Source: Hyphomonadaceae bacterium JAD_PAG50586_4
GTDB taxonomy: Bacteria > Pseudomonadota > Alphaproteobacteria > Caulobacterales > Aquidulcibacteraceae
Reading direction: 5' to 3'
Assembly: GCA_023242925.1 (NCBI GenBank)
Contig: CP096134.1
Span: 2,375,501-2,439,500, forward strand
Length of the DNA: 64,000 nt
Positions 1 through 64,000 of the stretch are shown here, piece by piece; within the stretch, counting starts at the first letter, position 1; each line of letters begins with the position of its first letter. The notes under the pieces are model-generated. The model saw only the letters and a program-made list of their open reading frames with translations, was not told the DNA's origin and ran no database searches. Position numbers and translations under genes: made by a program.

Positions 1-2851
1 CATAAAATGCGGTTTGCGTCACTTCTGTGTCGGCGCGTGCGCTGGTGCCGAGTTGGTTGGCGCTGCCGCGCGAATAGCCAGCCGCGACGCCGATCGTGTA
101 ATTGCCGATCGAGCGTTCGACGCCGCCGACCATCTGCCAGGTGCGCAGGCTGTCGTCCGATGAGAACGCGGTGCGCCCAGCCGCCGCCGAAGCCCGCGAT
201 TCACCGTAGCCGCCCGACACGAAAGCGCTGAAGCCCTCCGGCATAGCGCCGACGCTGCGGCTCTCGGTCAACATTGAGGCGAACGAAAGCTCGTGCGCCG
301 ATTGCAGACCTTGGTCGCCGCCGAACGACAACACGTGCGCCGGATCGCCCGCCACTGAGAACTCACTCGTGGTCCCGCCCGAGCGCGAGAGGAGCGACAA
401 GCGATCGTTCAACGTTGCGCCAAACGCTGATTGTTGCATGGCGATGAGACCATGCGCGTCCATCAGCGATCCCGGCGCCATGCTGGAGAAGGCGTTCGAC
501 AGACGCGACGGATCCATCAGGTCGATCTCGCCGTACAAATTGTAGAGCGAAGAATAATGATGTTCGCGCAATTCATCCAACGCCATCGCAAACGGCATCA
601 GCAGCGGGTTGCGCGTGATCAGGTCAAGGAAGCTGCCGGCTTCCAATTTCACGCGCACTGAATCGTCGAGATACGTCACTTTCGGTCGGAGCACGCCGAG
701 GAAGCCGTTGACGCTGCCGAACGTGTCGACCACTTGGCCATCCGCGAGCACGATTGTGTAGGTATTGCCATAGCGAGGCGCGCCAGCGCCGGCGGCTGGC
801 GTGAGCCAAAGATCGCCGCCGAGGCTGATATTGCCCGTCGTGCCTTGAGCGGCGTCGGCGAGGATACGCAATTGGTCTGCGCTTGAGCGCCCGAGTTCGA
901 TCAAGAGTTCGCTGTTCGACGCGAGCACGACATCGCCTTGCACGCGCAACGTGCCGACGCCGATGAGATCGCCGGGCGCGATGACGCCGTCGACGGAGGT
1001 CAAGAACGTCGGATTGAATGTGCCCGTGCCGGTAAGAACGCCTTGGATCAGCAGCGCTTCGCCCGAATTGATGCGACCGTCGACATTCACGAAGCCCGCG
1101 CCAATGGTGAAATCGCTCCAGACATTCAGCGTGCCTGTGGAACGCACATCGAGTTCAGTGAGAATGCCGTCAATGGTGAAACGATCGATAGTAATTGGCG
1201 TTGTCACGCGTGTTGACCCGATCGCGCCGAGCGTCACGTCATAGTAGCGGGCGCGGACGTGATTGGCGGCGGTCGCGCTGTTCACCGGCTCGACATTGTT
1301 GGGCACGAAATTGGTCGAGCCGGGCCCGCCATCGGTAACGATCATCGCGCCGCTGCCGACTGGATTGCCGGGGCCATCCATGGTTTGGCACGATTGTTCA
1401 AGAAAGCAGACCGTGCCCCATCGATCGACCGCGCCGTCCGCACCGCCTTGGTTGGTGTCGGGCACGCCGTTCAACAATTCGCCGTCGGCGCCGATGATCG
1501 CATAATTTGGATCCATGAGCTGGACCCAATGCGCCGGATTGGTCCAATCGCGATTGCCCGCTTTGTTGCCGACATAGCGATACGGATTGTTCTGCACGAT
1601 TTCTTCCCAGAACAGGAAGAGCGGCGGATAGACGTTGAACTGCCCGTAGGTGCTGATGCCGCCATTGAACGACCAACTGCCCGTGAGCACGCCGGCGACG
1701 ACAGGCGTATCCCAGCGTTGATCAACAATCAGCGGGCCGCCGGAATCGCCGCCAGCCGTGGCGCCCTCAAACGGCAGCGCGCCGCCGCCGAGACCGTTGA
1801 AATCATAATAGCCGTTGTTGCGCGCGGGTGCTGGGCCCGCAGTGTTGGTGAAGAAATTCGCCGGCAGATTGTTCGGATCGTGGTTTGGATCATCAAAATC
1901 CAGCCAATAGATCGCGTGCTGCTGGGCGATGAAGCCGGTGAAGGCGGGGCCATTGATCGCTTCGCTGCTCGCCCAATCGTGGCTGCTCATCAGCGCGTCG
2001 ATCATGTTCTCCGCGGAGCGGCGACGATAATCGATGCCCGCGAGGTTGCCGATGCCCGCTGTGCCGACGCCCGCGCCGCCATAACCGGTGATGGTTGCAT
2101 GTGTTGGGCCATCGAGCGGCGAGAACAACAGCGTCCATGTCGGTACGTTCTCAACGTGCGTGTCGAGCGTGACGAGCGCGATGTCGCCATTCGCGAACTC
2201 GCCGCCGCCACCAAGCGCGACGGGTTGCGCGCCGCGATTATACCAAACCTGATTGGCGTTATAGATCGCCAGCGCCACGTTGGTGTTGAAGCCGCTGTCG
2301 CGCCAAATCTCGTACGCGCCCGTGCCGACGGCGCAGCCGTTTACCGCAACGCCCAGGCACCGATTGGTCGAACCAAAGCCAAAGCTCAGCGGAATGCCTT
2401 GCGAGGTGAGCAGCGCGCCGCCCGTGCCGAAATTGCCGTTGACGCCGCCGCCTGTGCCGGTGTCGCTGCCATACCTGTCGGCCGGGTTGTTGTAGACGCA
2501 GTGCGCGGCGGTGATGACGGTGCGCGGGTTGATCAACGTGCCGGTGCAGAGGCTGAGACCGGCTGTCGTCGCGCTGGTCTGTATGAAAGCGATCTGCTGG
2601 CCGATGCCGTTGCTCCCGGCCGGATCGAGCACGTTCGGGGAGTTGGCGTAATTGGCGCCCGTCGCCGGATTGCCGACGCCAGGCGGCGTCGTGTGATTGG
2701 TGACGATGTGTTCGTTGGCTTCCGGCGTGATGGCGTGGTCGCTGACCGATTGCGCGCTCGCAGTGCCGGCAAACGCCGCCGCTAAACACATCGAGATCGC
2801 GGACACAGTCATTTTGAGCGCGCTGACGCGCGTCGTCGCAGACGTTTTCAT
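1..2851 (-). CDS. Trypsin-like serine protease autotransporter (C-terminus outside window)
   Basis: The reading frame runs leftward from the ATG at 2851 to the window edge without a stop, about 950 codons. Residues 1-33 form a signal peptide ending ASA-Q. A chymotrypsin-fold protease follows, with a visible triad: His117 in TAAHC, Asp223 in GDIALVTLD and Ser370 in GGDSGGP. Next is a Gly/Thr-rich beta-helix-like stretch (about residues 540-780, with a passenger-type VDGRINSGEAL segment). From about residue 830 comes an autotransporter beta-domain (GYGESRA, then GGVERSIGNYTIGVAAGYS); its last strands lie beyond the edge. By family analogy the barrel inserts in the outer membrane and displays or releases the protease; substrate unknown. 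No partner gene is visible. The trypsin and autotransporter calls are firm, the cleavage mode is inferred. Confidence 0.88.
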   Translation of the reverse strand, partial: MKTSATTRVSALKMTVSAISMCLAAAFAGTASAQSVSDHAITPEANEHIVTNHTTPPGVGNPATGANYANSPNVLDPAGSNGIGQQIAFIQTSATTAGLSLCTGTLINPRTVITAAHCVYNNPADRYGSDTGTGGGVNGNFGTGGALLTSQGIPLSFGFGSTNRCLGVAVNGCAVGTGAYEIWRDSGFNTNVALAIYNANQVWYNRGAQPVALGGGGEFANGDIALVTLDTHVENVPTWTLLFSPLDGPTHATITGYGGAGVGTAGIGNLAGIDYRRRSAENMIDALMSSHDWASSEAINGPAFTGFIAQQHAIYWLDFDDPNHDPNNLPANFFTNTAGPAPARNNGYYDFNGLGGGALPFEGATAGGDSGGPLIVDQRWDTPVVAGVLTGSWSFNGGISTYGQFNVYPPLFLFWEEIVQNNPYRYVGNKAGNRDWTNPAHWVQLMDPNYAIIGADGELLNGVPDTNQGGADGAVDRWGTVCFLEQSCQTMDGPGNPVGSGAMIVTDGGPGSTNFVPNNVEPVNSATAANHVRARYYDVTLGAIGSTRVTTPITIDRFTIDGILTELDVRSTGTLNVWSDFTIGAGFVNVDGRINSGEALLIQGVLTGTGTFNPTFLTSVDGVIAPGDLIGVGTLRVQGDVVLASNSELLIELGRSSADQLRILADAAQGTTGNISLGGDLWLTPAAGAGAPRYGNTYTIVLADGQVVDTFGSVNGFLGVLRPKVTYLDDSVRVKLEAGSFLDLITRNPLLMPFAMALDELREHHYSSLYNLYGEIDLMDPSRLSNAFSSMAPGSLMDAHGLIAMQQSAFGATLNDRLSLLSRSGGTTSEFSVAGDPAHVLSFGGDQGLQSAHELSFASMLTESRSVGAMPEGFSAFVSGGYGESRASAAAGRTAFSSDDSLRTWQMVGGVERSIGNYTIGVAAGYSRGSANQLGTSARADTEVTQTAFY

Positions 2852-3253
2852 GTGAACCCCTCAGATTGTTGGAACACCCCGCCCCCAATTCGCCGTATTT
2901 GCGACACGAAAGGGCCGCCTCGTTTCGACTCCGGTCAAGACAATCCGGGCGTGTGAACTGGATTTAAGGGGCGTATTGCGAACGCGATGCCGGCTTCGCA
3001 AATGCGGTAGGCAAAGGCGCCGCCTGCGTCAGCACTTTGCAGGCTTCGCGCGATCGTTTGACCTTCGACGGCCTTGCGCATAAAAGCCCGCCCACGCGCT
3101 AGCTCCAAGCTGCGCTTTGACCGGCACACGTCCCTATATCAGGGTCCGGAGGCTGGCGAGGCGCCCCGCCCGACGTGATCGTCCGGCGGGGTAAAACTGC
3201 TTTTGGCCAACCGATTTCCAAGGAAATCGGACAAAGCGTGATGTGGAGTTTTG
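2852..3253. other. Divergent intergenic region between autotransporter and ffh
   Basis: These 402 bases separate the leftward autotransporter gene from rightward ffh and should carry both promoters. The only strong structure is a palindrome pair at 3203-3230 just before ffh. A 64-codon open frame on the minus strand (2935-3129) has no convincing ribosome site or protein character and is not called. No tRNA or known small RNA is recognisable. Confidence 0.6.
3203..3230. repeat. Abutting palindromes in the ffh leader
   Basis: An 8-bp palindrome TTGGCCAA (3203-3210) abuts a longer inverted repeat, CCGATTTCC-AA-GGAAATCGG (3211-3230), with perfect 9-bp arms and a 2-bp spacer. It ends 23 bases before the ffh start codon, just ahead of a TGGAG ribosome site. 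The dyad suits a dimeric DNA-binding protein better than an RNA hairpin because the spacer is only two bases. No T-tract follows, so it is not a terminator. Confidence 0.6.
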
Positions 3254-4723
3254 ATGTTTGAGGCCCTGACAGAACGCCTAGGCGGCGTTTTCGACAAGCT
3301 CACTGGGCGCGGCGCGCTCAGCGAGGCGGACGTCGATGCGGCGCTGCGCGAAGTGCGTGTCGCGCTGCTCGAGGCCGACGTCGCCCTGCCGGTGGTGAAG
3401 GATTTCATCGCCAAAGTCCGGGTCGAGGCCGTTGGCGAAAACGTCATCAAGTCGGTGAAGCCCGGTCAGCAAGTCATCAAGATTGTCTATGACACGCTGG
3501 TCGAGACGCTCGGCGGCGAAGGCCCATCCGAAGGGCTGCGCATCCACGGCGAGCCCCCGAACGTCATCATGATGGCCGGCCTCCAGGGTTCCGGCAAAAC
3601 CACCACCACGGCGAAAATCGCCAACCGTCTGACCAAGACGGACCGCAAGCGCGTGCTGATGGCTTCGCTCGACACCCGCCGTCCAGCGGCGATGGAGCAG
3701 CTGAGCACGCTTGGCAAAAGCATTGGCGTCGACGTGCTGCCGATTGTGGCGGGCCAACCGCCGGCTGAGATCGCCAAACGCGCGCTGACCGCCGCCCGCC
3801 TCGGCGGCCATGACGTCCTCATCCTCGACACAGCCGGCCGCACCACTCTCGATGAAGAGATGATGCTGGAAGCGGCCTCCATCGCCCAGATCGCCAAGCC
3901 GGGCGAAGTGCTGCTGGTGGCCGATAGCTTGACCGGCCAGGACGCGGTCGAAACCGCCAAGCGCTTCCACGAGCGCCTTCCGCTAACCGGCCTCGTTCTC
4001 ACCCGCGCCGATGGCGACGGCCGCGGCGGCGCAGCACTTTCGATGCGCGCCGTCACCGGCCTGCCGATCAAATTCCTCGGCGCTGGCGAACGCCCCGACG
4101 CGCTGGAGCCGTTCGACGCCGCCCGTATTGCCGGCCGTATTCTCGACCGCGGCGACATCGTCGGACTGGTCGAAAAAGCCGTCGAGCAAGTCGATCGAGA
4201 CGAAGCCGAGAAGCTCGCCAGGAAGATGGCCAAAGGCCGCTTCGATTTCGACGACATGGAAAAGCAGCTGAACCAGCTGATCCAGCTCGGTGGCCTCAAG
4301 GGCGTCATGGGCATGCTGCCTGGCGCCCAGAAGATCAAAAGCCAGATTTCCGAAGCACAGCTCGATGACCGCCAACTCAACCGCCAGATCGGCATTATCC
4401 GCTCGATGACCAAGGCCGAGCGGGCCAAACCTGACCTATTGAACGGCCGCCGGCGCGCCCGGATCGCCAAGGGCGCCGGCGTCGAAGTCGTGGAGGTGAA
4501 CCGCCTCCTGAAGATGCACCGCAACATGGCGGACATGGCTAAGGCCATGGGGAAGGGCAAAATGCCCTTCGGCATGCCTGGGATGGGAGGCGCCATGCCT
4601 TCCCCTGAGGCGCTAAAACAATTGGGCTCCGGTAAACAGTTACCAGGCCTTAACCCTCATTCTGCGCTTCCAGGGCTTCCTGGGGGCCTTCCGGGGCTTC
4701 CCGGAAGCAACAAAAAAAGCTAA
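3254..4723 (+). CDS. ffh: Signal recognition particle protein Ffh
   Basis: Ffh binds 4.5S RNA and signal sequences of nascent membrane proteins and delivers them to FtsY. The 489-residue product has the usual N domain, the GTPase G domain with P-loop GLQGSGKTTT (about residue 109), DTAGR and a TRADGDGRGG version of the G4 region, then a Met-rich M domain (KMHRNMADMAKAMGKGKMPF). A TTG directly upstream would add one residue, but the ATG at 3254 sits correctly after TGGAG (3244-3248). It heads the ffh-rpsP-rimM-trmD-rplS cluster common in alphaproteobacteria; rpsP follows after 24 bases. The C-terminal tail is Gly/Pro/Leu-rich. The receptor gene ftsY lies 5 kb downstream. Confidence 0.97.
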   Translation: MFEALTERLGGVFDKLTGRGALSEADVDAALREVRVALLEADVALPVVKDFIAKVRVEAVGENVIKSVKPGQQVIKIVYDTLVETLGGEGPSEGLRIHGEPPNVIMMAGLQGSGKTTTTAKIANRLTKTDRKRVLMASLDTRRPAAMEQLSTLGKSIGVDVLPIVAGQPPAEIAKRALTAARLGGHDVLILDTAGRTTLDEEMMLEAASIAQIAKPGEVLLVADSLTGQDAVETAKRFHERLPLTGLVLTRADGDGRGGAALSMRAVTGLPIKFLGAGERPDALEPFDAARIAGRILDRGDIVGLVEKAVEQVDRDEAEKLARKMAKGRFDFDDMEKQLNQLIQLGGLKGVMGMLPGAQKIKSQISEAQLDDRQLNRQIGIIRSMTKAERAKPDLLNGRRRARIAKGAGVEVVEVNRLLKMHRNMADMAKAMGKGKMPFGMPGMGGAMPSPEALKQLGSGKQLPGLNPHSALPGLPGGLPGLPGSNKKS

Positions 4724-4747
4724 GAGTTCAAAGGAGAAGCTTAGAAA

Positions 4748-5110
4748 ATGTCCCTGAAAATCCGTCTCGCCCGCGGCGGCGCCAAGAAGCGTCCGTTCTA
4801 CTCCATCGTTGTGGCCGACAGCCGTAGCCCCCGCGACGGGCGTTTCATCGAGAAAGTCGGAACCTACAACCCTATATTGAAGGCCGATGACCCGAACCGG
4901 GTCCTGCTGAAGCTCGAACGTATTCAAGAATGGATGACAAAAGGCGCCCTGCCGACCGACCGTGTTGCACGGTTTCTTGACCAGGCCGGCGTTATGAAGC
5001 GCGAAACCCGCAATAATCCCAACAAGGCCCAACCCGGTAAGAAGATGGCTGAACGCGCTGCTGCAAACGCGCCGGCCGCTGCTGAGGGCGAAGCCGCCTC
5101 GGAGGCGTAA
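4748..5110 (+). CDS. rpsP: 30S ribosomal protein S16
   Basis: A structural protein of the 30S subunit body. The N-terminus ([20 protein letters not shown]) and VGTYNP segment are diagnostic. At 120 residues it is longer than the roughly 80-residue E. coli form; the extra C-terminal part is Ala/Glu/Lys-rich, as in many alphaproteobacteria. AAAGGAGAAG lies about 10 bases before the ATG. It sits between ffh and rimM in what looks like one transcription unit. Confidence 0.98.
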
Positions 5111-5228
5111 GAAAACCCTTGCCGAACAAGAAGTCCGCCAATTCTAAGCCCGCTCCTAAGGCGGCTGCCGCAGCGAAGGTCGCGGCCGCCAAAAGGCCGC
5201 GCCGGCGCCTCTAAAGGCCGCCGCGCCG

Positions 5229-6467
5229 GTGAAGAAGGAGCGGCCGAAGGCCGCCGCGAAGCCGGTCGCCAAGGCCAAGCCGGAGGTCGCGCTGAAAGCG
5301 GCGGCCCCGGTGAAGGCAGCCCCAAAGGCTGAGAAGCCTGCGCCGAAGGTCGCCCCGAAGCCGGCCCCTCCGGCCAAGGCGGCTGCGCCCAAGAAAGCGG
5401 ACGTGAAAGCGGCCCCGGCGCCCAAGACTGCGCCGAAGCTCGAGGCAAAGGCGAAAGCCCCAGCCCCCGCCCCAAAGGCGGCGACCAAACCGGTTGCCAA
5501 AGTCGCCCCGGACCCGAAGGCCGCCGCGAAAGCTGGAGCCGAGGCGAAGGCGGCCAAGCCCGTCACTAAAGGCAAACCGCTCCCAGCAGAGACCAAAGCC
5601 GCGCCGGCTAAACCGGAAAAGCCGGTCAAGGTCGAAGCAAAGCCCGTCGAAAAGGCCAAGCCCGAGCCGAAGGTGAAGGCTGAAAAGCCCAAGCCCGAGC
5701 CGAAGGCCCCGAAGGTCAAGCCGGTAAAGCCGCCGAAGCTTGCGCCGGTCGCGGCCGCGTTCGCAGGCCCTATCCCGTCGAAGCCGCTGGCCGTCGCCGC
5801 CGGTCGTGCGCAGCCCGTCGCCATGACGCCGCTGAGCGCCCCTATCCGCCAAGCGCCGAAACCGCTTGCCGCGCCCAAGCCGGTCGCGGTCGAGCCTGAA
5901 ATGGTGGGTGATTTGCAGTCTGTGCCGGCCTTCAAGGGCAAGACCAATGGCGCCAAGGGTATGGTGCTTGTGGGCGCGATCGCTGGCGCGTTCGGCGTGA
6001 AGGGCGAAGTGCGTCTGCGCGCCTTCACCGACAAGAAGGACGGGGTCATCGCCTACGGTCCGCTGCATAGCGAAGACGGCAAGGTGATCCTGAAGCCGAA
6101 ATCCTGGCGCGAACTGAAGGATGGCGTCGCTGTCGTCGCGCCGGAAGTGAAGACCCGCGAGGATGCTGAAGCGCTGAAAGGCACGCGCCTGTTCGTGCCG
6201 CGCGCCAACCTGCCGCCAACGGCGGAGGACGAGTTCTACGTTGTCGATCTACTCGGCTCACGCGCCGAAGCGGTGGACGGCACGGTGCTCGGTGAGATTT
6301 GCGCGGTCTGGAATTTCGGTGCCGGCGACATTATCGAATATCGCCCGCCGAACGGTGGTCCGAATGTACGCATCACCTTCACCAAGGAGTCGGTGCCGCA
6401 TGTCGATCTCGCCGCCAAGCGCGTCGTGATCGATCCGCCGGCCCCAGAGCCTGCCAACGGCAAGTAG
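5229..6467 (+). CDS. rimM: Ribosome maturation factor RimM with long Lys/Ala/Pro-rich N-terminal extension
   Basis: RimM binds S19 and assists late 30S assembly. The conserved RimM module is the last 169 residues, beginning near the ATG at 5961 (MVLVGAIAGAFGVKGEVRLR) and including DEFYVVDLLG. In front lie about 240 residues of Lys/Ala/Pro repeats of the KPAPKAAAK type, histone H1-like in composition. The uninterrupted frame begins at GTG 5229. The same low-complexity protein continues upstream in another frame from TTG 5119, only 8 bases after rpsP; one missing base in the A run at 5191-5194 would join them. Translation could alternatively start at ATG 5901 or 5961. The RimM identity is firm; the true start is not. 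trmD follows after 33 bases. Confidence 0.85.
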   Translation: MKKERPKAAAKPVAKAKPEVALKAAAPVKAAPKAEKPAPKVAPKPAPPAKAAAPKKADVKAAPAPKTAPKLEAKAKAPAPAPKAATKPVAKVAPDPKAAAKAGAEAKAAKPVTKGKPLPAETKAAPAKPEKPVKVEAKPVEKAKPEPKVKAEKPKPEPKAPKVKPVKPPKLAPVAAAFAGPIPSKPLAVAAGRAQPVAMTPLSAPIRQAPKPLAAPKPVAVEPEMVGDLQSVPAFKGKTNGAKGMVLVGAIAGAFGVKGEVRLRAFTDKKDGVIAYGPLHSEDGKVILKPKSWRELKDGVAVVAPEVKTREDAEALKGTRLFVPRANLPPTAEDEFYVVDLLGSRAEAVDGTVLGEICAVWNFGAGDIIEYRPPNGGPNVRITFTKESVPHVDLAAKRVVIDPPAPEPANGK

Positions 6468-6500
6468 CGCGCACGCGCTGCGCCGCGTACAGCTGACGCG

Positions 6501-7547
6501 ATGTTTGCGGCTTCCATCATCACTCTGTTCCCAGAAGCGTTTCCGGGCACGCTGGGTGTTTCGCTGATCGGCAAAGCGCTGCGCGATGGGGCGTGGTCGC
6601 TCGACACCGTGCAGCTGCGTGATTTCGGGCAAGGTCCGCACAAGAACATCGACGACACGCCCGCCGGCGGTGGCGCAGGCATGGTGATCCGCGCCGACGT
6701 GGCGGCGGCGGCGATCGACTCCATTCCGCGCAATGATCGCCCGCTGATCTATCTCTCACCGCGCGGCAAACAGCTCAGCCAAGAGATGGCGCAGCAATGG
6801 GCGGCGGGCCCGGGCGTCATCCTGCTCTGCGGCCGCTTCGAGGGCTTGGACGAGCGCGTAATCGAAGCGCGCGGCATGCGGGAAGTCGCGGTCGGCCAAG
6901 CCGTGCTCGCCGGTGGCGAAGCAGCGGCGCTGGTGGTGCTGGAAGCGTGTGTGCGCCTGTTGCCGGGCGTGCTTGGCAATCAGAGCTCGATTGTCGAAGA
7001 GAGCTTCAGCGACGGCCTGCTCGAGCATCCTCAATACACCCGCCCCCGCGAATGGGAGGGGCGCACCATCCCCGAAGTGCTGCTGAACGGCGACCATGCC
7101 AAGATCGAAGCCTGGCGGCGCGCTGAGCGCGAACGCATCACCGCCCAAAGACGGCCTGATTTGCGCGTCACCCCTCCAAGGATTGATCGCGGAGATTCCA
7201 TGCGCTTTCTGGCGTTCGCCCTCGCCTGCCTCTTCGCCACCAGCGCGGGCGCGCAAACCAATGCCGAGGTCGAGCGCGCCGCGACCGCCCTCTCCGCCAT
7301 CTGGCGCCCCGTCGAAGGTGCTCTAACGCCCACCACCATCAACGCCGCTTGCGCAGGCGCTGTGGAGGAGATCGCCGCCATCGAGGCCGCCCTGCCTGCG
7401 GTGCTGACGCCTCAATCACTCCAGCGCGTGCGTGGCCTGCGCGGCATGCTGATCGTTCCCGCCGGCGACGTCACCGGTTGGCTCTATGTCTTCCCCCGCT
7501 CGGCGTGGAGTGGATCACGCCCGGCATGGGGCGCGTCACTGTGGTAA
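6501..7547 (+). CDS. trmD: tRNA (guanine-37-N1)-methyltransferase TrmD (open frame runs on into next gene)
   Basis: TrmD makes m1G37 in tRNAs that read CUN, CCN and CGG codons, preventing +1 slippage. The SPOUT methyltransferase covers about residues 1-230: N-terminal IITLFPEAF, GGGAGMV, the cofactor trefoil-knot region LCGRFEGLDERVIEA and PQYTRP. The usual end (ERITAQRRPDL) is present, but no stop codon follows; the frame continues through an obvious new start with its own GGAG ribosome site at 7200. Either a base error near 7150-7195 removed the stop or the two proteins are fused. I treat residue 233 as the functional end and list the downstream gene separately. Confidence 0.93.
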   Translation: MFAASIITLFPEAFPGTLGVSLIGKALRDGAWSLDTVQLRDFGQGPHKNIDDTPAGGGAGMVIRADVAAAAIDSIPRNDRPLIYLSPRGKQLSQEMAQQWAAGPGVILLCGRFEGLDERVIEARGMREVAVGQAVLAGGEAAALVVLEACVRLLPGVLGNQSSIVEESFSDGLLEHPQYTRPREWEGRTIPEVLLNGDHAKIEAWRRAERERITAQRRPDLRVTPPRIDRGDSMRFLAFALACLFATSAGAQTNAEVERAATALSAIWRPVEGALTPTTINAACAGAVEEIAAIEAALPAVLTPQSLQRVRGLRGMLIVPAGDVTGWLYVFPRSAWSGSRPAWGASLW

Positions 7548-7696
7548 GCGAGGCTGACGGGTTTCTGGCGTTGCAGGACGGGGCAGGGCAAAGCATCAGC
7601 CTACAATTGGGCCGCGCCGGCCAGTGGCCCATGATGCGCATCCGGCAGCCTGAGGGCGCCACGCTGAACTATGTGGGATGCGCGCCGGCAGGTTAG
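7200..7696 (+). CDS. Secreted protein of unknown function (frame break at about 7495)
   Basis: ATG 7200 follows GGAG by five bases and opens a clear signal peptide (MRFLAFALACLFATSAGAQ). The mature part is about 145 residues with no motif I recognise; it has two Cys, one in NAACAGAV and one near the C-terminus in YVGCAPAG. The N-terminal part is in the trmD frame; from about 7495 the protein continues in the -1 frame (LGVEWITPGMGRVTVVSEAD) to the stop at 7694-7696. One extra C in the run at 7493-7497 would make a continuous 165-residue periplasmic protein. It lies inside the trmD-rplS cluster, an unusual place for a secreted orphan. Confidence 0.6.
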
Positions 7697-7798
7697 CTTT
7701 ACCCCTCGACAGCACCCGAAGCTTCCCTTATACGCCCCGCTTTCCCGTGGTTTCCTAATGGAAGCGCCGGCCTCTAGCCTGTGCGCTCGGTTGCGTAA

Positions 7799-8206
7799 AT
7801 GAACCTGCTCCAGACGCTTGAACAAGAAGAAGTCGCCCGCATCACCAAGGGCAAGACGATCCCCTCTTTCGATCCGGGCGACACGCTGCGCGTGAACGTG
7901 AAGATCAAGGAAGGCGAGCGCGAGCGCGTTCAGGCCTATGAAGGCGTCTGCATCGCCCGTTCGGGTGGCGGCCTCAATGCGAACTTCACCGTCCGCAAGA
8001 TCAGCTTCGGCGAAGGCGTCGAGCGCGTGTTTCCGCTCTACTCGCCGACCGTCGACAGCATCGACGTCGTCCGTCGCGGTAAGGTGCGTCGCGCGAAGCT
8101 TTATTACCTGCGCGACCGTCGCGGCAAGTCGGCCCGTATCGCCGAGCGCGCTGGCGGCGCGCGCGAAGAAGCGTTCGTCGGCGAAGCCAACGAAGCCGCT
8201 GAATAA
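7799..8206 (+). CDS. rplS: 50S ribosomal protein L19
   Basis: L19 lies at the 30S-50S interface. The N-terminus [15 protein letters not shown], the [13 protein letters not shown] segment and the basic [20 protein letters not shown] block are typical. It has 135 residues, with a short acidic tail. It is the last gene of the ffh-rpsP-rimM-trmD cluster and a strong intrinsic terminator follows at 8230. Confidence 0.98.
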
Positions 8207-8229
8207 GCTCTGCAGCTTCTCTAAATTCG

Positions 8230-8260
8230 AAAGCCCCGCGATGACCTCGCGGGGCTTTTC
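8230..8260 (+). terminator. Intrinsic terminator after rplS
   Basis: A 10-bp perfect stem, AAGCCCCGCG with CGCGGGGCTT, around a 7-base loop is followed by TTC. It begins 24 bases after the rplS stop and separates the ribosomal cluster from mtaB. Confidence 0.85.
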
Positions 8261-8311
8261 ATTTCCAGCGCTTGACCTGCCGCCCCCACGCGCTCACCTG
8301 ACCTTTATTCC

Positions 8312-9573
8312 ATGAACGCGCCAGCGAAGCCTCCGCGCGCGGATGTCGAGATCCTCACCCTCGGCTGCCGCCTCAATGCTTACGAGAGCGAGGCCATGCG
8401 CGCGCTCGCGGGTGAGGCCGCGTTGTCGAACGCGGTGATCGTCAACACCTGCGCGGTCACCGGCGAAGCCGTACGCCAAGCGCGCCAAGCCATTCGCCGT
8501 GCTCGCCGCGAACGGCCGGACGCGGAAATCATCGTCACCGGCTGCGCCGCGCAAATCGATCCGCAAAGCTTTGCGGCAATGCCGGAAGTCAGCCGCGTGC
8601 TCGGCAACGCCGAAAAGATGCGCGCCGACAGCTTCACCGGCGCACACGAGCGCGTCGCCGTCGCCGACATCATGGCTGTGCGCGAAACCGCGTCGCATCT
8701 GATCGACGGCTTCGTCGAGCGCACGCGCGCTTACGTCCAGGTGCAGAACGGGTGCGACCATCGCTGTACGTTTTGCATCATCCCTTACGGTCGCGGAAAC
8801 TCACGCTCAGCGCCCGCGGGCGAAGTGGTCGAGCAAATCCGTCGCCTCGCCGCCAACGGCGCGCCGGAAGTCGTGCTCACGGGCGTCGATCTCACCTCGT
8901 GGGGCGCGGACCTGCCGGGCCAACCCAATCTTGGCTCGCTCGTGGCGCGCATCTTGAAGCTCGCGCCCGATCTGCCGATGCTGCGCCTCTCCTCGCTCGA
9001 CGCGATCGAGATGGATGATCAATTGTTCGAATTGGTCACGCAGCACGAACGTGTCGCACCGTATCTGCATCTGTCGCTGCAGCACGGCGATGATCTGATC
9101 TTGAAGCGCATGAAGCGGCGTCACTCACGATCGCAATCGATCGAGCTCGCGGAGCGCTTGAAGGCCGCGCGTCCACAGATCGCGCTCGGCGCCGATTTCA
9201 TCGCCGGCTTCCCGACCGAAACAGAAGCGCATTTCGCGAACACGCTTTCGCTGATCGACGCATGCGATTTGGCTTTTGTGCACGCCTTCCCCTTCAGCCC
9301 GCGCGAAGGCGCCCCGCCGCGCGCATGCCGCAGCTTGACCGTGCGCTGATCAAGGAACGTGCGGCGCGTCTGCGCGATGCTGGCGCGGCCGCACTCACGC
9401 GCCATCTTGGTCAATGGGTTGGTCGCGAAGCCGACGGCCTGGTCGAGCGCGATGGCTTTGCCCGTCTGCCCGATTTCACTGCCGTGCGCTTCGAAGGCGC
9501 CAGCGGACAAGCATTTCAGCGCCTGCGCTTCAGCGCCCATGACGGCGCGCATCTGATTGGCGTCGCCGCATGA
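8312..9573 (+). CDS. mtaB: tRNA t6A37 methylthiotransferase MtaB (frame break near 9315)
   Basis: A radical-SAM enzyme that converts t6A37 to ms2t6A37 in tRNAs reading ANN codons. The N-terminal cluster domain shows LGCRLN, NTCAVT and TGCAAQ cysteines; the radical-SAM CxxxCxxC is CDHRCTFC (about residue 150). A TRAM-like C-terminal part (LVERDGFARLPDF) is in a different frame. The first frame ends at 9349; the second, reached by one missing base in CCCCGCC at 9312-9318, continues RMPQLDRALIKERAARLRD to the stop at 9571-9573. Corrected length is about 420 residues, normal for the family. The stop overlaps the ftsY start (ATGA at 9570), which supports translational coupling and a functional full-length gene. 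Confidence 0.9.
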
Positions 9574-10538
9574 TTTGGGGTCTGTTCGACAAGAAAAAGA
9601 AGCAGGCCGAAAGCGCGCAGCCGGAAGAGCAAGCCAGGGGTTTGTTCGACGGCCTGCGTAAGTCCTCGAGCAAGCTCGCCGAGAGCTTCACCTCAGTCTT
9701 CACCAAGGAAAAGCTCGACCCCGCCGACATCGCGGAATTGGAAGACGCGCTCGTCACGTCCGACATGGGCGCGTCAGCTGCCGCGCGCATCGCCAGCGCG
9801 CTCGCCGATCAGCGCTTCAGCAAAGAGAACGGCGTTGAAGAAGCCCGCGTGGCGCTTGCGGCCGAAATCGCGCGCATTCTGAAGCCGCGCGAAGCCACGC
9901 TCGATCTCACCAATGGCCCCAAGCCACGCATTGTGCTGGTGATCGGCGTCAACGGCTCAGGCAAAACCACAACAATTGGCAAGCTCGCCAACAATCTCAC
10001 CAACGCAGGCGCGAAAGTTGTGATTGGCGCCGCCGACACGTTCCGCGCAGCGGCAATCGAACAGCTCAAGGTCTGGGCCGATCGCGCCGAAGCTTCGTTC
10101 GTCACCTCCACGCAAGGTGCGGACGCGGCAGGCGTCGCATTCGAAACGGTGAAGCGCGCGAAAGAAGAGAACGCCGACGTCGCGTTGATCGATACGGCGG
10201 GTCGCTTGCAAAACAAATCAGAGCTCATGGCCGAACTTGCGAAAATCGTGCGCGTGATCCGCAAGATCGATGAGGACGCGCCGCACGAAACCCTGCTAGT
10301 GCTGGACGCCACGGTTGGCCAGAACGCGCTCTCTCAGGTCGAGAGTTTCCGCTCTGTCACCGACATCACTGGCCTGGTGATGACCAAGCTCGACGGCACC
10401 GCCAAGGGCGGTGTGCTGGTCGCGCTCGCACAGCGCCACGCCATTCCGATCCATTTCATCGGTGTCGGCGAGAAAGCAAAAGATCTGCAGCCCTTCGACG
10501 CTGCAAGCTTCTCCCGCGCGCTCGTCGGCCTCGAATAA
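9570..10538 (+). CDS. ftsY: Signal recognition particle receptor FtsY
   Basis: FtsY is the membrane-associated SRP receptor GTPase, partner of Ffh encoded 5 kb upstream. The 322 residues are essentially an NG domain: P-loop GVNGSGKTTTIGKLA (about residue 129), DTAGRLQNKSELM, and TKLDGTAKGG near the C-terminus. The long acidic A domain of E. coli FtsY is absent; only about 25 basic/Glu-rich residues (WGLFDKKKKQAES) precede the N domain, as in many alphaproteobacteria. It overlaps mtaB by four bases. Confidence 0.97.
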   Translation: MIWGLFDKKKKQAESAQPEEQARGLFDGLRKSSSKLAESFTSVFTKEKLDPADIAELEDALVTSDMGASAAARIASALADQRFSKENGVEEARVALAAEIARILKPREATLDLTNGPKPRIVLVIGVNGSGKTTTIGKLANNLTNAGAKVVIGAADTFRAAAIEQLKVWADRAEASFVTSTQGADAAGVAFETVKRAKEENADVALIDTAGRLQNKSELMAELAKIVRVIRKIDEDAPHETLLVLDATVGQNALSQVESFRSVTDITGLVMTKLDGTAKGGVLVALAQRHAIPIHFIGVGEKAKDLQPFDAASFSRALVGLE

Positions 10539-10679
10539 TCACGCAACGCCCGAAACCGTCAGCACCGCCGCCAAGACCGGGCCGACGAGAACCAAGAGCG
10601 CCAATGCGATGTTTGCGTCGCGCAGCGCCGGCGGCAGCGTGTCCGGATCGACTTTGATTTGCTCATAAGGGTCGTGCAT
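10539..10679 (-). CDS. 46-residue single-span membrane protein
   Basis: A very short gene with good support: GGAGG lies seven bases before the ATG at 10679, and the stop immediately abuts the convergent ftsY stop. The product begins MHDPYEQIKVDPDTLPPAL, a soluble N-terminus, followed by one hydrophobic helix (IALALLVLVGPVLAAVLTV) and a few residues. No family is recognised. It may be a small inner-membrane accessory protein. The codon pattern and ribosome site argue that it is real. Confidence 0.6.
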   Translation of the reverse strand: MHDPYEQIKVDPDTLPPALRDANIALALLVLVGPVLAAVLTVSGVA

Positions 10680-10774
10680 TCTCGCCTCCATGCGGGTCTG
10701 CATGGGAGGTGGTGAGCGCCAGCCCGGGTTACCAACGACGCCTCGTCGCCCGACCTGTGAGCGAAATTCACATG

Positions 10775-11671
10775 CTACGGCGCCGTGCGCACCGGCAGCG
10801 GCACGTTGCAGACATTGATGCGGCCGGTGGGCTCCAAGAACCACGGATCGCGGCGCGTGCGGCGGCTTTCGGTCAGCGTGCGGAAGGTGGCGCTATCGGT
10901 GCGCAGCGTTTGCAGGTTCACGCGCTCGCTTTGCGGCGCCTCCGACGCCAAACGCACGGAGCGAATGATCGTGCGCTCCTCCGGTGTTTCGTAAAAACCC
11001 AACGCGCCAGTGCCGCGCGGCATAACCGAGAGCAGCTCGATCCCCTGCAGCACGCGGCCAACCAAAGTCACGTTGCGATCGAGGTGACGCGGCGCTTGGC
11101 CGATGACGACGTAGAGCTCCGCGCCACTGCCGCTGTCGGCGGTGTCGCCGCGCCCGGCGCCAACCATGCCGTAGCAATGCGCCAGCCATGTGCGTCCGTT
11201 TTGGCCCGCGACCGGGAAGCCGTCGGAAAATCCAACTTCGCGCGCGTAGGAATCTGGGTCTTGCAGGCGCGTGACCTCAACGCCGCTGCGCGGGCGATCG
11301 AATTCCGGCTGCAGTGAGCGTTGCGCCACCCCGTACGAGGTCGTGTCGCCTTCGTCGCGGCCCCATTGAACGACGTAATTGTCCTGAGAGCGCACAATCG
11401 GTGCGCCATCCCAATAATGCACACGCGCCAACGCGCGAATATTGGCGGCGTGATTGGGCGCGTATTCGGGCGCGAGTTCGATGATCACGCGGCCGGCAGG
11501 CAGATCCATGTAGATCGTATTCTCGGGATCGACGGGGCGCCAATCGGCGGCTGGCGATTGCTCGAGGATTTCGCCCATCGTGGGAACCGGCGTGGTCTGC
11601 GCTTCAGAACTCACTGGCGCACTCGCGCACGCCGCCACCAACAAAGCCGCCGTCAAAGCCTGCAGACGCAT
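10775..11671 (-). CDS. Cyclophilin-type peptidyl-prolyl isomerase, predicted lipoprotein
   Basis: The 298-residue product begins with a lipoprotein signal (LLVAAC, Cys15), so it is probably lipid-anchored in the periplasm. A cyclophilin-like domain follows: YMDLPAGRVIIELAPEYAPNH, an interrupted active-site region (PIVRSQDNYVVQWGRDEG), and RNVTLVGRVLQGIELLS near the end. Divergent cyclophilins of this type are common in Caulobacterales; catalytic proficiency is uncertain. It stands alone, divergent from yciB. Confidence 0.85.
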   Translation of the reverse strand: MRLQALTAALLVAACASAPVSSEAQTTPVPTMGEILEQSPAADWRPVDPENTIYMDLPAGRVIIELAPEYAPNHAANIRALARVHYWDGAPIVRSQDNYVVQWGRDEGDTTSYGVAQRSLQPEFDRPRSGVEVTRLQDPDSYAREVGFSDGFPVAGQNGRTWLAHCYGMVGAGRGDTADSGSGAELYVVIGQAPRHLDRNVTLVGRVLQGIELLSVMPRGTGALGFYETPEERTIIRSVRLASEAPQSERVNLQTLRTDSATFRTLTESRRTRRDPWFLEPTGRINVCNVPLPVRTAP

Positions 11672-11765
11672 GCGCCCCTCCCAACATTAGGGCCCGATCT
11701 GGGCAGGGAATGCGTTTCAGCGCAAGCACCTAGTCCGCCGGCCCCGGTTCAGCGTATCAGGGGGC

Positions 11766-12410
11766 ATGACCGAAGAATTGACCCCGCTGGCCACCGCCAA
11801 ACCGAAACACAAGGGCGGGCCAAACCAGCTGCTGATCGATCTCGGACCCGTCGCGATCTATGTGGTCGCCTTCAACATCCTGCAGCGCATCGAGGCGACC
11901 AAAGAGAACGCGGTCTACATCGCCACCGGCATATTCATCGCCGCGACATTGGCCGCGATCGCTTGGTGCAAAATCAAGCAAGGCCGCATTCCGCCTGTGC
12001 TGATCATCACAGGCGTCATCGTCACCGCGTTTGGCGGCCTGACCATCGCGCTACACGATCCCACCTTCATCCAGATCAAACCGACGTTCACGTATCTTTT
12101 TTACGTCGTCGCGGTCGTCGGCTCTCTTTTGATAAGGCAGAACGTGTGGAAGCTGCTCTTCGGCCACGCATTCAATTTGCCGGACAAGATTTGGACGATC
12201 CTGGCGCTGCGCTGGTCGGCGTTCTTTGCGTTTCAGGCCGTGCTCAACGAAGTGATCCGCAACACGCAGACGTTCGAGTTTTGGTTGAATTCACGACCTT
12301 TCGTTGTATTCCCGCTGACCATCCTGTTTGCCGTGCTCAACACGCCGATCGTGCTGAAGCACCATCGCGAGGATGAAGAGACGACTGCGGAAACCTCCAC
12401 GCCCGCCTAA
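11766..12410 (+). CDS. yciB: Inner membrane-spanning protein YciB (septation protein A family)
   Basis: A polytopic membrane protein of the YciB/IspZ family, implicated in envelope integrity and septation. Hydrophobic segments are visible from residue 25 on (LIDLGPVAIYVVAFNILQR, IATGIFIAATLAAIAW, VLIITGVIVTAFGGLTI). The family hallmarks DPTFIQIKPT and WTILALRWSAFFAFQAVLNE are present. Its 214 residues include a polar N-terminus slightly longer than E. coli YciB and an acidic tail. Confidence 0.93.
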   Translation: MTEELTPLATAKPKHKGGPNQLLIDLGPVAIYVVAFNILQRIEATKENAVYIATGIFIAATLAAIAWCKIKQGRIPPVLIITGVIVTAFGGLTIALHDPTFIQIKPTFTYLFYVVAVVGSLLIRQNVWKLLFGHAFNLPDKIWTILALRWSAFFAFQAVLNEVIRNTQTFEFWLNSRPFVVFPLTILFAVLNTPIVLKHHREDEETTAETSTPA

Positions 12411-12521
12411 TTCAGTCGAATTCGGGCTGATTTTCGCCCCAGACGCGAACTAAAAACGAACGCATGATTGATCGCGTTCTGCGCATCGCTAAGCTCCGCG
12501 ACGGTTTTGGGGCGCTTCAAC

Positions 12522-13106
12522 ATGGCTCGGTCGATGACGGACGGACCTGAGTCCGAGCCCTTCCGGCTCGCGACATCGGCGAGCCACTTGCTGCATCGCG
12601 CCGAGCAGCTTGCATCAGATCGCTTCACCCATCTCGTTGGCGACACGCTGACTTTACGCCAATTCGCCGTGCTCGCCGCCATCGCCGAAAGGCCAGGCTT
12701 GAGCCAAACCGACCTCGTCCGCGCCACCGGCATCGACCGATCGACTTTGGCGGATACCGTCTCGCGCATGGAAAAGCGCGGCTGGATTTCACGCACCACC
12801 GCCCCGCTCGACGCGCGGGCGCATGCGGTGCACTTGGCCACCTCAGGGACCGCCCTGCTCGCTTCCGCCACCCGACACGCGCGCGCAGCGGACGCCGCCA
12901 TTCTCGACCTTTTGCCCCGCACGAAGCGACGCACGTTCGTGAACATTCTCGCCAAGCTCGCCAAGCTTTCGGATGAAGCGGCGGCCAAGGCCGAACGCGA
13001 CGCGAAGCGTCAAGCCAAGCGCGCGGCAAAGGACGAGAAAAAGAAACAGGAAAAGCCGGCCAGCGAACCGCGCAAGCGCGAGGGCGCGCGCAAGCAGCGG
13101 ACCTAG
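12522..13106 (+). CDS. MarR-family transcriptional regulator with Lys-rich tail
   Basis: A winged-helix regulator: LTLRQFAVLAAIAERPGLSQ leads into the recognition helix region DLVRATGIDRSTLADTVSRM, then the wing (RGWISRTTAPLDARAHAVHL). The last 45 residues are Lys/Arg/Ala-rich (AKRQAKRAAKDEKKKQEKP) and predicted helical; this is not part of the MarR fold. The start is uncertain: ATG 12522 is chosen, ATG 12534 is as good, and TTG 12468 would add 18 unlikely residues. Ligand and targets are unknown. Its stop overlaps the convergent ccmG stop by four bases. Confidence 0.85.
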   Translation: MARSMTDGPESEPFRLATSASHLLHRAEQLASDRFTHLVGDTLTLRQFAVLAAIAERPGLSQTDLVRATGIDRSTLADTVSRMEKRGWISRTTAPLDARAHAVHLATSGTALLASATRHARAADAAILDLLPRTKRRTFVNILAKLAKLSDEAAAKAERDAKRQAKRAAKDEKKKQEKPASEPRKREGARKQRT

Positions 13107-13630
13107 CGCGCTTCGAGCGCCGGCAGGATCGTGCTCTCAACCACTTCAGGCGTCAGCGGTCCGCGATAGGCGGCGCGGATGGCGCCGTCAGGGCCGATCA
13201 CGAACGTCTCGGGCACGCCGGCAATGCCAAGCTCGATGCCGAAGCGTCCGTCTGGATCAAGGGCGACGACCCGGAACGGATCGCCAAGCTCGTGCAGAAA
13301 ACGCGCGGACGCTTCGGGCTGATCTTTGTAGGCCACGCCCACAATCTCAACGCCGCGCTCGCGCAACGCCATCAATTGCGGATGCTCGGCGCGACACGGC
13401 GTGCACCAGGACGCGAACATATTGATGACGTAGGCGCGGCCCGCCATTTCATCGCTGGTGAGCAATTCGCCGCCATCCAAGCGCGCGAGTGCGTAAGTTG
13501 GCGCCAAGCGCCCCGCCTCGCCCGTCGTGAACAATTCGCGCTCACCGCCGCCGCGCGTGAGCATCACCACGCCGACAGCCACCAGCATCACCAGCAAAGC
13601 CAACGGCGCAAAGGCGATGACGCGCTTCAT
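13103..13630 (-). CDS. ccmG: Cytochrome c biogenesis thiol reductase CcmG/DsbE
   Basis: A membrane-anchored periplasmic thioredoxin that reduces apocytochrome c or CcmH before heme attachment. An N-terminal anchor (residues 6-25) precedes a thioredoxin fold with active site WCTPC (NMFASWCTPCRAEHP), the DsbE-type GVAYKD segment and the cis-Pro region GVPETFVIGPDG. The 175-residue length fits. It is the last gene of ccmABCDG; its ATG overlaps the ccmD stop. The ccmE, ccmF and ccmH genes are not in the window. Confidence 0.95.
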   Translation of the reverse strand: MKRVIAFAPLALLVMLVAVGVVMLTRGGGERELFTTGEAGRLAPTYALARLDGGELLTSDEMAGRAYVINMFASWCTPCRAEHPQLMALRERGVEIVGVAYKDQPEASARFLHELGDPFRVVALDPDGRFGIELGIAGVPETFVIGPDGAIRAAYRGPLTPEVVESTILPALEAR

Positions 13631-13764
13631 GGCCTCTTCTCAAGCTTGCGCGCTTGCGCAGCCCAATGGCGCAGACGCACCACGACTGCGATCGTCAGCA
13701 CGCTGAAGGCGCCAACGCCCACGGCATAAGCCGGCCAAATATAAGCCCAACCGCCCTCGATCAT
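13627..13764 (-). CDS. ccmD: Heme exporter protein CcmD
   Basis: A 45-residue single-span protein too short for routine gene calls: MIEGGWAYIWPAYAVGVGAF, a hydrophobic helix, then a basic tail (RLRHWAAQARKLEKRP). This matches CcmD, which helps release holo-CcmE from the CcmABC complex. Its start overlaps the ccmC stop and its stop overlaps the ccmG start, each as ATGA, so translation is coupled across the operon. Confidence 0.9.
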   Translation of the reverse strand: MIEGGWAYIWPAYAVGVGAFSVLTIAVVVRLRHWAAQARKLEKRP

Positions 13765-14483
13765 AACTCAGCCCCTCGCAAGCGCGCAGCTTCCACGCGT
13801 CGGCGAAAGACGGCCGCGCGCATGTTCATCATCAGCAACGCCGCGAACAAGCAAAGCAAACCGCCCGCCATCGTGAAGAGCGGCCCCATCATGCTTGGGT
13901 GAATAGAAGAGCCGCCCGCGCGCATGATGCTCGCCGGCTGGTGCAAAGTACTCCACCAATCGACGGAGAATTTGATGATCGGCAAATTGACGAGACCGAC
14001 GAGGCATAAGATCGCGGCGAGGCGCGCGGCTTTCTCTTCGTCTTCGATTGCGCTCCAGAGCGCGATGTAGCCGAGGTAGATCACCAAGAGCGCCAGCATC
14101 GAGGTGAGCCGGCCATCCCATTCCCACCACGTGCCCCATGTCGGTGCGCCCCAGAATGAGCCGGTGATCAAGCAGACAGCGGCAAACGTCGCGCCGATCG
14201 GCGCGGCCGCGCGCGCAGCGACGTCAGCGAGCGCATGGCGCCAGACGAGGCCGACGAAGCTGGCGACGCCCATGAACGCGTAGACGCCCATCGACCACCA
14301 GGCCGAGGGCACGTGCAGATACATGATCCGCACCGTCTCGCCCTGCTGGTAGTCGGCGGGCGAATAGAACAGTCCCCACGGCACACCGATCGCCAGCAGC
14401 ACGAGTGCGGCGATCAAAAAGATCGGCGCGGCCCAGGCTGAGAACGCCATGAAGCGTGCGGGGTTGGCAAGGTAAGTCAGCAT
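13761..14483 (-). CDS. ccmC: Heme exporter/heme-handling protein CcmC
   Basis: CcmC presents heme to the chaperone CcmE in cytochrome c maturation. Six hydrophobic helices are visible in 240 residues. The tryptophan-rich heme-handling motif WGTWWEWDGRLTS (about residue 130) and the two periplasmic His-bearing loops (MYLHVPSAWWSMG; STLHQPASIM) are present. It lies 55 bases downstream of ccmB and is coupled to ccmD. Confidence 0.96.
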   Translation of the reverse strand: MLTYLANPARFMAFSAWAAPIFLIAALVLLAIGVPWGLFYSPADYQQGETVRIMYLHVPSAWWSMGVYAFMGVASFVGLVWRHALADVAARAAAPIGATFAAVCLITGSFWGAPTWGTWWEWDGRLTSMLALLVIYLGYIALWSAIEDEEKAARLAAILCLVGLVNLPIIKFSVDWWSTLHQPASIMRAGGSSIHPSMMGPLFTMAGGLLCLFAALLMMNMRAAVFRRRVEAARLRGAEL

Positions 14484-14487
14484 CCGG

Positions 14488-14508
14488 GTGTCAGGTATCA
14501 GGTGTCAG
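14488..14508. repeat. Triple 7-bp tandem repeat between ccmB and ccmC
   Basis: Three contiguous heptamers, GTGTCAG-GTATCAG-GTGTCAG, fill part of the 55-base ccmB-ccmC gap, the only real gap in this otherwise overlapping operon. No hairpin is formed. Its role is unknown; it could be a dispersed intergenic motif. Confidence 0.5.
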
Positions 14509-14538
14509 CGAGCAGAGACAGGCGGCAAACGGCATCAC

Positions 14539-15191
14539 TCACTCCGCCTGCAGCCGTAAAGCCGCCGCCGCCGCAATCGGCCCCAGCGCAATTGCGGCAA
14601 GTGCGAACCCGGCCAGCACGGAAAGGGCGGCCGTCACGTGTTCGCCGCCCGCCACCGCCGCGCCGAAGATGATAGGCGGCGCAAAGAACGGCAGCACAAT
14701 GAGCGCGATCAAAACCCCGCCCCGCTTGACACCGGCCGTAATCGCCGCACCGACGAGACCGATGCCGATGAAGGCGGCCATACCCAGCAGCAAGCTCAGC
14801 ACGATGGCTGGAACCAATTCCGGCGGCGCTTGCAGCGCGATGGCGGCAGGCGCGCTCGCCAGAGCCAGCGGCAGACCCACGCCGACCCAGAGTGCCGCCC
14901 CCTTCGCGAGCACGATCATTTCGAGCGGCGCGGGTGAAAGCAGCATGTGATCAAGCGAGCCGTCTTCGAGATCGGCTTGAAACAAACGCTCCAATGTGGC
15001 GAGCACGGCAAGCGCGGCCGCGATCCACACCAAAGGGGACCAGCGGCGGCGAGCAAATTGCGCTCCGGCCCCATCGCCAACGGCACCAGCATGGTGGCGC
15101 CCAGGAAGAAGCCAAGCGGCGCCAGCGCGCCGCCGCCACCGCCCCACATCAGCGCCAGATCGCGCCGGAACGTCGCCGCCAGCGCGCTCAT
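14539..15191 (-). CDS. ccmB: Heme exporter permease CcmB (frame break near 15036)
   Basis: The membrane subunit paired with the ATPase CcmA in the CcmABC complex. The N-terminal part (MSALAATFRRDLALMWGGGG, GFFLGATMLVPLAMGPE) and the remainder (LVWIAAALAVLATLERLF, DLEDGSLDHMLLSP) are in different frames. One base missing from the G run at 15035-15038 accounts for the break. The corrected product is about 217 residues with six hydrophobic segments, normal for CcmB. The ATG overlaps the ccmA stop. A sequencing error is likelier than inactivation because all operon neighbours are intact. Confidence 0.92.
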
Positions 15192-15805
15192 GCGCTCACC
15201 GTGAGCGTTTGGCTCGGCGTTGGCCCCAGCGCTTCGTGAACGGCTGCAAGCACAACGCCACCATCAACGCGATGCGCATCGATGATCGCCGCCAGCATCG
15301 CTTTGCCGTTGGCATCGAGCGCGGCGGCTGGTTCGTCCAGCAACCAGATCGGACGCGGCGCTAGCACAAGGCGCGACAAACTCAAGCGCCGGGCTTGGCC
15401 TTGGCTCAGCGTGCGCGCGGGACGCTCCAACAAGGCCGAGAGCCCAAGCTTGTGCGCCGCCACGCCCGCTTCGATCGCGCCGCCAAACAACCCTGACCAG
15501 TAACGCAGGTGCAAAGCAACGCTCACCGTCGGTTTCAAGCCGTTCTGATGGCCGACGAAATGTAGCGCGAGCGACGGCTCTTCCGCGTTCTCAAACACGA
15601 TCTGGCCGGCGCGCGGTTTCAGATAGCCAGCGAGCGTGCGCAGCAACGTCGTCTTGCCCGCGCCATTGCCGCCGCGAATTTCGACATAAGCGCCAGGCTC
15701 CGCCGCAAAGCTCAAGCCCTCGAAAAGAACGCGTCCGCCCCGCGCTACGGAAAGCGCGTCGACCCGAATTCTCGGCTTGTCTTGGAAAGGTCCGGACGCG
15801 CTCAT
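15188..15805 (-). CDS. ccmA: Heme exporter ATP-binding protein CcmA
   Basis: The ABC ATPase that powers release of holo-CcmE. It shows Walker A GGNGAGKTTLLRTLAG (about residue 45), a signature variant LSQGQARRLSLSRL and Walker B PIWLLDEPAAALD; length 205 residues. It is the first gene of the leftward ccmABCDG operon, 80 bases from the divergent DUF4349 lipoprotein, so the promoter should lie between 15806 and 15885. Confidence 0.95.
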   Translation of the reverse strand: MSASGPFQDKPRIRVDALSVARGGRVLFEGLSFAAEPGAYVEIRGGNGAGKTTLLRTLAGYLKPRAGQIVFENAEEPSLALHFVGHQNGLKPTVSVALHLRYWSGLFGGAIEAGVAAHKLGLSALLERPARTLSQGQARRLSLSRLVLAPRPIWLLDEPAAALDANGKAMLAAIIDAHRVDGGVVLAAVHEALGPTPSQTLTVSA

Positions 15806-15885
15806 AATGCCGCCCTGGTTCTAGGAAGGGTTGCGCCAATCGCCAAGGCGGGCCTTTGTGGTGCGGCGATAAGGGAGCAGCGACC

Positions 15886-16881
15886 ATGCGTCGTTTCGTG
15901 GCGGGACTGATCTTGGCCGGTGCGCTGGCCGCCTGCGGTCAAGGCGAACAGGCCCAATCGGGCGGGGACGCTGCAACCCAGGCCTATGGCGGCGTCGCCG
16001 ATATGGACATGGCCCAGGGCCGCGCGGAGATGGCGGCGGAGGAAGCCGCGCCCGCGCCTGGCGCGCCACCAGCGCCAACGGACGCACCACAAGCAAGCCA
16101 GCCCACGCAGCCAAGCCAGTCTGGCGGCCCCTCGCCGGTGCTCTATCTCGCCTATTCCTATGCTATGGGCCTAGAGATCCCGAGCCAGCGGCTCTCGGAC
16201 GTCATGGACGCGCACATCCAGGCCTGCACGGGAGCGGGCCCGCGGCTCTGCCAACTCGTCGGCTCCAACAAGAGCGGCGACCCGGAAAGCTTCATGCAGG
16301 GCTACGTGTCGCTGCGCGCCGAGCCGACCTGGCTCGCCACGTTCCGCAATGGCGTCGCCGCACAAGTCGATGAAGCCGGCGGGCGCGTTCAATCCTCGAC
16401 CACCAACACCGAAGACCTCACCCGCGCCATCGTCGACACCGAAGCGCGCCTGCGCGCGCAAACCGCGCTGCGCGATCGCTTGCAGGAATTGCTGCGCTCA
16501 AGACCCGGCCGCCTCGCCGATCTGCTTGAGGTCGAACGCGAATTGGCGCGGGTGCAAGGCGAAATCGATGCGGTGCAATCAAACCTCGCCGTGATGCGCA
16601 CGCGCGTGTCCATGTCCGAACTCAACATCAATTACCAATCAGCCCCGCGCCCTGTCGGCAGCGACACGTTTGAGCCCCTGCGCAATGCGTTCGCCAATTT
16701 CCTCGGCATCGTCGTCGCGGGCTTCGCCGCCATCATCACGATCATCGCGGGCTTGATCCCGTTCGCGATTGTCATCGTGCCGATCGTGTGGTTCGCACTG
16801 CGCTGGCGCCGGCGTCGCGGCGGGCGGTTTATCAACCGCACGCCGCCCGCAGCGCCGCCGGAGCCGCCCGCATCTGCGTAG
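15886..16881 (+). CDS. DUF4349 lipoprotein with C-terminal membrane span
   Basis: ATG 15886 follows AAGGGAG and begins a lipoprotein signal (LAGALAAC, Cys17); an upstream GTG at 15856 is less likely. A Pro/Ala/Gln-rich linker (residues 25-85) leads to the DUF4349 domain with a coiled-coil hairpin (DLLEVERELARVQGEIDAVQ) flanked by beta segments (VQSSTTNTEDLTRAIVDTEA; MSELNINYQ). One long hydrophobic segment (FANFLGIVVAGFAAIITII...) and a basic RWRRRRGGR tail end it. Function is unknown; DUF4349 proteins are envelope-associated. The same molecule having both a lipobox and a C-terminal span is noteworthy. Confidence 0.85.
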   Translation: MRRFVAGLILAGALAACGQGEQAQSGGDAATQAYGGVADMDMAQGRAEMAAEEAAPAPGAPPAPTDAPQASQPTQPSQSGGPSPVLYLAYSYAMGLEIPSQRLSDVMDAHIQACTGAGPRLCQLVGSNKSGDPESFMQGYVSLRAEPTWLATFRNGVAAQVDEAGGRVQSSTTNTEDLTRAIVDTEARLRAQTALRDRLQELLRSRPGRLADLLEVERELARVQGEIDAVQSNLAVMRTRVSMSELNINYQSAPRPVGSDTFEPLRNAFANFLGIVVAGFAAIITIIAGLIPFAIVIVPIVWFALRWRRRRGGRFINRTPPAAPPEPPASA

Positions 16882-17034
16882 TTGCGAGCCATTCGCAAAC
16901 ATAGACCAGAGCATCAATTGCGCGTTCACAAAACGGCGCTAAATAAGCCTTGCCGCGCGACCGGTCTGATTCCGAAATTGGGGCGCACCCCAACGCGCTT
17001 GCATCTCTGAAGCTCTCAAGCCGGATGCAGACCC

Positions 17035-19731
<2,697 letters not shown>

Positions 19732-19794
19732 TCGAAGCGCCTTCGGGCCGCTCCGTCACGCCGCTGTGACTAGAACCAAAGGGGCGGGCCGTTC

Positions 19795-20529
19795 ATGCTG
19801 TCGGGCATGATCGCCCGCTTCTTAGCCGCCGTGCTGATCGGCTTGGCGGCGACCACCGCGAGCGCGCAGGCCCAAACGCAGGGCCAACGCGCAACCGCCG
19901 TGGTTGAACTCTTCACCGCACAGGGCTGCACCCAATGCCCGCGCGCGAACCGCCTGCTCGGCGGTTTCTCGCGCGAGGAGGACGTGCTGGCGCTCACCTT
20001 CCCTGTTGGCATCTGGGATTATCTGGGTTGGCCCGACACCTTCGCGCAACCGCAATTCAGCGACCGTCAACGCGATTATTCCAACGCGTTGCGCGTGCGT
20101 GGCCGCTTCACGCCGCAACTCGTCTTCAACGGCGCGCGCCAGATCAGCGCCTCCGATTGGGACGACGCGCGCGATACGTTCGAGGAGCGCCGCGCCGTCG
20201 GCCTGCCCGCCACTGCGCCGGACCTCGCCATCATGCGTCTGCGCAACGGTCGTGTGCGCATCACCGTCGGCGCCCGCGCCAACGCGCCAGAAGCAGATGT
20301 CTGGCTGGTGGCGTACGACCCAGGCCCGATCAGCGTGCGCATCACCGGCGGTATGAACGTCAACCGCACAGTGACGCACTACAATCTAGTCAATCGCATT
20401 GATCGCTTGGCGCATTGGAGCGGCACGTCCGCCTGGTTCGAGCGCGCGGGCTGCTCACCGCATTGCGCGGTGATCGTGCAAGAACGTTATGGCGGCCAAA
20501 TCTTGGCTGCGGCTTTCGTCGAGCGCTAG
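19795..20529 (+). CDS. DUF1223 thioredoxin-like secreted protein
   Basis: A signal peptide ends at TTASAQAQ (start ATG 19795 or 19807). The mature protein carries the DUF1223 signature VVELFTAQGCTQCPRANRLL with a CxxC pair in a thioredoxin-like position, followed by FPVGIWDYLGWPDTFA and RFTPQLVFNG. A second Cys pair, CSPHC, lies near the C-terminus. DUF1223 proteins are periplasmic and of undetermined function; thiol chemistry is plausible but inferred. The stop overlaps the convergent DUF4340 gene by four bases, within the region of an 18-bp self-complementary sequence at 20530-20547. Confidence 0.87.
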   Translation: MLSGMIARFLAAVLIGLAATTASAQAQTQGQRATAVVELFTAQGCTQCPRANRLLGGFSREEDVLALTFPVGIWDYLGWPDTFAQPQFSDRQRDYSNALRVRGRFTPQLVFNGARQISASDWDDARDTFEERRAVGLPATAPDLAIMRLRNGRVRITVGARANAPEADVWLVAYDPGPISVRITGGMNVNRTVTHYNLVNRIDRLAHWSGTSAWFERAGCSPHCAVIVQERYGGQILAAAFVER

Positions 20530-21557
20530 AACGGCGCCGGCGCCGTTGGCGGCGGCGCAGCCTGCGGCACGAGCGCGGTGAGCGGCGGCGCGAGTGCGGC
20601 CGCATCCTCGTTTGTCAACGCATAGGCCCAGGCAGCGCTTTCGTTATTGATCGCGAGCGCGGCTGGCTCCTGCTCTGGCGTCTCGGCGCGGGCAACCATC
20701 TTCACCCAGGTGCGGCCGTCGCTCTCGATCAGCTCAGCGTCGATGATGACGCCGTCGAACGTATGCGCGCGGACGCGTGCGCGCGGCGCACCTTGAATGG
20801 CAGGCGCAGTACGTACGTCATTGGGCGTGAGCTGTGTGAGGTGGATGGCGACACCTTCAACCATTTGCCCCACGCCCGCGAGCGCGGGCGCCGCGATCCG
20901 CCAAGGCTGATCAGCGGCGTCGCGCGCGACGATATAGGCGCGGCCTTCGCTCGGCATGATCTCGACCCGAGCGAAACGCTCGGCGGTCACGTTCAGCGGC
21001 TGCAGCGCCATCCACGCCGCGACATCGCGCAGCGGCGGCAGGTCGCCCTCCGCGGCCCAAGTCTGATCATTGTCAGGCTGGCGCACATAGAGACCGTTGG
21101 TTTCAACGCCGAGTATGAGGTTCACCAGCAATGCGCCGCGACCATCCTCGATCTGCACCAGAATGCCGCGTCCGCCTTGTCGCGGATCGGTGACGCCCAA
21201 GCGCTCGTGCTTGGACGCATCGCTCGTCATGCGCCGCGTGTAACGCAGGCCCTCAAGTCCTTCTGTGAGCTGCGCAAGGCGCGCGGGCAGCACCGGGTAA
21301 TCGTCACGGTCACGCATCGCCCAGCCGCGCTGTGTGCGCTCGATCCGATAAGTCGCTTCACGGCTCACGATCGTCACGCGCTGCGCGCCGGAGATCGTCT
21401 CCTCAAGCCCAGGTACAACGGGTCCTGAAGCTGCGTTCGGGCTCGATGAGCGCATCTCGATGCCCACCGTGACGGCGGCGATCAATGCGAGCGCGCCCGC
21501 GGTGACAAACATGGTGAGCGTGCGGCCTCGGCGACGCTCGGCAAGCTCAGAGGTCAT
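20526..21557 (-). CDS. DUF4340 protein of a Gld-like ABC operon
   Basis: The 343-residue product has one N-terminal span (TMFVTAGALALIAAVTVGI) after a short cytoplasmic start (MTSELAERRRGR), then a large periplasmic part with GLYVRQPDNDQTW and repeated beta motifs typical of DUF4340. ATG 21557 overlaps the upstream gene by four bases and is preferred to a longer in-frame start at 21635. DUF4340 genes usually end operons encoding GldA/GldF/GldG-like ABC systems, as here. Its role is unknown. Confidence 0.85.
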   Translation of the reverse strand: MTSELAERRRGRTLTMFVTAGALALIAAVTVGIEMRSSSPNAASGPVVPGLEETISGAQRVTIVSREATYRIERTQRGWAMRDRDDYPVLPARLAQLTEGLEGLRYTRRMTSDASKHERLGVTDPRQGGRGILVQIEDGRGALLVNLILGVETNGLYVRQPDNDQTWAAEGDLPPLRDVAAWMALQPLNVTAERFARVEIMPSEGRAYIVARDAADQPWRIAAPALAGVGQMVEGVAIHLTQLTPNDVRTAPAIQGAPRARVRAHTFDGVIIDAELIESDGRTWVKMVARAETPEQEPAALAINNESAAWAYALTNEDAAALAPPLTALVPQAAPPPTAPAPF

Positions 21558-23491
21558 CGCCGCGCACTCCCGCGCCGCTGACGGCGCCAGAACAAGAAGA
21601 AGCCCACGCCCGCCACCAAGAGCGGCGCCAGCCAAACATTGATGAACACAACCAGCGCCTGCACGCGATCGATGTCGCTGCGCAGATCGCGCTCGACGCT
21701 GCGCAATTCGCCGCGCACCTCCAGCGCACGCGCGCGGAAGCGTTCGATCTCCAGGTTTTCCTCGGGCGTGAGCTCGGCGCCCAGATTGCCGGCAAAGAAG
21801 CCTGAACCGCGACCGCGCTCTTGCATCTGCGCCAAGCGCGCTTCGGTCTCCTGCAACTCGCGCTGCAATTCTTCCTGGCGCGTTTGGATACGGCGCAACG
21901 CGTCCGCCTCCATGTCGTCGACCATGTTCATGCGCCGCAGCGACGGCGCACGCGAACGCAACGACACCAACGCATCCGAGCCGCCGAGCACGTCGATTGC
22001 ATTCAATGCAAACGACGCGTTATCGGCCGCCGACCCGCCATTGGTGGGATCGACATAGAAATCATCGGCGAGAAAATCGACGTCAGAGACGATCACGATC
22101 TCCGCTGGCGTGGCGGAACGCGCCAGAGCTTCAACCGTCGCCGGCGGTGGCGGCGGCGCGGCCGCTGGCGTTTGGCCCTCGACGAGCGGCGCGGGCAGCG
22201 GCGTTGGCGCGCCATCCGGATACGCTGTCTCAAGATCGCCGGACAAACGCAGCGCCACGGTCTCGATACGCCCACCGCCTTGCGGCCACATGCGCAAAAT
22301 ATCGAACGGCGTCGGCCGCATCATCGCCTCGGCGGCTGGCATACGCATCGTGCGCCCGCTGGTGCGCGCCAGCGATTGGACCTGGATGCCCTCACGCTCG
22401 GTCCAGGTCAGACCACCCGCCAAACCGAAATTCACGCCGCGGCTCAACCACGCCGTCATCAGATCTTCACGATCGAGTTGATCGGCCGGCACGGAGAAGA
22501 ACAACGGTTGCGGCGCGTCGACAGGCTGACCCGTATTTGGATCCTGCACCCGCACTGGCAACGCGCCGTCGAGATCCATCACCACGGTCGGCGCCATCGC
22601 GACACCCCATTGCGACAAGAGCGGCTCGAACGTCGATGCAGTCGGAACCGCCGCGACTGGATTGAACGGATCGAAACCAGTGGCCGATTGCTCGGCCGTC
22701 AATGACGCCGGATCAAGCGCCACGAAGGCGCGGCCATGGCGGAGTACGAATTGGTCGATGGCGAAGAGCTGCTGGGGCGACAATTGCCCCGGATGGATGA
22801 TCGCAAGCACATCCACGTCCGGTATTTCCGTGAAATCCGGCGCGAGCTTCGTAACATTGAGCAAGCGGCCCATTTCCGTCGCGAACACGCTTTGCGCGCG
22901 CCCAGCCAACGGATCGGACGCAGAGGCCGGATCGATCGGCAGCGACGTGATCAAAGCCACGCGCACCGGATTGGGATTTTCCAGCTCATAAATGAGACGC
23001 GTGATCTCGTATTCGAGGAACGCTTCGCGCTGGGGATCGAACAACGGAATGATGCGCTGGTCGTCGATCGCGTTGGCGCCAGTCAGGCCGAAATAGATAG
23101 GGTCCGCGCCCTGGAACGGACGATAGGGCTCAATGCCTAGCTCAACCGCCTGATCTTCCTGCGCGGTGAACGGTTCGACATTCACTTCCACAAAGCGCAC
23201 GCGGCCATGCGAGCGCGCCTGGAATGTTTGCAACATTTCACGCACGCGCGCAGCATAGGCCTGCAATTGCGGCGACACCGCCGCGGCGTCGCGCGAATAA
23301 TAAAGCTTCAGCTCCACCGGCTCGCTCAGATCATCAAGCGTACGGCGCGTGCCTTCGCTCAGCGAATAGAGCCGGCTCTCGGTCAGATCGAGCCGCCAGC
23401 CACGAAACCAGGAATTGGCGATCACGTTCGCTGAGACGAACGCGATGAACAGCGCCAAGGCGGCAAAGAGTGCGTAACGACGCGCGCTCAT
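21554..23491 (-). CDS. GldG-like ABC transporter auxiliary/permease protein
   Basis: The 645-residue protein has an N-terminal membrane span (YALFAALALFIAFVSANVI), a GldG-type periplasmic domain (RLDLTESRLYSLSEGTRRTL; VELKLYYSRD), a coiled coil (about residues 545-610, TRQEELQRELQETEARLAQM) and a C-terminal span (FINVWLAPLLVAGVGFFLFW) with an Arg tail. GldG works with GldA and GldF in Bacteroidota gliding; homologues elsewhere belong to uncharacterised ABC exporters. It is coupled to the DUF4340 gene and follows the permease by three bases. Confidence 0.88.
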   Translation of the reverse strand: MSARRYALFAALALFIAFVSANVIANSWFRGWRLDLTESRLYSLSEGTRRTLDDLSEPVELKLYYSRDAAAVSPQLQAYAARVREMLQTFQARSHGRVRFVEVNVEPFTAQEDQAVELGIEPYRPFQGADPIYFGLTGANAIDDQRIIPLFDPQREAFLEYEITRLIYELENPNPVRVALITSLPIDPASASDPLAGRAQSVFATEMGRLLNVTKLAPDFTEIPDVDVLAIIHPGQLSPQQLFAIDQFVLRHGRAFVALDPASLTAEQSATGFDPFNPVAAVPTASTFEPLLSQWGVAMAPTVVMDLDGALPVRVQDPNTGQPVDAPQPLFFSVPADQLDREDLMTAWLSRGVNFGLAGGLTWTEREGIQVQSLARTSGRTMRMPAAEAMMRPTPFDILRMWPQGGGRIETVALRLSGDLETAYPDGAPTPLPAPLVEGQTPAAAPPPPPATVEALARSATPAEIVIVSDVDFLADDFYVDPTNGGSAADNASFALNAIDVLGGSDALVSLRSRAPSLRRMNMVDDMEADALRRIQTRQEELQRELQETEARLAQMQERGRGSGFFAGNLGAELTPEENLEIERFRARALEVRGELRSVERDLRSDIDRVQALVVFINVWLAPLLVAGVGFFLFWRRQRRGSARR

Positions 23492-23494
23492 GCT

Positions 23495-24247
23495 TTAGCC
23501 TCCCCGCCGCGCATCAACCGCGAGCGTTGTGAACCCAAGGCACAACGCAATCAGCGATACGAAATAAAACACCGAGCGGAACTCCACGACGCCGCGTTGA
23601 GCCGCATCGAAATGGTGCATGATCGAGAAGCGCGCCAGCACTTCCGCCACGCCGCCGCCGACAAGCCCCGAGAAGAAATCGAGCACCAGCGGCAAGCCAA
23701 GTGCTGTCAGTAGGAAAGAGACCAAGACCGAGAGCACGAACGCCACGATCTGCGCCGGCGTCAGCGCCGACATCATCGATCCGATCGCAAGATAAGCGCC
23801 CGCCATCAGCAAGCTCGCGAGATACGCCGTGAAGATCGCGGCGTTATCCGGCGCGCCAAGGATATTGATCGTGATCCAGAGCGGCAGCGTCATCAGCAGC
23901 GCCGCCGCCGCCACCGACCAAGCCGCCAAGAACTTGCCGAGCACCAGCGACCAGGTGGGCGCAGGCAGCGTCATGAGCAATTCGATGGCCCCGGAGCGGG
24001 TTTCTTCGGCCCAAAGCCGCATCGCCACGGCCGGCAAGAAGACCATGAAAATCCAAGGATGAAACGCGAAGAACGCCGAAAGATCGGCGCGCCGCGCTTC
24101 AAACAAGCCACCGACCTGGAAGGTGAAGAGGCCAATGGAGAAGAGAAACACCGCGACGAACACATAGGCCGTCGGCGTCGTTACATAAGAGAGCAGCTCG
24201 CGGCGATAGATCGCGAGCATGCTGGCTAAACCAGGACGCTTCTTCAC
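23495..24247 (-). CDS. ABC-2 type permease (GldF-like)
   Basis: A 250-residue integral membrane protein with six hydrophobic segments, starting with a cytoplasmic segment (GLASMLAIYRRELLSYVTTPTA) typical of ABC-2/CcmB-like permeases. The conserved RLWAEETRSGAIELLMTLP motif contacts the ATPase in this family. Its start overlaps the ATPase gene's stop by four bases. Together with the GldG-like protein it should form the transport path; substrate unknown. Confidence 0.9.
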   Translation of the reverse strand: MKKRPGLASMLAIYRRELLSYVTTPTAYVFVAVFLFSIGLFTFQVGGLFEARRADLSAFFAFHPWIFMVFLPAVAMRLWAEETRSGAIELLMTLPAPTWSLVLGKFLAAWSVAAAALLMTLPLWITINILGAPDNAAIFTAYLASLLMAGAYLAIGSMMSALTPAQIVAFVLSVLVSFLLTALGLPLVLDFFSGLVGGGVAEVLARFSIMHHFDAAQRGVVEFRSVFYFVSLIALCLGFTTLAVDARRGG

Positions 24248-24966
24248 GTGCGCTCCTCCCCGCGCGTCAGCGCCGCGAATGCGCGTTCCAGTGTGCCGTG
24301 CTCATCGATGAGCGCCGCCGGCGTCTTGTCGGCGATGATACGGCCCTGATCGATGACGATGGCGCGCGTGCACACCGCCTCCACCTCTTCCAGCGAGTGC
24401 GTGGAAATGATGAGGCCACGCTCTTCGCCGAGCTTCTTGATGAGATCACGCACGGCGTGGCGTTGGTTCGGATCGAGGCCGTCCGTCGGTTCGTCCAGGA
24501 TCAGCAGCATCGGATCGTGCAATAGCGCCGCTGCAAAGCCCACACGGCGGCGATAGCCTTTGGAAAGCGTGTCGATCGGGCGATCGATAGAGTCACCCAG
24601 GCGCGCGTCCTGCGCCGCGCGGCGCACAGCGTGGCGCGCGGCCTCGCGCGACATGCCGCGCGTCTCCGCCACGAAGCGCAGAAATGACCACGGTGTCATC
24701 TCGCCATAGAGCGGCGCGCCTTCGGGCAAATACCCCACCCGCTCCTGCGCGCGGCGGCGTTCTTGCGTGATATCAATGTTGAAGACTTTGGCCGTGCCTT
24801 CGTCGGGCTCGAGATAGCCCGCGATCATACGCATGGTCGTCGTCTTGCCTGCGCCGTTAGGGCCCAGGAAGCCGACAATCTCACCGACATCAATCGAAAA
24901 ACCGATACCGTCCACGGCTACGCGGCGGCCAAACGTCTTCCGCAGACCATCGACCTGCAGCAGCAT
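24244..24966 (-). CDS. ABC transporter ATPase (GldA-like)
   Basis: The ATPase of the four-gene operon. ATG 24966 (MLLQVDGLRKTFG) is chosen over an upstream in-frame start because similarity begins there. Walker A is GPNGAGKTTTMRMIAGYL, the signature region LSKGYRRRVGFAAALLHDP, Walker B LILDEPTDGLDPNQ, and the switch His is in ISTHSLEEVEAV. At 240 residues it resembles GldA/NatA-type ATPases. It is the first gene transcribed, with the promoter in the gap to DUF2794. Confidence 0.92.
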   Translation of the reverse strand: MLLQVDGLRKTFGRRVAVDGIGFSIDVGEIVGFLGPNGAGKTTTMRMIAGYLEPDEGTAKVFNIDITQERRRAQERVGYLPEGAPLYGEMTPWSFLRFVAETRGMSREAARHAVRRAAQDARLGDSIDRPIDTLSKGYRRRVGFAAALLHDPMLLILDEPTDGLDPNQRHAVRDLIKKLGEERGLIISTHSLEEVEAVCTRAIVIDQGRIIADKTPAALIDEHGTLERAFAALTRGEERT

Positions 24967-25482
24967 GTGGATAGAAATCCCCGTCGAGAAACGAGCGCCG
25001 CTCTTAGGGCCGTTTGAGCGAAAACACCACCGCTTCTTATCCACAGAGGCGCGGCTTTTCGTCAGATCGCTGCGCACTGATTCCAGCCTGTGTTGCTGGG
25101 CTGTAAACGCGGCTTCGCCTTGGCTGATCGGGCAGGACGGCGCGCATTTTGTGCCCAACGATGCGTGCGCTTCACATCACGCCAGGCAGCAAAACGGTTG
25201 AATTACGCGGAATTTTCTGGCCCAGACATGACAAAGCCCGCGACATGCGCGGGCTTGATCAAAGTGTGGCCGGCCGAAGCGCGCACCGGAGGGGGCTGGG
25301 GGGCTGATGGATTCCCCCGGCACGAGCCTTTCTCCGACCGGCCACGCAACTAAGGTCGCTTCGGGATGGGGCGAGAGCAAGCAGAAAATCAGGCCAAAAG
25401 CCGACCTGCTCCATTTGTAATATTGCCTATCATAGGCTTTCCTGTGTGCAGGATGTTTGCATCCTGTGGAGAACGAAAACGC
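24967..25482. other. Divergent intergenic region with hairpins
   Basis: These 516 bases separate the leftward ABC operon from the rightward DUF2794 gene. No convincing protein gene is present. They contain a short GC hairpin (25234-25256) and a long imperfect hairpin (25266-25345), described as a candidate RNA. AT-richer sequence around 25400-25450 (TTTGTAATATTGCC) is a reasonable place for promoters. Confidence 0.6.
25230..25349 (-). ncRNA. Candidate structured small RNA with terminator
   Basis: GTGGCCGG (25266-25273) pairs with CCGGCCAC (25338-25345). Inside, CGGAG (25287-25291) pairs with CTCCG (25332-25336), and a G run (25298-25303) can pair with CCCCC (25314-25318) around a 10-base loop. 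On the minus strand this is followed by a hairpin with a perfect 9-bp stem (25256 to 25234) and TTTG, resembling an intrinsic terminator. The layout fits a roughly 120-nt RNA read leftward. I could not match it to 6S, SRP, tmRNA or RNase P signatures. It could instead be a leader of the ABC operon or only a DNA repeat. Confidence 0.35.
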
Positions 25483-25794
25483 ATGAGCGGACGCACGGTT
25501 TTCTTCGAACGTCGTGAACTCGACCGCCTTCTTCGATTCTATGGACGCATGGTCGCCGCAGGCGAATGGCGCGACTATGCGATGGATGCGTTGGCCGATC
25601 GCGCGCTCTTCAGCGTCTATCGCCGCGCCAGTGAAGCCCCGCTCTATCAAATCGAAAAGTGTCCGGAGAACGCGCGCAAGCAAGGCGAGTATTGCGTGCG
25701 CGCGATCGACGGTCGCGTCCTGCGCCGCGGTCAAGATTTGGATCAGGTGCTTGCCGTGCTTGAGCCAAAGCGCATGCGCGTGATCGGCGACTAA
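25483..25794 (+). CDS. DUF2794 family protein
   Basis: A 103-residue alphaproteobacterial protein. The core FERRELDRLLRFYGRMVAAG, then EWRDYAMDAL, LYQIEKCPENARKQGEY and the RRGQDLDQVLAVLEPKRMRV ending, match DUF2794. No catalytic motif is evident; function unknown. ATG 25483 is chosen because family similarity begins at FFERRE; an upstream in-frame ATG at 25366 would run through the hairpin-rich gap. A bidirectional hairpin follows. Confidence 0.9.
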   Translation: MSGRTVFFERRELDRLLRFYGRMVAAGEWRDYAMDALADRALFSVYRRASEAPLYQIEKCPENARKQGEYCVRAIDGRVLRRGQDLDQVLAVLEPKRMRVIGD

Positions 25795-25809
25795 CATTTA
25801 GAAGCGGCA

Positions 25810-25842
25810 CAAAAGAAAACGCCCCGGCCAAAGCCGGGGCGT
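25810..25842 (-). terminator. Intrinsic terminator after the Bax-inhibitor-like gene
   Basis: A 10-bp perfect stem (25819-25828 with 25833-25842) around CAAA. Read leftward it is followed by TTTTCTTTTG, a clear T-tract, 27 bases after the stop of the leftward gene at 25869. It may also slow transcripts of the rightward DUF2794 gene. Confidence 0.85.
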
Positions 25843-25868
25843 AATGCTGTGTCCTGTGCTCTCAGCGC

Positions 25869-26621
25869 TTAGTCGCGCGGCGAAAGCAATGTCAGGAAGA
25901 AGCGGAACAGGTTGATGAAGGTGATGTACAGGTTCAGCGCGCCCAACGTGGTGGCCACCGACATCGCGCGCAGATCGCCCGCAATGTTGTAGTACATATA
26001 TTTCAGCTGTTGCGTTTCCCAGGCGGTGATCGCCGAGAACAACAACACGCCGATCACGCTAAAGATGATCGAGAAGCCTTCGATCGGCGCGCCGGTGAAC
26101 ATGGCGAAACCGACGTTCACGAGGCCAGCGAGCACCATGCCCCACACGCCCATGATCAGGAACGTGCCCCAACCGGAGAGATCCTTCTTGGTCGTGTAGC
26201 CCCAGAGGCTCAAGCCCCCGAAGGTGGCCGACGTCACCAGGAAGGCCTTGACGATCAGCATCATCCCGTCAGGACGGGCGGCGTACATCATCACCGTGGC
26301 GCCGAGACCGATACCGATCAGCGACACGATCGACCAATAAAGCAGGTTCGCGGCCGTCGGCGACGGATTACGCATGGCAAACATCGAGATGAAGATCAGC
26401 GCCAACGGGCCGAACATCACGACGTACAGCATCGGCGTGTTGAAGAAGAAATTCGACAGCACCGGAACGGTGGCGGCCGCGTAGGCCAAGCCCGCCGACA
26501 GCGCCAAACCGAGTGACATCTTATTATAGACGCCCAGCATGAAGGAACGCAGGCCGGCGTCGACCGCCATATCCGCGCGCCCAGTCGGGATCGACTGTGT
26601 TTGCGAGTGGTAGTCGCTCAT
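25869..26621 (-). CDS. Bax inhibitor-1/YccA family membrane protein
   Basis: A 250-residue protein with seven hydrophobic helices. A polar N-terminus ends GLRSFMLGVYNKMSLGLALS, the usual entry to the UPF0005/Bax inhibitor-1 fold; the C-terminus has ALNLYITFINLFRFFLTLLS with the terminal acidic residues (PRD). ATG 26621 follows AAGGAGG; a TTG one codon earlier is ignored. Members act in calcium leak or protease regulation at the inner membrane; the role here is unassigned. Confidence 0.93.
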   Translation of the reverse strand: MSDYHSQTQSIPTGRADMAVDAGLRSFMLGVYNKMSLGLALSAGLAYAAATVPVLSNFFFNTPMLYVVMFGPLALIFISMFAMRNPSPTAANLLYWSIVSLIGIGLGATVMMYAARPDGMMLIVKAFLVTSATFGGLSLWGYTTKKDLSGWGTFLIMGVWGMVLAGLVNVGFAMFTGAPIEGFSIIFSVIGVLLFSAITAWETQQLKYMYYNIAGDLRAMSVATTLGALNLYITFINLFRFFLTLLSPRD

Positions 26622-26872
26622 CAAAAACCTCCTTGGCGCGGGGAATGCCGCGTCACTGATGCTATATGGCCACGCCTACCTGCCCGAGCAAGGAAAACCG
26701 GACACTCATCCGATTGCGAAACAACCGTGACAGGCTCAAAACTGCCCGGATTGTGGCGGAACATTTCCCTGCCCATCTTGCGTTTCGTTAACGAGCGGAG
26801 CGCCCGCAATGTCCGCTAGAGGGCGGTCGTCGCTAGAATCGCGCTAGCAGGATGGCGCGGAGGTAAGCCGGG

Positions 26873-29800
26873 GTGGCTGACGAGAACGATCCAAACATGC
26901 CGGAGGACGATGTTCCGGAAACTCGCCCAACGGGCGAGACCGAAGCGACGCCCATTGAACAGCCGCAAGACGAGGCGTTGTTTGCCGCCGAGCCCGAGGC
27001 GCCGGTTGAGCCAGAGGCGCCGGTTGAGCCAGAGCCGCCAGCGGAGATTGCCGCAGTTGAAGCTGCGCCCCCGGCGCCGGAGCCTCAATCAGCGCCGGTG
27101 ATCGAGGCGGTTACGCCGCCATTTGAGCCACCCGCTCCGATCTACACCGCAGGCGCAATCGACGAGCCCGTTCTCGATCATGCGCAAGAGACAGAGCCTG
27201 CGAGCGAAGCGGTTGCACCTTTGCTTGAGCCGCCGGCGCCGATCCGCCCCGGCGACACGATCATCAGCGCGCCCGCAGAGCCGGTTGAACCCGCGCCTCC
27301 GCCCGAACCGGAGCACGTGATCGAGGCGATCACGCCGGCGCCAGTTGAACCGCCTGCTCCGCTCTATGCGGCCCAGACCGTCAGCGAACCGGCGCCGCCA
27401 CCGGAGCCAGAGCCGGAGCGCCTGATCGAAGAGATCACGCCGGCGCCTGCCGAACCGCCTGCTCCGCTCTATGCGGCCCAGACCGTCAGCGAACCGGCGC
27501 TGTCACCGGAGCCAGAGCCGGAACCAGAGCCGGAGCGCCTGATCGAAGAGATCACGCCGGCGCCTGCTGAACCGCCTGCTCCGCTCTATGCGGCCCAGAC
27601 CGTCAGCGAACCGGCGCTGTCACCGGAGCCAGAGCCGGAACCAGAGCCGGAGCGCCTGATCGAAGAGATCACGCCGGCGCCGGCTGAACCGCCGGCTCCG
27701 ATCTATGCCGCCCAGACCGTTATCGAGCCGGAGCCTGATCCCGAGCCGCCGCCAGCGATCGAAACACCAGTCGAGCCGCCCCCGCAGGCGCCTTGCCGCC
27801 AAACTATTTCCGCGCTGCCGGCGATCCCGACGAGCCTCCGCCCGAAGACGAAACGCCACCGACCTTGCTGCAGAAGCTCAAATCCAAAGCCGGGCATTCT
27901 TGGGCGGCCTTCCGCGCCTTTGCGGAGCCGCGTTACGTCAAATATTCCGGCGCAGCGCGCGCCTTCGCTGGCGAAATGTGGAATCGCCTCCGCGGCATCA
28001 AGCGCCCGAAGAGTGTGCGCGAAGCCGCCGTGTGGGGCGGCTGGATCGCCGCCGGCGGTGTGGCGTTCATTATCGCCTTCTTCCTCTTCATCACCTGGGG
28101 CTTGCCTTCCACCGACGATCTGTGGGAGGCGCGGCAAGGCCAATCGATCACTTTCGTGGATATCAACGGCCACGTGATCTTGCGCGAAGGTGCGCAAAAT
28201 GCGCCGCCCGTCGATCTTGAAACGCTGCCGCCCTATGTGGCGCAGGCGTTCATCGCCATCGAAGACCGCAAATTCTACGATCACCTCGGCGTCGATTTCG
28301 GCGGCATCATGCGCGCGGGTGCTGAGAACATACGCGCCGGCCGCGTCGTCCAAGGCGGCTCCACGATCACCCAACAGCTCGCCAAGAACCTCTTTCTCAC
28401 GAACGAGCGGTCGTGGCGGCGCAAGGCGCAGGAAATCATGCTCGCGTTCTGGCTCGAAAGTCGGTTCTCGAAGGATGAAATCCTCGCGCTTTATTTGAGC
28501 CGCGTCTATTTCGGCGCTGGCGCCTACGGCATCGAAGCCGCCGCCGAGCGCTATTTCGATCGCCCCGCGCGCGAACTCACGTTGCTGCAATCGGCGATGA
28601 TTGCGGGCCTGGTCAAAGCGCCGTCACGCCTCAATCCGGCACGCCAAGACATCGCCGCCGCACGTGAACGCGCCACCGTCGTGCTCAATGAAATGGTGGC
28701 GCTGGGCTTCATCAGCGCATCGGAACGCGACGCAGCGTTACAAGAAGAGCTCGTCATCAGCCGCCGCAACCCGGCCGGCGTGCTCTCCTATTATCGCGAC
28801 TGGATCGACCCGCTCCTGAACGAAGTGATCGGCAACGAGCGCGACGACTTTGTCATCGAAACCACCATCGACATCGCCGCCCAGCGCGCGGCGGCGGAAG
28901 CCGTTGAACTCGTGCTCGCAGAGCAAGGGGAGGAGCGCCGCGTCAGCCAAGCCGCGGCGCTTGCGCTGGATGATACTGGCGGCGTGCGCGTCATCGTTGG
29001 CGGCCGCGATTACGATCAAAGCCAGTTCAACCGCGCCACACAGGCGCGGCGCCAACCTGGCTCCTCGTTCAAATATTTCATCTACCTCGCGGCGATGGAA
29101 AACGGCCTGACGCCCTGGAGCGTGCGTGAAGATGCGCCGATCACCATTTCCATTCCCGGCCAACCGGATTGGACGCCAGGTAATTACACCAACGAATTTC
29201 ACGGCGCGGTGACGCTCACCAGCGCCTACGCAAATTCGTTCAACATGGTGGCCATCCGCATCGCCAACGAAGTCGGCGGCGACAAAGTTATCGACGTCGC
29301 GCGTCGCTTGGGCGTGACATCGCCACTCTCGAACTATCATTCGCTGGCTCTCGGCGCGCAGGAAATGACCTTGCTTGAAATGGTCAGCGCCTATGGCGCG
29401 ATGGCCGCCGACGGCAATCGGGTCGAAGCGCATGGCGTCACACGCATCCGCCGCGCCAGCAGCGACGAAACCATGTGGAGTTTCCGTCCACAGCATCGCG
29501 GCCGCGTCATCGAAGAGCGACCGTTCCGCTACATGAACCAAATGATGAGCCGCGTCGTCGAAGGCGGCACCGGCACACGCGCGCGCATGAGCGGACGCCA
29601 GATCGGCGGCAAAACCGGTACTGGCAACGATTATCGCGACGCTTGGTTTATCGGCTACACGCCGGGCATGGTGGCGGGCGTGTGGGTCGGCAACGACAAT
29701 TTCACCACCACGGCGCGCGTCACCGGCGGTTCGCTTCCAGCCGACATTTGGGCGCGCTTCATGCCGGTCACATTGCGCAATACGCCAGCGCGTCCGCTCG

Positions 29801-29958
29801 AAATGCCGACGGACGAGGATTATGACCTCGGCGTTGCCGCACCCGTTGAAGAAGGCGTGGCCGTTGTCGGCGCACCCGTCGGCGCAGTGCTTGGCGGACC
29901 GTTGGAAGCGCCGCCGGACACCGAAGACCGCTCGCTCGATTTCGGTCCGGAAGGCTAA
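26873..29958 (+). CDS. Class A penicillin-binding protein with acidic Pro-rich repeat tail (frame break near 27793)
   Basis: A bifunctional peptidoglycan synthase. GTG 26873 follows GGAGG (26859-26863). The first about 305 residues are a Glu/Pro/Ala-rich cytoplasmic tail with 39-residue repeats. A membrane span (WIAAGGVAFIIAFFLFITW) follows, then the GT51 transglycosylase (IEDRKFYDHLGVDFGG, GGSTITQQLAKNLFL) and a transpeptidase with SSFK (SxxK), SFN and KTGTGN motifs. The tail and catalytic part are in different frames; one missing base in CCTTG at 27791-27795 rejoins them (PQAP then LPPNYFRAAGDPDEPP). Corrected length is about 1,028 residues, long because of the tail. It stands alone; a second class A PBP is at 51112. 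Confidence 0.9.
27311..27745 (+). repeat. In-frame tandem repeats in the PBP tail (105/117-bp units)
   Basis: The motif ERLIEEITPAPAEPPAPLY followed by AAQTVSEP and a Pro/Glu spacer recurs with starts at 27311 (variant EHVIEAITPAPVEP), 27416, 27533 and 27650. Spacings are 105, 117 and 117 bp, all multiples of three. The second and third units are nearly identical at DNA level, pointing to recent duplication; the last diverges (PIYAAQTVIEP). Copy number may vary or be misassembled. Confidence 0.9.
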
Positions 29959-30089
29959 GCACGGACGCCGATTTGCGTTTGCAAGTCATTCGAACTTTGC
30001 ACGCTGCAATTCGTCTCACGCGTAACGCCTAGACAAACCCCAACGCACTCCGCTTGCTAAAGCCCGCGTGCAGGATGGCGGAGACTTTC

Positions 30090-30650
30090 ATGCAGTGGAC
30101 GAACAACGAGCGCGGCTATGGTTGGCTTTCGATCGCGCTGCATTGGCTGGCGCTGATCGCCATTATCGCGATGTTCTGGAGCGGCTTCGCCGCTGAAAAT
30201 GCCGGCGAACTAGGCGATCGCGCTGCGCGCCGGGCTTTGATGGGCTTTCACACCGCCTTCGGCGCCAGCGTTGCGCTTATCTTGCTTGCACGTGTGGCGC
30301 TGCATTTTCTCCAACGCCAACCGACGCCCGTGCCGCAACCGCCGGCGCTGAACTTCATCTCCACGGCCACGCACAAATTGTTGCTGCTGGCGATCCTGAT
30401 CCAATTCATCTCTGGTCCGCTCGCGATCTGGTCTGGCGGACGCGATATCAACGTGTTCGATCTCTTCGCCATCCCGACGCCGTTCGCCGAAAGAAATGAA
30501 GCCGTTCACGAAGGCGCCGAGGTCGCCCACGCGATTGGCCGCTGGATGTTGCTGGGCTTGATCGCGCTGCACGTGCTGGGCGCGTTGAAGCACGCCTTCA
30601 TCGATCGCGACGGTGTGCTGCGCCGGATGTTGGCGCCCGCTGAAACCTAA
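30090..30650 (+). CDS. Cytochrome b561-type membrane protein
   Basis: A four-helix di-heme b561 of the bacterial CybB family, presumed to move electrons between quinol and a partner at the inner membrane. The 186 residues from ATG 30090 begin MQWTNNERGYGWLSIALHWL; His ligands are likely in ALHWL, GFHTAFG, TATHKL and IALHVLGALKH. ATG 30090 has GGAG six bases upstream; ATG 30075 is an alternative. A polar loop (RDINVFDLFAIPTPFAERNE) separates helices three and four. Confidence 0.9.
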   Translation: MQWTNNERGYGWLSIALHWLALIAIIAMFWSGFAAENAGELGDRAARRALMGFHTAFGASVALILLARVALHFLQRQPTPVPQPPALNFISTATHKLLLLAILIQFISGPLAIWSGGRDINVFDLFAIPTPFAERNEAVHEGAEVAHAIGRWMLLGLIALHVLGALKHAFIDRDGVLRRMLAPAET

Positions 30651-31379
30651 CGCGCGTGGCCGATGGCGTGGAGCGCGCAGCCATGCTCGTGCAACCAGGC
30701 TCGGCCGCGTTCGTAATCCGGCATGCATTTGCGCACATGCGCCCAAAAGCGGCGTGAATGGTTCATCTCGCGCAAATGCGCCACTTCGTGCGCGGCGAGA
30801 TAATCCAACACGAATTCGGGCGCACAGATCACGCGCCACGAGAAGGAGAGCACGCCATCGCTCGAGCATGAACCCCAACGCGAGCGTAGCTCCTTCACCT
30901 GTAAGCGGGTCGGCTTTACGCCCAGCGTCGCGGCATGCACGCTAACACGCGCCACCAAATCCGAACGCGCTTGATCCTTAAAGAAGCGCAGCAGACGCGA
31001 TCTCGAACAACGCCGCGTCCGGCGCCGGCGCAACGAGCTTGCCGTCTTCGACGCGTGGCGCGGCGCGGCCGTGCTCATACACCAGCTCATGATCGATACC
31101 GCGCAACGGCACATGCGCACCCGGCGTCAGCTGAATGCCTTGCGGGAGACGCGACAGCTCATGCGCAATCCAGCCCGCGCGTTCCGCCGCGAATTGCGCT
31201 GCGTGTTTTAGGTGCCGCTTCGACGGCGCGGTCGCAATCGCTTCACGGCGCGTCGGATCAATGCGTACCGACACGTGACGCGCGCGCGTGTTCACGACCA
31301 GCTTCACCGGCAAGCGGCGGCCGTCGATCGTTTCGATCTCGGTTTGAGTTGGCTCAGGTGCTCGCGAATCGAAGCGCAT
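30647..31379 (-). CDS. YgjP-like (DUF45) metal-dependent protein (frame break near 30995)
   Basis: A predicted zinc metalloprotein of the YgjP/DUF45 family, related in fold to M48/WLM peptidases. The active-site helix AAHEVAHLREMNHSRRFW carries HEVAH and a downstream HS; SRWGSCSSDGVLSFSWRVIC is also typical. The N-terminal half (DGRRLPVKLVVNTRARHVSV) is in another frame; the join lies near 30993-30998 where one extra base, or two missing bases, breaks the frame after ALFEIA. Corrected length is about 243 residues. It converges on cytochrome b561 with overlapping stops. Confidence 0.85.
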
Positions 31380-31451
31380 GCGTAAAGAGTCTCACGCCCA
31401 GCGATTCCACCAAAGCGGCGCAGGCTGTGAGCTTGCTGTGAGCAATGCGAT

Positions 31452-32747
31452 TTAGTCGGCGACAACCTTCAATTTCGCGCGCTTGTCGCCATTGCGCGCC
31501 GCTGGCGACTGAAACGTGCGCATAAACTCGCGCATGCGCGGATAAATTTCAGTCTGGAAGCGTCGGCCGCTGAACACGCCATAGTGCCCAACACCCGGCT
31601 GGATGTAGTCGCGCCGCATCGCCTCGGGTATGTTGACGCAAATATCGTGCGCAGCCTGCGTTTGGCCGATGCCAGAGATGTCGTCGTTCTCGCCTTCGAC
31701 CGTCAGCAACGCCGTCTTGGTGATCGCGCCCGGATCAACCTTCACGCCACGATGGACCATCGTGCCCAGCGGCAAGCGATACTCCTGGAAAATCTCGATC
31801 AAAGTTTGGATGTAGAATTCTTCGCTGAGGTCCATCACCGCGAGATATTCGTCGTAAAACTCACGGTGCTTGCGCGCGTCGTCGCCGTCGCCCTTCACTA
31901 GGTTTTGGTAATAGCCGTAATGCGCATCGACGTGACGCTGCATGTTCATGCCCATGAAGCTCGCGAGCTGCACGAAGCCTGGATACACGCGACGGAACGC
32001 GCCCGGATAAAGCACAGGCACCGTGTGGATCATGTTCTGCTTGAACCAAGTGATGTCGCGCTCTTCGGCGAGCTTATTCGGCTCCGTCGGCGATTTACGC
32101 GCATCTATCGGCGAACCCATGATCGTCATCGTCGCCGGCGAACACGGATCTTCCTGCTGCGCCATCACCGAAACCGCGGCGAGCACCAAGGGCCCTGGCT
32201 GGCACACCGCTACGACGTGGGTATCCGGCCCAAGCTCGCGCAGCATCGAGATCACGTGGTCGATGTAATCGTTGAGATCGAAGCGCCCCATCATCAGCGG
32301 CACCATGCGCGCATCAATCCAATCGGTGATGTACACTTCGTGCTCGGGCAAGAACGCTTCGACGGTGCTACGCAGCAGCGTCGCGTAATGGCCCGACATC
32401 GGCGCAACGATCAGCACGGTCGGATCAGTGCGCTTGCCGCGCGCGCGCTTCAGCGCTTCGCCATCGCGCGCAAAATGCACCATGTTGCACCAGGGCGACG
32501 ACCAGACTGGCGTCGGCGTCACCGCAATTTCAACTGAATTCACGCTCGTCGTCGGCAGCAGCCAGTCCGGCTTGCGATAGCGGCGGGTGACGGATTCAAA
32601 AAGGTCAGAGGCGGCGGCAGCCGTCTTCGCCACTTCGAGCTCGGACGCCGGATTCATCGGCGAGCGGAGCATGCTCGACTGCATCATGGCGGCGATGCGC
32701 CAAGGCGCCACCGAGAGGTGGCCGAGTTCATAAATCGAATAGAGCAT
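31452..32747 (-). CDS. phaZ: Intracellular polyhydroxyalkanoate (PHB) depolymerase
   Basis: It mobilises stored poly-3-hydroxybutyrate granules. The 431-residue product matches intracellular PhaZ: alpha/beta-hydrolase with VCQPGPLVLAAVSV, where Cys replaces the usual nucleophilic Ser as in this family; an Asp region (VEGENDDISGIGQT) and His in GVGHYGVFSGRRFQ complete a plausible triad. ATG 32747 follows AAAGGGCGAC. A 15-bp dyad lies 83 bases upstream and resembles operators of the PHB regulator PhaR. No synthase or phasin gene is in the window. Confidence 0.94.
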   Translation of the reverse strand: MLYSIYELGHLSVAPWRIAAMMQSSMLRSPMNPASELEVAKTAAAASDLFESVTRRYRKPDWLLPTTSVNSVEIAVTPTPVWSSPWCNMVHFARDGEALKRARGKRTDPTVLIVAPMSGHYATLLRSTVEAFLPEHEVYITDWIDARMVPLMMGRFDLNDYIDHVISMLRELGPDTHVVAVCQPGPLVLAAVSVMAQQEDPCSPATMTIMGSPIDARKSPTEPNKLAEERDITWFKQNMIHTVPVLYPGAFRRVYPGFVQLASFMGMNMQRHVDAHYGYYQNLVKGDGDDARKHREFYDEYLAVMDLSEEFYIQTLIEIFQEYRLPLGTMVHRGVKVDPGAITKTALLTVEGENDDISGIGQTQAAHDICVNIPEAMRRDYIQPGVGHYGVFSGRRFQTEIYPRMREFMRTFQSPAARNGDKRAKLKVVAD

Positions 32748-32829
32748 GTCGCCCTTTCGTGCCGCGCGGCAGCATTCCGGAATGGAACCCTGCGCCCGTC
32801 CCCGTTTCCAACAAGCTAAGACGCCTGTT

Positions 32830-32844
32830 TGTTGCACTGCAACA
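32830..32844. promoter_or_regulatory. Dyad upstream of phaZ, possible PhaR-type operator
   Basis: TGTTGCA-C-TGCAACA is a perfect 7-bp inverted repeat with a one-base centre, in the 199-base gap upstream of phaZ. PhaR of alphaproteobacteria binds TGC/GCA-rich dyads at PHB genes; the match is by general resemblance, not an exact consensus. Confidence 0.45.
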
Positions 32845-32946
32845 GGCCAAACGTCATAGCGGCCGCCACATCTGTCAAACGGGTAATGTTGGATTTGGGG
32901 TCGGCCAAGCGCTTTCGCCTGGTCCGCTTCACATAATCAGGCCCGA

Positions 32947-33623
32947 TCAGGCAGGATCTATCGGCCGGTCCAGCCCGGCCGCGATACACTGAGCCACCTG
33001 CTCGGGCGTCGCCCGGACGGTGTTGACCACGGCGCGAGTGCGCCATTCGCCATCCAGCACGTACAGGAACGAGGAATGGTCGACGTTATAGACGTCGTCC
33101 GGCGCCCCTCGATCGGCGCGCGGGCGCTATAGACGTGGAAGGAGCGCTTGGCGGCGTCCACTTGCGCGCGCGTGCCCGTCAGCCCCGTCAGGCCCTGCGG
33201 GAAACCATCGGTTTGGACGTAGGCGCCCATCACCTCGGGCGTATCGCGCTCAGGATCGAGGCTGATCAGCACCGGCTGCACGTCGTAGCCGTTGGGCTCG
33301 GCCAGGGCCGCCGCCAGCGTGTACATGCTCGTCGGGCAAATATCCGGGCAATGCGTGAAGCCAAAATAGAGGATCGCGGGATCGCCCGCGAAATCCGCCT
33401 GGGTCACGGTGGTCCCATTGGAATCCACCAATTCAATCGGACCGTTCACCGCGTCCGCGCCCTCAAGAATGCAATTCTCGATGACAGGCAGTTCCGCTGT
33501 CTTTTCTCCACCATTGCGCCCGACGAGCAGCATCGTGCCCACGGCCGCCAAAGCGGCGGCGGCCACGGCCGGCACGACAGCGCCCGTAAGATTGCGGCGC
33601 GGAGTTTCGACAGGTTCTGCCAT
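32947..33623 (-). CDS. SCO1/SenC/PrrC family copper chaperone (frame break near 33106)
   Basis: A membrane-anchored periplasmic thioredoxin-fold protein that delivers copper to cytochrome c oxidase CuA. An N-terminal span (AVVPAVAAAALAAVGTMLLV) precedes FGFTHCPDICPTSM with the Cu-binding CxxxC, and the later His in VDHSSFLYVLDG. The last 55 residues are in a second frame; one base missing from the C run at 33105-33108 accounts for it and the stop is at 32947. ATG 33623 is preferred; GTG 33632 would add three residues. SCO proteins are often linked to the RegB/RegA system (PrrC), whose genes lie 4 kb away. Confidence 0.9.
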
Positions 33624-33738
33624 CCCCACCACCTAGGCTTCCGCCAACGGCGCCAGCAAGGCGGCGCGAAGGCGCAGGGGGCGCAATGCCGCAGCCTACG
33701 CTTGTGCGTGCGCACAAAACAGCCACAGATGCGCGCCG

Positions 33739-34512
33739 ATGAAGCTTCTACGACGCCTCGCGCTTATCGCCACACCGCTCGCGATTGCAGCGCTACTCGT
33801 GGCTTTTGTTGCACTGCGCAATCGCGATAACGATCCCGCGTGCGACGTGCGTGAATTCGAAGGTTCACGCTTTATCGTTTGCACAATGGACGCCTCGCGG
33901 CATCAATTGCGGCTCGCGTCGCAGGACGCAGATGGCAATTATCTGCGCGGCTTCGAGGCGCTCGAAGCAGCACTCGGTCGCGATGCGCGGCGCGTGCGCT
34001 TCGCGATGAACGCGGGAATGTACAATGATCGCGGCGCGCCGATTGGTCTTTACATCAGCGACGGCGTAGAGGAGCAGCGCCTGAGCCTCACCGACGGCCC
34101 CGGCAATTTTCATATGAAGCCTAACGGCGTGTTGTGGCAGGGCGACGATGGCGCGCTGCATGTCGATACGTCCGATGAGTTCGCGGCGACGCGCCCTGCT
34201 GCGCGCCTGGCGACACAATCGGGGCCGATGCTTGTGATCGACGGCGCATTGCACCCGCGCATTGCGCACGACGGAACGTCGCGCAACGTGCGCAATGGCG
34301 TAGGCGTGCGCGACGCACACACCGCCTATTTCGTGATCAGTTCGGGTTTCGTGTCGTTCGGACGCTTCGCCCGCTTCTTCCGCGATGAGCTCGGCTGCGC
34401 CGATACGCTCTTTCTCGACGGCGCCGTCTCGAGTCTTTGGCAGCCCGAGACCGGACGGCAGGACGACAATCATGCGCTTGGGCCCATGATCGTCGCCCTG
34501 AACCGACATTAA
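33739..34512 (+). CDS. Phosphodiester glycosidase (NAGPA)-like exported protein
   Basis: A 257-residue protein with an N-terminal anchor or signal (RRLALIATPLAIAALLVAFVA). The fold signature of the NAGPA/phosphodiester glycosidase family is visible: RFAMNAGMYNDRGAPIGLYI, FHMKPNGVLW, ATQSGPMLVIDG, RNGVGVRDAHTAYFVIS and LDGAVSSLW. Members cleave sugar phosphodiesters; the bacterial substrate is unclear. It lies divergent from SCO1 and converges on the DUF6607 gene with a four-base overlap. Confidence 0.85.
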   Translation: MKLLRRLALIATPLAIAALLVAFVALRNRDNDPACDVREFEGSRFIVCTMDASRHQLRLASQDADGNYLRGFEALEAALGRDARRVRFAMNAGMYNDRGAPIGLYISDGVEEQRLSLTDGPGNFHMKPNGVLWQGDDGALHVDTSDEFAATRPAARLATQSGPMLVIDGALHPRIAHDGTSRNVRNGVGVRDAHTAYFVISSGFVSFGRFARFFRDELGCADTLFLDGAVSSLWQPETGRQDDNHALGPMIVALNRH

Positions 34513-35477
34513 GCGGCGCGCGTCGCCAGCTGGATCGTCGTGCGCGCTTCCGCGATCGCGGCGGCGGTCTGCACGTCGCCATCCTGGATGCGAGAGGCGA
34601 GACCCATCAGCGTGGGCCCGGTGATGGCGCCGTTCTGCGCTTCTTCTTCCACGTAAACGCCGCGCCCGCGCCCGATCGCTTCGTCCCACGCCGAACGGAC
34701 CGCAGCCCAATACTCACGTGTAGCGCTCCAATACGAATCCGCCGCGGCGATTTCATAATTGGAATAGCGGTCATAGGTGTTGACCGCGTCTTCGTGCACG
34801 ATCGTGGCGGTCTGGCCCTCGCGCTCGGCGAGCTTCTCGTTGTCTTGCTCATGCACCCAGCCCGTCGGCGTCAGCGCATGGCGGTTGATGCTGAGATAGC
34901 GATTGTACGGCGGATTGCGCACAGCATCGCGGCGCGCCAGCGGGCGCAAGGCCGGCGCGCTCGTCCACATGGCGCGGCCATTGGCATAATCCCAATGGCC
35001 GACGCCGCCGTACCGCGGTGAATCATCGGTCTGCCACACGGTTTGCGACCAGGCGCCCCGGCGGTCGGCGCTGCTCACATTCTCCAACCGCCAACGATTA
35101 AGCTGCGAATACATCAGCACGCTGGGCGGCTGGTAGGTCCAATCCTGGCGCCAATGCTTGATCACGAAATTCTGGCCTTCGTGCGACACGACAAGCAGAT
35201 GCTGCAATTGTATGAAATCGCCGCTGTCGCTGACGACGCGCACGCTTTCGAAGCCGCCGCTCGTCTTCGGTTCAAGCGGCTCGTAATCCGCCACGAACGG
35301 CGTCGTTTCAGTGAAAGCGAAATGCACATTGTAATCGCCCGCCATCGCCAAGATGGATTGACGATCGCGTTCAACCGCGCTGCCGCGCGATTGCGCAAAA
35401 GCACTCGGCGTCACCGCCGCGACGCCCACGCCGGCGAAAGCCAGCATGGACCCGCGACGCGTAAAATTCATGGCCAT
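34509..35477 (-). CDS. DUF6607 family exported protein, partner of TonB receptor
   Basis: The 322-residue product starts at ATG 35477 (GGAGG five bases upstream), with a signal peptide ending at PSAFAQ. The mature protein is rich in Trp/Tyr and beta-like segments (QNFVIKHWRQDWTYQPP; ARRDAVRNPPYNRYLSINRH), as in DUF6607. Function is unknown. It lies 11 bases downstream of a TonB-dependent receptor gene on the same strand, so both probably act in the same uptake step. Confidence 0.82.
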   Translation of the reverse strand: MAMNFTRRGSMLAFAGVGVAAVTPSAFAQSRGSAVERDRQSILAMAGDYNVHFAFTETTPFVADYEPLEPKTSGGFESVRVVSDSGDFIQLQHLLVVSHEGQNFVIKHWRQDWTYQPPSVLMYSQLNRWRLENVSSADRRGAWSQTVWQTDDSPRYGGVGHWDYANGRAMWTSAPALRPLARRDAVRNPPYNRYLSINRHALTPTGWVHEQDNEKLAEREGQTATIVHEDAVNTYDRYSNYEIAAADSYWSATREYWAAVRSAWDEAIGRGRGVYVEEEAQNGAITGPTLMGLASRIQDGDVQTAAAIAEARTTIQLATRAA

Positions 35478-35488
35478 CTGATCCTCCT

Positions 35489-37696
35489 TCAAAAGCGATA
35501 CGAAAGTGAAACCGAGTAATTGCGGCCCGGTTGGGTGTAAGCGTCGAGAACGGTGGACGACGCGCTCAAGCCGCGCGCATCGCTCCACCACCAATAGGTC
35601 TCGTCCGTGGCGTTGAAGATGCCCGCGCGCAAAGTCGCGGCGTCGGTGATGTTCCAATGCGCGGTCAGATCAAGGATCGTGAAAGGGTCTGGGCGGAACG
35701 CGGTTGCGGGCGTCGCGACATCTTCATCATCCTTGCGCGCAGCGTAGGTGACGACGGCTTGCACACCCCACACACCGCTCGCATGATCATAGCCGAGACC
35801 AAGCACGAGCTTCAGCGGATCGATCGTCTCCAGCGGTGCGCGGCCGGCCGGCGTGACTTGCTCACCATCGGCGTAAGCCGCAGAGAAATTCAACGAAACG
35901 CCTTGCGCCCACGTCGCCGTCACGCGCGCTTCCGCGCCCGAGATCTCGACCTTGTTCAAATTGATGTATTGATAGACGAACGGATCGACCGCGCTGCCGC
36001 TGCCGGACACGATCTGCTGTGCGATGAAATCCTCGTAGAAGGTCGCGAACGCCGAGGCGCTCCAATCCCAGCCAGCGCCGAGCGCACGCCAATTGCGGCC
36101 CCGTACGCCCACCTCGAAGCCTTCGCTCGTTTCCGGCGTCAGGTCCGGATTTGGAATAGATGTGTACGCTTGGCCGAACGCGCCCAGCGTCAGATTCTCG
36201 AAGTAATTGTTCACTTCACTCGGCGCCGGCGCCTTGAAGCCGGTGGCGTAGTTGAAGAACGCGCCGAAATTTTCCGTCGGCCAGGCGACGATGCCGAATT
36301 TCGGCGAAACGTGTGCATCGCTCTGACCGGAGAGATCGCCGAAATAAAGCGCGTCCGCCTGCGGGCGCAGCTCATATTCGTCGTAGCGGATCGACGGGAA
36401 GAGCAGCAGCGAACCGCCCAGCAGCGAGATCTCGTCCACCACGAAGAGGCCGATACGTTCGTACTCGGTTTCCGGGAACGGGCGCTCCGGGAACGTCGCC
36501 GGCGGCGTCGGCACGGCGCCGCCACGGATCGCACCTTGCGTCGTTTGCGAATAATCGATGCCGTAAACTAAGCGGTTCTGCACCGGGCCTTCGAACACGC
36601 TTTCTGCTTGCGCGGTGAAACCGATCACATCGGTGTCGTACGTGGTCTCGCGCGTGCGATCGACGGCCGGCGTGCGATCTTCGTACGTGAACTGACGCAG
36701 CCAGCTTTCTTGCGCGTAAATCGAGACAAACAGATTGTCGATGAAGCCGCCCGGATTATCGAACGTGTAGTCGAAGGCGACGCGATTGCGTTCGCTTTCG
36801 TCCTCGCCGGTGAGGCCGATCACGGCGCCGCTCAGGCCGGAGAGCGCCACCGTATCGATGAAGCGGTCGGAGTAGTCGGCCGTGAGGCGGAAGCGGTGCA
36901 TGTCGCTCGGCTCAAACACAATGCGGCCGAGCACGGAATTGGACTCGATCTCTTGCGGATTCGGCTCAGTGCGCGCCGAGGTCGACGTGTTGTTCGAGCC
37001 CTGGTTTTCCGCTTCATGGCCATCGCGGCGCGTGTAAGCGAGCAGGCTCGACCATTGGTCGTTCAAGCGGCCTGCGACTGTGATGTTGTGCGCCCAGCTA
37101 TGATCGACGCTCGCGTAGGAGACGCGCGCGCGTGCGCCAAAATTCTCGTCTTCAGCCAAGAAATCGCCCGGATCGCGCGTGATAAAGCTCACCACGCCGG
37201 CCAGGCCGTCGCTGCCATACATGGCCGAGCCCGGACCGCGCACGATTTCCACCGATTGCAGCAAGTCGAGATCAACGTAGTCGCCACGGCCGAACGCGTT
37301 TGGGCCAAAGCTGAAGCCATCCGGCACACGCACGCCGTCGACTTGAAAGAGCACGCGATTGCCGCCCATGCCGCGGATCACGAAGCCGGAATTGCCGTCA
37401 CGGCCCGTGCCGCTCAGCGCAGCGCCAAAGCGCGAGGGAGACGTCGGCACCGAGACCCCCGGCTCAAAGCGGATCAGGTCCTTGATGTCGGTGGCGAGGT
37501 TTTCTTCGATCTCTTCAGCGTCGATCACCGTCACTACGTTCGGCACTGCGAACACGTCCGCCGGGCGACGGAGCGCCGTCACCGTGATGTCGGCCTCAGC
37601 GTACTGGCGCTCTTGCGCTTCTTGAGCGCTGGCCACACCGGTCGCCGCCAAACCCAAGGCCAAAGCGAGCGCCGAGCTGCTCCACAAAATCCGCAT
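35489..37696 (-). CDS. TonB-dependent outer membrane receptor (heme/hemoglobin type)
   Basis: A 735-residue receptor: signal peptide ending GVASAQE, plug domain (ITVTALRRPADVFAVPNVVT; FVIRGMGGNRVLFQVDGVRV; VEIVRGPGSAMYGSDGLAGV) and a 22-strand-type barrel ending in aromatic YSVSLSYRF. The plug and NYATGFKAPAPSEVNNYFEN motif (FRAP-like) resemble hemoglobin/transferrin-family heme receptors, but I see no certain heme ligands. ATG 37696 follows AGGGAG. A short dyad (TGCGA-N5-TCGCA, 37736-37750) upstream could bind a regulator. DUF6607 follows in the operon. Confidence 0.88.
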   Translation of the reverse strand: MRILWSSSALALALGLAATGVASAQEAQERQYAEADITVTALRRPADVFAVPNVVTVIDAEEIEENLATDIKDLIRFEPGVSVPTSPSRFGAALSGTGRDGNSGFVIRGMGGNRVLFQVDGVRVPDGFSFGPNAFGRGDYVDLDLLQSVEIVRGPGSAMYGSDGLAGVVSFITRDPGDFLAEDENFGARARVSYASVDHSWAHNITVAGRLNDQWSSLLAYTRRDGHEAENQGSNNTSTSARTEPNPQEIESNSVLGRIVFEPSDMHRFRLTADYSDRFIDTVALSGLSGAVIGLTGEDESERNRVAFDYTFDNPGGFIDNLFVSIYAQESWLRQFTYEDRTPAVDRTRETTYDTDVIGFTAQAESVFEGPVQNRLVYGIDYSQTTQGAIRGGAVPTPPATFPERPFPETEYERIGLFVVDEISLLGGSLLLFPSIRYDEYELRPQADALYFGDLSGQSDAHVSPKFGIVAWPTENFGAFFNYATGFKAPAPSEVNNYFENLTLGAFGQAYTSIPNPDLTPETSEGFEVGVRGRNWRALGAGWDWSASAFATFYEDFIAQQIVSGSGSAVDPFVYQYINLNKVEISGAEARVTATWAQGVSLNFSAAYADGEQVTPAGRAPLETIDPLKLVLGLGYDHASGVWGVQAVVTYAARKDDEDVATPATAFRPDPFTILDLTAHWNITDAATLRAGIFNATDETYWWWSDARGLSASSTVLDAYTQPGRNYSVSLSYRF

Positions 37697-37824
37697 AAAT
37701 CCTACTCCCTCACTCACGGCCGACGCTGCTCTTATTGCGAGTGCTTCGCAGAATCAATAGCGATTAAGCTGCGGTGTTCCGCCCCACCCTTGGCGGCCCA
37801 GGGTTTTCCGGCGCATGAGGGGGC

Positions 37825-39137
37825 ATGACGCTCTCCGAGACCCGGCCAGGCCCCGCCCCCGTCCCCAGCTTTTGGACCGCCACCAGCCGCGTGCGCGTCC
37901 GCACCCTGGTTTTGCTCCGCTGGTTGGCCATCCTTGGCCAAACCGCCGCCGTTCTTTTCGTGCGCTACGGGCTCGAAGTGGACTTCCCCTCGGCTGGGCG
38001 CTCGCGGCCATCGGCGTGTCGGTGGCGATCAACTTGGCCCTCATCGCGGCGCGACGTTCCCAAGAGCTTGCCCTCGAATGGGAAGCGGCGGCGCAGCTTG
38101 GCTACGACGTCGTCCAACTCGCCGTGCTGCTGGCGCTCACCGGCGGGCTGCAGAACCCCTTCGTGTTCTTGTTCGTCGCGCCCGTTGCGGTGTCAGCCAC
38201 CATCCTGCGCCCGTCTCTCACAGCGATGCTCGCAGCGCTCTCGTTTGCGTGCGTCGGCGCGATCGGCGTGTGGCGTTTGCCCTTGCCTTGGCCCGACGCC
38301 GAAGCATTCGAATTGCCCGCTCTCTACCAGATGGGCATCGCCGCCGCCGTGCTTATCGGTCTGGGCTTTACCAGCGTCTATGCATGGCGCGTGGCCGCGG
38401 AAGAAGAGCGCCTGAACATCGCGCTCGCCGCCGTGCAAGCCGTATTGGCGCGTGAACAGACCCTTTCAGCGCTCGGCGGACTCGCCGCGGCCGCGGCGCA
38501 CGAACTGGGCACCCCGCTCGCCACCATCCATCTTGTCGCCAAGGAATTGGCGCGCGAGGCGCCGCCGGGTGATCCGCGCATCGAGGATTTCCAATTGCTC
38601 GCCTCTCAGAGTGAACGCTGCCGCGCCATCCTCGCGCAGCTTTCCGCCAATCGCGAACAGGGTGACGTGATGATCCAGCGCGCGCCTGTGCGTGCGTTGC
38701 TGGAAGAAGCGGCTTCGCCGCACGAAGGCCTTGGCACCGAAATCATGATCAGCGCCGAAGGCGATGGCCCGCTCGAAATCCGCCGCATGCCGGAGATCGT
38801 GCACGCCCTTGGCGGCTTCATCGAAAACTCTGTCGGCTTCGCCAAATCCCGCGTTGATGTCGAAGCGCATTGGACCGCCGACGAACTCAGCATCACCATC
38901 CGCGACGATGGCCCCGGCTTCTCGCCCGCGATCCTTGGCCGCATCGGCGAGCCTTACCTCACCGAACGCGACCACGAAGGCATGGCGGGCGGCCTAGGCC
39001 TTGGCTTCTTTATCTCGAAAACACTGCTCGAACGCACCGGCGCCAAGCTTGAAGTGCGCAACCGCCGCGCGCCCAACCAGGGCGCACTGGTTAAGGCGGT
39101 GTGGCAACGTGCATCAATTGAAGCGCCAGCGCTTTGA
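37825..39137 (+). CDS. regB: Redox sensor histidine kinase RegB/PrrB/ActS (frame break near 37988)
   Basis: The membrane sensor of the global redox regulon of alphaproteobacteria. Six hydrophobic segments include GGLQNPF, the conserved quinone-binding heptad. The H-box is LAAAAAHELGTPLATIHLVA, with the redox-Cys region QSERCRAILAQLS, then the ATPase with N (IENSVGFAKS), DDGPGF and GGLGLGFFISK. Residues 1-53 are in one frame and the rest in another; a base missing from the C run at 37986-37989 rejoins DFP with LGWALAAIGV. Corrected length is about 437. The cognate regulator follows after 51 bases. Confidence 0.92.
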
Positions 39138-39188
39138 TCTGGCGCGAAATGCTCTAAATACAGAGACATCGGAGCTGGAAATTTCCCA

Positions 39189-39737
39189 ATGACATTGGCC
39201 GCACCCCTTGAAGGGGAAAAGACGCTTTTGGTCCTCGATGATGACGCAGCGTTTCGCACGCGTCTGGCGCGCGCCTTGGAGCAGCGCGGCTTCGAAGTAA
39301 CCGCTGTCGCCACCGTCGCTGAAGCCAGCGATGTCGCCGCGAAGACGCCGCCTGCCTACGCCGTGCTTGATCTGCGTCTCGAAGACGGCTCAGGCCTCTC
39401 GGTTGTGGAAGCGCTCTCGCGTCACCGCGCCGATTGCCGTGTCGTCATACTCACCGGCTACGGCGCCATCGCCACCGCCGTCGCCGCCGTAAAGGCTGGC
39501 GCGATCGATTACCTCGCCAAGCCCGCCGATCCCGAGGACATCGTCAAAGCGTTGCTGGCGGCGCCCGACGACCGCCCTGAGCCGCCCGAAAACCCGATGT
39601 CGGCCGACCGCATCCGCTGGGAGCACATTCAGCGCGTCTACGAACTCTGCGGCCACAATGTCAGCGAGACGGCACGCCGCCTCAACATGCACCGCCGCAC
39701 GTTGCAGCGCATCCTGGCCAAACGCGCGCCGCGCTAA
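39189..39737 (+). CDS. regA: Redox response regulator RegA/PrrA/ActR
   Basis: The 182-residue partner of RegB. A receiver domain has the acidic pocket LVLDDDAAF, phospho-Asp in AVLDLRLEDGSGL, TGYGAIATAV and the Lys in YLAKP. A Pro-rich linker and a Fis-type helix-turn-helix (GHNVSETARRLNMHRRTLQR) end the protein. It should control respiratory and redox genes, with RegB sensing quinone or thiol state. Confidence 0.95.
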   Translation: MTLAAPLEGEKTLLVLDDDAAFRTRLARALEQRGFEVTAVATVAEASDVAAKTPPAYAVLDLRLEDGSGLSVVEALSRHRADCRVVILTGYGAIATAVAAVKAGAIDYLAKPADPEDIVKALLAAPDDRPEPPENPMSADRIRWEHIQRVYELCGHNVSETARRLNMHRRTLQRILAKRAPR

Positions 39738-39797
39738 GCGCTTGCATCCCGCGCTCCGCTCAGCATGATGCGGCCCCGCAACGAGAGGGGATCGATC

Positions 39798-40061
39798 ATG
39801 TGGTTTGCTGATAAATTGGGTCCGCGTCAGACACGCCCGGCGCGTCAGGACGATCCACGCCCAACGCCATTCCCGCCGCAAATCCAAGAGCAGATCAAGA
39901 TCGGCAAAGACAAGATGGCCGCGCAGGGTGGCGCGCCTCGCCCAGCCGCGCCGCAACCCGCGCCCCAAGCGGCCCGAGCGCCCGAGACGTCACGCGCCGC
40001 CGCACCGCCGCCCGCTCCCGCGCCGGAGCCCGAGAAGAAAAAGAAGAAAGGCTGGTTCTAA
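39798..40061 (+). CDS. Small Pro/Ala-rich protein with KKKKKGWF terminus
   Basis: An 87-residue product from ATG 39798 (GAGAGGGGATC upstream). A conserved-looking head (MWFADKLGPRQTRPARQDD) and QIQEQIKIGKDKM helix are followed by about 35 Pro/Ala residues and an unusual basic-aromatic end. No family is recognised. It lies just after regA on the same strand, with a stop overlapping the convergent namZ stop. Confidence 0.55.
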   Translation: MWFADKLGPRQTRPARQDDPRPTPFPPQIQEQIKIGKDKMAAQGGAPRPAAPQPAPQAARAPETSRAAAPPPAPAPEPEKKKKKGWF

Positions 40062-41263
40062 TAGAGTAGATGCTTTGCGCGTTCCGCCGCCCAGGCGTGT
40101 TCGTCTCCCAGCGTGAGCGCGTCGAGATCAGCGGGCGTGGCGTTTGAATCGTCCACCCATTCGCGCAACAGCGGCGAACCATTGATCACATCGATCGGCA
40201 ATTTGCCGAACGCGTATTCGTACGGAAAATCGCGCCAGAGATCGTAGCTCGGATAGAGATTGCGGATCGCCTTGAACGCGAGCGCCTGTACGCGCCATGG
40301 CTTGAAGGCGTTGTGGTCATAGTGCGCCGAATCTTCGGTATGTATCTGCACGCCGCTGCAGAGCTGCTTCACATGCTTGTGGAAGGTCGGCTCAAAAAAA
40401 CACTCGCGCAGCACGCAGCCCTTCAGCCAATCCGGCGCCAGCTTGCGCATCTGTTCAATTACCAAACGCCCATCGATGTCCGGCGCGCCGAAGATTTCCA
40501 ACGGCCGCGTCGTGCCGCGACCTTCTGAAAGCGTCGCGCCTTCCAGCATCACCGTGCCCGCATAGGCGCGCGCCATCCAAAGGTTCGGCGCATTCGGCGA
40601 AGGGTTCACCCATGTGCGCTCACCGATCGGCCAACCGAAGCCGGGCGCAGCGTCCGGCTTGTAGCCCTCCATCTCGATCACGCGGTAGGGCACATTGAGC
40701 TTGAAGTGCTCAATGAACCAGAAGCCCAACTCGCCAAGCGTCAGGCCGTGGCGCATCGGCATCGGCCCCGCACCCACAAAGCTTTCCCAGCCTGGCCGCA
40801 GCGTGAGCCCTTCAATCGGCCGCCCCGCCGGATTTGGGCGATCCAACACCCACACTTCCTTGCCGTGTTCGGCGGCCGCTTCGAGCATATAGAGCAGCGT
40901 CGTGATGAAGGTGTAGATGCGGCAGCCGAGATCCTGCAGATCGATCAGCACAACATCGAACGTCGACATCATCTGGCCTGACGGGCGGCGCACGTCGCCA
41001 TAAAGCGAGAACACCGGCACGCCGTGCAACGGATCGGTATAATCCGCACTCTCGACCATATTGTCCTGTTTCTCACCGCGCATACCGTGCTGGGGCCCGA
41101 ACGCCGCCGTCACCCGCACATCGCCCAGCGCCATCAACGCGTCGAGCGAATGGGTGAGATCGCGCGTCACCGCCGCCGGATGCGCCACCAGCGCCACGCG
41201 CTTGCCCGCAAGGGGCGCGCGCAAATTCGCATCTTCCAGCAGGCGATCGATGCCAAACTTCAT
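40058..41263 (-). CDS. namZ: DUF1343 exo-beta-N-acetylmuramidase NamZ family
   Basis: NamZ releases MurNAc from the non-reducing end of peptidoglycan chains in cell-wall recycling. The 401-residue product matches DUF1343: KRVALVAHPAAVTRD, FGPQHGMRGEKQDNM, VLIDLQDLGCRIYTFITTL, VLDRPNPAGR and EGRGTTRPLEIFGAP. No signal peptide is visible, so it may act in the cytoplasm on imported material or be exported differently. It overlaps the upstream small gene by four bases, ending a three-gene leftward operon. Confidence 0.9.
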   Translation of the reverse strand: MKFGIDRLLEDANLRAPLAGKRVALVAHPAAVTRDLTHSLDALMALGDVRVTAAFGPQHGMRGEKQDNMVESADYTDPLHGVPVFSLYGDVRRPSGQMMSTFDVVLIDLQDLGCRIYTFITTLLYMLEAAAEHGKEVWVLDRPNPAGRPIEGLTLRPGWESFVGAGPMPMRHGLTLGELGFWFIEHFKLNVPYRVIEMEGYKPDAAPGFGWPIGERTWVNPSPNAPNLWMARAYAGTVMLEGATLSEGRGTTRPLEIFGAPDIDGRLVIEQMRKLAPDWLKGCVLRECFFEPTFHKHVKQLCSGVQIHTEDSAHYDHNAFKPWRVQALAFKAIRNLYPSYDLWRDFPYEYAFGKLPIDVINGSPLLREWVDDSNATPADLDALTLGDEHAWAAERAKHLLY

Positions 41264-41685
41264 TGCGCGACGTCCCCTTGGATCAAGCCTTGATAATACG
41301 GCCACAGATTCTCACTGGGTCCCGACGTCAACCGCAATTGCACGCGACCCCACGGCCAGAAAATCTTGCCGCTGCTCGCTTTGAGACCGGGAAATGTCTC
41401 GCCGCGCCACGTCACCAGGCCCCACTGGGCGCCGTGATTGATCCTGAATACTTCACCGACATACGAGCCGAACATTTTGGAGAATTCTCCAACGCGTTCG
41501 ATAGAAGGCGCCGCGCGCGCGCGATCTTCATCGAGATGCGCAAACATCGGTTCTAGCAATTGAATGCTGCTATCGGTGCCGTCGAGATCGACATGGTGGT
41601 GCTGGACCGCAAACCGAACCGTATCGTTGGCGTAGCCCTGCGCGACTTTGCGGATCGCGTCATCGACCTGAAAGCTAATCGTCAT
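41260..41685 (-). CDS. Uncharacterised 141-residue protein coupled to namZ
   Basis: ATG 41685 follows GAGGTGGGCA. The product is soluble and shows no motif I recognise: MTISFQVDDAIRKVAQGYAN, HHHVDLDGTDSSIQ and a Trp-rich end (AQWGLVTWRGETFPG; GKIFWPWGRVQLRL). It overlaps the upstream DOMON-like gene by 11 bases and namZ by four, so it is translationally coupled to both. A role in wall-fragment or sugar handling is only guilt by association. Confidence 0.7.
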   Translation of the reverse strand: MTISFQVDDAIRKVAQGYANDTVRFAVQHHHVDLDGTDSSIQLLEPMFAHLDEDRARAAPSIERVGEFSKMFGSYVGEVFRINHGAQWGLVTWRGETFPGLKASSGKIFWPWGRVQLRLTSGPSENLWPYYQGLIQGDVAQ

Positions 41686-42220
41686 TGCCCACCTCGCTCG
41701 CCGGCGCTTCAATCGCAAAGCTGTCCGCGTGATGAAAATCTGGTTTACCGGCCGCGTGCCGCACTGACCAATAGGATTTCGCGCCGTCCGCTTGCTCAAT
41801 CACGGCCGTCACCGCCAGGCGCGCACCCGCACTCAATACCGACGCCTCAACCGCGACGCGCAACTCAAACACGTCATCAGTCGCCGACATCTCAATCACC
41901 GGCGCCTCCATCGCGAGTTCACGCATCCCCGCGCGATAGCCATCGAACGCGTACGCCGCCCATTGTGAAGATGGGGCGAAATTGAACTCGCAATAGGCTT
42001 CGCCATCGGCCCGTTTGGCGAACAACTCAAAGCATGTGGTCGCCCAGAGCCCGTCCGTTCGCTCCGGCTCGGCATGGGCCGTTACAAGCAGGTCCGGCGT
42101 GCTGCCCTGTGCGCGATAAACCAATTCCAGCCGCTCCGGCCCCGCACGCATGATCTCCACCTCGATCGCCGCAATAGCGTCGGGCCGGAAATCAGGATGA
42201 GGCGTCAGAGCCAATCGCAT
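41675..42220 (-). CDS. DOMON-like domain protein
   Basis: A 181-residue protein of the alphaproteobacterial DOMON-like family: LELVYRAQG, DGLWATTCFELFAKRADGE, YCEFNFAPSSQWAAYAFDGY, then ELRVAVEASVL and YWSVRHAAGKPDFHHADSF. The beta-sandwich resembles carbohydrate/heme-binding DOMON modules. No signal peptide is visible, so it is probably cytoplasmic. First gene of the unit with the 141-residue protein and namZ. Confidence 0.82.
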   Translation of the reverse strand: MRLALTPHPDFRPDAIAAIEVEIMRAGPERLELVYRAQGSTPDLLVTAHAEPERTDGLWATTCFELFAKRADGEAYCEFNFAPSSQWAAYAFDGYRAGMRELAMEAPVIEMSATDDVFELRVAVEASVLSAGARLAVTAVIEQADGAKSYWSVRHAAGKPDFHHADSFAIEAPASEVGNDD

Positions 42221-42482
42221 CGCCCTCTTCCTGTACCAACGAGCCTTAACAATCGCGAAAATCTTTCACTCTGCTCGCTTTGGACGCGCCCGCTTGACGA
42301 CAGCCCGCCCGCGCCGTTAGCAACGCGCGCCCATGTCGCGTCGCCCGACCTTCGCCCAGCTTTATTACCGCTCGCACCCTTAAGCGAGCGGCGCGCCTCT
42401 GCACGACCGCCCGAAATGGCCGGTACGCGCCCTCGACAAGAGACGGTCCCGGCCTCCAATACATCTCCAGGAGCCAACCCCC

Positions 42483-43742
42483 GTGACCGCCGACTATGCC
42501 AATCTGAAATCCGCCTTCCTGCGCAGCGCCACCGCGCGCGGGCAGTTTCACCAATGCACCGATCTTGAGGGTTTGGACAAAGCCGCCGCCAAGGGCGTGA
42601 CCGGCTATATCGGTTTCGACATGACCGCGCCCTCGCTGCACGTCGGCAATCTCACTCAGATCATGTACCTGCGCCGCCTGCAGCAGGCCGGCGGCAAGCC
42701 GATCGTGCTGCTCGGCGGCGGCACCACGCGCGTGGGCGATCCTTCTGGTAAAGACGAGATGCGCCAGATGCTCAGCGAAGAGCAGATCGTCAAAAACACC
42801 AACTCGATCCGCGGCACGTTCGAGAAGTTTCTGACCTTCGGCAGCGCCAAGAGCGACGCGATCTTGGTCGACAATTCCGAATGGCTGATGCCGCTCAATT
42901 ACCTCGACTTCCTGCGCACGGTCGGCCGCCACATGAGCGTCAACCGCATGCTCTCGATGGATAGCGTAAAGCTGCGCCTCGAACGCGAGCAGCCGATGAG
43001 CTTCATCGAATTCAATTACATGATCCTGCAGGCCTACGACTTCGTGGAGCTAAAGAAGCGCTACAATTGCGAGCTGCAGATGGGCGGCTCCGATCAATGG
43101 GGCAACATCATCAATGGCGTCGAACTCGGCCGCCGCATGGAGAGCTTTGAGCTCTTCGGTCTGACCCAGCCGCTTATCACCACCGCGAGCGGCGCCAAAA
43201 TGGGCAAGACCGCGCAAGGCGCCGTCTGGCTCAATTCCGATATGGTCAGCCCTTACGAATATTGGCAATTCTGGCGCAACGCCGAAGACGCCGATGTCGG
43301 CCGCTTCTTGAAGATTTTCACCGATTTGCCGCTTGAAGAAATCGCACGCCTCGAAGCGTTGCAAGGCGCCGAGATCAACGACGCCAAAAAGGTGCTCGCA
43401 ACTGAAGCGACGGCGCTACTTCACGGCCGCGAGGAAGCAACGAAGGCCGAACAAGCCGCGCACGACACCTTTGTGAAGGGCGTCACCTCGGAAAATCTGC
43501 CGACCTTCAACGTGACCAACGAAGAGCTGTCGCAAGGCATGCGCATCGGGGCCGCTTTCCAGCGCGCCGAGCTCGTCGCCTCCAACGGCGAAGCCAAGCG
43601 CCACATCGCCGCTGGCGCATTGCGCCTAAACGATCAGCCTGTGGCTGACGATACGGCGACCATCACCGGCGCCGACCTGGTCGATGGCGCAATCAAGCTA
43701 TCACTCGGCAAGAAAAAGCACGCGCTGTTGCGCGTGGGCTGA
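42483..43742 (+). CDS. tyrS: Tyrosyl-tRNA synthetase
   Basis: Charges tRNA-Tyr. The 419-residue enzyme starts at GTG 42483 (CAGGAG upstream). The HIGH motif appears as PSLHVGN, tyrosine-binding residues in [15 protein letters not shown], and KMSKS as [10 protein letters not shown]-terminal S4 RNA-binding domain ([20 protein letters not shown]) is present. Its stop abuts the convergent YhdP-like gene. Confidence 0.97.
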
Positions 43743-46700
43743 TCACGGCAGCGACGCCGTCTCGCTTGCAGGGGCCGGTTGCGTATTTTGCGTGACAGGC
43801 GCTGGCGTTTCTGACGGTGGCGCAGCGACCGGCGGCGGCGCTTCAACTTCAGGCGGCGAATCCGGCGTGAACGAATGTCCGCCGCCCGTATCGCGCGGCG
43901 TCACCGGCTCAAAGATACGGCGCAGAATGCCCGGCGTCAGCGCCGACACTGGGTTCACGCCAACGCGCGGCTGCGCGGCGGGGCCGTTGATCGAATAGGT
44001 CATGCCGAACACGCCTTCGCCCCGGCGCGACACCAGCAGATCGCCGATCACCGGAATTTCGCCGAGTATCGACAAATTGAGCATCGGCGACGGCGCCACC
44101 ACGCCATCTATGTCGAGATCATCGCGCTCGAGATTATAAGCGCCAGCGCCCGTGAGCCCCATCGACGGTCCCGTCATGCGGCCCTCTGTGAAGGTGATGC
44201 GTTCGTTGGCGTAGACCATCTGCGCTTCCATCACGCTAAAGCCGATGCCGTCGCCGTTGAGTGTATCGACCAAGCCGGTCAGCGAGCCCGCCGATGAGAG
44301 CAGACGCGCCATTGCGGGCAGGCGCACGACTTGGAAATCGTGCATCTCAACACTGAACCGCGCCTGGCTCGGCGGGCCCGTGCGCCAATCGCCGTCTGCG
44401 GAGGCCGTGCCGCCGATGATATTGTCCGCGCCCGTCAGCGCCGCGACCGCGAAGCCGGCGTCATCCGAGCGGAGACGGATGCGCCCTTGCGGTTCGCCTG
44501 GACGGGGACCCAGGCCCAACGAGAACGCACGATTGCTGGGCGAACGGCCTTCTGCAGTGAGCATTTGCAACGCGCCGCGATGGGTCGCGACCTGCACGCG
44601 CGCGTTGCTGAGCGTCGCATCGCCGCGCATTTTCAAGCGATCGACAATGATGCTGGCGCGGACCGGCGGCTCTGGCGCTGCGGCTGGCGTCGCGGCCGTG
44701 CGTTGTGCGCGCGCCTCGGGCGCATCGCCATCGCCATCCATGAAGGGTGCGGCGTCAAACAAGGCGCCGCGTACATTGACGTCGAGCCCGCCATCCTGGG
44801 CGCGCACGGCATTGAGCCGCGCATCCGAGCGTCCCTCAATCGTCAAGCGCGAAAGATCAACTTCAGCGATCTGGTTGTCGCGCGTCAGCCGCACACGGCC
44901 CTGCGCCAGGAGCCCCGCGCCGCGCGCGTCGAGGTTGTTAAATATCAGGCCGCCGTCGCTTTGGCGCTGGACGACAAAACGCGCCGACGCGGCTTGGCCG
45001 GCCCGCTTGGTCCAGAATTGCCAAGGAGATTCGACCGCCGCCTGCGTGAGATTGAGCTCGATCTGGGCTTGATCGACATCGAAGCCGCGGCCCTCACCGG
45101 TCACCGTCACGCCGATGCGTCCTTGCGCGTATTGCGCCACCGGATATCCCAGACGTTCCAAATCATTCGCGTCGAAATTGCCGGAGATTTGATATTCGGA
45201 CGAGGCGCGGCCTTGGCGGTTTAGATACTCCGTCCAACGCACTTGCTCGATCAACGATGAGCCCGCGCGGATTGGGCCGCTCACAGTAATCGCGCGCTGA
45301 TCGCCACGGATTTGCAATTGGCCGTGACTGAGCGCCATCCGCCGCGTCGTCATGGCGCCAGCGAAATCGCGGATCTGACCATCGACCGTAAAGCGCCATT
45401 GCTCGAACGGCACTTCCGCCAACATCGGCCGTTGCAGCCGCAAATTTACGCTGGCCCGGCCAGTCGCGCTCGCAGCATCGATCGGCAAACGCTCGCCAAG
45501 CGCAATCGGCTCTTGATTCAAGATTTCCAAAACCCGGCGCGCTTCGCCTTCGGCGCGCGCCGAAATCGTCGCCATCGCGCCGCGCGGTTTGAATTGCGGA
45601 ATCTCGACCACGCCGTTGGTGACCACCAGACCGTTGATGCGCGCTTCCGGAACATTCATGTCGAAGCGATTGCCGCGCAGCACACCCGATCCGCGCGCGT
45701 TCGTCACCGAGGACATTGTCGATAGGAATTGCAGCTCCGCGTCAGACACGTTGAAGCGCACATCGACGGCTTCGTTGCGGAACTGCGCCGCCGCCAGATC
45801 CGAAGGCCGAATGTCGAGTTGAGCGACGGTGTCCGTTACCCGACCGCCTCTTACCGAGCGCGACAGCCACGAGCGCGCGCTCTCGCCCAATCCCATCGGC
45901 CACACTTGCGTGACGACGCGCGCATCAAGCGCACCCTCAACCGTCGCCTGCAGTTCAACGCCTGGTCGAACGCGTCGGTTTTCACCTTCACCGGCCTCGG
46001 CCCAATAGAGGCGGCCCGTGCCATCGATGACCGCTTCGCCGGTTTCGGCGTGCAGGCGCGTGAAACGGATCGAACGTGCAGAGCCGGAAATCTCGCCCTG
46101 CGCCTGCACATTACGGAACGCAATCGGCTCTTCAAACGTGCCGGGCACGTCCAATGTCAACGATGGTAGCGAGACGTTGAAGGGCGCTTGCTGATCGGAC
46201 GCGGCGCGAAAATCGCCGACACGTCGCGCAACCGGATTTCGCCGCCGACGCGCGTGCGCGCGCCATTGAGCGCGAGCTGATCGATGATGAGTTCGTCGCT
46301 GTCGATGTCGTAGCGCCCGCGCAGCGACCCGCCAGCGAGATCAAAACGGCCGCCGCCCATGTCAGCCTGTCCGCGCCCGATCGTGGCCTCGCCTTCAAAG
46401 CGGTTCACGCCCGTGCGACGATCGAGCCCGATTGATATCTGCGTCGTGAGCGGCGCGTTGAGGCCTGAAAACGGACCAAGTGCGGCCTCCGAGAACACCG
46501 CGCGCGGATAAACGTTCTCGGCGCCGAACTCGATCACCGCGCTTTGGAAACGCGTATCCGTGGTGACGCGGAAATTCGCGGGCGCGGCGCCTTGATCGCC
46601 TTCGAGCCGCGCGTCAGCGCTGAGTTCAAGCGTGCGGCCGCGACGCGCAAGTTCAAGATTGGCGCCTTGTGCGGTCCAACGCCCGCCGCCTGCATCGTCG

Positions 46701-47278
46701 ACCACGACGAGATTGGCGTTGTGAACCGAAAGCCCGCGCAAGCCGCCACCCGCGCCGACAGGACGAAAGGTCGCCTCCAGGCCATCGAGCATCCGCCCGA
46801 CACGCTCTTCCAAAGTCTCACCCAGAGGCGGCGGCGGAATGATGATGTCGGCCGGCGTGCCTTCCGGCCCAAAAGCGATGTGCACGGCGCCGTTCAGTTT
46901 GCGCGCAATACTGAGTTCGCCGCCGTCGAAATCGGCGCGGGCCAATTGTACGCGCCCGATCAGGAGCGGCAGCACGGCCAGTTCAAGACGCGCTTCATCG
47001 GAACGCGAGAGCACGCCGCCGCGACCGTCTTCGATGGTGATGCCAATGGCGCGGATTTCGAGGCCGCCGCGCGCGCTCAAGCCAAGCTCCGCCCGCTCCA
47101 GCCCGACGGGCCGGCCCGAGCGCGCTGCGCTCAGTTCGGACTGAACCTGTTGCCGAATGAAGCCGAGATCGATCGGGCCTTGTGAGAGCCGCCACCAAGC
47201 GATCCCCACGCCGATCGCGAGAGCCGCGACCAGGCCGAGCAAAATCTCGACAGCAATCAGCGTCGAGCGGCGTATCAT
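43743..47278 (-). CDS. AsmA/YhdP-like protein, DUF3971 (frame break near 46187)
   Basis: A very large envelope protein with one N-terminal span (STLIAVEILLGLVAALAIGV) and a long repetitive beta-rich periplasmic body. The family (YhdP, TamB, YdbH) forms bridges thought to carry phospholipids to the outer membrane. DUF3971/AsmA C-terminal features include GTASADGDWRTGPPSQ, GPSMGLTGAGAYNLERDDLD and YSINGPAAQPRVGVNPVSAL, followed by a Pro/Ala tail. The first about 370 residues and the last 800 are in different frames; one base missing near 46187 joins RPISK to APFNVSLPSLTLDV. Corrected length is about 1,178. ATG 47278 (GGAG upstream) is preferred to GTG 47284. Confidence 0.87.
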
Positions 47279-47395
47279 CGCCACATCTCCGACGCCCCTC
47301 GAGCGTATCTAGCGCGGTACGCCGCGTTGACGCAAAGCACGTTTCCATCACCGTTGCAGCAGGCAACGGCGGCGCTGAACGCCCGGAGACTTGCG

Positions 47396-47866
47396 ATGGC
47401 GAAGGAACTCAAACCCGGCGATCCCGCGCCCCCATTTGATATGCCGACGGCCGGGGGCGGGCGCGTCAGCTTGGCTGGCCTCAAGGGCAAGCGCGTCGTC
47501 CTCTATTTTTATCCAAAAGACGACACACCGGGTTGTACCCAAGAAGCACTAAGCTTCACTGAAAAGGCGAAGGCTTTCGCAGCTGCGAAGACCGAGGTCA
47601 TTGGCGTATCCCGAGATACAGTCGCCAAGCATGACAAGTTCGCGGCTAAACATGGGCTGGGCGTCACCCTGGCCTCGGACGAGGACGGAGCGACGACGGA
47701 AGCCTATGGGGTCTGGGGCGAGAAGACGCTCTATGGCCGCAAGTTCATGGGTATCGAGCGCGCCACCTTCCTGATCGACCCAAAGGGCAAGATCGCGAAG
47801 GTCTGGCGCAAGGTTCGAGTGTCAGGGCATGTGGAAGACGTCTTGAAAGAAGTTAAGGCTGGCTGA
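47396..47866 (+). CDS. bcp: Thiol peroxidase Bcp/PrxQ family, apparent 1-Cys form
   Basis: A peroxiredoxin that reduces hydroperoxides. The 156 residues start at ATG 47396; an upstream in-frame TTG is unlikely. The peroxidatic Cys is in YFYPKDDTPGCTQEALSF; the second Cys five residues later, present in E. coli Bcp, is replaced (CTQEAL), and no other Cys is obvious. It therefore looks like a 1-Cys Bcp needing an external thiol. RATFLIDPKGKIAKVWRKV is the usual C-terminal signature. Confidence 0.93.
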   Translation: MAKELKPGDPAPPFDMPTAGGGRVSLAGLKGKRVVLYFYPKDDTPGCTQEALSFTEKAKAFAAAKTEVIGVSRDTVAKHDKFAAKHGLGVTLASDEDGATTEAYGVWGEKTLYGRKFMGIERATFLIDPKGKIAKVWRKVRVSGHVEDVLKEVKAG

Positions 47867-48053
47867 CGTTTTTGCCCAAGTTTTGCGTCATTAACCGTGA
47901 ATTGGCGCGGATTTAACAGGCGCCGCGTTAAACACTCTGAAATTCCAGTAAACCCCAGCTTGGCCCTGTTGCAATTCGAGAGGGTTTCGGGTTCAGTCAA
48001 ATCTTGGTGGGGCTTACGTATACTTTGTCTCGGTTAATGGGCGGTGGCGGACC

Positions 48054-49289
48054 ATGAGCGAGTTCGGATCACGCGCTAAGGCGTTCTTCGATCGTGTATT
48101 CCCGGAGCGGCAGATTTATCACCGAAGCGGTGGGTCTGTTCGCTACGTATCTCTTTCTCCGAGCAAGCAAGCTCTCCTAGCGCTTGGCGCTGTGGGCATT
48201 GCTGGCTGGTGCGTCTACGCGACCACCAGCACCGTGCTCGATGGCGCGCAGCAATCTGCGAGCAATTCCGAGGTCGAGCGCGAACGCGCCAAATACGACC
48301 GCTGGCTAAACGAGTCGCGCGCCCAGGCCGCCGCCTCGCAAGCTCTCCTCGAAGAGCGCACCCGCCAATTCGATCGTGCAACGGCCGATTTCGAAAGCCG
48401 CCACGAAGTTCTGCGCTCGCTGCTCGAATATGCCGGCGGCGACAGCATCCAGCTTGCAGCCACCCGCCCGATCGAGCGTGACGGCGCCCGCATCATTATG
48501 GCCGCCTCGATTGACGAGGCTGAGCCGCGCCAATCCCGCGCCATAACGTCGGAGCCGTATCAGGTTACCACCGTGGGCTTCCGCGCCCGCGCCGAGAGCC
48601 TTGAGGCCGAGCAAGAGCGCACGCTCTCCGAACTGGAAGACCAAGTCGTCGAGCGCTCAGAGCACGTCCGCGGCGTCCTGCGCATGACCGGCGTGTCGAT
48701 GGCTTCGCTGACGGGCCCTGAAGCCGGCGCTGAAGTCGGCGGCCCCCTCGTCCCGCAAGATTTCGTCGCCTACTTGCGCGATAGCGGCCTCAACCCCGCT
48801 TTTGCCGAGCGCGTCACCCAAGTGGCCGCCCGCGTCACCGAGTCCCGCCGCATGGCGGACATCGCGAACTCGACCCCACTGGCCGTTCCGGTAGCCGTCG
48901 ATTCCCGCGAAACCTCAGGCTATGGGCAACGCATCGATCCGTTCACCGGCCGCCCGACCTTCCACGCCGGCTTGGACATGGCCGCGTTCGAGCGCGCGCC
49001 CGTGGTTGCGACCTCGCCGGGCACTGTTGTGTTCGCTGGAACGCGCTCCGGATATGGCTATACGGTGGAGATTGATCACGGCCACGGCTTTAAGACTCGG
49101 TACGCACATTTGCGCGATATCCAGGTCCAGCGTGGCGAGCGCGTAGCGATTGGCCAACGCGTTGGGTCGATGGGTAGCACGGGTCGCAGCACCGCCACGC
49201 ACTTGCACTATGAAGTGTGGTTCCGTGGCCGTCCTGTCGATCCGATCAACTTTCTGAGGGCAGGACGGCATGTTCACGAACAAGGGTAG
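48054..49289 (+). CDS. M23 (LytM) family peptidase, likely partner of bactofilin
   Basis: A 411-residue membrane-anchored endopeptidase. A short cytoplasmic N-terminus (with RQIYHRSGGSVRYVSLSPSK) precedes a span (ALLALGAVGIAGWCVYATT) and coiled-coil segments. The C-terminal LytM domain has complete metal-site motifs: HAGLDMA, RYAHLRD and HLHYEVWF. It should cleave peptide cross-links in peptidoglycan. The bactofilin gene starts 20 bases before its stop. Bactofilin plus M23 pairs (BacA/LmdC of Hyphomonas) shape stalks and buds; assignment to that pair is by context. Confidence 0.92.
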   Translation: MSEFGSRAKAFFDRVFPERQIYHRSGGSVRYVSLSPSKQALLALGAVGIAGWCVYATTSTVLDGAQQSASNSEVERERAKYDRWLNESRAQAAASQALLEERTRQFDRATADFESRHEVLRSLLEYAGGDSIQLAATRPIERDGARIIMAASIDEAEPRQSRAITSEPYQVTTVGFRARAESLEAEQERTLSELEDQVVERSEHVRGVLRMTGVSMASLTGPEAGAEVGGPLVPQDFVAYLRDSGLNPAFAERVTQVAARVTESRRMADIANSTPLAVPVAVDSRETSGYGQRIDPFTGRPTFHAGLDMAAFERAPVVATSPGTVVFAGTRSGYGYTVEIDHGHGFKTRYAHLRDIQVQRGERVAIGQRVGSMGSTGRSTATHLHYEVWFRGRPVDPINFLRAGRHVHEQG

Positions 49290-49830
49290 ACCTACGGAGT
49301 CGAATGTGCCGGCGCTTCCAGAACCCGTGCAACAACGTAGACAACCTGTCGGCCGCGCCGGCATCGCTTCCATCATCGCCAACGGCGTGAAAATCACCGG
49401 CACGATCGACGCCAATGGCGCCGAACTGCAGGTCGATGGCGAAATCGAGGGCAACGTGCTCGGCGGTTCGCTGACGGTCGGCGACACTGGCATGGTCAAG
49501 GGCGACGTCGTCTCCGAAAGCGTGACCGTCCACGGCCGCGTTGAAGGATCGGTGCGCGCACGCAAGGTCATGCTGGCCCGCAACGCCCATGTGCTGGGCG
49601 ACATCGTCCACCAATCGCTCTCCGTTGAGATGGGCGCGGTGTTCGAAGGCCAGTGCCGTTATCTGCAAGATCCGCTGTCACAATCGGGGCCCGGCACGCC
49701 GGCGGCGCCGCAGGTTGTGTCTGAGCGTCCTGCCGCGTCGAGCTTCGGCGGCGGCAATTCGGTGTTCGGCGAGCCCTCAAGCGACGACCGCATGGTGTCG
49801 GGCGTCATCGTGACGGGCGCGTCCAGCTAG
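49270..49830 (+). CDS. bacA: Bactofilin
   Basis: A 186-residue polymer-forming cytoskeletal protein. The central right-handed beta-helix is evident (ASIIANGVKITGTIDANGAE; LQVDGEIEGNVLGGSLTVG; GMVKGDVVSESVTVHGRVEG), flanked by disordered Pro/Ser/Gly-rich ends. Bactofilins localise wall enzymes to sites of polar growth or curvature. Overlap with the M23 peptidase gene implies coupled synthesis. The symbol is by analogy only. Confidence 0.93.
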   Translation: MFTNKGRPTESNVPALPEPVQQRRQPVGRAGIASIIANGVKITGTIDANGAELQVDGEIEGNVLGGSLTVGDTGMVKGDVVSESVTVHGRVEGSVRARKVMLARNAHVLGDIVHQSLSVEMGAVFEGQCRYLQDPLSQSGPGTPAAPQVVSERPAASSFGGGNSVFGEPSSDDRMVSGVIVTGASS

Positions 49831-49859
49831 TTTTGATTTGGGTTGGAATACAAACTCAA

Positions 49860-49887
49860 AAGGCCCGGCCAAAAGCCGGGCCTTTTT
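49860..49887. terminator. Bidirectional intrinsic terminator between bactofilin and prfB
   Basis: A perfect 10-bp stem (AAGGCCCGGC with GCCGGGCCTT) around CAAAA has TTTTTCTT on the right and, read leftward, TTTTGAG. It lies 30 bases after the bactofilin stop and 14 bases after the prfB stop, so it serves both convergent genes. Confidence 0.92.
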
Positions 49888-49900
49888 CTTGTCTCGCGCC

Positions 49901-51031
49901 CTAATCGATGTCCTCAACCTCGGCATGACCGGCGCCGCTGACGCGCGCAGCTAGGGACGCCGCCATGAATTGATCGAGATCGCCGTCGAGCACGCCCTGC
50001 GTGTCGGAGGTTTCGACGCCGGTGCGCAGGTCTTTGACCATCTGATACGGTTGCAGCACGTAGGAGCGGATTTGCCGGCCCCATCCGATTTCGGTTTTAC
50101 TGTCGGCGAGCTGCTGCGCCGCTGCTTCGCGCTTCTGCAATTCGGCCTCGTAAATCCGCGCGCGCAGCATGTCCCATGCGGCCGCACGGTTCTTGTGCTG
50201 CGAGCGCTCCGCTTGGCAGGCGACGACGATGCCCGTCGGCATGTGGGTTAAACGCACCGCTGAGTCCGTCTTGTTGACGTGCTGCCCGCCCGCGCCCGAG
50301 GCGCGATACGTATCGGTGCGCACATCCTTGTCGAGAATTTCAACTTCGATCGAGTCATCGATCTTCGGATAGACCCACGCGCTCGCGAACGAGGTGTGCC
50401 GGCGTGCGTTTGAATCGTACGGGCTGATGCGCACCAAGCGATGCACACCGCCTTCCGTCTTGAGCCAGCCGTAAGCGTTTTCCCCTGCACCAACACCGTC
50501 GCCGATTTGATACCGGCAGTATCGCCGCCTTGCTCTTCCAGCAATTCTGCTTTGAAGCCGCGCGCATTGGCCCAGCGCAAGTACATGCGCAGCAGCATCG
50601 ACGCCCAATCCTGGCTCTCGGTGCCGCCGGCGCCGGAATTGATTTCGATGTAGGCGTCGTTGCCGTCCGCCTCGCCCGAGAGCAGCGCCTCAAGCTCAGC
50701 CTTCGCCGCGCGCTCCTGCACCTTCTTCAACGTCGCGTGCGCTTCATCGACCAGCGACGCGTCGCCCTCGGCCTCGGCCATCTCGGCTAACTCAAGCGAA
50801 TCCCGCAGATCGCGCTCGAGCGAGATGATCGCGCCCATGCCCGCGTCGAGCTTGTTGCGCTCGCGCATGAGCTTCTGCGCTTTTTCGGGGTCGTTCCAGA
50901 AATCCGCGCGCTCCGAGAGCGCGTTCAATTCATCGAGTCTGACTTGGGACGGTTCCCAGTCAAAGACGCCTCCGGAGCAAGCCCACGGCGGTTTCGATTT
51001 GATCGGCCAAAGCGACGATGTCGGCGCGCAT
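49901..51031 (-). CDS. prfB: Peptide chain release factor 2 (programmed +1 frameshift; extra break near 50483)
   Basis: RF2 terminates translation at UGA and UAA. The ATG at 51031 opens 23 codons ([20 protein letters not shown]...) ending CTT-TGA; a +1 shift at CTTTGAC (50965-50959) continues [20 protein letters not shown]. The peptidyl-hydrolase GGQ motif is in [21 protein letters not shown] second break that is not programmed lies in the C run at 50482-50485: one missing base joins VLVQG to [20 protein letters not shown]. Because RF2 is essential, the second break is almost surely a sequence error. Length after both corrections is about 375 residues. Confidence 0.95.
50959..50975 (-). promoter_or_regulatory. 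prfB autoregulatory frameshift signal
   Basis: On the minus strand GGAGG-CGT-CTT-TGA-C carries an internal Shine-Dalgarno exactly three bases before the slippery CTT codon, and an in-frame UGA followed by C. This is the classic RF2 arrangement: scarce RF2 lets the ribosome slip +1 and make more RF2. Confidence 0.95.
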
Positions 51032-51111
51032 GATTGAAGTCCCTCTGAATCTGAAGGGCTTAGATAGGCGAAGGAGGGCTCCTATGAAAGCGCCCTCCTC
51101 TAGTCCCGACT

Positions 51112-53646
51112 TTAGTAGAGGCCGCCCAGATCCTCAGACTCTTCCTGCCGCGGCGCATCCACCCGGGGCGCATCGCCGGTGAGGCTCGAAAGCGCGCGCG
51201 GGTCGATCGGATCGGTGCCGCCGAACACGAACGGCGAAGACGCCACATCGCGCGTCGGCTCCGTATCCGGGCGGAAGGCCTCCAGGATCGTCGTGGTGGT
51301 TGCGGCGTTCGGCAACAGACCGGTCATGGCGTCGATCCGCACCAGACGCACGCCACTCGGGATGCGGAACGGCGTCGCCGGCGTATCGCGCAGCGCCTCA
51401 CGCATGAAGTCGCGGAAGATCGGCGCAGCGATGCGGCCGCCCGTCTCGCCTTCGCCCATGTCGCGCGGCGTATCGAAGCCCGCCCAGACCCCGACCACAA
51501 GGTCCGGCGAGAAACCGATGAACCAGGCGTCCTTGTAATCGTTGGTCGTGCCCGTCTTGCCGCCGAGCGGAAAGCCAAGTGCTGCGATGCTTGTGGCCGT
51601 ACCGCGCAACACCACGCCTTCAGACATCGAGACGATCTGATACGCCGTAACCGGATCGAGCACTTGCTCGCGATTGTCCGCCAAGGTCGGCGCGCGCTGG
51701 CGCGCCCATTCGGCGTTGCAATTCGGGCATTCGCGTTGATCGCGGCGGAACACCGAACGACCGGTGCGATCTTGGATGCGGTCGATGACGATCGGCTGGA
51801 TGCGACGCCCGCCGTTCACGAACATGCCGTAAGCGGTCGTCATGCGCATGACCGTGGTTTCGCCCGCGCCGAGCGCCAGCGAGAACACGGCTTGCGTATT
51901 GTCGCCATAGATGCCGAGGCGCTGGCCGTATTGCAGCACGCGCTCGGCGCCCATTTCGTACGCCACACGCGCCGTCATCGCGTTCCGCGACAATTCCAGA
52001 CCACGACGCAACGTCGTCGGCCCATAGAATTCACGCGAATAGTTTTCTGGCGACCAATTGGTGCCGTCGCCCGCTTCGATCGCGAGCGGACCATCGTCCA
52101 CCAGGGTCGCCGGCGTCAGGCCCTGATCGAGCGCCGCCGCATAAACGATCGGTTTGAAGGACGAGCCCGGCTGACGCATCGCCTGGGTCGCGCGGTTGAG
52201 GCCGGTCGCTTCGTTGAACGAATAGCCGCCGATCATCGCCAGCACGCGGCCGGTGTGCGGATCCATCGCGACCAGCGCGCCTTGGATTTCAGGCACTTGG
52301 CGCAGCGTGTAGCGGCCGTTGGAATTGCGCGTCACATAAACGATCGCGCCCGCCGTCAGGCGACGATCCGCGTTGCTGCGCCCGCCTTGCGCGGCCCATT
52401 GCGCGTCATTGTCGCCCAAGCGACCCGTCTCACCGGCTTCGTCCGTGACCGTAATCACGCCGGAGGCCACGCGCGTGACCATTGCGCGGCGCCAATTCGA
52501 CAGCTGCGGCGGACGCGTCGCTTCCGTCAGTTGCGCGCCCACATCGCCGCTCGCATCACCTCGACCCACCGGGCCGCGCCATGTGTGGCGACGGTCGTAT
52601 TCCTCCAGGCCCGCACGCAGCGCGTGCGCGGCTGCAAGCTGCAGACGCGTGTCGATCGTAGAGCGGATCGAAAGGCCACCCCGCAGCAGCGCATCGGCGC
52701 CGTATTGATCCTGCACTTGGCGACGGATTTCTTCGACGAAGTGCGAGGCGGCGATGAATTCATCGCCCGCCAAACGGTTCGTCGTCGTCAGATCGGCCGC
52801 GCGCGCTTCAGCGGCGACTTCTTCGGTAATGTAGCCACGCTCGACCATGCGCGAGATCGCGTAATTGCGTCGATCGATGGCGCGTTCGCGATGACGCGGC
52901 AGCTGATAATTCGCCGGACCTTTCGGCAGAATGGCCAGATACGCAGCTTCCGACACGCTAAGCTCAGAGAGCGGCTTGTCGAAATAATTGAGCGACGCCG
53001 CCGCTACGCCATAGGCGCGGTTACCGAGATAAATCTGGTTCAAATAGAGTTCGAGAATACGGTCCTTATCGAGCACGCGCTCGATACGTTGCGCCACCAA
53101 GCCTTCGCGCAGCTTCGTCCACACCGCGCAAAACACGCCGCCAATACCGCCCGAGCATTCCGCCGCGCGACCCGTCAGCATGTTGCCGGCGACTTGTTGC
53201 GTGATCGTCGAGGCGCCTTGGATACGGCGACCTTGGATCACGTCGAGCGGGATGCGCAGCACAGCCCGCGCGAGACCCTGATAGTCGAGACCCGAGTGTT
53301 CGAAGAAGCGCGCATCTTCAACGGCGACGAAGGCGTTCTTCACGTGATCTGGAATTTGCTCGATCGGCACGAAGACGCGTTGTTCTTCGGCGAATTCCGC
53401 CACCAGCGCGCCGTCGCCCGCGTGGACCCGGCTCGTCACTGGCGGCTGATAATCTTGAAGGTCGGCCAGCGAAGGCAGCCCCTGCAGCGCCGCGATCAAA
53501 AAGCCGACGACGGCAAGCGCGGAAACGCCGGCAAAGATACCAAGACCGACCAGCGCCTTGCGCAGCCAGCCGCCGCCCCCGCCCCGGGGCTCGCGATAAT
53601 CGCGATCGTCATCCCACTCGTCCCGGTACCGTTCACTTCGCGACAT
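51112..53646 (-). CDS. mrcA: Penicillin-binding protein 1A
   Basis: A 844-residue bifunctional glycosyltransferase/transpeptidase. An acidic, Arg/Gly N-terminus leads to a span (ALVGLGIFAGVSALAVVGFL). GT51 motifs are VEDARFFEHSGLDYQG and GASTITQQVAGNML; an insertion (GRAAECSGGIGGVFCAVWTK) with two Cys lies between. An OB-like domain precedes the transpeptidase motifs SSFK, SRNAM (SxN) and KTGTTNDYKDAWF. The C-terminal tail is acidic. It is distinct from the repeat-tailed PBP at 26873. It follows the amidase gene on the same strand (125-base gap). Confidence 0.96.
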   Translation of the reverse strand: MSRSERYRDEWDDDRDYREPRGGGGGWLRKALVGLGIFAGVSALAVVGFLIAALQGLPSLADLQDYQPPVTSRVHAGDGALVAEFAEEQRVFVPIEQIPDHVKNAFVAVEDARFFEHSGLDYQGLARAVLRIPLDVIQGRRIQGASTITQQVAGNMLTGRAAECSGGIGGVFCAVWTKLREGLVAQRIERVLDKDRILELYLNQIYLGNRAYGVAAASLNYFDKPLSELSVSEAAYLAILPKGPANYQLPRHRERAIDRRNYAISRMVERGYITEEVAAEARAADLTTTNRLAGDEFIAASHFVEEIRRQVQDQYGADALLRGGLSIRSTIDTRLQLAAAHALRAGLEEYDRRHTWRGPVGRGDASGDVGAQLTEATRPPQLSNWRRAMVTRVASGVITVTDEAGETGRLGDNDAQWAAQGGRSNADRRLTAGAIVYVTRNSNGRYTLRQVPEIQGALVAMDPHTGRVLAMIGGYSFNEATGLNRATQAMRQPGSSFKPIVYAAALDQGLTPATLVDDGPLAIEAGDGTNWSPENYSREFYGPTTLRRGLELSRNAMTARVAYEMGAERVLQYGQRLGIYGDNTQAVFSLALGAGETTVMRMTTAYGMFVNGGRRIQPIVIDRIQDRTGRSVFRRDQRECPNCNAEWARQRAPTLADNREQVLDPVTAYQIVSMSEGVVLRGTATSIAALGFPLGGKTGTTNDYKDAWFIGFSPDLVVGVWAGFDTPRDMGEGETGGRIAAPIFRDFMREALRDTPATPFRIPSGVRLVRIDAMTGLLPNAATTTTILEAFRPDTEPTRDVASSPFVFGGTDPIDPRALSSLTGDAPRVDAPRQEESEDLGGLY

Positions 53647-53771
53647 GGCGCCCGCTTCTGCGCGCTAATTAGATCAGTCCCGCGTCGGCCTCGCGCGCCA
53701 ATGCGGCGCGAGTATGGCTCGGAACGGACAGCGGGCAGCCTAGCCCAGCTCGCCCAAGATTCGCGCTGATT

Positions 53772-54923
53772 TTAGGAGCGCGCCGCATACATTTGTGGAC
53801 CCGCAAAATAGCTGTCCACAGCGCGCGCCATGGCTTCGGCCATCGCCTCGCGTTCCCGCGGCTGGGACAAACGCCGCTCATCCGCGACATTTGACAAAAA
53901 CCCGGTTTCGATCAACACGGCCGGCACGTCCGGCGCCAGCAGCACGAAATAACCAGCGTTCCGGTGGGTATTGCGCAGCAGGGGCGCGACCTGGCTGAGT
54001 TGGGGGATCACGTTCTGTGCGAATTGCGCGGAGCGATTGGTCGTCTCGCGCTGGGTGAGGTCGACCAGGATGTCGCCGACCACGCCATTGCGCGGCGCAT
54101 CGCCCAAATCCACGTCCCAGTTCTGCGACGCCATCATGCCCTGCGCACGCGCCGCGCCCCGCTCTGAGAGCGTGTAAACCGAGGCGCCGGCGGCTTCACG
54201 GTTCGTGTTGGAATCCGCATGGATAGAGATGAAGAGGTCGGCGTGCTGGGCGCGGGCGTATTGCACGCGGTCGGCATGCTCCACGTAGCGGTCAGCGTCG
54301 CGGGTCAGCAAAACTTGGTAGCGGCCACGACTTTCCAAAGCGTCGCGCAGCTTCAGCGCCGCGTCCAGAACCACGTCCTTTTCACGCACGCCGGTGACCC
54401 CCACAGCGCCCGGATCGCGGCCGCCGTGCCCCGGATCGATCACGATTGTGCGGCGGCGCGCGTGGCGGCCATTGGTTTCGCGGCGCACCGTGCTGGCGGC
54501 GACCGCCATCGTTGCGTTCGGCGCAATATCAAAGCTGAGTTCGGGCGCGCGGCGGCTGCCGAGCTCTTGACGCACCACGCTTGCCGGCGCTTCCAGGTCG
54601 AGCACCAGGCGCGAAATCCCGTCCGGGCGCTGGGCATAGCGATAGCGGCGGACAACGCCCGCTCCCGGCCCTTCGCCGCCGCCAGTCAGCGCCAACCGTG
54701 AATTTGCCAGGTCGATCACGAACCGATCCGGCGCGGATAGGAAAAACGTCCTAACTTCAGCGAGACGATCCAGCGCCACGGTCACGCGCGAGGCGGGCCC
54801 GCTCTCCTGCACCAGCACACCGCGCACAGCAGCGGGCGCATCCGCCCAGGCGCGGCCGGAGAAGGCCGACGCGCCAAGCAAGGTCAGGCCACCGAGGGCG
54901 AGATGACGACGCGTAACGTCCAT
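53772..54923 (-). CDS. amiC: N-acetylmuramoyl-L-alanine amidase (AmiC-like, Tat-type signal)
   Basis: It cleaves the MurNAc-L-Ala bond during daughter-cell separation. The N-terminus MDVTRRHLALGGLTLLGASA has a twin-arginine motif, so export is probably by Tat. An AMIN domain (about residues 35-140) precedes an Amidase_3 domain with Zn-site motifs: VIDPGHGGRDPGAVG, Glu in VREKDVVLD, SIHADSN and the catalytic Glu in VLIETGFLSN. Length 383 residues. The PBP1A gene follows downstream. Confidence 0.95.
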   Translation of the reverse strand: MDVTRRHLALGGLTLLGASAFSGRAWADAPAAVRGVLVQESGPASRVTVALDRLAEVRTFFLSAPDRFVIDLANSRLALTGGGEGPGAGVVRRYRYAQRPDGISRLVLDLEAPASVVRQELGSRRAPELSFDIAPNATMAVAASTVRRETNGRHARRRTIVIDPGHGGRDPGAVGVTGVREKDVVLDAALKLRDALESRGRYQVLLTRDADRYVEHADRVQYARAQHADLFISIHADSNTNREAAGASVYTLSERGAARAQGMMASQNWDVDLGDAPRNGVVGDILVDLTQRETTNRSAQFAQNVIPQLSQVAPLLRNTHRNAGYFVLLAPDVPAVLIETGFLSNVADERRLSQPREREAMAEAMARAVDSYFAGPQMYAARS

Positions 54924-55476
54924 GAGTAGCCTAAACTACTGCAAACGACTTGCTATCCAGTTGAAAGGGAAGGTGAATATCGCGGTAACCACACACGCAT
55001 CGCAATGGCGGAGCCGCCCGCCGAACCAGCGCACTTGATTACCGTCGCCCAACCTGCGAGCACGTTCAAATCCGATGCGGAATGAGGCGAGCGTCACGCT
55101 TTCTTTCCAATTTCAAATCATGCATGGTGCCTTATCGTCGCGTGCGCCGACGGGGAGCCTCCCGCGCAGCGCCCGGCGCGCTCCCGCCAAGCGGATCGGC
55201 GTCTGGCCCGCGGCGCGCTTTCACCAGCGCCCCGATCTCGGCTCCAAGACGTGCGTCCCACCAACGGAGCGTAAGCGCAGCCCTCGGGCGGCGTCAGTTC
55301 GGAGCACTATATGACCCGCAGTGCGTTTAATCTGGCAGCCGACGGCCCCCGCGCCGTCGCTCGCCCGAACGCGCGCGTGGACTTTCTCTTACACATCTCG
55401 CGTCGCTTCGCCGCCCCTCGCCCGGCCGTTTTCGGTCGCCAGCGGGCCTGCACGCGCGACGCCCACGGAGCCCTCA
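54924..55476. other. Divergent amidase-rne intergenic region, probable long rne leader
   Basis: These 553 bases hold the promoters of the amidase and of rne. The part near rne (55150-55476) is very GC-rich with many short inverted repeats. The rne reading frame stays open back to 55321, but those codons encode only Arg/Ala/Pro-rich sequence without RNase E similarity, so they are read as leader. A long 5' leader suits the feedback control known for rne elsewhere. Confidence 0.5.
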
Positions 55477-57856
55477 ATGGCCAAGACAATGTTGATCGAC
55501 GCCGCGCACCCGGAAGAAACCCGGGTCGCGGTGCTCGACGGAAGCCGCGTTGAAGATTTTGATTTCGAGGTCGCAAGCAAGAAACAACTCAGAGGCAATA
55601 TCTACCTCGCTAAGGTGACGCGCGTTGAGCCGTCGCTGCAGGCTGCCTTCGTTGAGTATGGCGGCAACCGCCACGGCTTCCTCGCCTTCTCGGAAATCCA
55701 CCCCGATTATTACGCGATCCCGCACGCTGATCAGGAATCGATCAAGGCGGAGCTGGCGGCCGCCGATGAAGAATCCGAAGGCGCTGAGGAAGACGACGAA
55801 GCGCGCGATGAGCGCCGCCGTCGTATCCTGACGCGCCGTTACAAGATCCAAGAAGTCATTCGCCGCCGTCAGATCATGCTGATCCAGGTGGTGAAGGAAG
55901 AGCGCGGCAACAAAGGCGCAGCACTCACCACCTATCTGTCGCTCGCCGGCCGCTATTGCGTGCTCATGCCGAACACCGGCCGTGGCGGCGGCATCTCGCG
56001 CAAGATCACCCAAGCGACCGACCGCAAGCGTTTGAAGAAGATCGCGCAAGACCTCGAAGTGCCGCAAGGCCAGGGTCTGATCATCCGCACCGCAGGCGCC
56101 AAGCGCACCAAGACGGAAATCAAGCGCGATTACGAATATCTCTCGCGCGCTTGGGAAACCATCCGCGACGAGACGATGAAATCGGTCGCGCCAGCTTTGA
56201 TCTACGAGGAAAGCTCGCTGGTAAAGCGCGCGATCCGCGATCTCTACGACAAAGACGTCGAGGATATTCATGTTGACGGCGAAGCCGCCTACAAGGAAGC
56301 CAAAGACTTCATCCGCATGCTGATGCCAAGCCACGCCAAGCGCGTGCAGCTCTGGAAAGATGCAACGCCGATCTTCGCCAAGCTTGGCGTCGAGAAGCAG
56401 CTTGAATCGATCTATTCGCCCGTCGTGACGCTGAAGAGTGGCGGCTACATTGTCATCAACCAGACCGAAGCGCTCGTCGCCATCGACGTGAACTCCGGCC
56501 GCGCCACGCGCGAACGCAATATCGAGCAAACCGCGGTCAAGACCAATTTGGAAGCGGCGGATGAAGCCGCGCGCCAAATGCGTCTGCGCGATCTCGCCGG
56601 TCTCGTCGTGATCGACTTCATCGACATGGAGGAGTCGAAGAACGACCGCTCCGTCGAGAAGCGCATGAAGGACAATCTCCGTTTCGATCGCGCCCGCGTG
56701 CAAATGGGCAAGATCAGCGGCTTTGGCCTGCTTGAGCTGTCGCGCCAACGCCGCCGCACCGGCGTGCTCGAAGGCACGAGCCACGTTTGCGAACATTGCC
56801 AAGGCACAGGCCGCATGCGCTCGGTCAGAATCCGCCGCGCTGGCGATCATGCGCGCACTCGATGAAGCGTCGGCCAAGCAAAGGCATCGCGAGATTGAAG
56901 TGCGCACCGCCACAGATGTTGCGCTCTATCTGCTGAACGAAAAGCGCGAGGCGTTGGCCGCACTCGAGGACGCCAACAAAGTGCGCGTGCGCATCATTGC
57001 ATCGTCCGAACTCCACGCTGGTGACTTTGAAATCAACATCAGCGCAGGCGCTTACGGGGACGAAGAAGCAGTAGTCCAGGCACAGGAACATCCGCGTCGC
57101 GGCGGCGGCCGCCGTCCTGTCGAAGTAGCGGAAGAAGAGGCGGACGCCGCTATCGAGGCCGATGAGCCGGAGGACGAAGAAGATACCGAACGCGCCGTGG
57201 CCGCCGATGCCGAGAGCGATGGCGACACTGACAGCGACGCCGAACGCCGTGGCCGTCGCCGCCGTGGTCGCCGTGGCGGCCGCCGTCGTCGCGAAGGCGA
57301 AGAAGGCGACGCATCGCGCGAGGAAGGCGCGGAAGCCGCCGAGGCGCGCCCGCCAGCTGTTGCCCGCGAAGAGCGCGGCGATCGCAGCGAGCGCGGCCGC
57401 AACGGCAAACGTCGCCGCCGTGGTCGCGGTCGTGGCCGGCGCGTGTATGAGGTCGATGGCGGCGAATGGCTGGATTTTGTCAGCGCCGATCTAAAGCATC
57501 TGACGCCCCGTCCAGAGCGGCCCGAGCGCGCCGAACGCCCTGAGCACGCTGAGCGTCCGGAACGCGCGCCGCGCCCCGAACGCCAGCGCAACGCGCCGGT
57601 GCGATCTGAGGTCGTGATCGAGGACGCACCGCAAATCGAGACCTCGCAAGCCGAGATCATCGTGCACCCGGCGGTCGTCGAGGCCGCGGCGCCCGCGCCA
57701 GCCTCCATCGAAGCGCCGGCCGCATTGGTTCCGGAACCGGAGCCCGAGCCTGTCGCGGCGATGGCCGAGCCCGAGCCCGAGCCGATCAATTACGAGCCGG
57801 ACCAGGAACGCCGCGATAAATTCTTTTCGCGGCTCTCGCGCTGGTCGAAGAAATAG
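55477..57856 (+). CDS. rne: Ribonuclease E (frame break near 56827)
   Basis: The main mRNA-decay endonuclease and degradosome scaffold. ATG 55477 follows CACGGAG; the protein starts MAKTMLIDAAHPEETRVAVL. An S1 domain with an acidic insert (EESEGAEEDDEARDERRRR) precedes the catalytic DNase I-like part (VAIDVNSGRATRERNIEQTA) and the Zn-link CEHCQGTGRMR. There the frame breaks: an extra base near 56826-56828 separates RMRSV from ESAALAIMRALDEASAKQ. The rest is a disordered C-terminal half with Arg-rich blocks (RRGRRRRGRRGGRRRREGEE), expected to bind RNA and partners. Corrected length is about 792. Confidence 0.94.
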
Positions 57857-57955
57857 GCGGCGTCACCCCGCTGAAGCGGTAAGCCTTGTTCCCGCCGCAA
57901 ACGGTTTTCAAATCGTGGCGGCGGGGGACAGGCTGATTAGATCGAAGGAGCGAGC

Positions 57956-59337
57956 ATGCTCGCGAAATTGGTGTCCGCATTCGCTCGCAGCACAGGCGGC
58001 GCTTTCGTGGCGCTCGCAGCGCTGGCGATCGTCGCTTGGCCGAACACCGCTTCCGCGCAGGGTCTCATCCGCGACGCCGAGATCGAAGAGACACTGCGTG
58101 TCTATACCAATCCGCTGCTCGTCGCCGCGGGCCTCAATCCCGATGACGTCGAGCTCTACATCGTCAACGATCCGAGCGTGAACGCCTTCGTCTCGGGCGG
58201 TCAAAACATCTTCGTGCACACCGGCCTCATCATGGCGGCCGAAAACCCGAATGAGATTATCGGCGTGCTCGCGCACGAAACCGGCCACATCTCCGGCGGG
58301 CACCTAGCGCGCTCGCGCGAAGCGATGGGTCAAGCGATGGGCCCGATGCTGATCTCGATCGGCCTCGGCGTGTTGGCGATGGCTGCAGGCGCACCCCAAG
58401 CAGGCGCCGCTTTGATCGCCGGCTCACAACAATTCGCGATGTCGAACTTCGTACGCCACACCCAGGTGCAGAATCCGCCGCCGACCAAGCCGGCGCCGAC
58501 TTCCTTGAGCGCTCGGGCCAATCGGGCCGCGGTCTCATCACCTTCTTCAATCGCAACATGCGCCCGTACGAATTCATGACACGCCGCATGCCTCCCTACA
58601 TGATGACCCACCCCTATTCGTCGGACCGCGTTGAGGCGCTGCGCCGCCGCGTCGAAAGCGGTGAGAACCGCGAGACCGTGGATACGCCCGACAACCTGCG
58701 TCGCTTCCATTTCATGCAAGCCAAACTCGTCGGCTTCATCCAATCGCAAGGTCAAACGCTCGCGCGCTATCCGTTGCGCGACACGTCGGAGCCCGCCCGC
58801 TATGCGCGCGCCGTCGCCTATTATCGCGTCTCTGATCTGCCGCGCGCGCGTACCGAACTCGACGCGCTGATCGCGGCGGACCCGGCCAACCCCTATTACC
58901 AAGAGTTGATGGGTCAGATCCTGTTTGAAAACGGCCGTGCCGAAGAATCGATCGCCTATCACCGCCGCTCGCTCGAGCTCTTGGCGAACCAACCGCTGTT
59001 ACAGGTCAACCTCGCGCGCGCGTTGGTGGCCGCGCGTGAGCGTGAAGGCGCTGACGAAGCCGTGGCGATCCTGAGCGAAGTGGTCGCCCGCGAGCCGGAT
59101 AACGCCTTCGCATGGCGCGAACTGGCGCAAGCGCGCGACCTACGCGGCGAGCAAGGCTTGGCGGAACTCGCCTCGGCCGAGCAGAATTTCGCGATCGGCG
59201 ATTACAGCTCCGCGCTCAATTTCGCCGAGCGCGCCCGCCGAACGCTGCCGCGCAACACCCCCTCCTACCAGCGCGCCAACGACATCGTGACTTTCGCCGG
59301 CAATGAGGTGCGCGACCGGGAACGGCGGCGCAGCTAA
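57956..59337 (+). CDS. bepA: M48 metalloprotease with TPR repeats, BepA/YfgC family (frame break near 58471)
   Basis: A periplasmic protease-chaperone for outer-membrane protein assembly. The signal peptide ends NTASAQG. The zinc motif is LAHETGHISGGHLAR (HETGH), with upstream NAFVSGGQNIFVHTGL. The frame breaks near 58471; one missing G joins RHTQVQ to ESAADQAGADFLERSGQSGR. Downstream MTRRMPPYMMTHPYSSDRVEA is the second M48 block, then TPR-like helices to the end. AAGGAG precedes ATG 57956. Corrected length is about 460. BepA is the best analogue but not proven. Confidence 0.9.
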
Positions 59338-59403
59338 GCGTCGCCTTGCCGGGGCGGATAAAAGCCGCCATGTCGTCGGCTCCGAATTGATGGAGACCGC
59401 CTG

Positions 59404-60132
59404 ATGGCGCGCCTTTTCGCTGCTTTGTTCCTGGCTTTCTTCATGGGCTTTGCGCGCCCCGCCTCAGCACAAAGTTTCAACGCCCAGGAGCAAGCGGAAA
59501 TCCGCGCCGTCGTGCGCGAATATCTCGTGCGCAATCCCGACGTGCTACGTGAAGCGCTCGACTCGCTGGAAGCGCGCGTCACCGCTGAACGCTGGCGCCA
59601 AATCCGCAACGATCCACGCGATTTCGCGATGGGCCCCGCCGACGCACCGGTCACCATCGTGGAGTTCTACGATTATCGCTGCGCTTATTGTCATCGCGCG
59701 CTCGAATGGCTGACGGACGTCGTGCGCACACGCAATGACGTGCGCGTCGTGTTCAAGGAATTGCCGATCCTGTCGGCGGAATCGATGGAAGCGGCGCGCG
59801 CCGTGCTCGCGGCGCGTCCGCAAGGGCGCTATTGGCAATTCCATCAGGCGCTGATGAGCTTCCCGCTCAACCAAGAACTCACGAGCGCCGAGATTGATCG
59901 CATCGCGCGCCAATCCGGGATCGACGTCGCGCGCATGCGTCGCGGTATGGAATCGCCAGAGATCACGGCGCTGCTGGAGGAGAACCGCGCACACGCTGTG
60001 AACTTTGAGATCAGCGGCACGCCCGGCTTCGTGATCAATGGCGAATTGATTTCCGGCTTCGATGAAACGCGCCTCGACGCCCGGCTACGCGAAGCGACCC
60101 GCGAAGCGCGTCAACGCCAAGCCCAGCGTTAG
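59404..60132 (+). CDS. DsbA-family thiol:disulfide protein
   Basis: A 242-residue periplasmic thioredoxin-fold protein with a signal ending ARPASAQS. An N-terminal helical segment (EQAEIRAVVREYLVRNPDVL) of the kind seen in ScsC/BdbD-like proteins precedes the DsbA domain. The active site is CAYC in VEFYDYRCAYCHRALEWL; the cis-Pro loop is SGTPGFVINGELISG. It could oxidise or isomerise envelope proteins, such as those handled by the BepA-like protease upstream (66-base gap, same strand). Confidence 0.92.
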   Translation: MARLFAALFLAFFMGFARPASAQSFNAQEQAEIRAVVREYLVRNPDVLREALDSLEARVTAERWRQIRNDPRDFAMGPADAPVTIVEFYDYRCAYCHRALEWLTDVVRTRNDVRVVFKELPILSAESMEAARAVLAARPQGRYWQFHQALMSFPLNQELTSAEIDRIARQSGIDVARMRRGMESPEITALLEENRAHAVNFEISGTPGFVINGELISGFDETRLDARLREATREARQRQAQR

Positions 60133-60863
60133 ATGCGCCCCGTCGCCGAGGCGACAACCAGCGCCCCGTGGCGCGTGAACAGCGACACGTCGCGCTCACG
60201 CGCCAAAGCCTTCAGATAGCGCGGCACGAACGCAACATAGCCGATCGCCGCAAACGGACTTGCCGGCACGCCGCGTGACGCTTCACGCGACGCGCCATAC
60301 GCCGCTAGCGCACGTTGCTTCATCTCTTCGATGCTTGCGTCTCGCGGGACGACGCTTCTGCCCCGCGCTTGCCAATACGGTGCGGCCCGCAATAGCCCCG
60401 TGTAGCCCCAAGCCCGCGCACCGCTCTGCACGAAAGCTTGCGCAGCTTCGACCGCACCTGGCGCACAAACCTCAATCGCACCCCGCATCAACGCCCCAGC
60501 CGTGCCGTCAAGATAGGCGTCCAACGCCGCCCAAGTCGCGAACGGCGCCGCATCCAAATCGCGCGCACGCGTCGCGATGATCTGCGGCAACACGTCAAGC
60601 GACACCCCGGTTTCTTTCAATGCGGCCAACACGGGATGCGCGCGCGGCGGCTTGCCCTCGGCGATTTCTTCAACGCCCCTGCGCCACCATTCGAGCCTGA
60701 TATCGCCCAGCGCCGCTTCACGCACCGCCTCAGTCGTGTGCGCGATCTCGTAATACGCCGCGTAGAGCGCAATCAGTTTGGCGCGCACCTCGGCCGGCGC
60801 AAACCGGGTGGCCAACCAGCGGTCTTCGTCCACGCGACGAACGAGTGCGTCCAAAGTTTCCAC
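60129..60863 (-). CDS. Squalene/phytoene synthase family protein
   Basis: A 244-residue, mostly helical protein. It carries a diverged prenyl-synthase core: AAYYEIAHTTEAVREAALGD, IRLEWWRRGVEE and LDAYLDGTAGALMRG. The aspartate-rich substrate motifs of true squalene/phytoene synthases (DxxxD) are not clearly complete, and the protein resembles NDUFAF6-like members. GTG 60863 is chosen because upstream codons fall in an intergenic repeat; ATG 60899 is the alternative. Enzymatic activity is doubtful. Confidence 0.78.
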   Translation of the reverse strand: METLDALVRRVDEDRWLATRFAPAEVRAKLIALYAAYYEIAHTTEAVREAALGDIRLEWWRRGVEEIAEGKPPRAHPVLAALKETGVSLDVLPQIIATRARDLDAAPFATWAALDAYLDGTAGALMRGAIEVCAPGAVEAAQAFVQSGARAWGYTGLLRAAPYWQARGRSVVPRDASIEEMKQRALAAYGASREASRGVPASPFAAIGYVAFVPRYLKALARERDVSLFTRHGALVVASATGRI

Positions 60864-60865
60864 CC

Positions 60866-60960
60866 GATTGGGGATTAGGGATTGGGGACGGGGTTGCAAC
60901 AGAAAAGGGCGCGACCTTACGGCCGCGCCCCAATCGCTCGTCCCCAGAACCCAATCCCTA
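60866..60960. repeat. Inverted repeat bracketing a terminator
   Basis: TAGGGATTGGGGACG (60876-60890) and CGTCCCC...CCCAATCCCTA (60939-60960) are inverted copies, the right one interrupted by AGAA. They flank the terminator at 60903-60930. The left arm also contains a direct repeat (GGGGATTAGGGATTGGGG). The right arm overlaps the stop codon of the leftward gene. Confidence 0.6.
60903..60930 (-). terminator. Intrinsic terminator after the PuuD-like gene
   Basis: Read leftward, GGGCGCGGCC pairs with GGTCGCGCCC (one G-U pair) around a four-base loop, followed by TTTTCTGTT. It lies 28 bases after the stop at 60958. Confidence 0.8.
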
Positions 60961-61587
60961 GAACAGCGTGCTGGCGCCGGTCATCGCCACGAGCATCGGC
61001 ACGGACAAGAACGTGTTCGTGCGCGAGAACAACATCGCCGTCTTGCCGGCCGCGGCTTTCGCGGCGGCGTCGAGATCGGGATATCTGTTGGCGATGTTCA
61101 GCGCCTTTTGCTGGTTCGGCCAGATGATGAACCAGACATTGAACCACATGATAATGGCCAACCACATGCCGATACCGATCAGGATGTGCTTGGGCACAGC
61201 GAAGCTCGGATCATCCATGGCGCCCAGCGTCAGCGCTTGAACCAGGTAGCCCTGGTTGCCGGCCAATGCGAGACCGGTGACCAACGTCGCCATCGCGCCC
61301 CAGCGAAACCAAAACAAGGCCGCCGGCGCGATCACCTTGCCGATCGCCGGTTTCTGCTCGTCCGGGATTTTCGCCATGTTGGGGATTTGGGTGAAGTTGA
61401 AATAATAGAGGTGGCCGATCCACATGATGGCGACCAGCACATGGGTCCAACGCCACAGCGCTTCCCAGAATACGGAATCGCCGAACGCGTAGCCGGCGAC
61501 GCCCATCGCGAAATAGATCAAAAACAGCGCGCCGACGGCCAAAGCCGTCCACGCCACGTAACGCAGATTAGATAAAAACCAGGCCAT
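60958..61587 (-). CDS. PuuD-like integral membrane protein
   Basis: A 209-residue protein with about five or six hydrophobic helices and conserved His/Trp positions (WRWTHVLVAIMWIGHLYYFN; WFRWGAMATLVTG; HILIGIGMWLAIIMWFNVWF) matching the membrane half of PuuD-type urate oxidases. The C-terminal cytochrome c domain of full PuuD is absent. Urate activity is therefore unproven; it may be a stand-alone heme-binding membrane protein. It ends with RTNTFLSVPMLVAMTGAS and is followed by a terminator. Confidence 0.82.
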   Translation of the reverse strand: MAWFLSNLRYVAWTALAVGALFLIYFAMGVAGYAFGDSVFWEALWRWTHVLVAIMWIGHLYYFNFTQIPNMAKIPDEQKPAIGKVIAPAALFWFRWGAMATLVTGLALAGNQGYLVQALTLGAMDDPSFAVPKHILIGIGMWLAIIMWFNVWFIIWPNQQKALNIANRYPDLDAAAKAAAGKTAMLFSRTNTFLSVPMLVAMTGASTLF

Positions 61588-61630
61588 GCCCTCTCCTCCA
61601 GCCCGAACGCGTGGAGCGAGGCGGCTCAGC

Positions 61631-62675
61631 CTAGCCCGCGGTCTGCGGCGCTCCCCGCGCTTCGCCGCCCTCTCGTCCGCGCTTGACGCCCCAGATCAGG
61701 ATCGCCGGCGCCGCGACGTAGAGCGACGAATACGTGCCCACGACAATGCCGAAAATCATGGCGAGCGCGAAGCCCGAAAGCGCTTCGCCGCCGACAAAAT
61801 ACAAGCCAATCAGCGCAAAAAGCGCGGTGCAACCGGTAATGATCGTACGGGAGAGCGTCTCGTTGAGCGAAAGATCGATCAGTTGGCCCAGCGGCATCTT
61901 CTTATATTTGCGCAGGTTCTCGCGGATGCGGTCGAACACGACGACCGTATCGTTCATGGAATAACCCACGATGGTGAGCAGCGCAGCAATGATCGTGAGC
62001 GTAAATTCCAGCCGGAAGATCGAAAATAAGCCGAGCGTCAAGATGACGTCGTGGAAGAGTGCGAGCACGCCGCCGAGGCCGAACTGCCATTCGAACCGGA
62101 ACCAGATGTAAACCAGCATGAGCAGGATCGCGAGGCCAAGCGCGATTAGGCCGCCAGCGAACAATTCCTCCGACACTTTGGCGCTCACCGAGATCCACGC
62201 TGCTGATGCGCGCGCCCTCCGCGACGACGCCAAGGCCCGCGCGGATCGCCTCCACCGTCGCCGATTGGTCAGGCGACGTTTCGAAATTCAGAATGGCGCA
62301 ATATGGCGGAGCGTTCACCGGCCGGCAGGTCGTGCCTTGCACTTCGACGTCGCCGTCTTGCGCGCCGCGGCCGAGCGCGCGCAGCGCTTCTTGATCGATC
62401 GGCCCCGGCGCTTCGACCAAGATCGAGGTGCCGCCGCGAAAATCGATGCCCAGGTTGAAGCCGCTCTCCATGATCGCGCCGAAGCGCGCCAAAGGAGAGC
62501 CCTCGGCTTGCTGGTAGATTTCGATCGGATTGGCGCGAAAGCCCGCCGTGAACATCGACACGAACGACGCGCCGACAGCGAGAATTGAAACCACCGCGGC
62601 AAAGCCCGCGAATTTCACATAGGTGAAATTCGTCTTCTTCGGCAGCAAACGGATAAGAGGCCAGAACGAAGCCAT
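61631..62675 (-). CDS. secF: Protein translocase subunit SecF (frame break near 62188)
   Basis: SecF with SecD uses proton motive force to pull exported proteins through SecYEG. After the first helix (FAGFAAVVSILAVGASFVSM) comes the family motif GIDFRGGTSILVEA, a periplasmic P1-like domain (with a CRPVNAPPYC Cys pair), then in a second frame VSAKVSEELFAGGLIALGLA, YIWFRFEWQFGLGGVLALFH and SMNDTVVVFDRIRENLRKYK. One extra base in CC at 62188-62189 causes the break. Corrected length is about 347 residues, slightly longer than typical. It lies 15 bases downstream of secD. Confidence 0.94.
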
Positions 62676-62690
62676 GAGAATTCAGCCCTC

Positions 62691-64000
62691 TTAAATCGGC
62701 ATCTGCTTGGGCCGCGCGATGCGGAACCACAAAGCAATCAAAAGCTGCGTCACCAGCACGGCGCTGAACACCGACGTGATCACGCCGATCGACAACGTCC
62801 AGGCAAAGCCACGCACCGGCCCTGCGCCAAACTGGAACAGGATCATCGCCGCCAGGATCGTTGTCAGGTTCGCGTCGATGATAGTGATCATGGCGCGGGC
62901 AAAGCCGGCGTCGATCGCCAAGGCCGGACTTCGTCCTGCTTGCGCTTCTTCACGCATCCGCTCGTAGATGATGACGTTGGCGTCCACGGCCATGGCGATG
63001 GTGAGAATGAGGCCCGCGATGCCCGGCAGCGTGAGCGCCGCCCCCACCATGCTCATCGCCCCGATCAACAGAACGAAGTTCACCACCAAGGCGATGCACG
63101 CGAACACGCCGAACAAACCGTACGCCAACACCATGAACACAAGCGTCACCAGGCCGGCGATAATCGAGGCCGTCGTGCCGGCATTGATGGCGTCCTGCCC
63201 CAAGCTTGCATCGACCGTGCGCTCATCGATCACCGTGAGCGGCACCGGCAGCGCGCCAGCGCGCAGCATCACAGCGAGTTCGTTGGCGGTCTGCGCCGTG
63301 AAGCCGCCCGAGATTTGACCAGAGCCGCCGCAAATCGGTTCGTTGATATTTGGCGCGGTCAGCACCTGGTTATCGAGCAGAATGGCGAAGCGCTGGTTCG
63401 TATATTCGCGCGTGATCCGGCAGAAAAGCGTGGTGCCTTGGCTATCAAGCTGGAAGCTCAAAACGAACTCCCCGGTCTGGCCATCGGTCGAGGCGTTTGC
63501 ACGTACGAGGCGTTCGCCGGTAAACCGCGCGCGCCGCTCCACCACTTCCGGGCCCGTGCCGCGTCCGCCTGGATAAGGCTGCACCAGCATCGTGCCCGGC
63601 GGCAAACGGCCCGAAACCGCTTCTTCCTGGCTCAGCTCGCGCACCATATGGAACGTCATCAAGGCGGTTTGGCCGATGCGTTCCTTCAGCATTTCCGGGT
63701 CGCTCACGCCGGGCGCCTGCACGACGATGCGCTCATCGCCTTGACGCACGATCGTCACTTCGCTCGTGCCGGTCGGGTCGATGCGGCGGCGAATGACTTC
63801 AATCGATTGCTGCGCGGCTTGGCGGCTCAATTCGCGCATGTGAACGTCTGTGATCCGCGCTTCGATCAGGCCATCTTCGCCCTCCGCGAATGTCAGAAGT
63901 TCGGCGCCGCCAGTGGTCGACAGCGAAAGCGGCCGCAACAGGCGGCGCGCCGTTTCGATTTGCGTGGGGTCCACCAAGCGCACGCGCGCGGCGTCGCCAA
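62691..64000 (-). CDS. secD: Protein translocase subunit SecD (5' end outside window)
   Basis: The frame enters at the right edge and ends at 62691, so 436 residues of the C-terminal part are present and the N-terminus is missing. The P1 head (RRRIDPTGTSEVTIVRQGDE; RIVVQAPGVSDPEMLKERIG), the region ISGGFTAQTANELAVMLRAG and six-helix part with AGLILTIAMAVDANVIIYER and DANLTTILAAMILFQFGAGP are diagnostic. An apparent start at 63983 is only an internal Val codon (GDAAR-V-RLVDP continues past the edge). It precedes secF in the same operon. Confidence 0.96.
   Translation of the reverse strand, partial: GDAARVRLVDPTQIETARRLLRPLSLSTTGGAELLTFAEGEDGLIEARITDVHMRELSRQAAQQSIEVIRRRIDPTGTSEVTIVRQGDERIVVQAPGVSDPEMLKERIGQTALMTFHMVRELSQEEAVSGRLPPGTMLVQPYPGGRGTGPEVVERRARFTGERLVRANASTDGQTGEFVLSFQLDSQGTTLFCRITREYTNQRFAILLDNQVLTAPNINEPICGGSGQISGGFTAQTANELAVMLRAGALPVPLTVIDERTVDASLGQDAINAGTTASIIAGLVTLVFMVLAYGLFGVFACIALVVNFVLLIGAMSMVGAALTLPGIAGLILTIAMAVDANVIIYERMREEAQAGRSPALAIDAGFARAMITIIDANLTTILAAMILFQFGAGPVRGFAWTLSIGVITSVFSAVLVTQLLIALWFRIARPKQMPI

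Follow-up and report, generated by a model that had tools for sequence, protein, structure and literature searches.

Small RNAs with C-rich loops in Alphaproteobacteria

PmaR of Agrobacterium tumefaciens is reported to have a long, spoon-like stem and a single-stranded, C-rich loop that is required for target regulation; mutation of the loop abolishes this regulation, and the predicted target sites are mostly situated off ribosome binding sites (PMC6234868). The same paper reports PmaR to be confined to Agrobacterium and one Rhizobium strain, and describes its flanks as two hypothetical frames (PMC6234868). In Caulobacter, the C-rich loop of GsrN is reported to pair with the G-rich leader of katG and to be needed for regulation (PMC5869019). 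The alphaR8/SisA-D sRNAs are described as having a 10-nt single-stranded core, UUUCCUCCCU (PMC12559287).

Rfam holds two further families, CC3664 (RF01530) from Caulobacter and BjrC174 (RF02355) from Bradyrhizobiaceae. BjrC174 is described as an abundant Bradyrhizobium sRNA with the highest promoter activity among those tested start sites that had no mapped promoter (PMC4842269). In the literature outside subscription journals we found no paper joining CC3664 and BjrC174, and none on CC3664 in connection with Caulobacter, or on RF02355 or RF01530. The RNA described below is of a kind that is already known and catalogued under at least two names; what seems new is that the two Rfam families and the genus of our source genome form one syntenic family.

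Organisation of the locus

The window, which is the whole stretch of 64,000 nt of DNA analysed here, contains a single element of this type in the gap between an ABC transporter ATPase gene and a divergent DUF2794 gene (Table 1). On the minus strand, the gap contains in order a promoter-like block, a long hairpin (25345–25266) and a terminator hairpin (25256–25230) with the tail UUUGUC. Folding of the minus strand (127 nt) gave −67.5 kcal/mol (z −4.2), and none of 200 shuffled sequences was equally low, whereas the plus strand folded less well (z −3.2, 4/200 shuffles equally low). The closing 8-bp stem, the inner stem and the minus-strand terminator-like hairpin of the initial annotation were all present, as was the extended hairpin as a whole, but the tight G/C stem-loop proposed for its tip was replaced on the minus strand by an open loop, C-rich and about 21 nt long, with two AGCCCC repeats. 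The region had also been described as free of open reading frames, which does not hold strictly, as an 87-aa frame on the plus strand (25090–25353) and a 206-aa frame on the minus strand (25177–25797) cross the element. The core UUUCCUCCCU of alphaR8 and SisA-D was absent from the element on inspection by eye.

Table 1. Features of the sRNA locus and its neighbours, in window coordinates
Feature	Position	Strand	Basis
sRNA gene, about 110–120 nt, leftward, ends predicted	25230–25349	−	28-sequence covarying alignment; RF01530 and R2 matches
Main hairpin, outer stem GUGGCCGGUCGG.. pairing ..CCGGCCAC	25266–25345	−	Fold and helix covariation
Closing stem, 8 bp	Arms 25266–25273 / 25338–25345	−	
Apical loop CCAUCAGCCCCCCAGCCCCC, two AGCCCC repeats, proposed pairing site	25291–25310	−	Near-invariant in 28 genus sequences; AGCCCC-AGCCCC core next to DUF2794 in other orders as well
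Intrinsic terminator with a GC-rich stem of 9 bp, a loop of 5 nt and a short U-run	25230–25256	−	Arms 25234–25242 / 25248–25256
Promoter-like block GCTTGCTCTCGCC, 10 nt, GCGACCTTAG	25350–25382	−	Genus-wide conservation
Conserved upstream box, shared divergent region, AAAATCAGGCCAAAAGCCGACCTG ... ATTTGTAAT on plus strand	25385–25422	.	Genus alignment
DUF2794 gene, divergent neighbour, synteny marker	25483–25794	+	PF10984, E 9.6e-37
ABC transporter ATPase gene, next downstream of sRNA	24244–24966	−	PF00005, E 1.7e-28
Bax1-I family gene past DUF2794, second synteny marker	25869–26624	−	PF01027, E 4.5e-47

A sigma-70 consensus scan gave no match in the upstream block, and the intrinsic terminator at 25230–25256 was missing from the list of the consensus scan. 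By eye, ordered upstream blocks were common to the groups of sequences, including those of other orders, and consisted of TTTTGCC or GACC, an ATTTCGG-like block, CGCC and then a GATA-like or CTTAG-like block, with their window counterparts at 25350–25382 and 25385–25422.

Two other observations were made on the neighbouring sequence. The palindrome CGCCCCGGCC AAA GCCGGGGCG (25820–25841), located in the gap that separates the convergent DUF2794 and Bax1-I genes, resembles, by eye, a shared terminator. Further along, the first part of a transglycosylase/transpeptidase gene (27793–29958) is also covered, in a different reading frame, by a proline/glutamate-rich repeat frame (26873–28177), and this overlap within 26873–29958 is perhaps due to a frameshift or a misplaced start.

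Conservation and covariation within the genus

Of the 29 congeners sampled, 28 contained the element by BLAST; the sole exception (G157) is a genome that is 65% complete. Alignment A1 comprised the window and 27 congeners and was assembled from sequences that BLAST had matched to the entire element. L033, truncated at the edge of a contig, and L034, which belongs to another genus, were left out. The RNAalifold consensus contained 31 pairs, and compensatory changes, for which the initial annotation had proposed that orthologues be searched, were present as changes on both sides of 15 of these; 98.5% of the cells were paired, and 55 cells had double changes. None of 500 shuffles matched the share of paired cells, the 15 pairs or the 55 double-change cells, although these counts are not probabilities, since the sequences are related (as the tool itself warns). 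Controls with a slid structure on A1 gave 2–4 pairs with changes on both sides.

All three helices contributed, with changes on both sides in 5/12 pairs of helix 1 (99.7% of cells paired), 7/11 pairs of helix 2 (98.1%) and 3/8 pairs of helix 3, the terminator, which a single row of A1 (L031) lacks. The main hairpin by itself had such changes in 12/23 pairs, a number equalled in 0/500 shuffles. The apical loop was near-constant throughout A1, varying by a few C residues gained or lost, and the pair adjoining it was C-G in 16 sequences and G-C in 12. The paired changes in the stems favour an RNA.

The element was present once in the 4.18-Mb genome, and the many genome-wide copies that would mark a repeat were absent. 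The three remaining BLAST matches were fragments of 18–28 nt, which excludes a dispersed DNA repeat. An inverted repeat or bidirectional terminator acting at the DNA level, with no function as RNA, would be consistent with the good folding of both strands, but we consider it highly improbable, given the single genomic copy, the compensatory changes surrounding a near-constant unpaired loop, and the homology to sRNA families set out below. Covariation and conservation, together with the promoter-like block and the homology to named sRNAs, strongly support the earlier proposal of a leftward structured RNA with its own terminator, and the identity of the element as an sRNA is strongly supported.

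Relation to Rfam families and a genus model

No Rfam family reached its gathering score anywhere in the window, which excludes a known housekeeping RNA and agrees with the earlier statement that the element is not 6S, SRP, tmRNA or RNase P RNA; asX2, the Trp and Leu leaders and SAM-SAH all stayed under their Rfam cut-offs. The element does, however, have known relatives: CC3664 matched it from end to end below the cut-off, and its place is common to CC3664 and BjrC174 loci. The RF01530 match (25342–25235) scored 32.4 bits (cut-off 60), with an E-value of 0.0013 (0.00049 in a smaller search), and covered model positions 1–136, including the closing stem, the C-rich loop and the terminator, with eight positions marked as non-standard pairs. 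RF02355 gave 16.4 bits on the element (E 1.5, cut-off 45), which is meaningless taken alone, and in the source genome its only match among those listed lay off the sRNA (24.4 bits). This latter site (L293, G000:C1:590380-590475) holds a perfect 12-bp terminator-like palindrome.

Across the order, RF01530 reached E 0.01 in 52/200 genomes, 18 of them above the cut-off, and in 15 of the 16 congeners listed; the class search gave a match in 1/142 genomes. The source genome missed E 0.01 in both many-genome searches (order and class). A second RF01530 match at 237–296 bp from the first was found in ten genomes of the order. Loci L035–L045 and L048 carry a second, diverged sRNA copy about 240–300 bp away, some with loops such as CAGCCCCUCCAGCCC, and in a few genomes a second match lies at another place.

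Model R1, built from alignment A1, detected 27/31 loci outside the genus (L005, L034–L063) at E 0.01, with lower scores for L005, L051, L052 and L055. In the class search R1 gave a match in 6/385 genomes, and those adjoining DUF2794 were in the source genome, G178 and G572. The matches L068–L070 were rejected, having no adjoining DUF2794 in tblastn and being, by eye, plain terminators or located at a tRNA-like stretch. Weak R1 matches were also obtained at other places in the window, of which that at 8191–8266 scored highest (24.4 bits, E 0.0038).

Gene order at the sRNA loci

Within the flanks of about 1.5 kb of the 29 RF01530 loci (L035–L063), searched by tblastn with the window proteins, DUF2794 was found at 26 (all except L052, L060 and L062) and Bax1-I at 22, while the ABC ATPase adjoined just one (L061). 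Among the genus loci (L001, L006–L033), DUF2794 was found in 25/29, and L020 stops at a contig edge. DUF2794 had no match at L022, L027 and L028 in the genus or at L034 in another genus, nor in the corresponding search of genomes G169, G163, G166 and G171, which are 57 to 96% complete. At these four loci the RNA is kept near Bax1-I, and it therefore appears to be independent of DUF2794.

These data bear on a cis-acting role, in which the element would be a leader or attenuator of the downstream ABC transporter genes, or a part of DUF2794 control. Its position in the gap between those genes and the divergent promoter region that it has in common with DUF2794 would suit such a role, which we nevertheless judge improbable: the element ends in a conserved terminator of its own, some 260 nt ahead of the start of the ABC ATPase gene, the ATPase gene is a neighbour at the single RF01530 locus named above, and the RNA is directed away from DUF2794 and is kept where the latter was not found.

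A ybhL leader (RF00520) was observed farther along the locus in Mesorhizobium sp. J18 (L127:4254-4315) and Chelativorans sp. ZYF759 (L119:4220-4281), where it presumably precedes a Bax1-I gene.

C-rich-loop hairpins at DUF2794 loci beyond the order

For the scan by DUF2794 alignment we used the best 80 named loci of a larger number, some of which are truncated by a contig end, on the upstream side in L116 and L121 and on the downstream side in others. The strict motif AGCCCC-AGCCCC was present on the expected side and strand in 48 of these best 80 loci, and the number rose to 59 when looser C-rich-loop hairpins were counted as well, the looser criterion having been fixed after the strict matches were known and altered between scans. 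The corresponding control counts per 80 (strict, then strict or loose) were 0 and 3 for the opposite strand, 0 and 4 for the downstream plus strand, and 0 and 0 for the downstream minus strand. Upstream of DUF2794 the strict motif was also present in 17/30 further loci of the order and 11/30 further loci of the class, and in that scan it was absent from 355,874 bases of downstream control. The names attached to strict-motif loci include Caulobacter, Phenylobacterium, Afipia, Rhodopseudomonas and Rhodoplanes, as well as Bosea, Kaistia, Roseibium, Stappia and Pannonibacter.

A scan at Rfam gathering scores covered 40 of the 80 named loci. BjrC174 was above its cut-off in eight (L122, L124, L125, L129, L153, L158, L170 and L171), always on the expected side and strand, and CC3664 in one (L109, Caulobacter vibrioides T5M6). 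As the strict motif was present in 21 of these 40 loci, 12 of the 21 are left nameless at the Rfam cut-offs. Below the cut-off, matches at the same spot were obtained with BjrC174 for L118 (43.9 bits), L110 (35.8) and L126 (28.1), and with CC3664 for L099 (42.2 bits). At locus L170, BjrC174 matches with 173 bits beside DUF2794 in a record labelled Frankia sp. RB7, which points to probable mislabelling or to contamination of the assembly.

We folded 59 strict-motif sequences (the 48 named loci and 11 of 28 others). In all 59 the loop is closed by 8 pairs or more, and in 56 it is mostly unpaired. The mean z was −3.2 relative to shuffled flanks, which reached an equal number of closing pairs in 0 to 16 tries out of 60; L149 (−0.4) and L177 (−0.8) were weak. 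The folded sequences and alignment A3 were picked by AGCCCC-AGCCCC, so that the constancy of the motif in them is by construction. Variant loops occur at the same place, namely CCCCAAGCCCCCC in Nitratireductor and Chelativorans, CCCCUCCCCCC or CCCCUACCCCCC in Pseudovibrio, and GCCCCCAGCCCCC in Parvularculaceae and Marinicaulis metagenome-assembled genomes.

In 60 regions taken from families of the class in which DUF2794 matched less well, there were one strict and three loose matches (0 and 2 in the control), among which L219 alone looked genuine by eye, and 19 further named loci that had no earlier match gave 3 against 0 in the control. In family f24 (perhaps Rhodobacteraceae), 2/11 new loci matched, as compared with 1/11 in the control, and these low counts make the presence of the RNA in this family only suggestive. 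Similar hairpins with a AGCCCCCACCC- or GCCCCCACCC-type loop were seen at L181, L184, L300, L307 and L174 (labelled Jannaschia), which are too few for a claim.

Model R2 was held out from the order, being made of 22 hairpins of which none is labelled Caulobacterales; rows L111, L129, L132 and L177 are broadly labelled, and the label of L170 (Frankia) is at odds with its sequence. In the window R2 gave a single match, at 25343–25268 on the minus strand (30.5 bits, E 2.7e-4, with E-values from a short calibration). Across the order it reached E 0.01 in 57/200 genomes and in 8 of the 16 congeners listed; in this genome-wide search the source genome (G000) fell short of significance at E 0.01. Where the position of DUF2794 was known, 9/13 R2 matches were within 1 kb of it, as were 3/4 additional R2 loci.

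Predicted mode of action

We propose that the element probably encodes a trans-acting sRNA of about 115 nt, the genus counterpart of Caulobacter CC3664 and Bradyrhizobium BjrC174. It would be transcribed leftward in this genus, its rigid stem would present the two AGCCCC repeats, and the loop may pair with G-rich stretches in several mRNAs and so alter their translation or stability, in the manner of PmaR and GsrN.

Loop complements were counted around 439 starts predicted by a crude gene caller in 464 kb of the 4.18-Mb genome. With this caller, 7-mers complementary to the loop were found at 37/439 starts, as compared with 25/439 in the coding control and 25/439 in the upstream one; the numbers for 6-mers were 89, 75 and 71, for 8-mers 8, 9 and 9, and for reversed 7-mers 13, 1 and 11. 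A search for the exact extended loop complement gave a single further site in this genome; the only other exact GGGGGCTGATGG lies within an open frame adjoining a frame that is transposase-like by eye. As complements are not clearly enriched at starts and the lone other GGGGGCTGATGG site lies in an open frame, pairing in trans through the C-rich loop is proposed by analogy.

The main rival is a role mainly through protein, in which the AGCCCC repeats would dock a C-binding RNA-binding protein that is sequestered or carried by the RNA. Protein-titrating RNAs typically carry repeated motifs in their loops, and the presence of such motifs here would suit this reading, as would the lack of a clear enrichment of loop complements at gene starts and the recurrence of the AGCCCC repeats while the stems change, in rows that were picked by this motif. 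The variants CCCCAAGCCCCCC and CCCCUCCCCCC, located at the same place, retain C-richness but not the exact motif, and other alphaproteobacterial sRNAs with C-rich loops are reported to work by pairing, and for these reasons we regard protein docking as possible but rather unlikely.

Comparison with known systems

Beyond the source genus, we give about even chances to the broader reading of a single ancient sRNA that comprises CC3664, BjrC174 and the window RNA, inherited at the DUF2794 locus in Caulobacterales, Rhizobiales/Hyphomicrobiales, Parvularculaceae and perhaps Rhodobacteraceae, and acting as a core post-transcriptional regulator, maybe with PmaR as a branch. The stems of such an RNA would drift by compensatory change around a C-rich loop that is near-fixed. 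If this is true, these bacteria have an ancient sRNA as a core post-transcriptional regulator, of which PmaR may be a further branch. Two lineage-named Rfam families thus named apart seem to belong to a single, widely conserved sRNA with a loop that is steadier than its stems, which provides a testable candidate for a regulator shared by several alphaproteobacterial orders, including the tractable Caulobacter and Bradyrhizobium, and a means of finding and naming the RNA where Rfam is silent at its cut-offs, as in the window.

The likeness to GsrN is in the proposed mode of action only, as the loop of GsrN is in its 5′ part. PmaR and the window RNA have a long stem and a C-rich loop in common. 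BjrC174 resembles the window RNA in its place divergent from DUF2794, its C-rich tandem loop and its long stem, of which place and loop form no part of Rfam's definition, but the Rfam model is longer (201 positions), the stem sequences are different, and the model leaves the window copy unrecognised (16.4 bits). CC3664 differs in that the window RNA, at 32.4 bits, falls short of the 60 bits set for the family, and in that twelve RF01530 loci have a second copy about 240–300 bp further on, whereas one copy was found in the window genome. CC3664 is alike in having an end-to-end match, the same loop core (CAGCCCCCC..AGCCCC) and terminator type, and loci that share with the window a place divergent from DUF2794, which is not part of Rfam's definition of the family.
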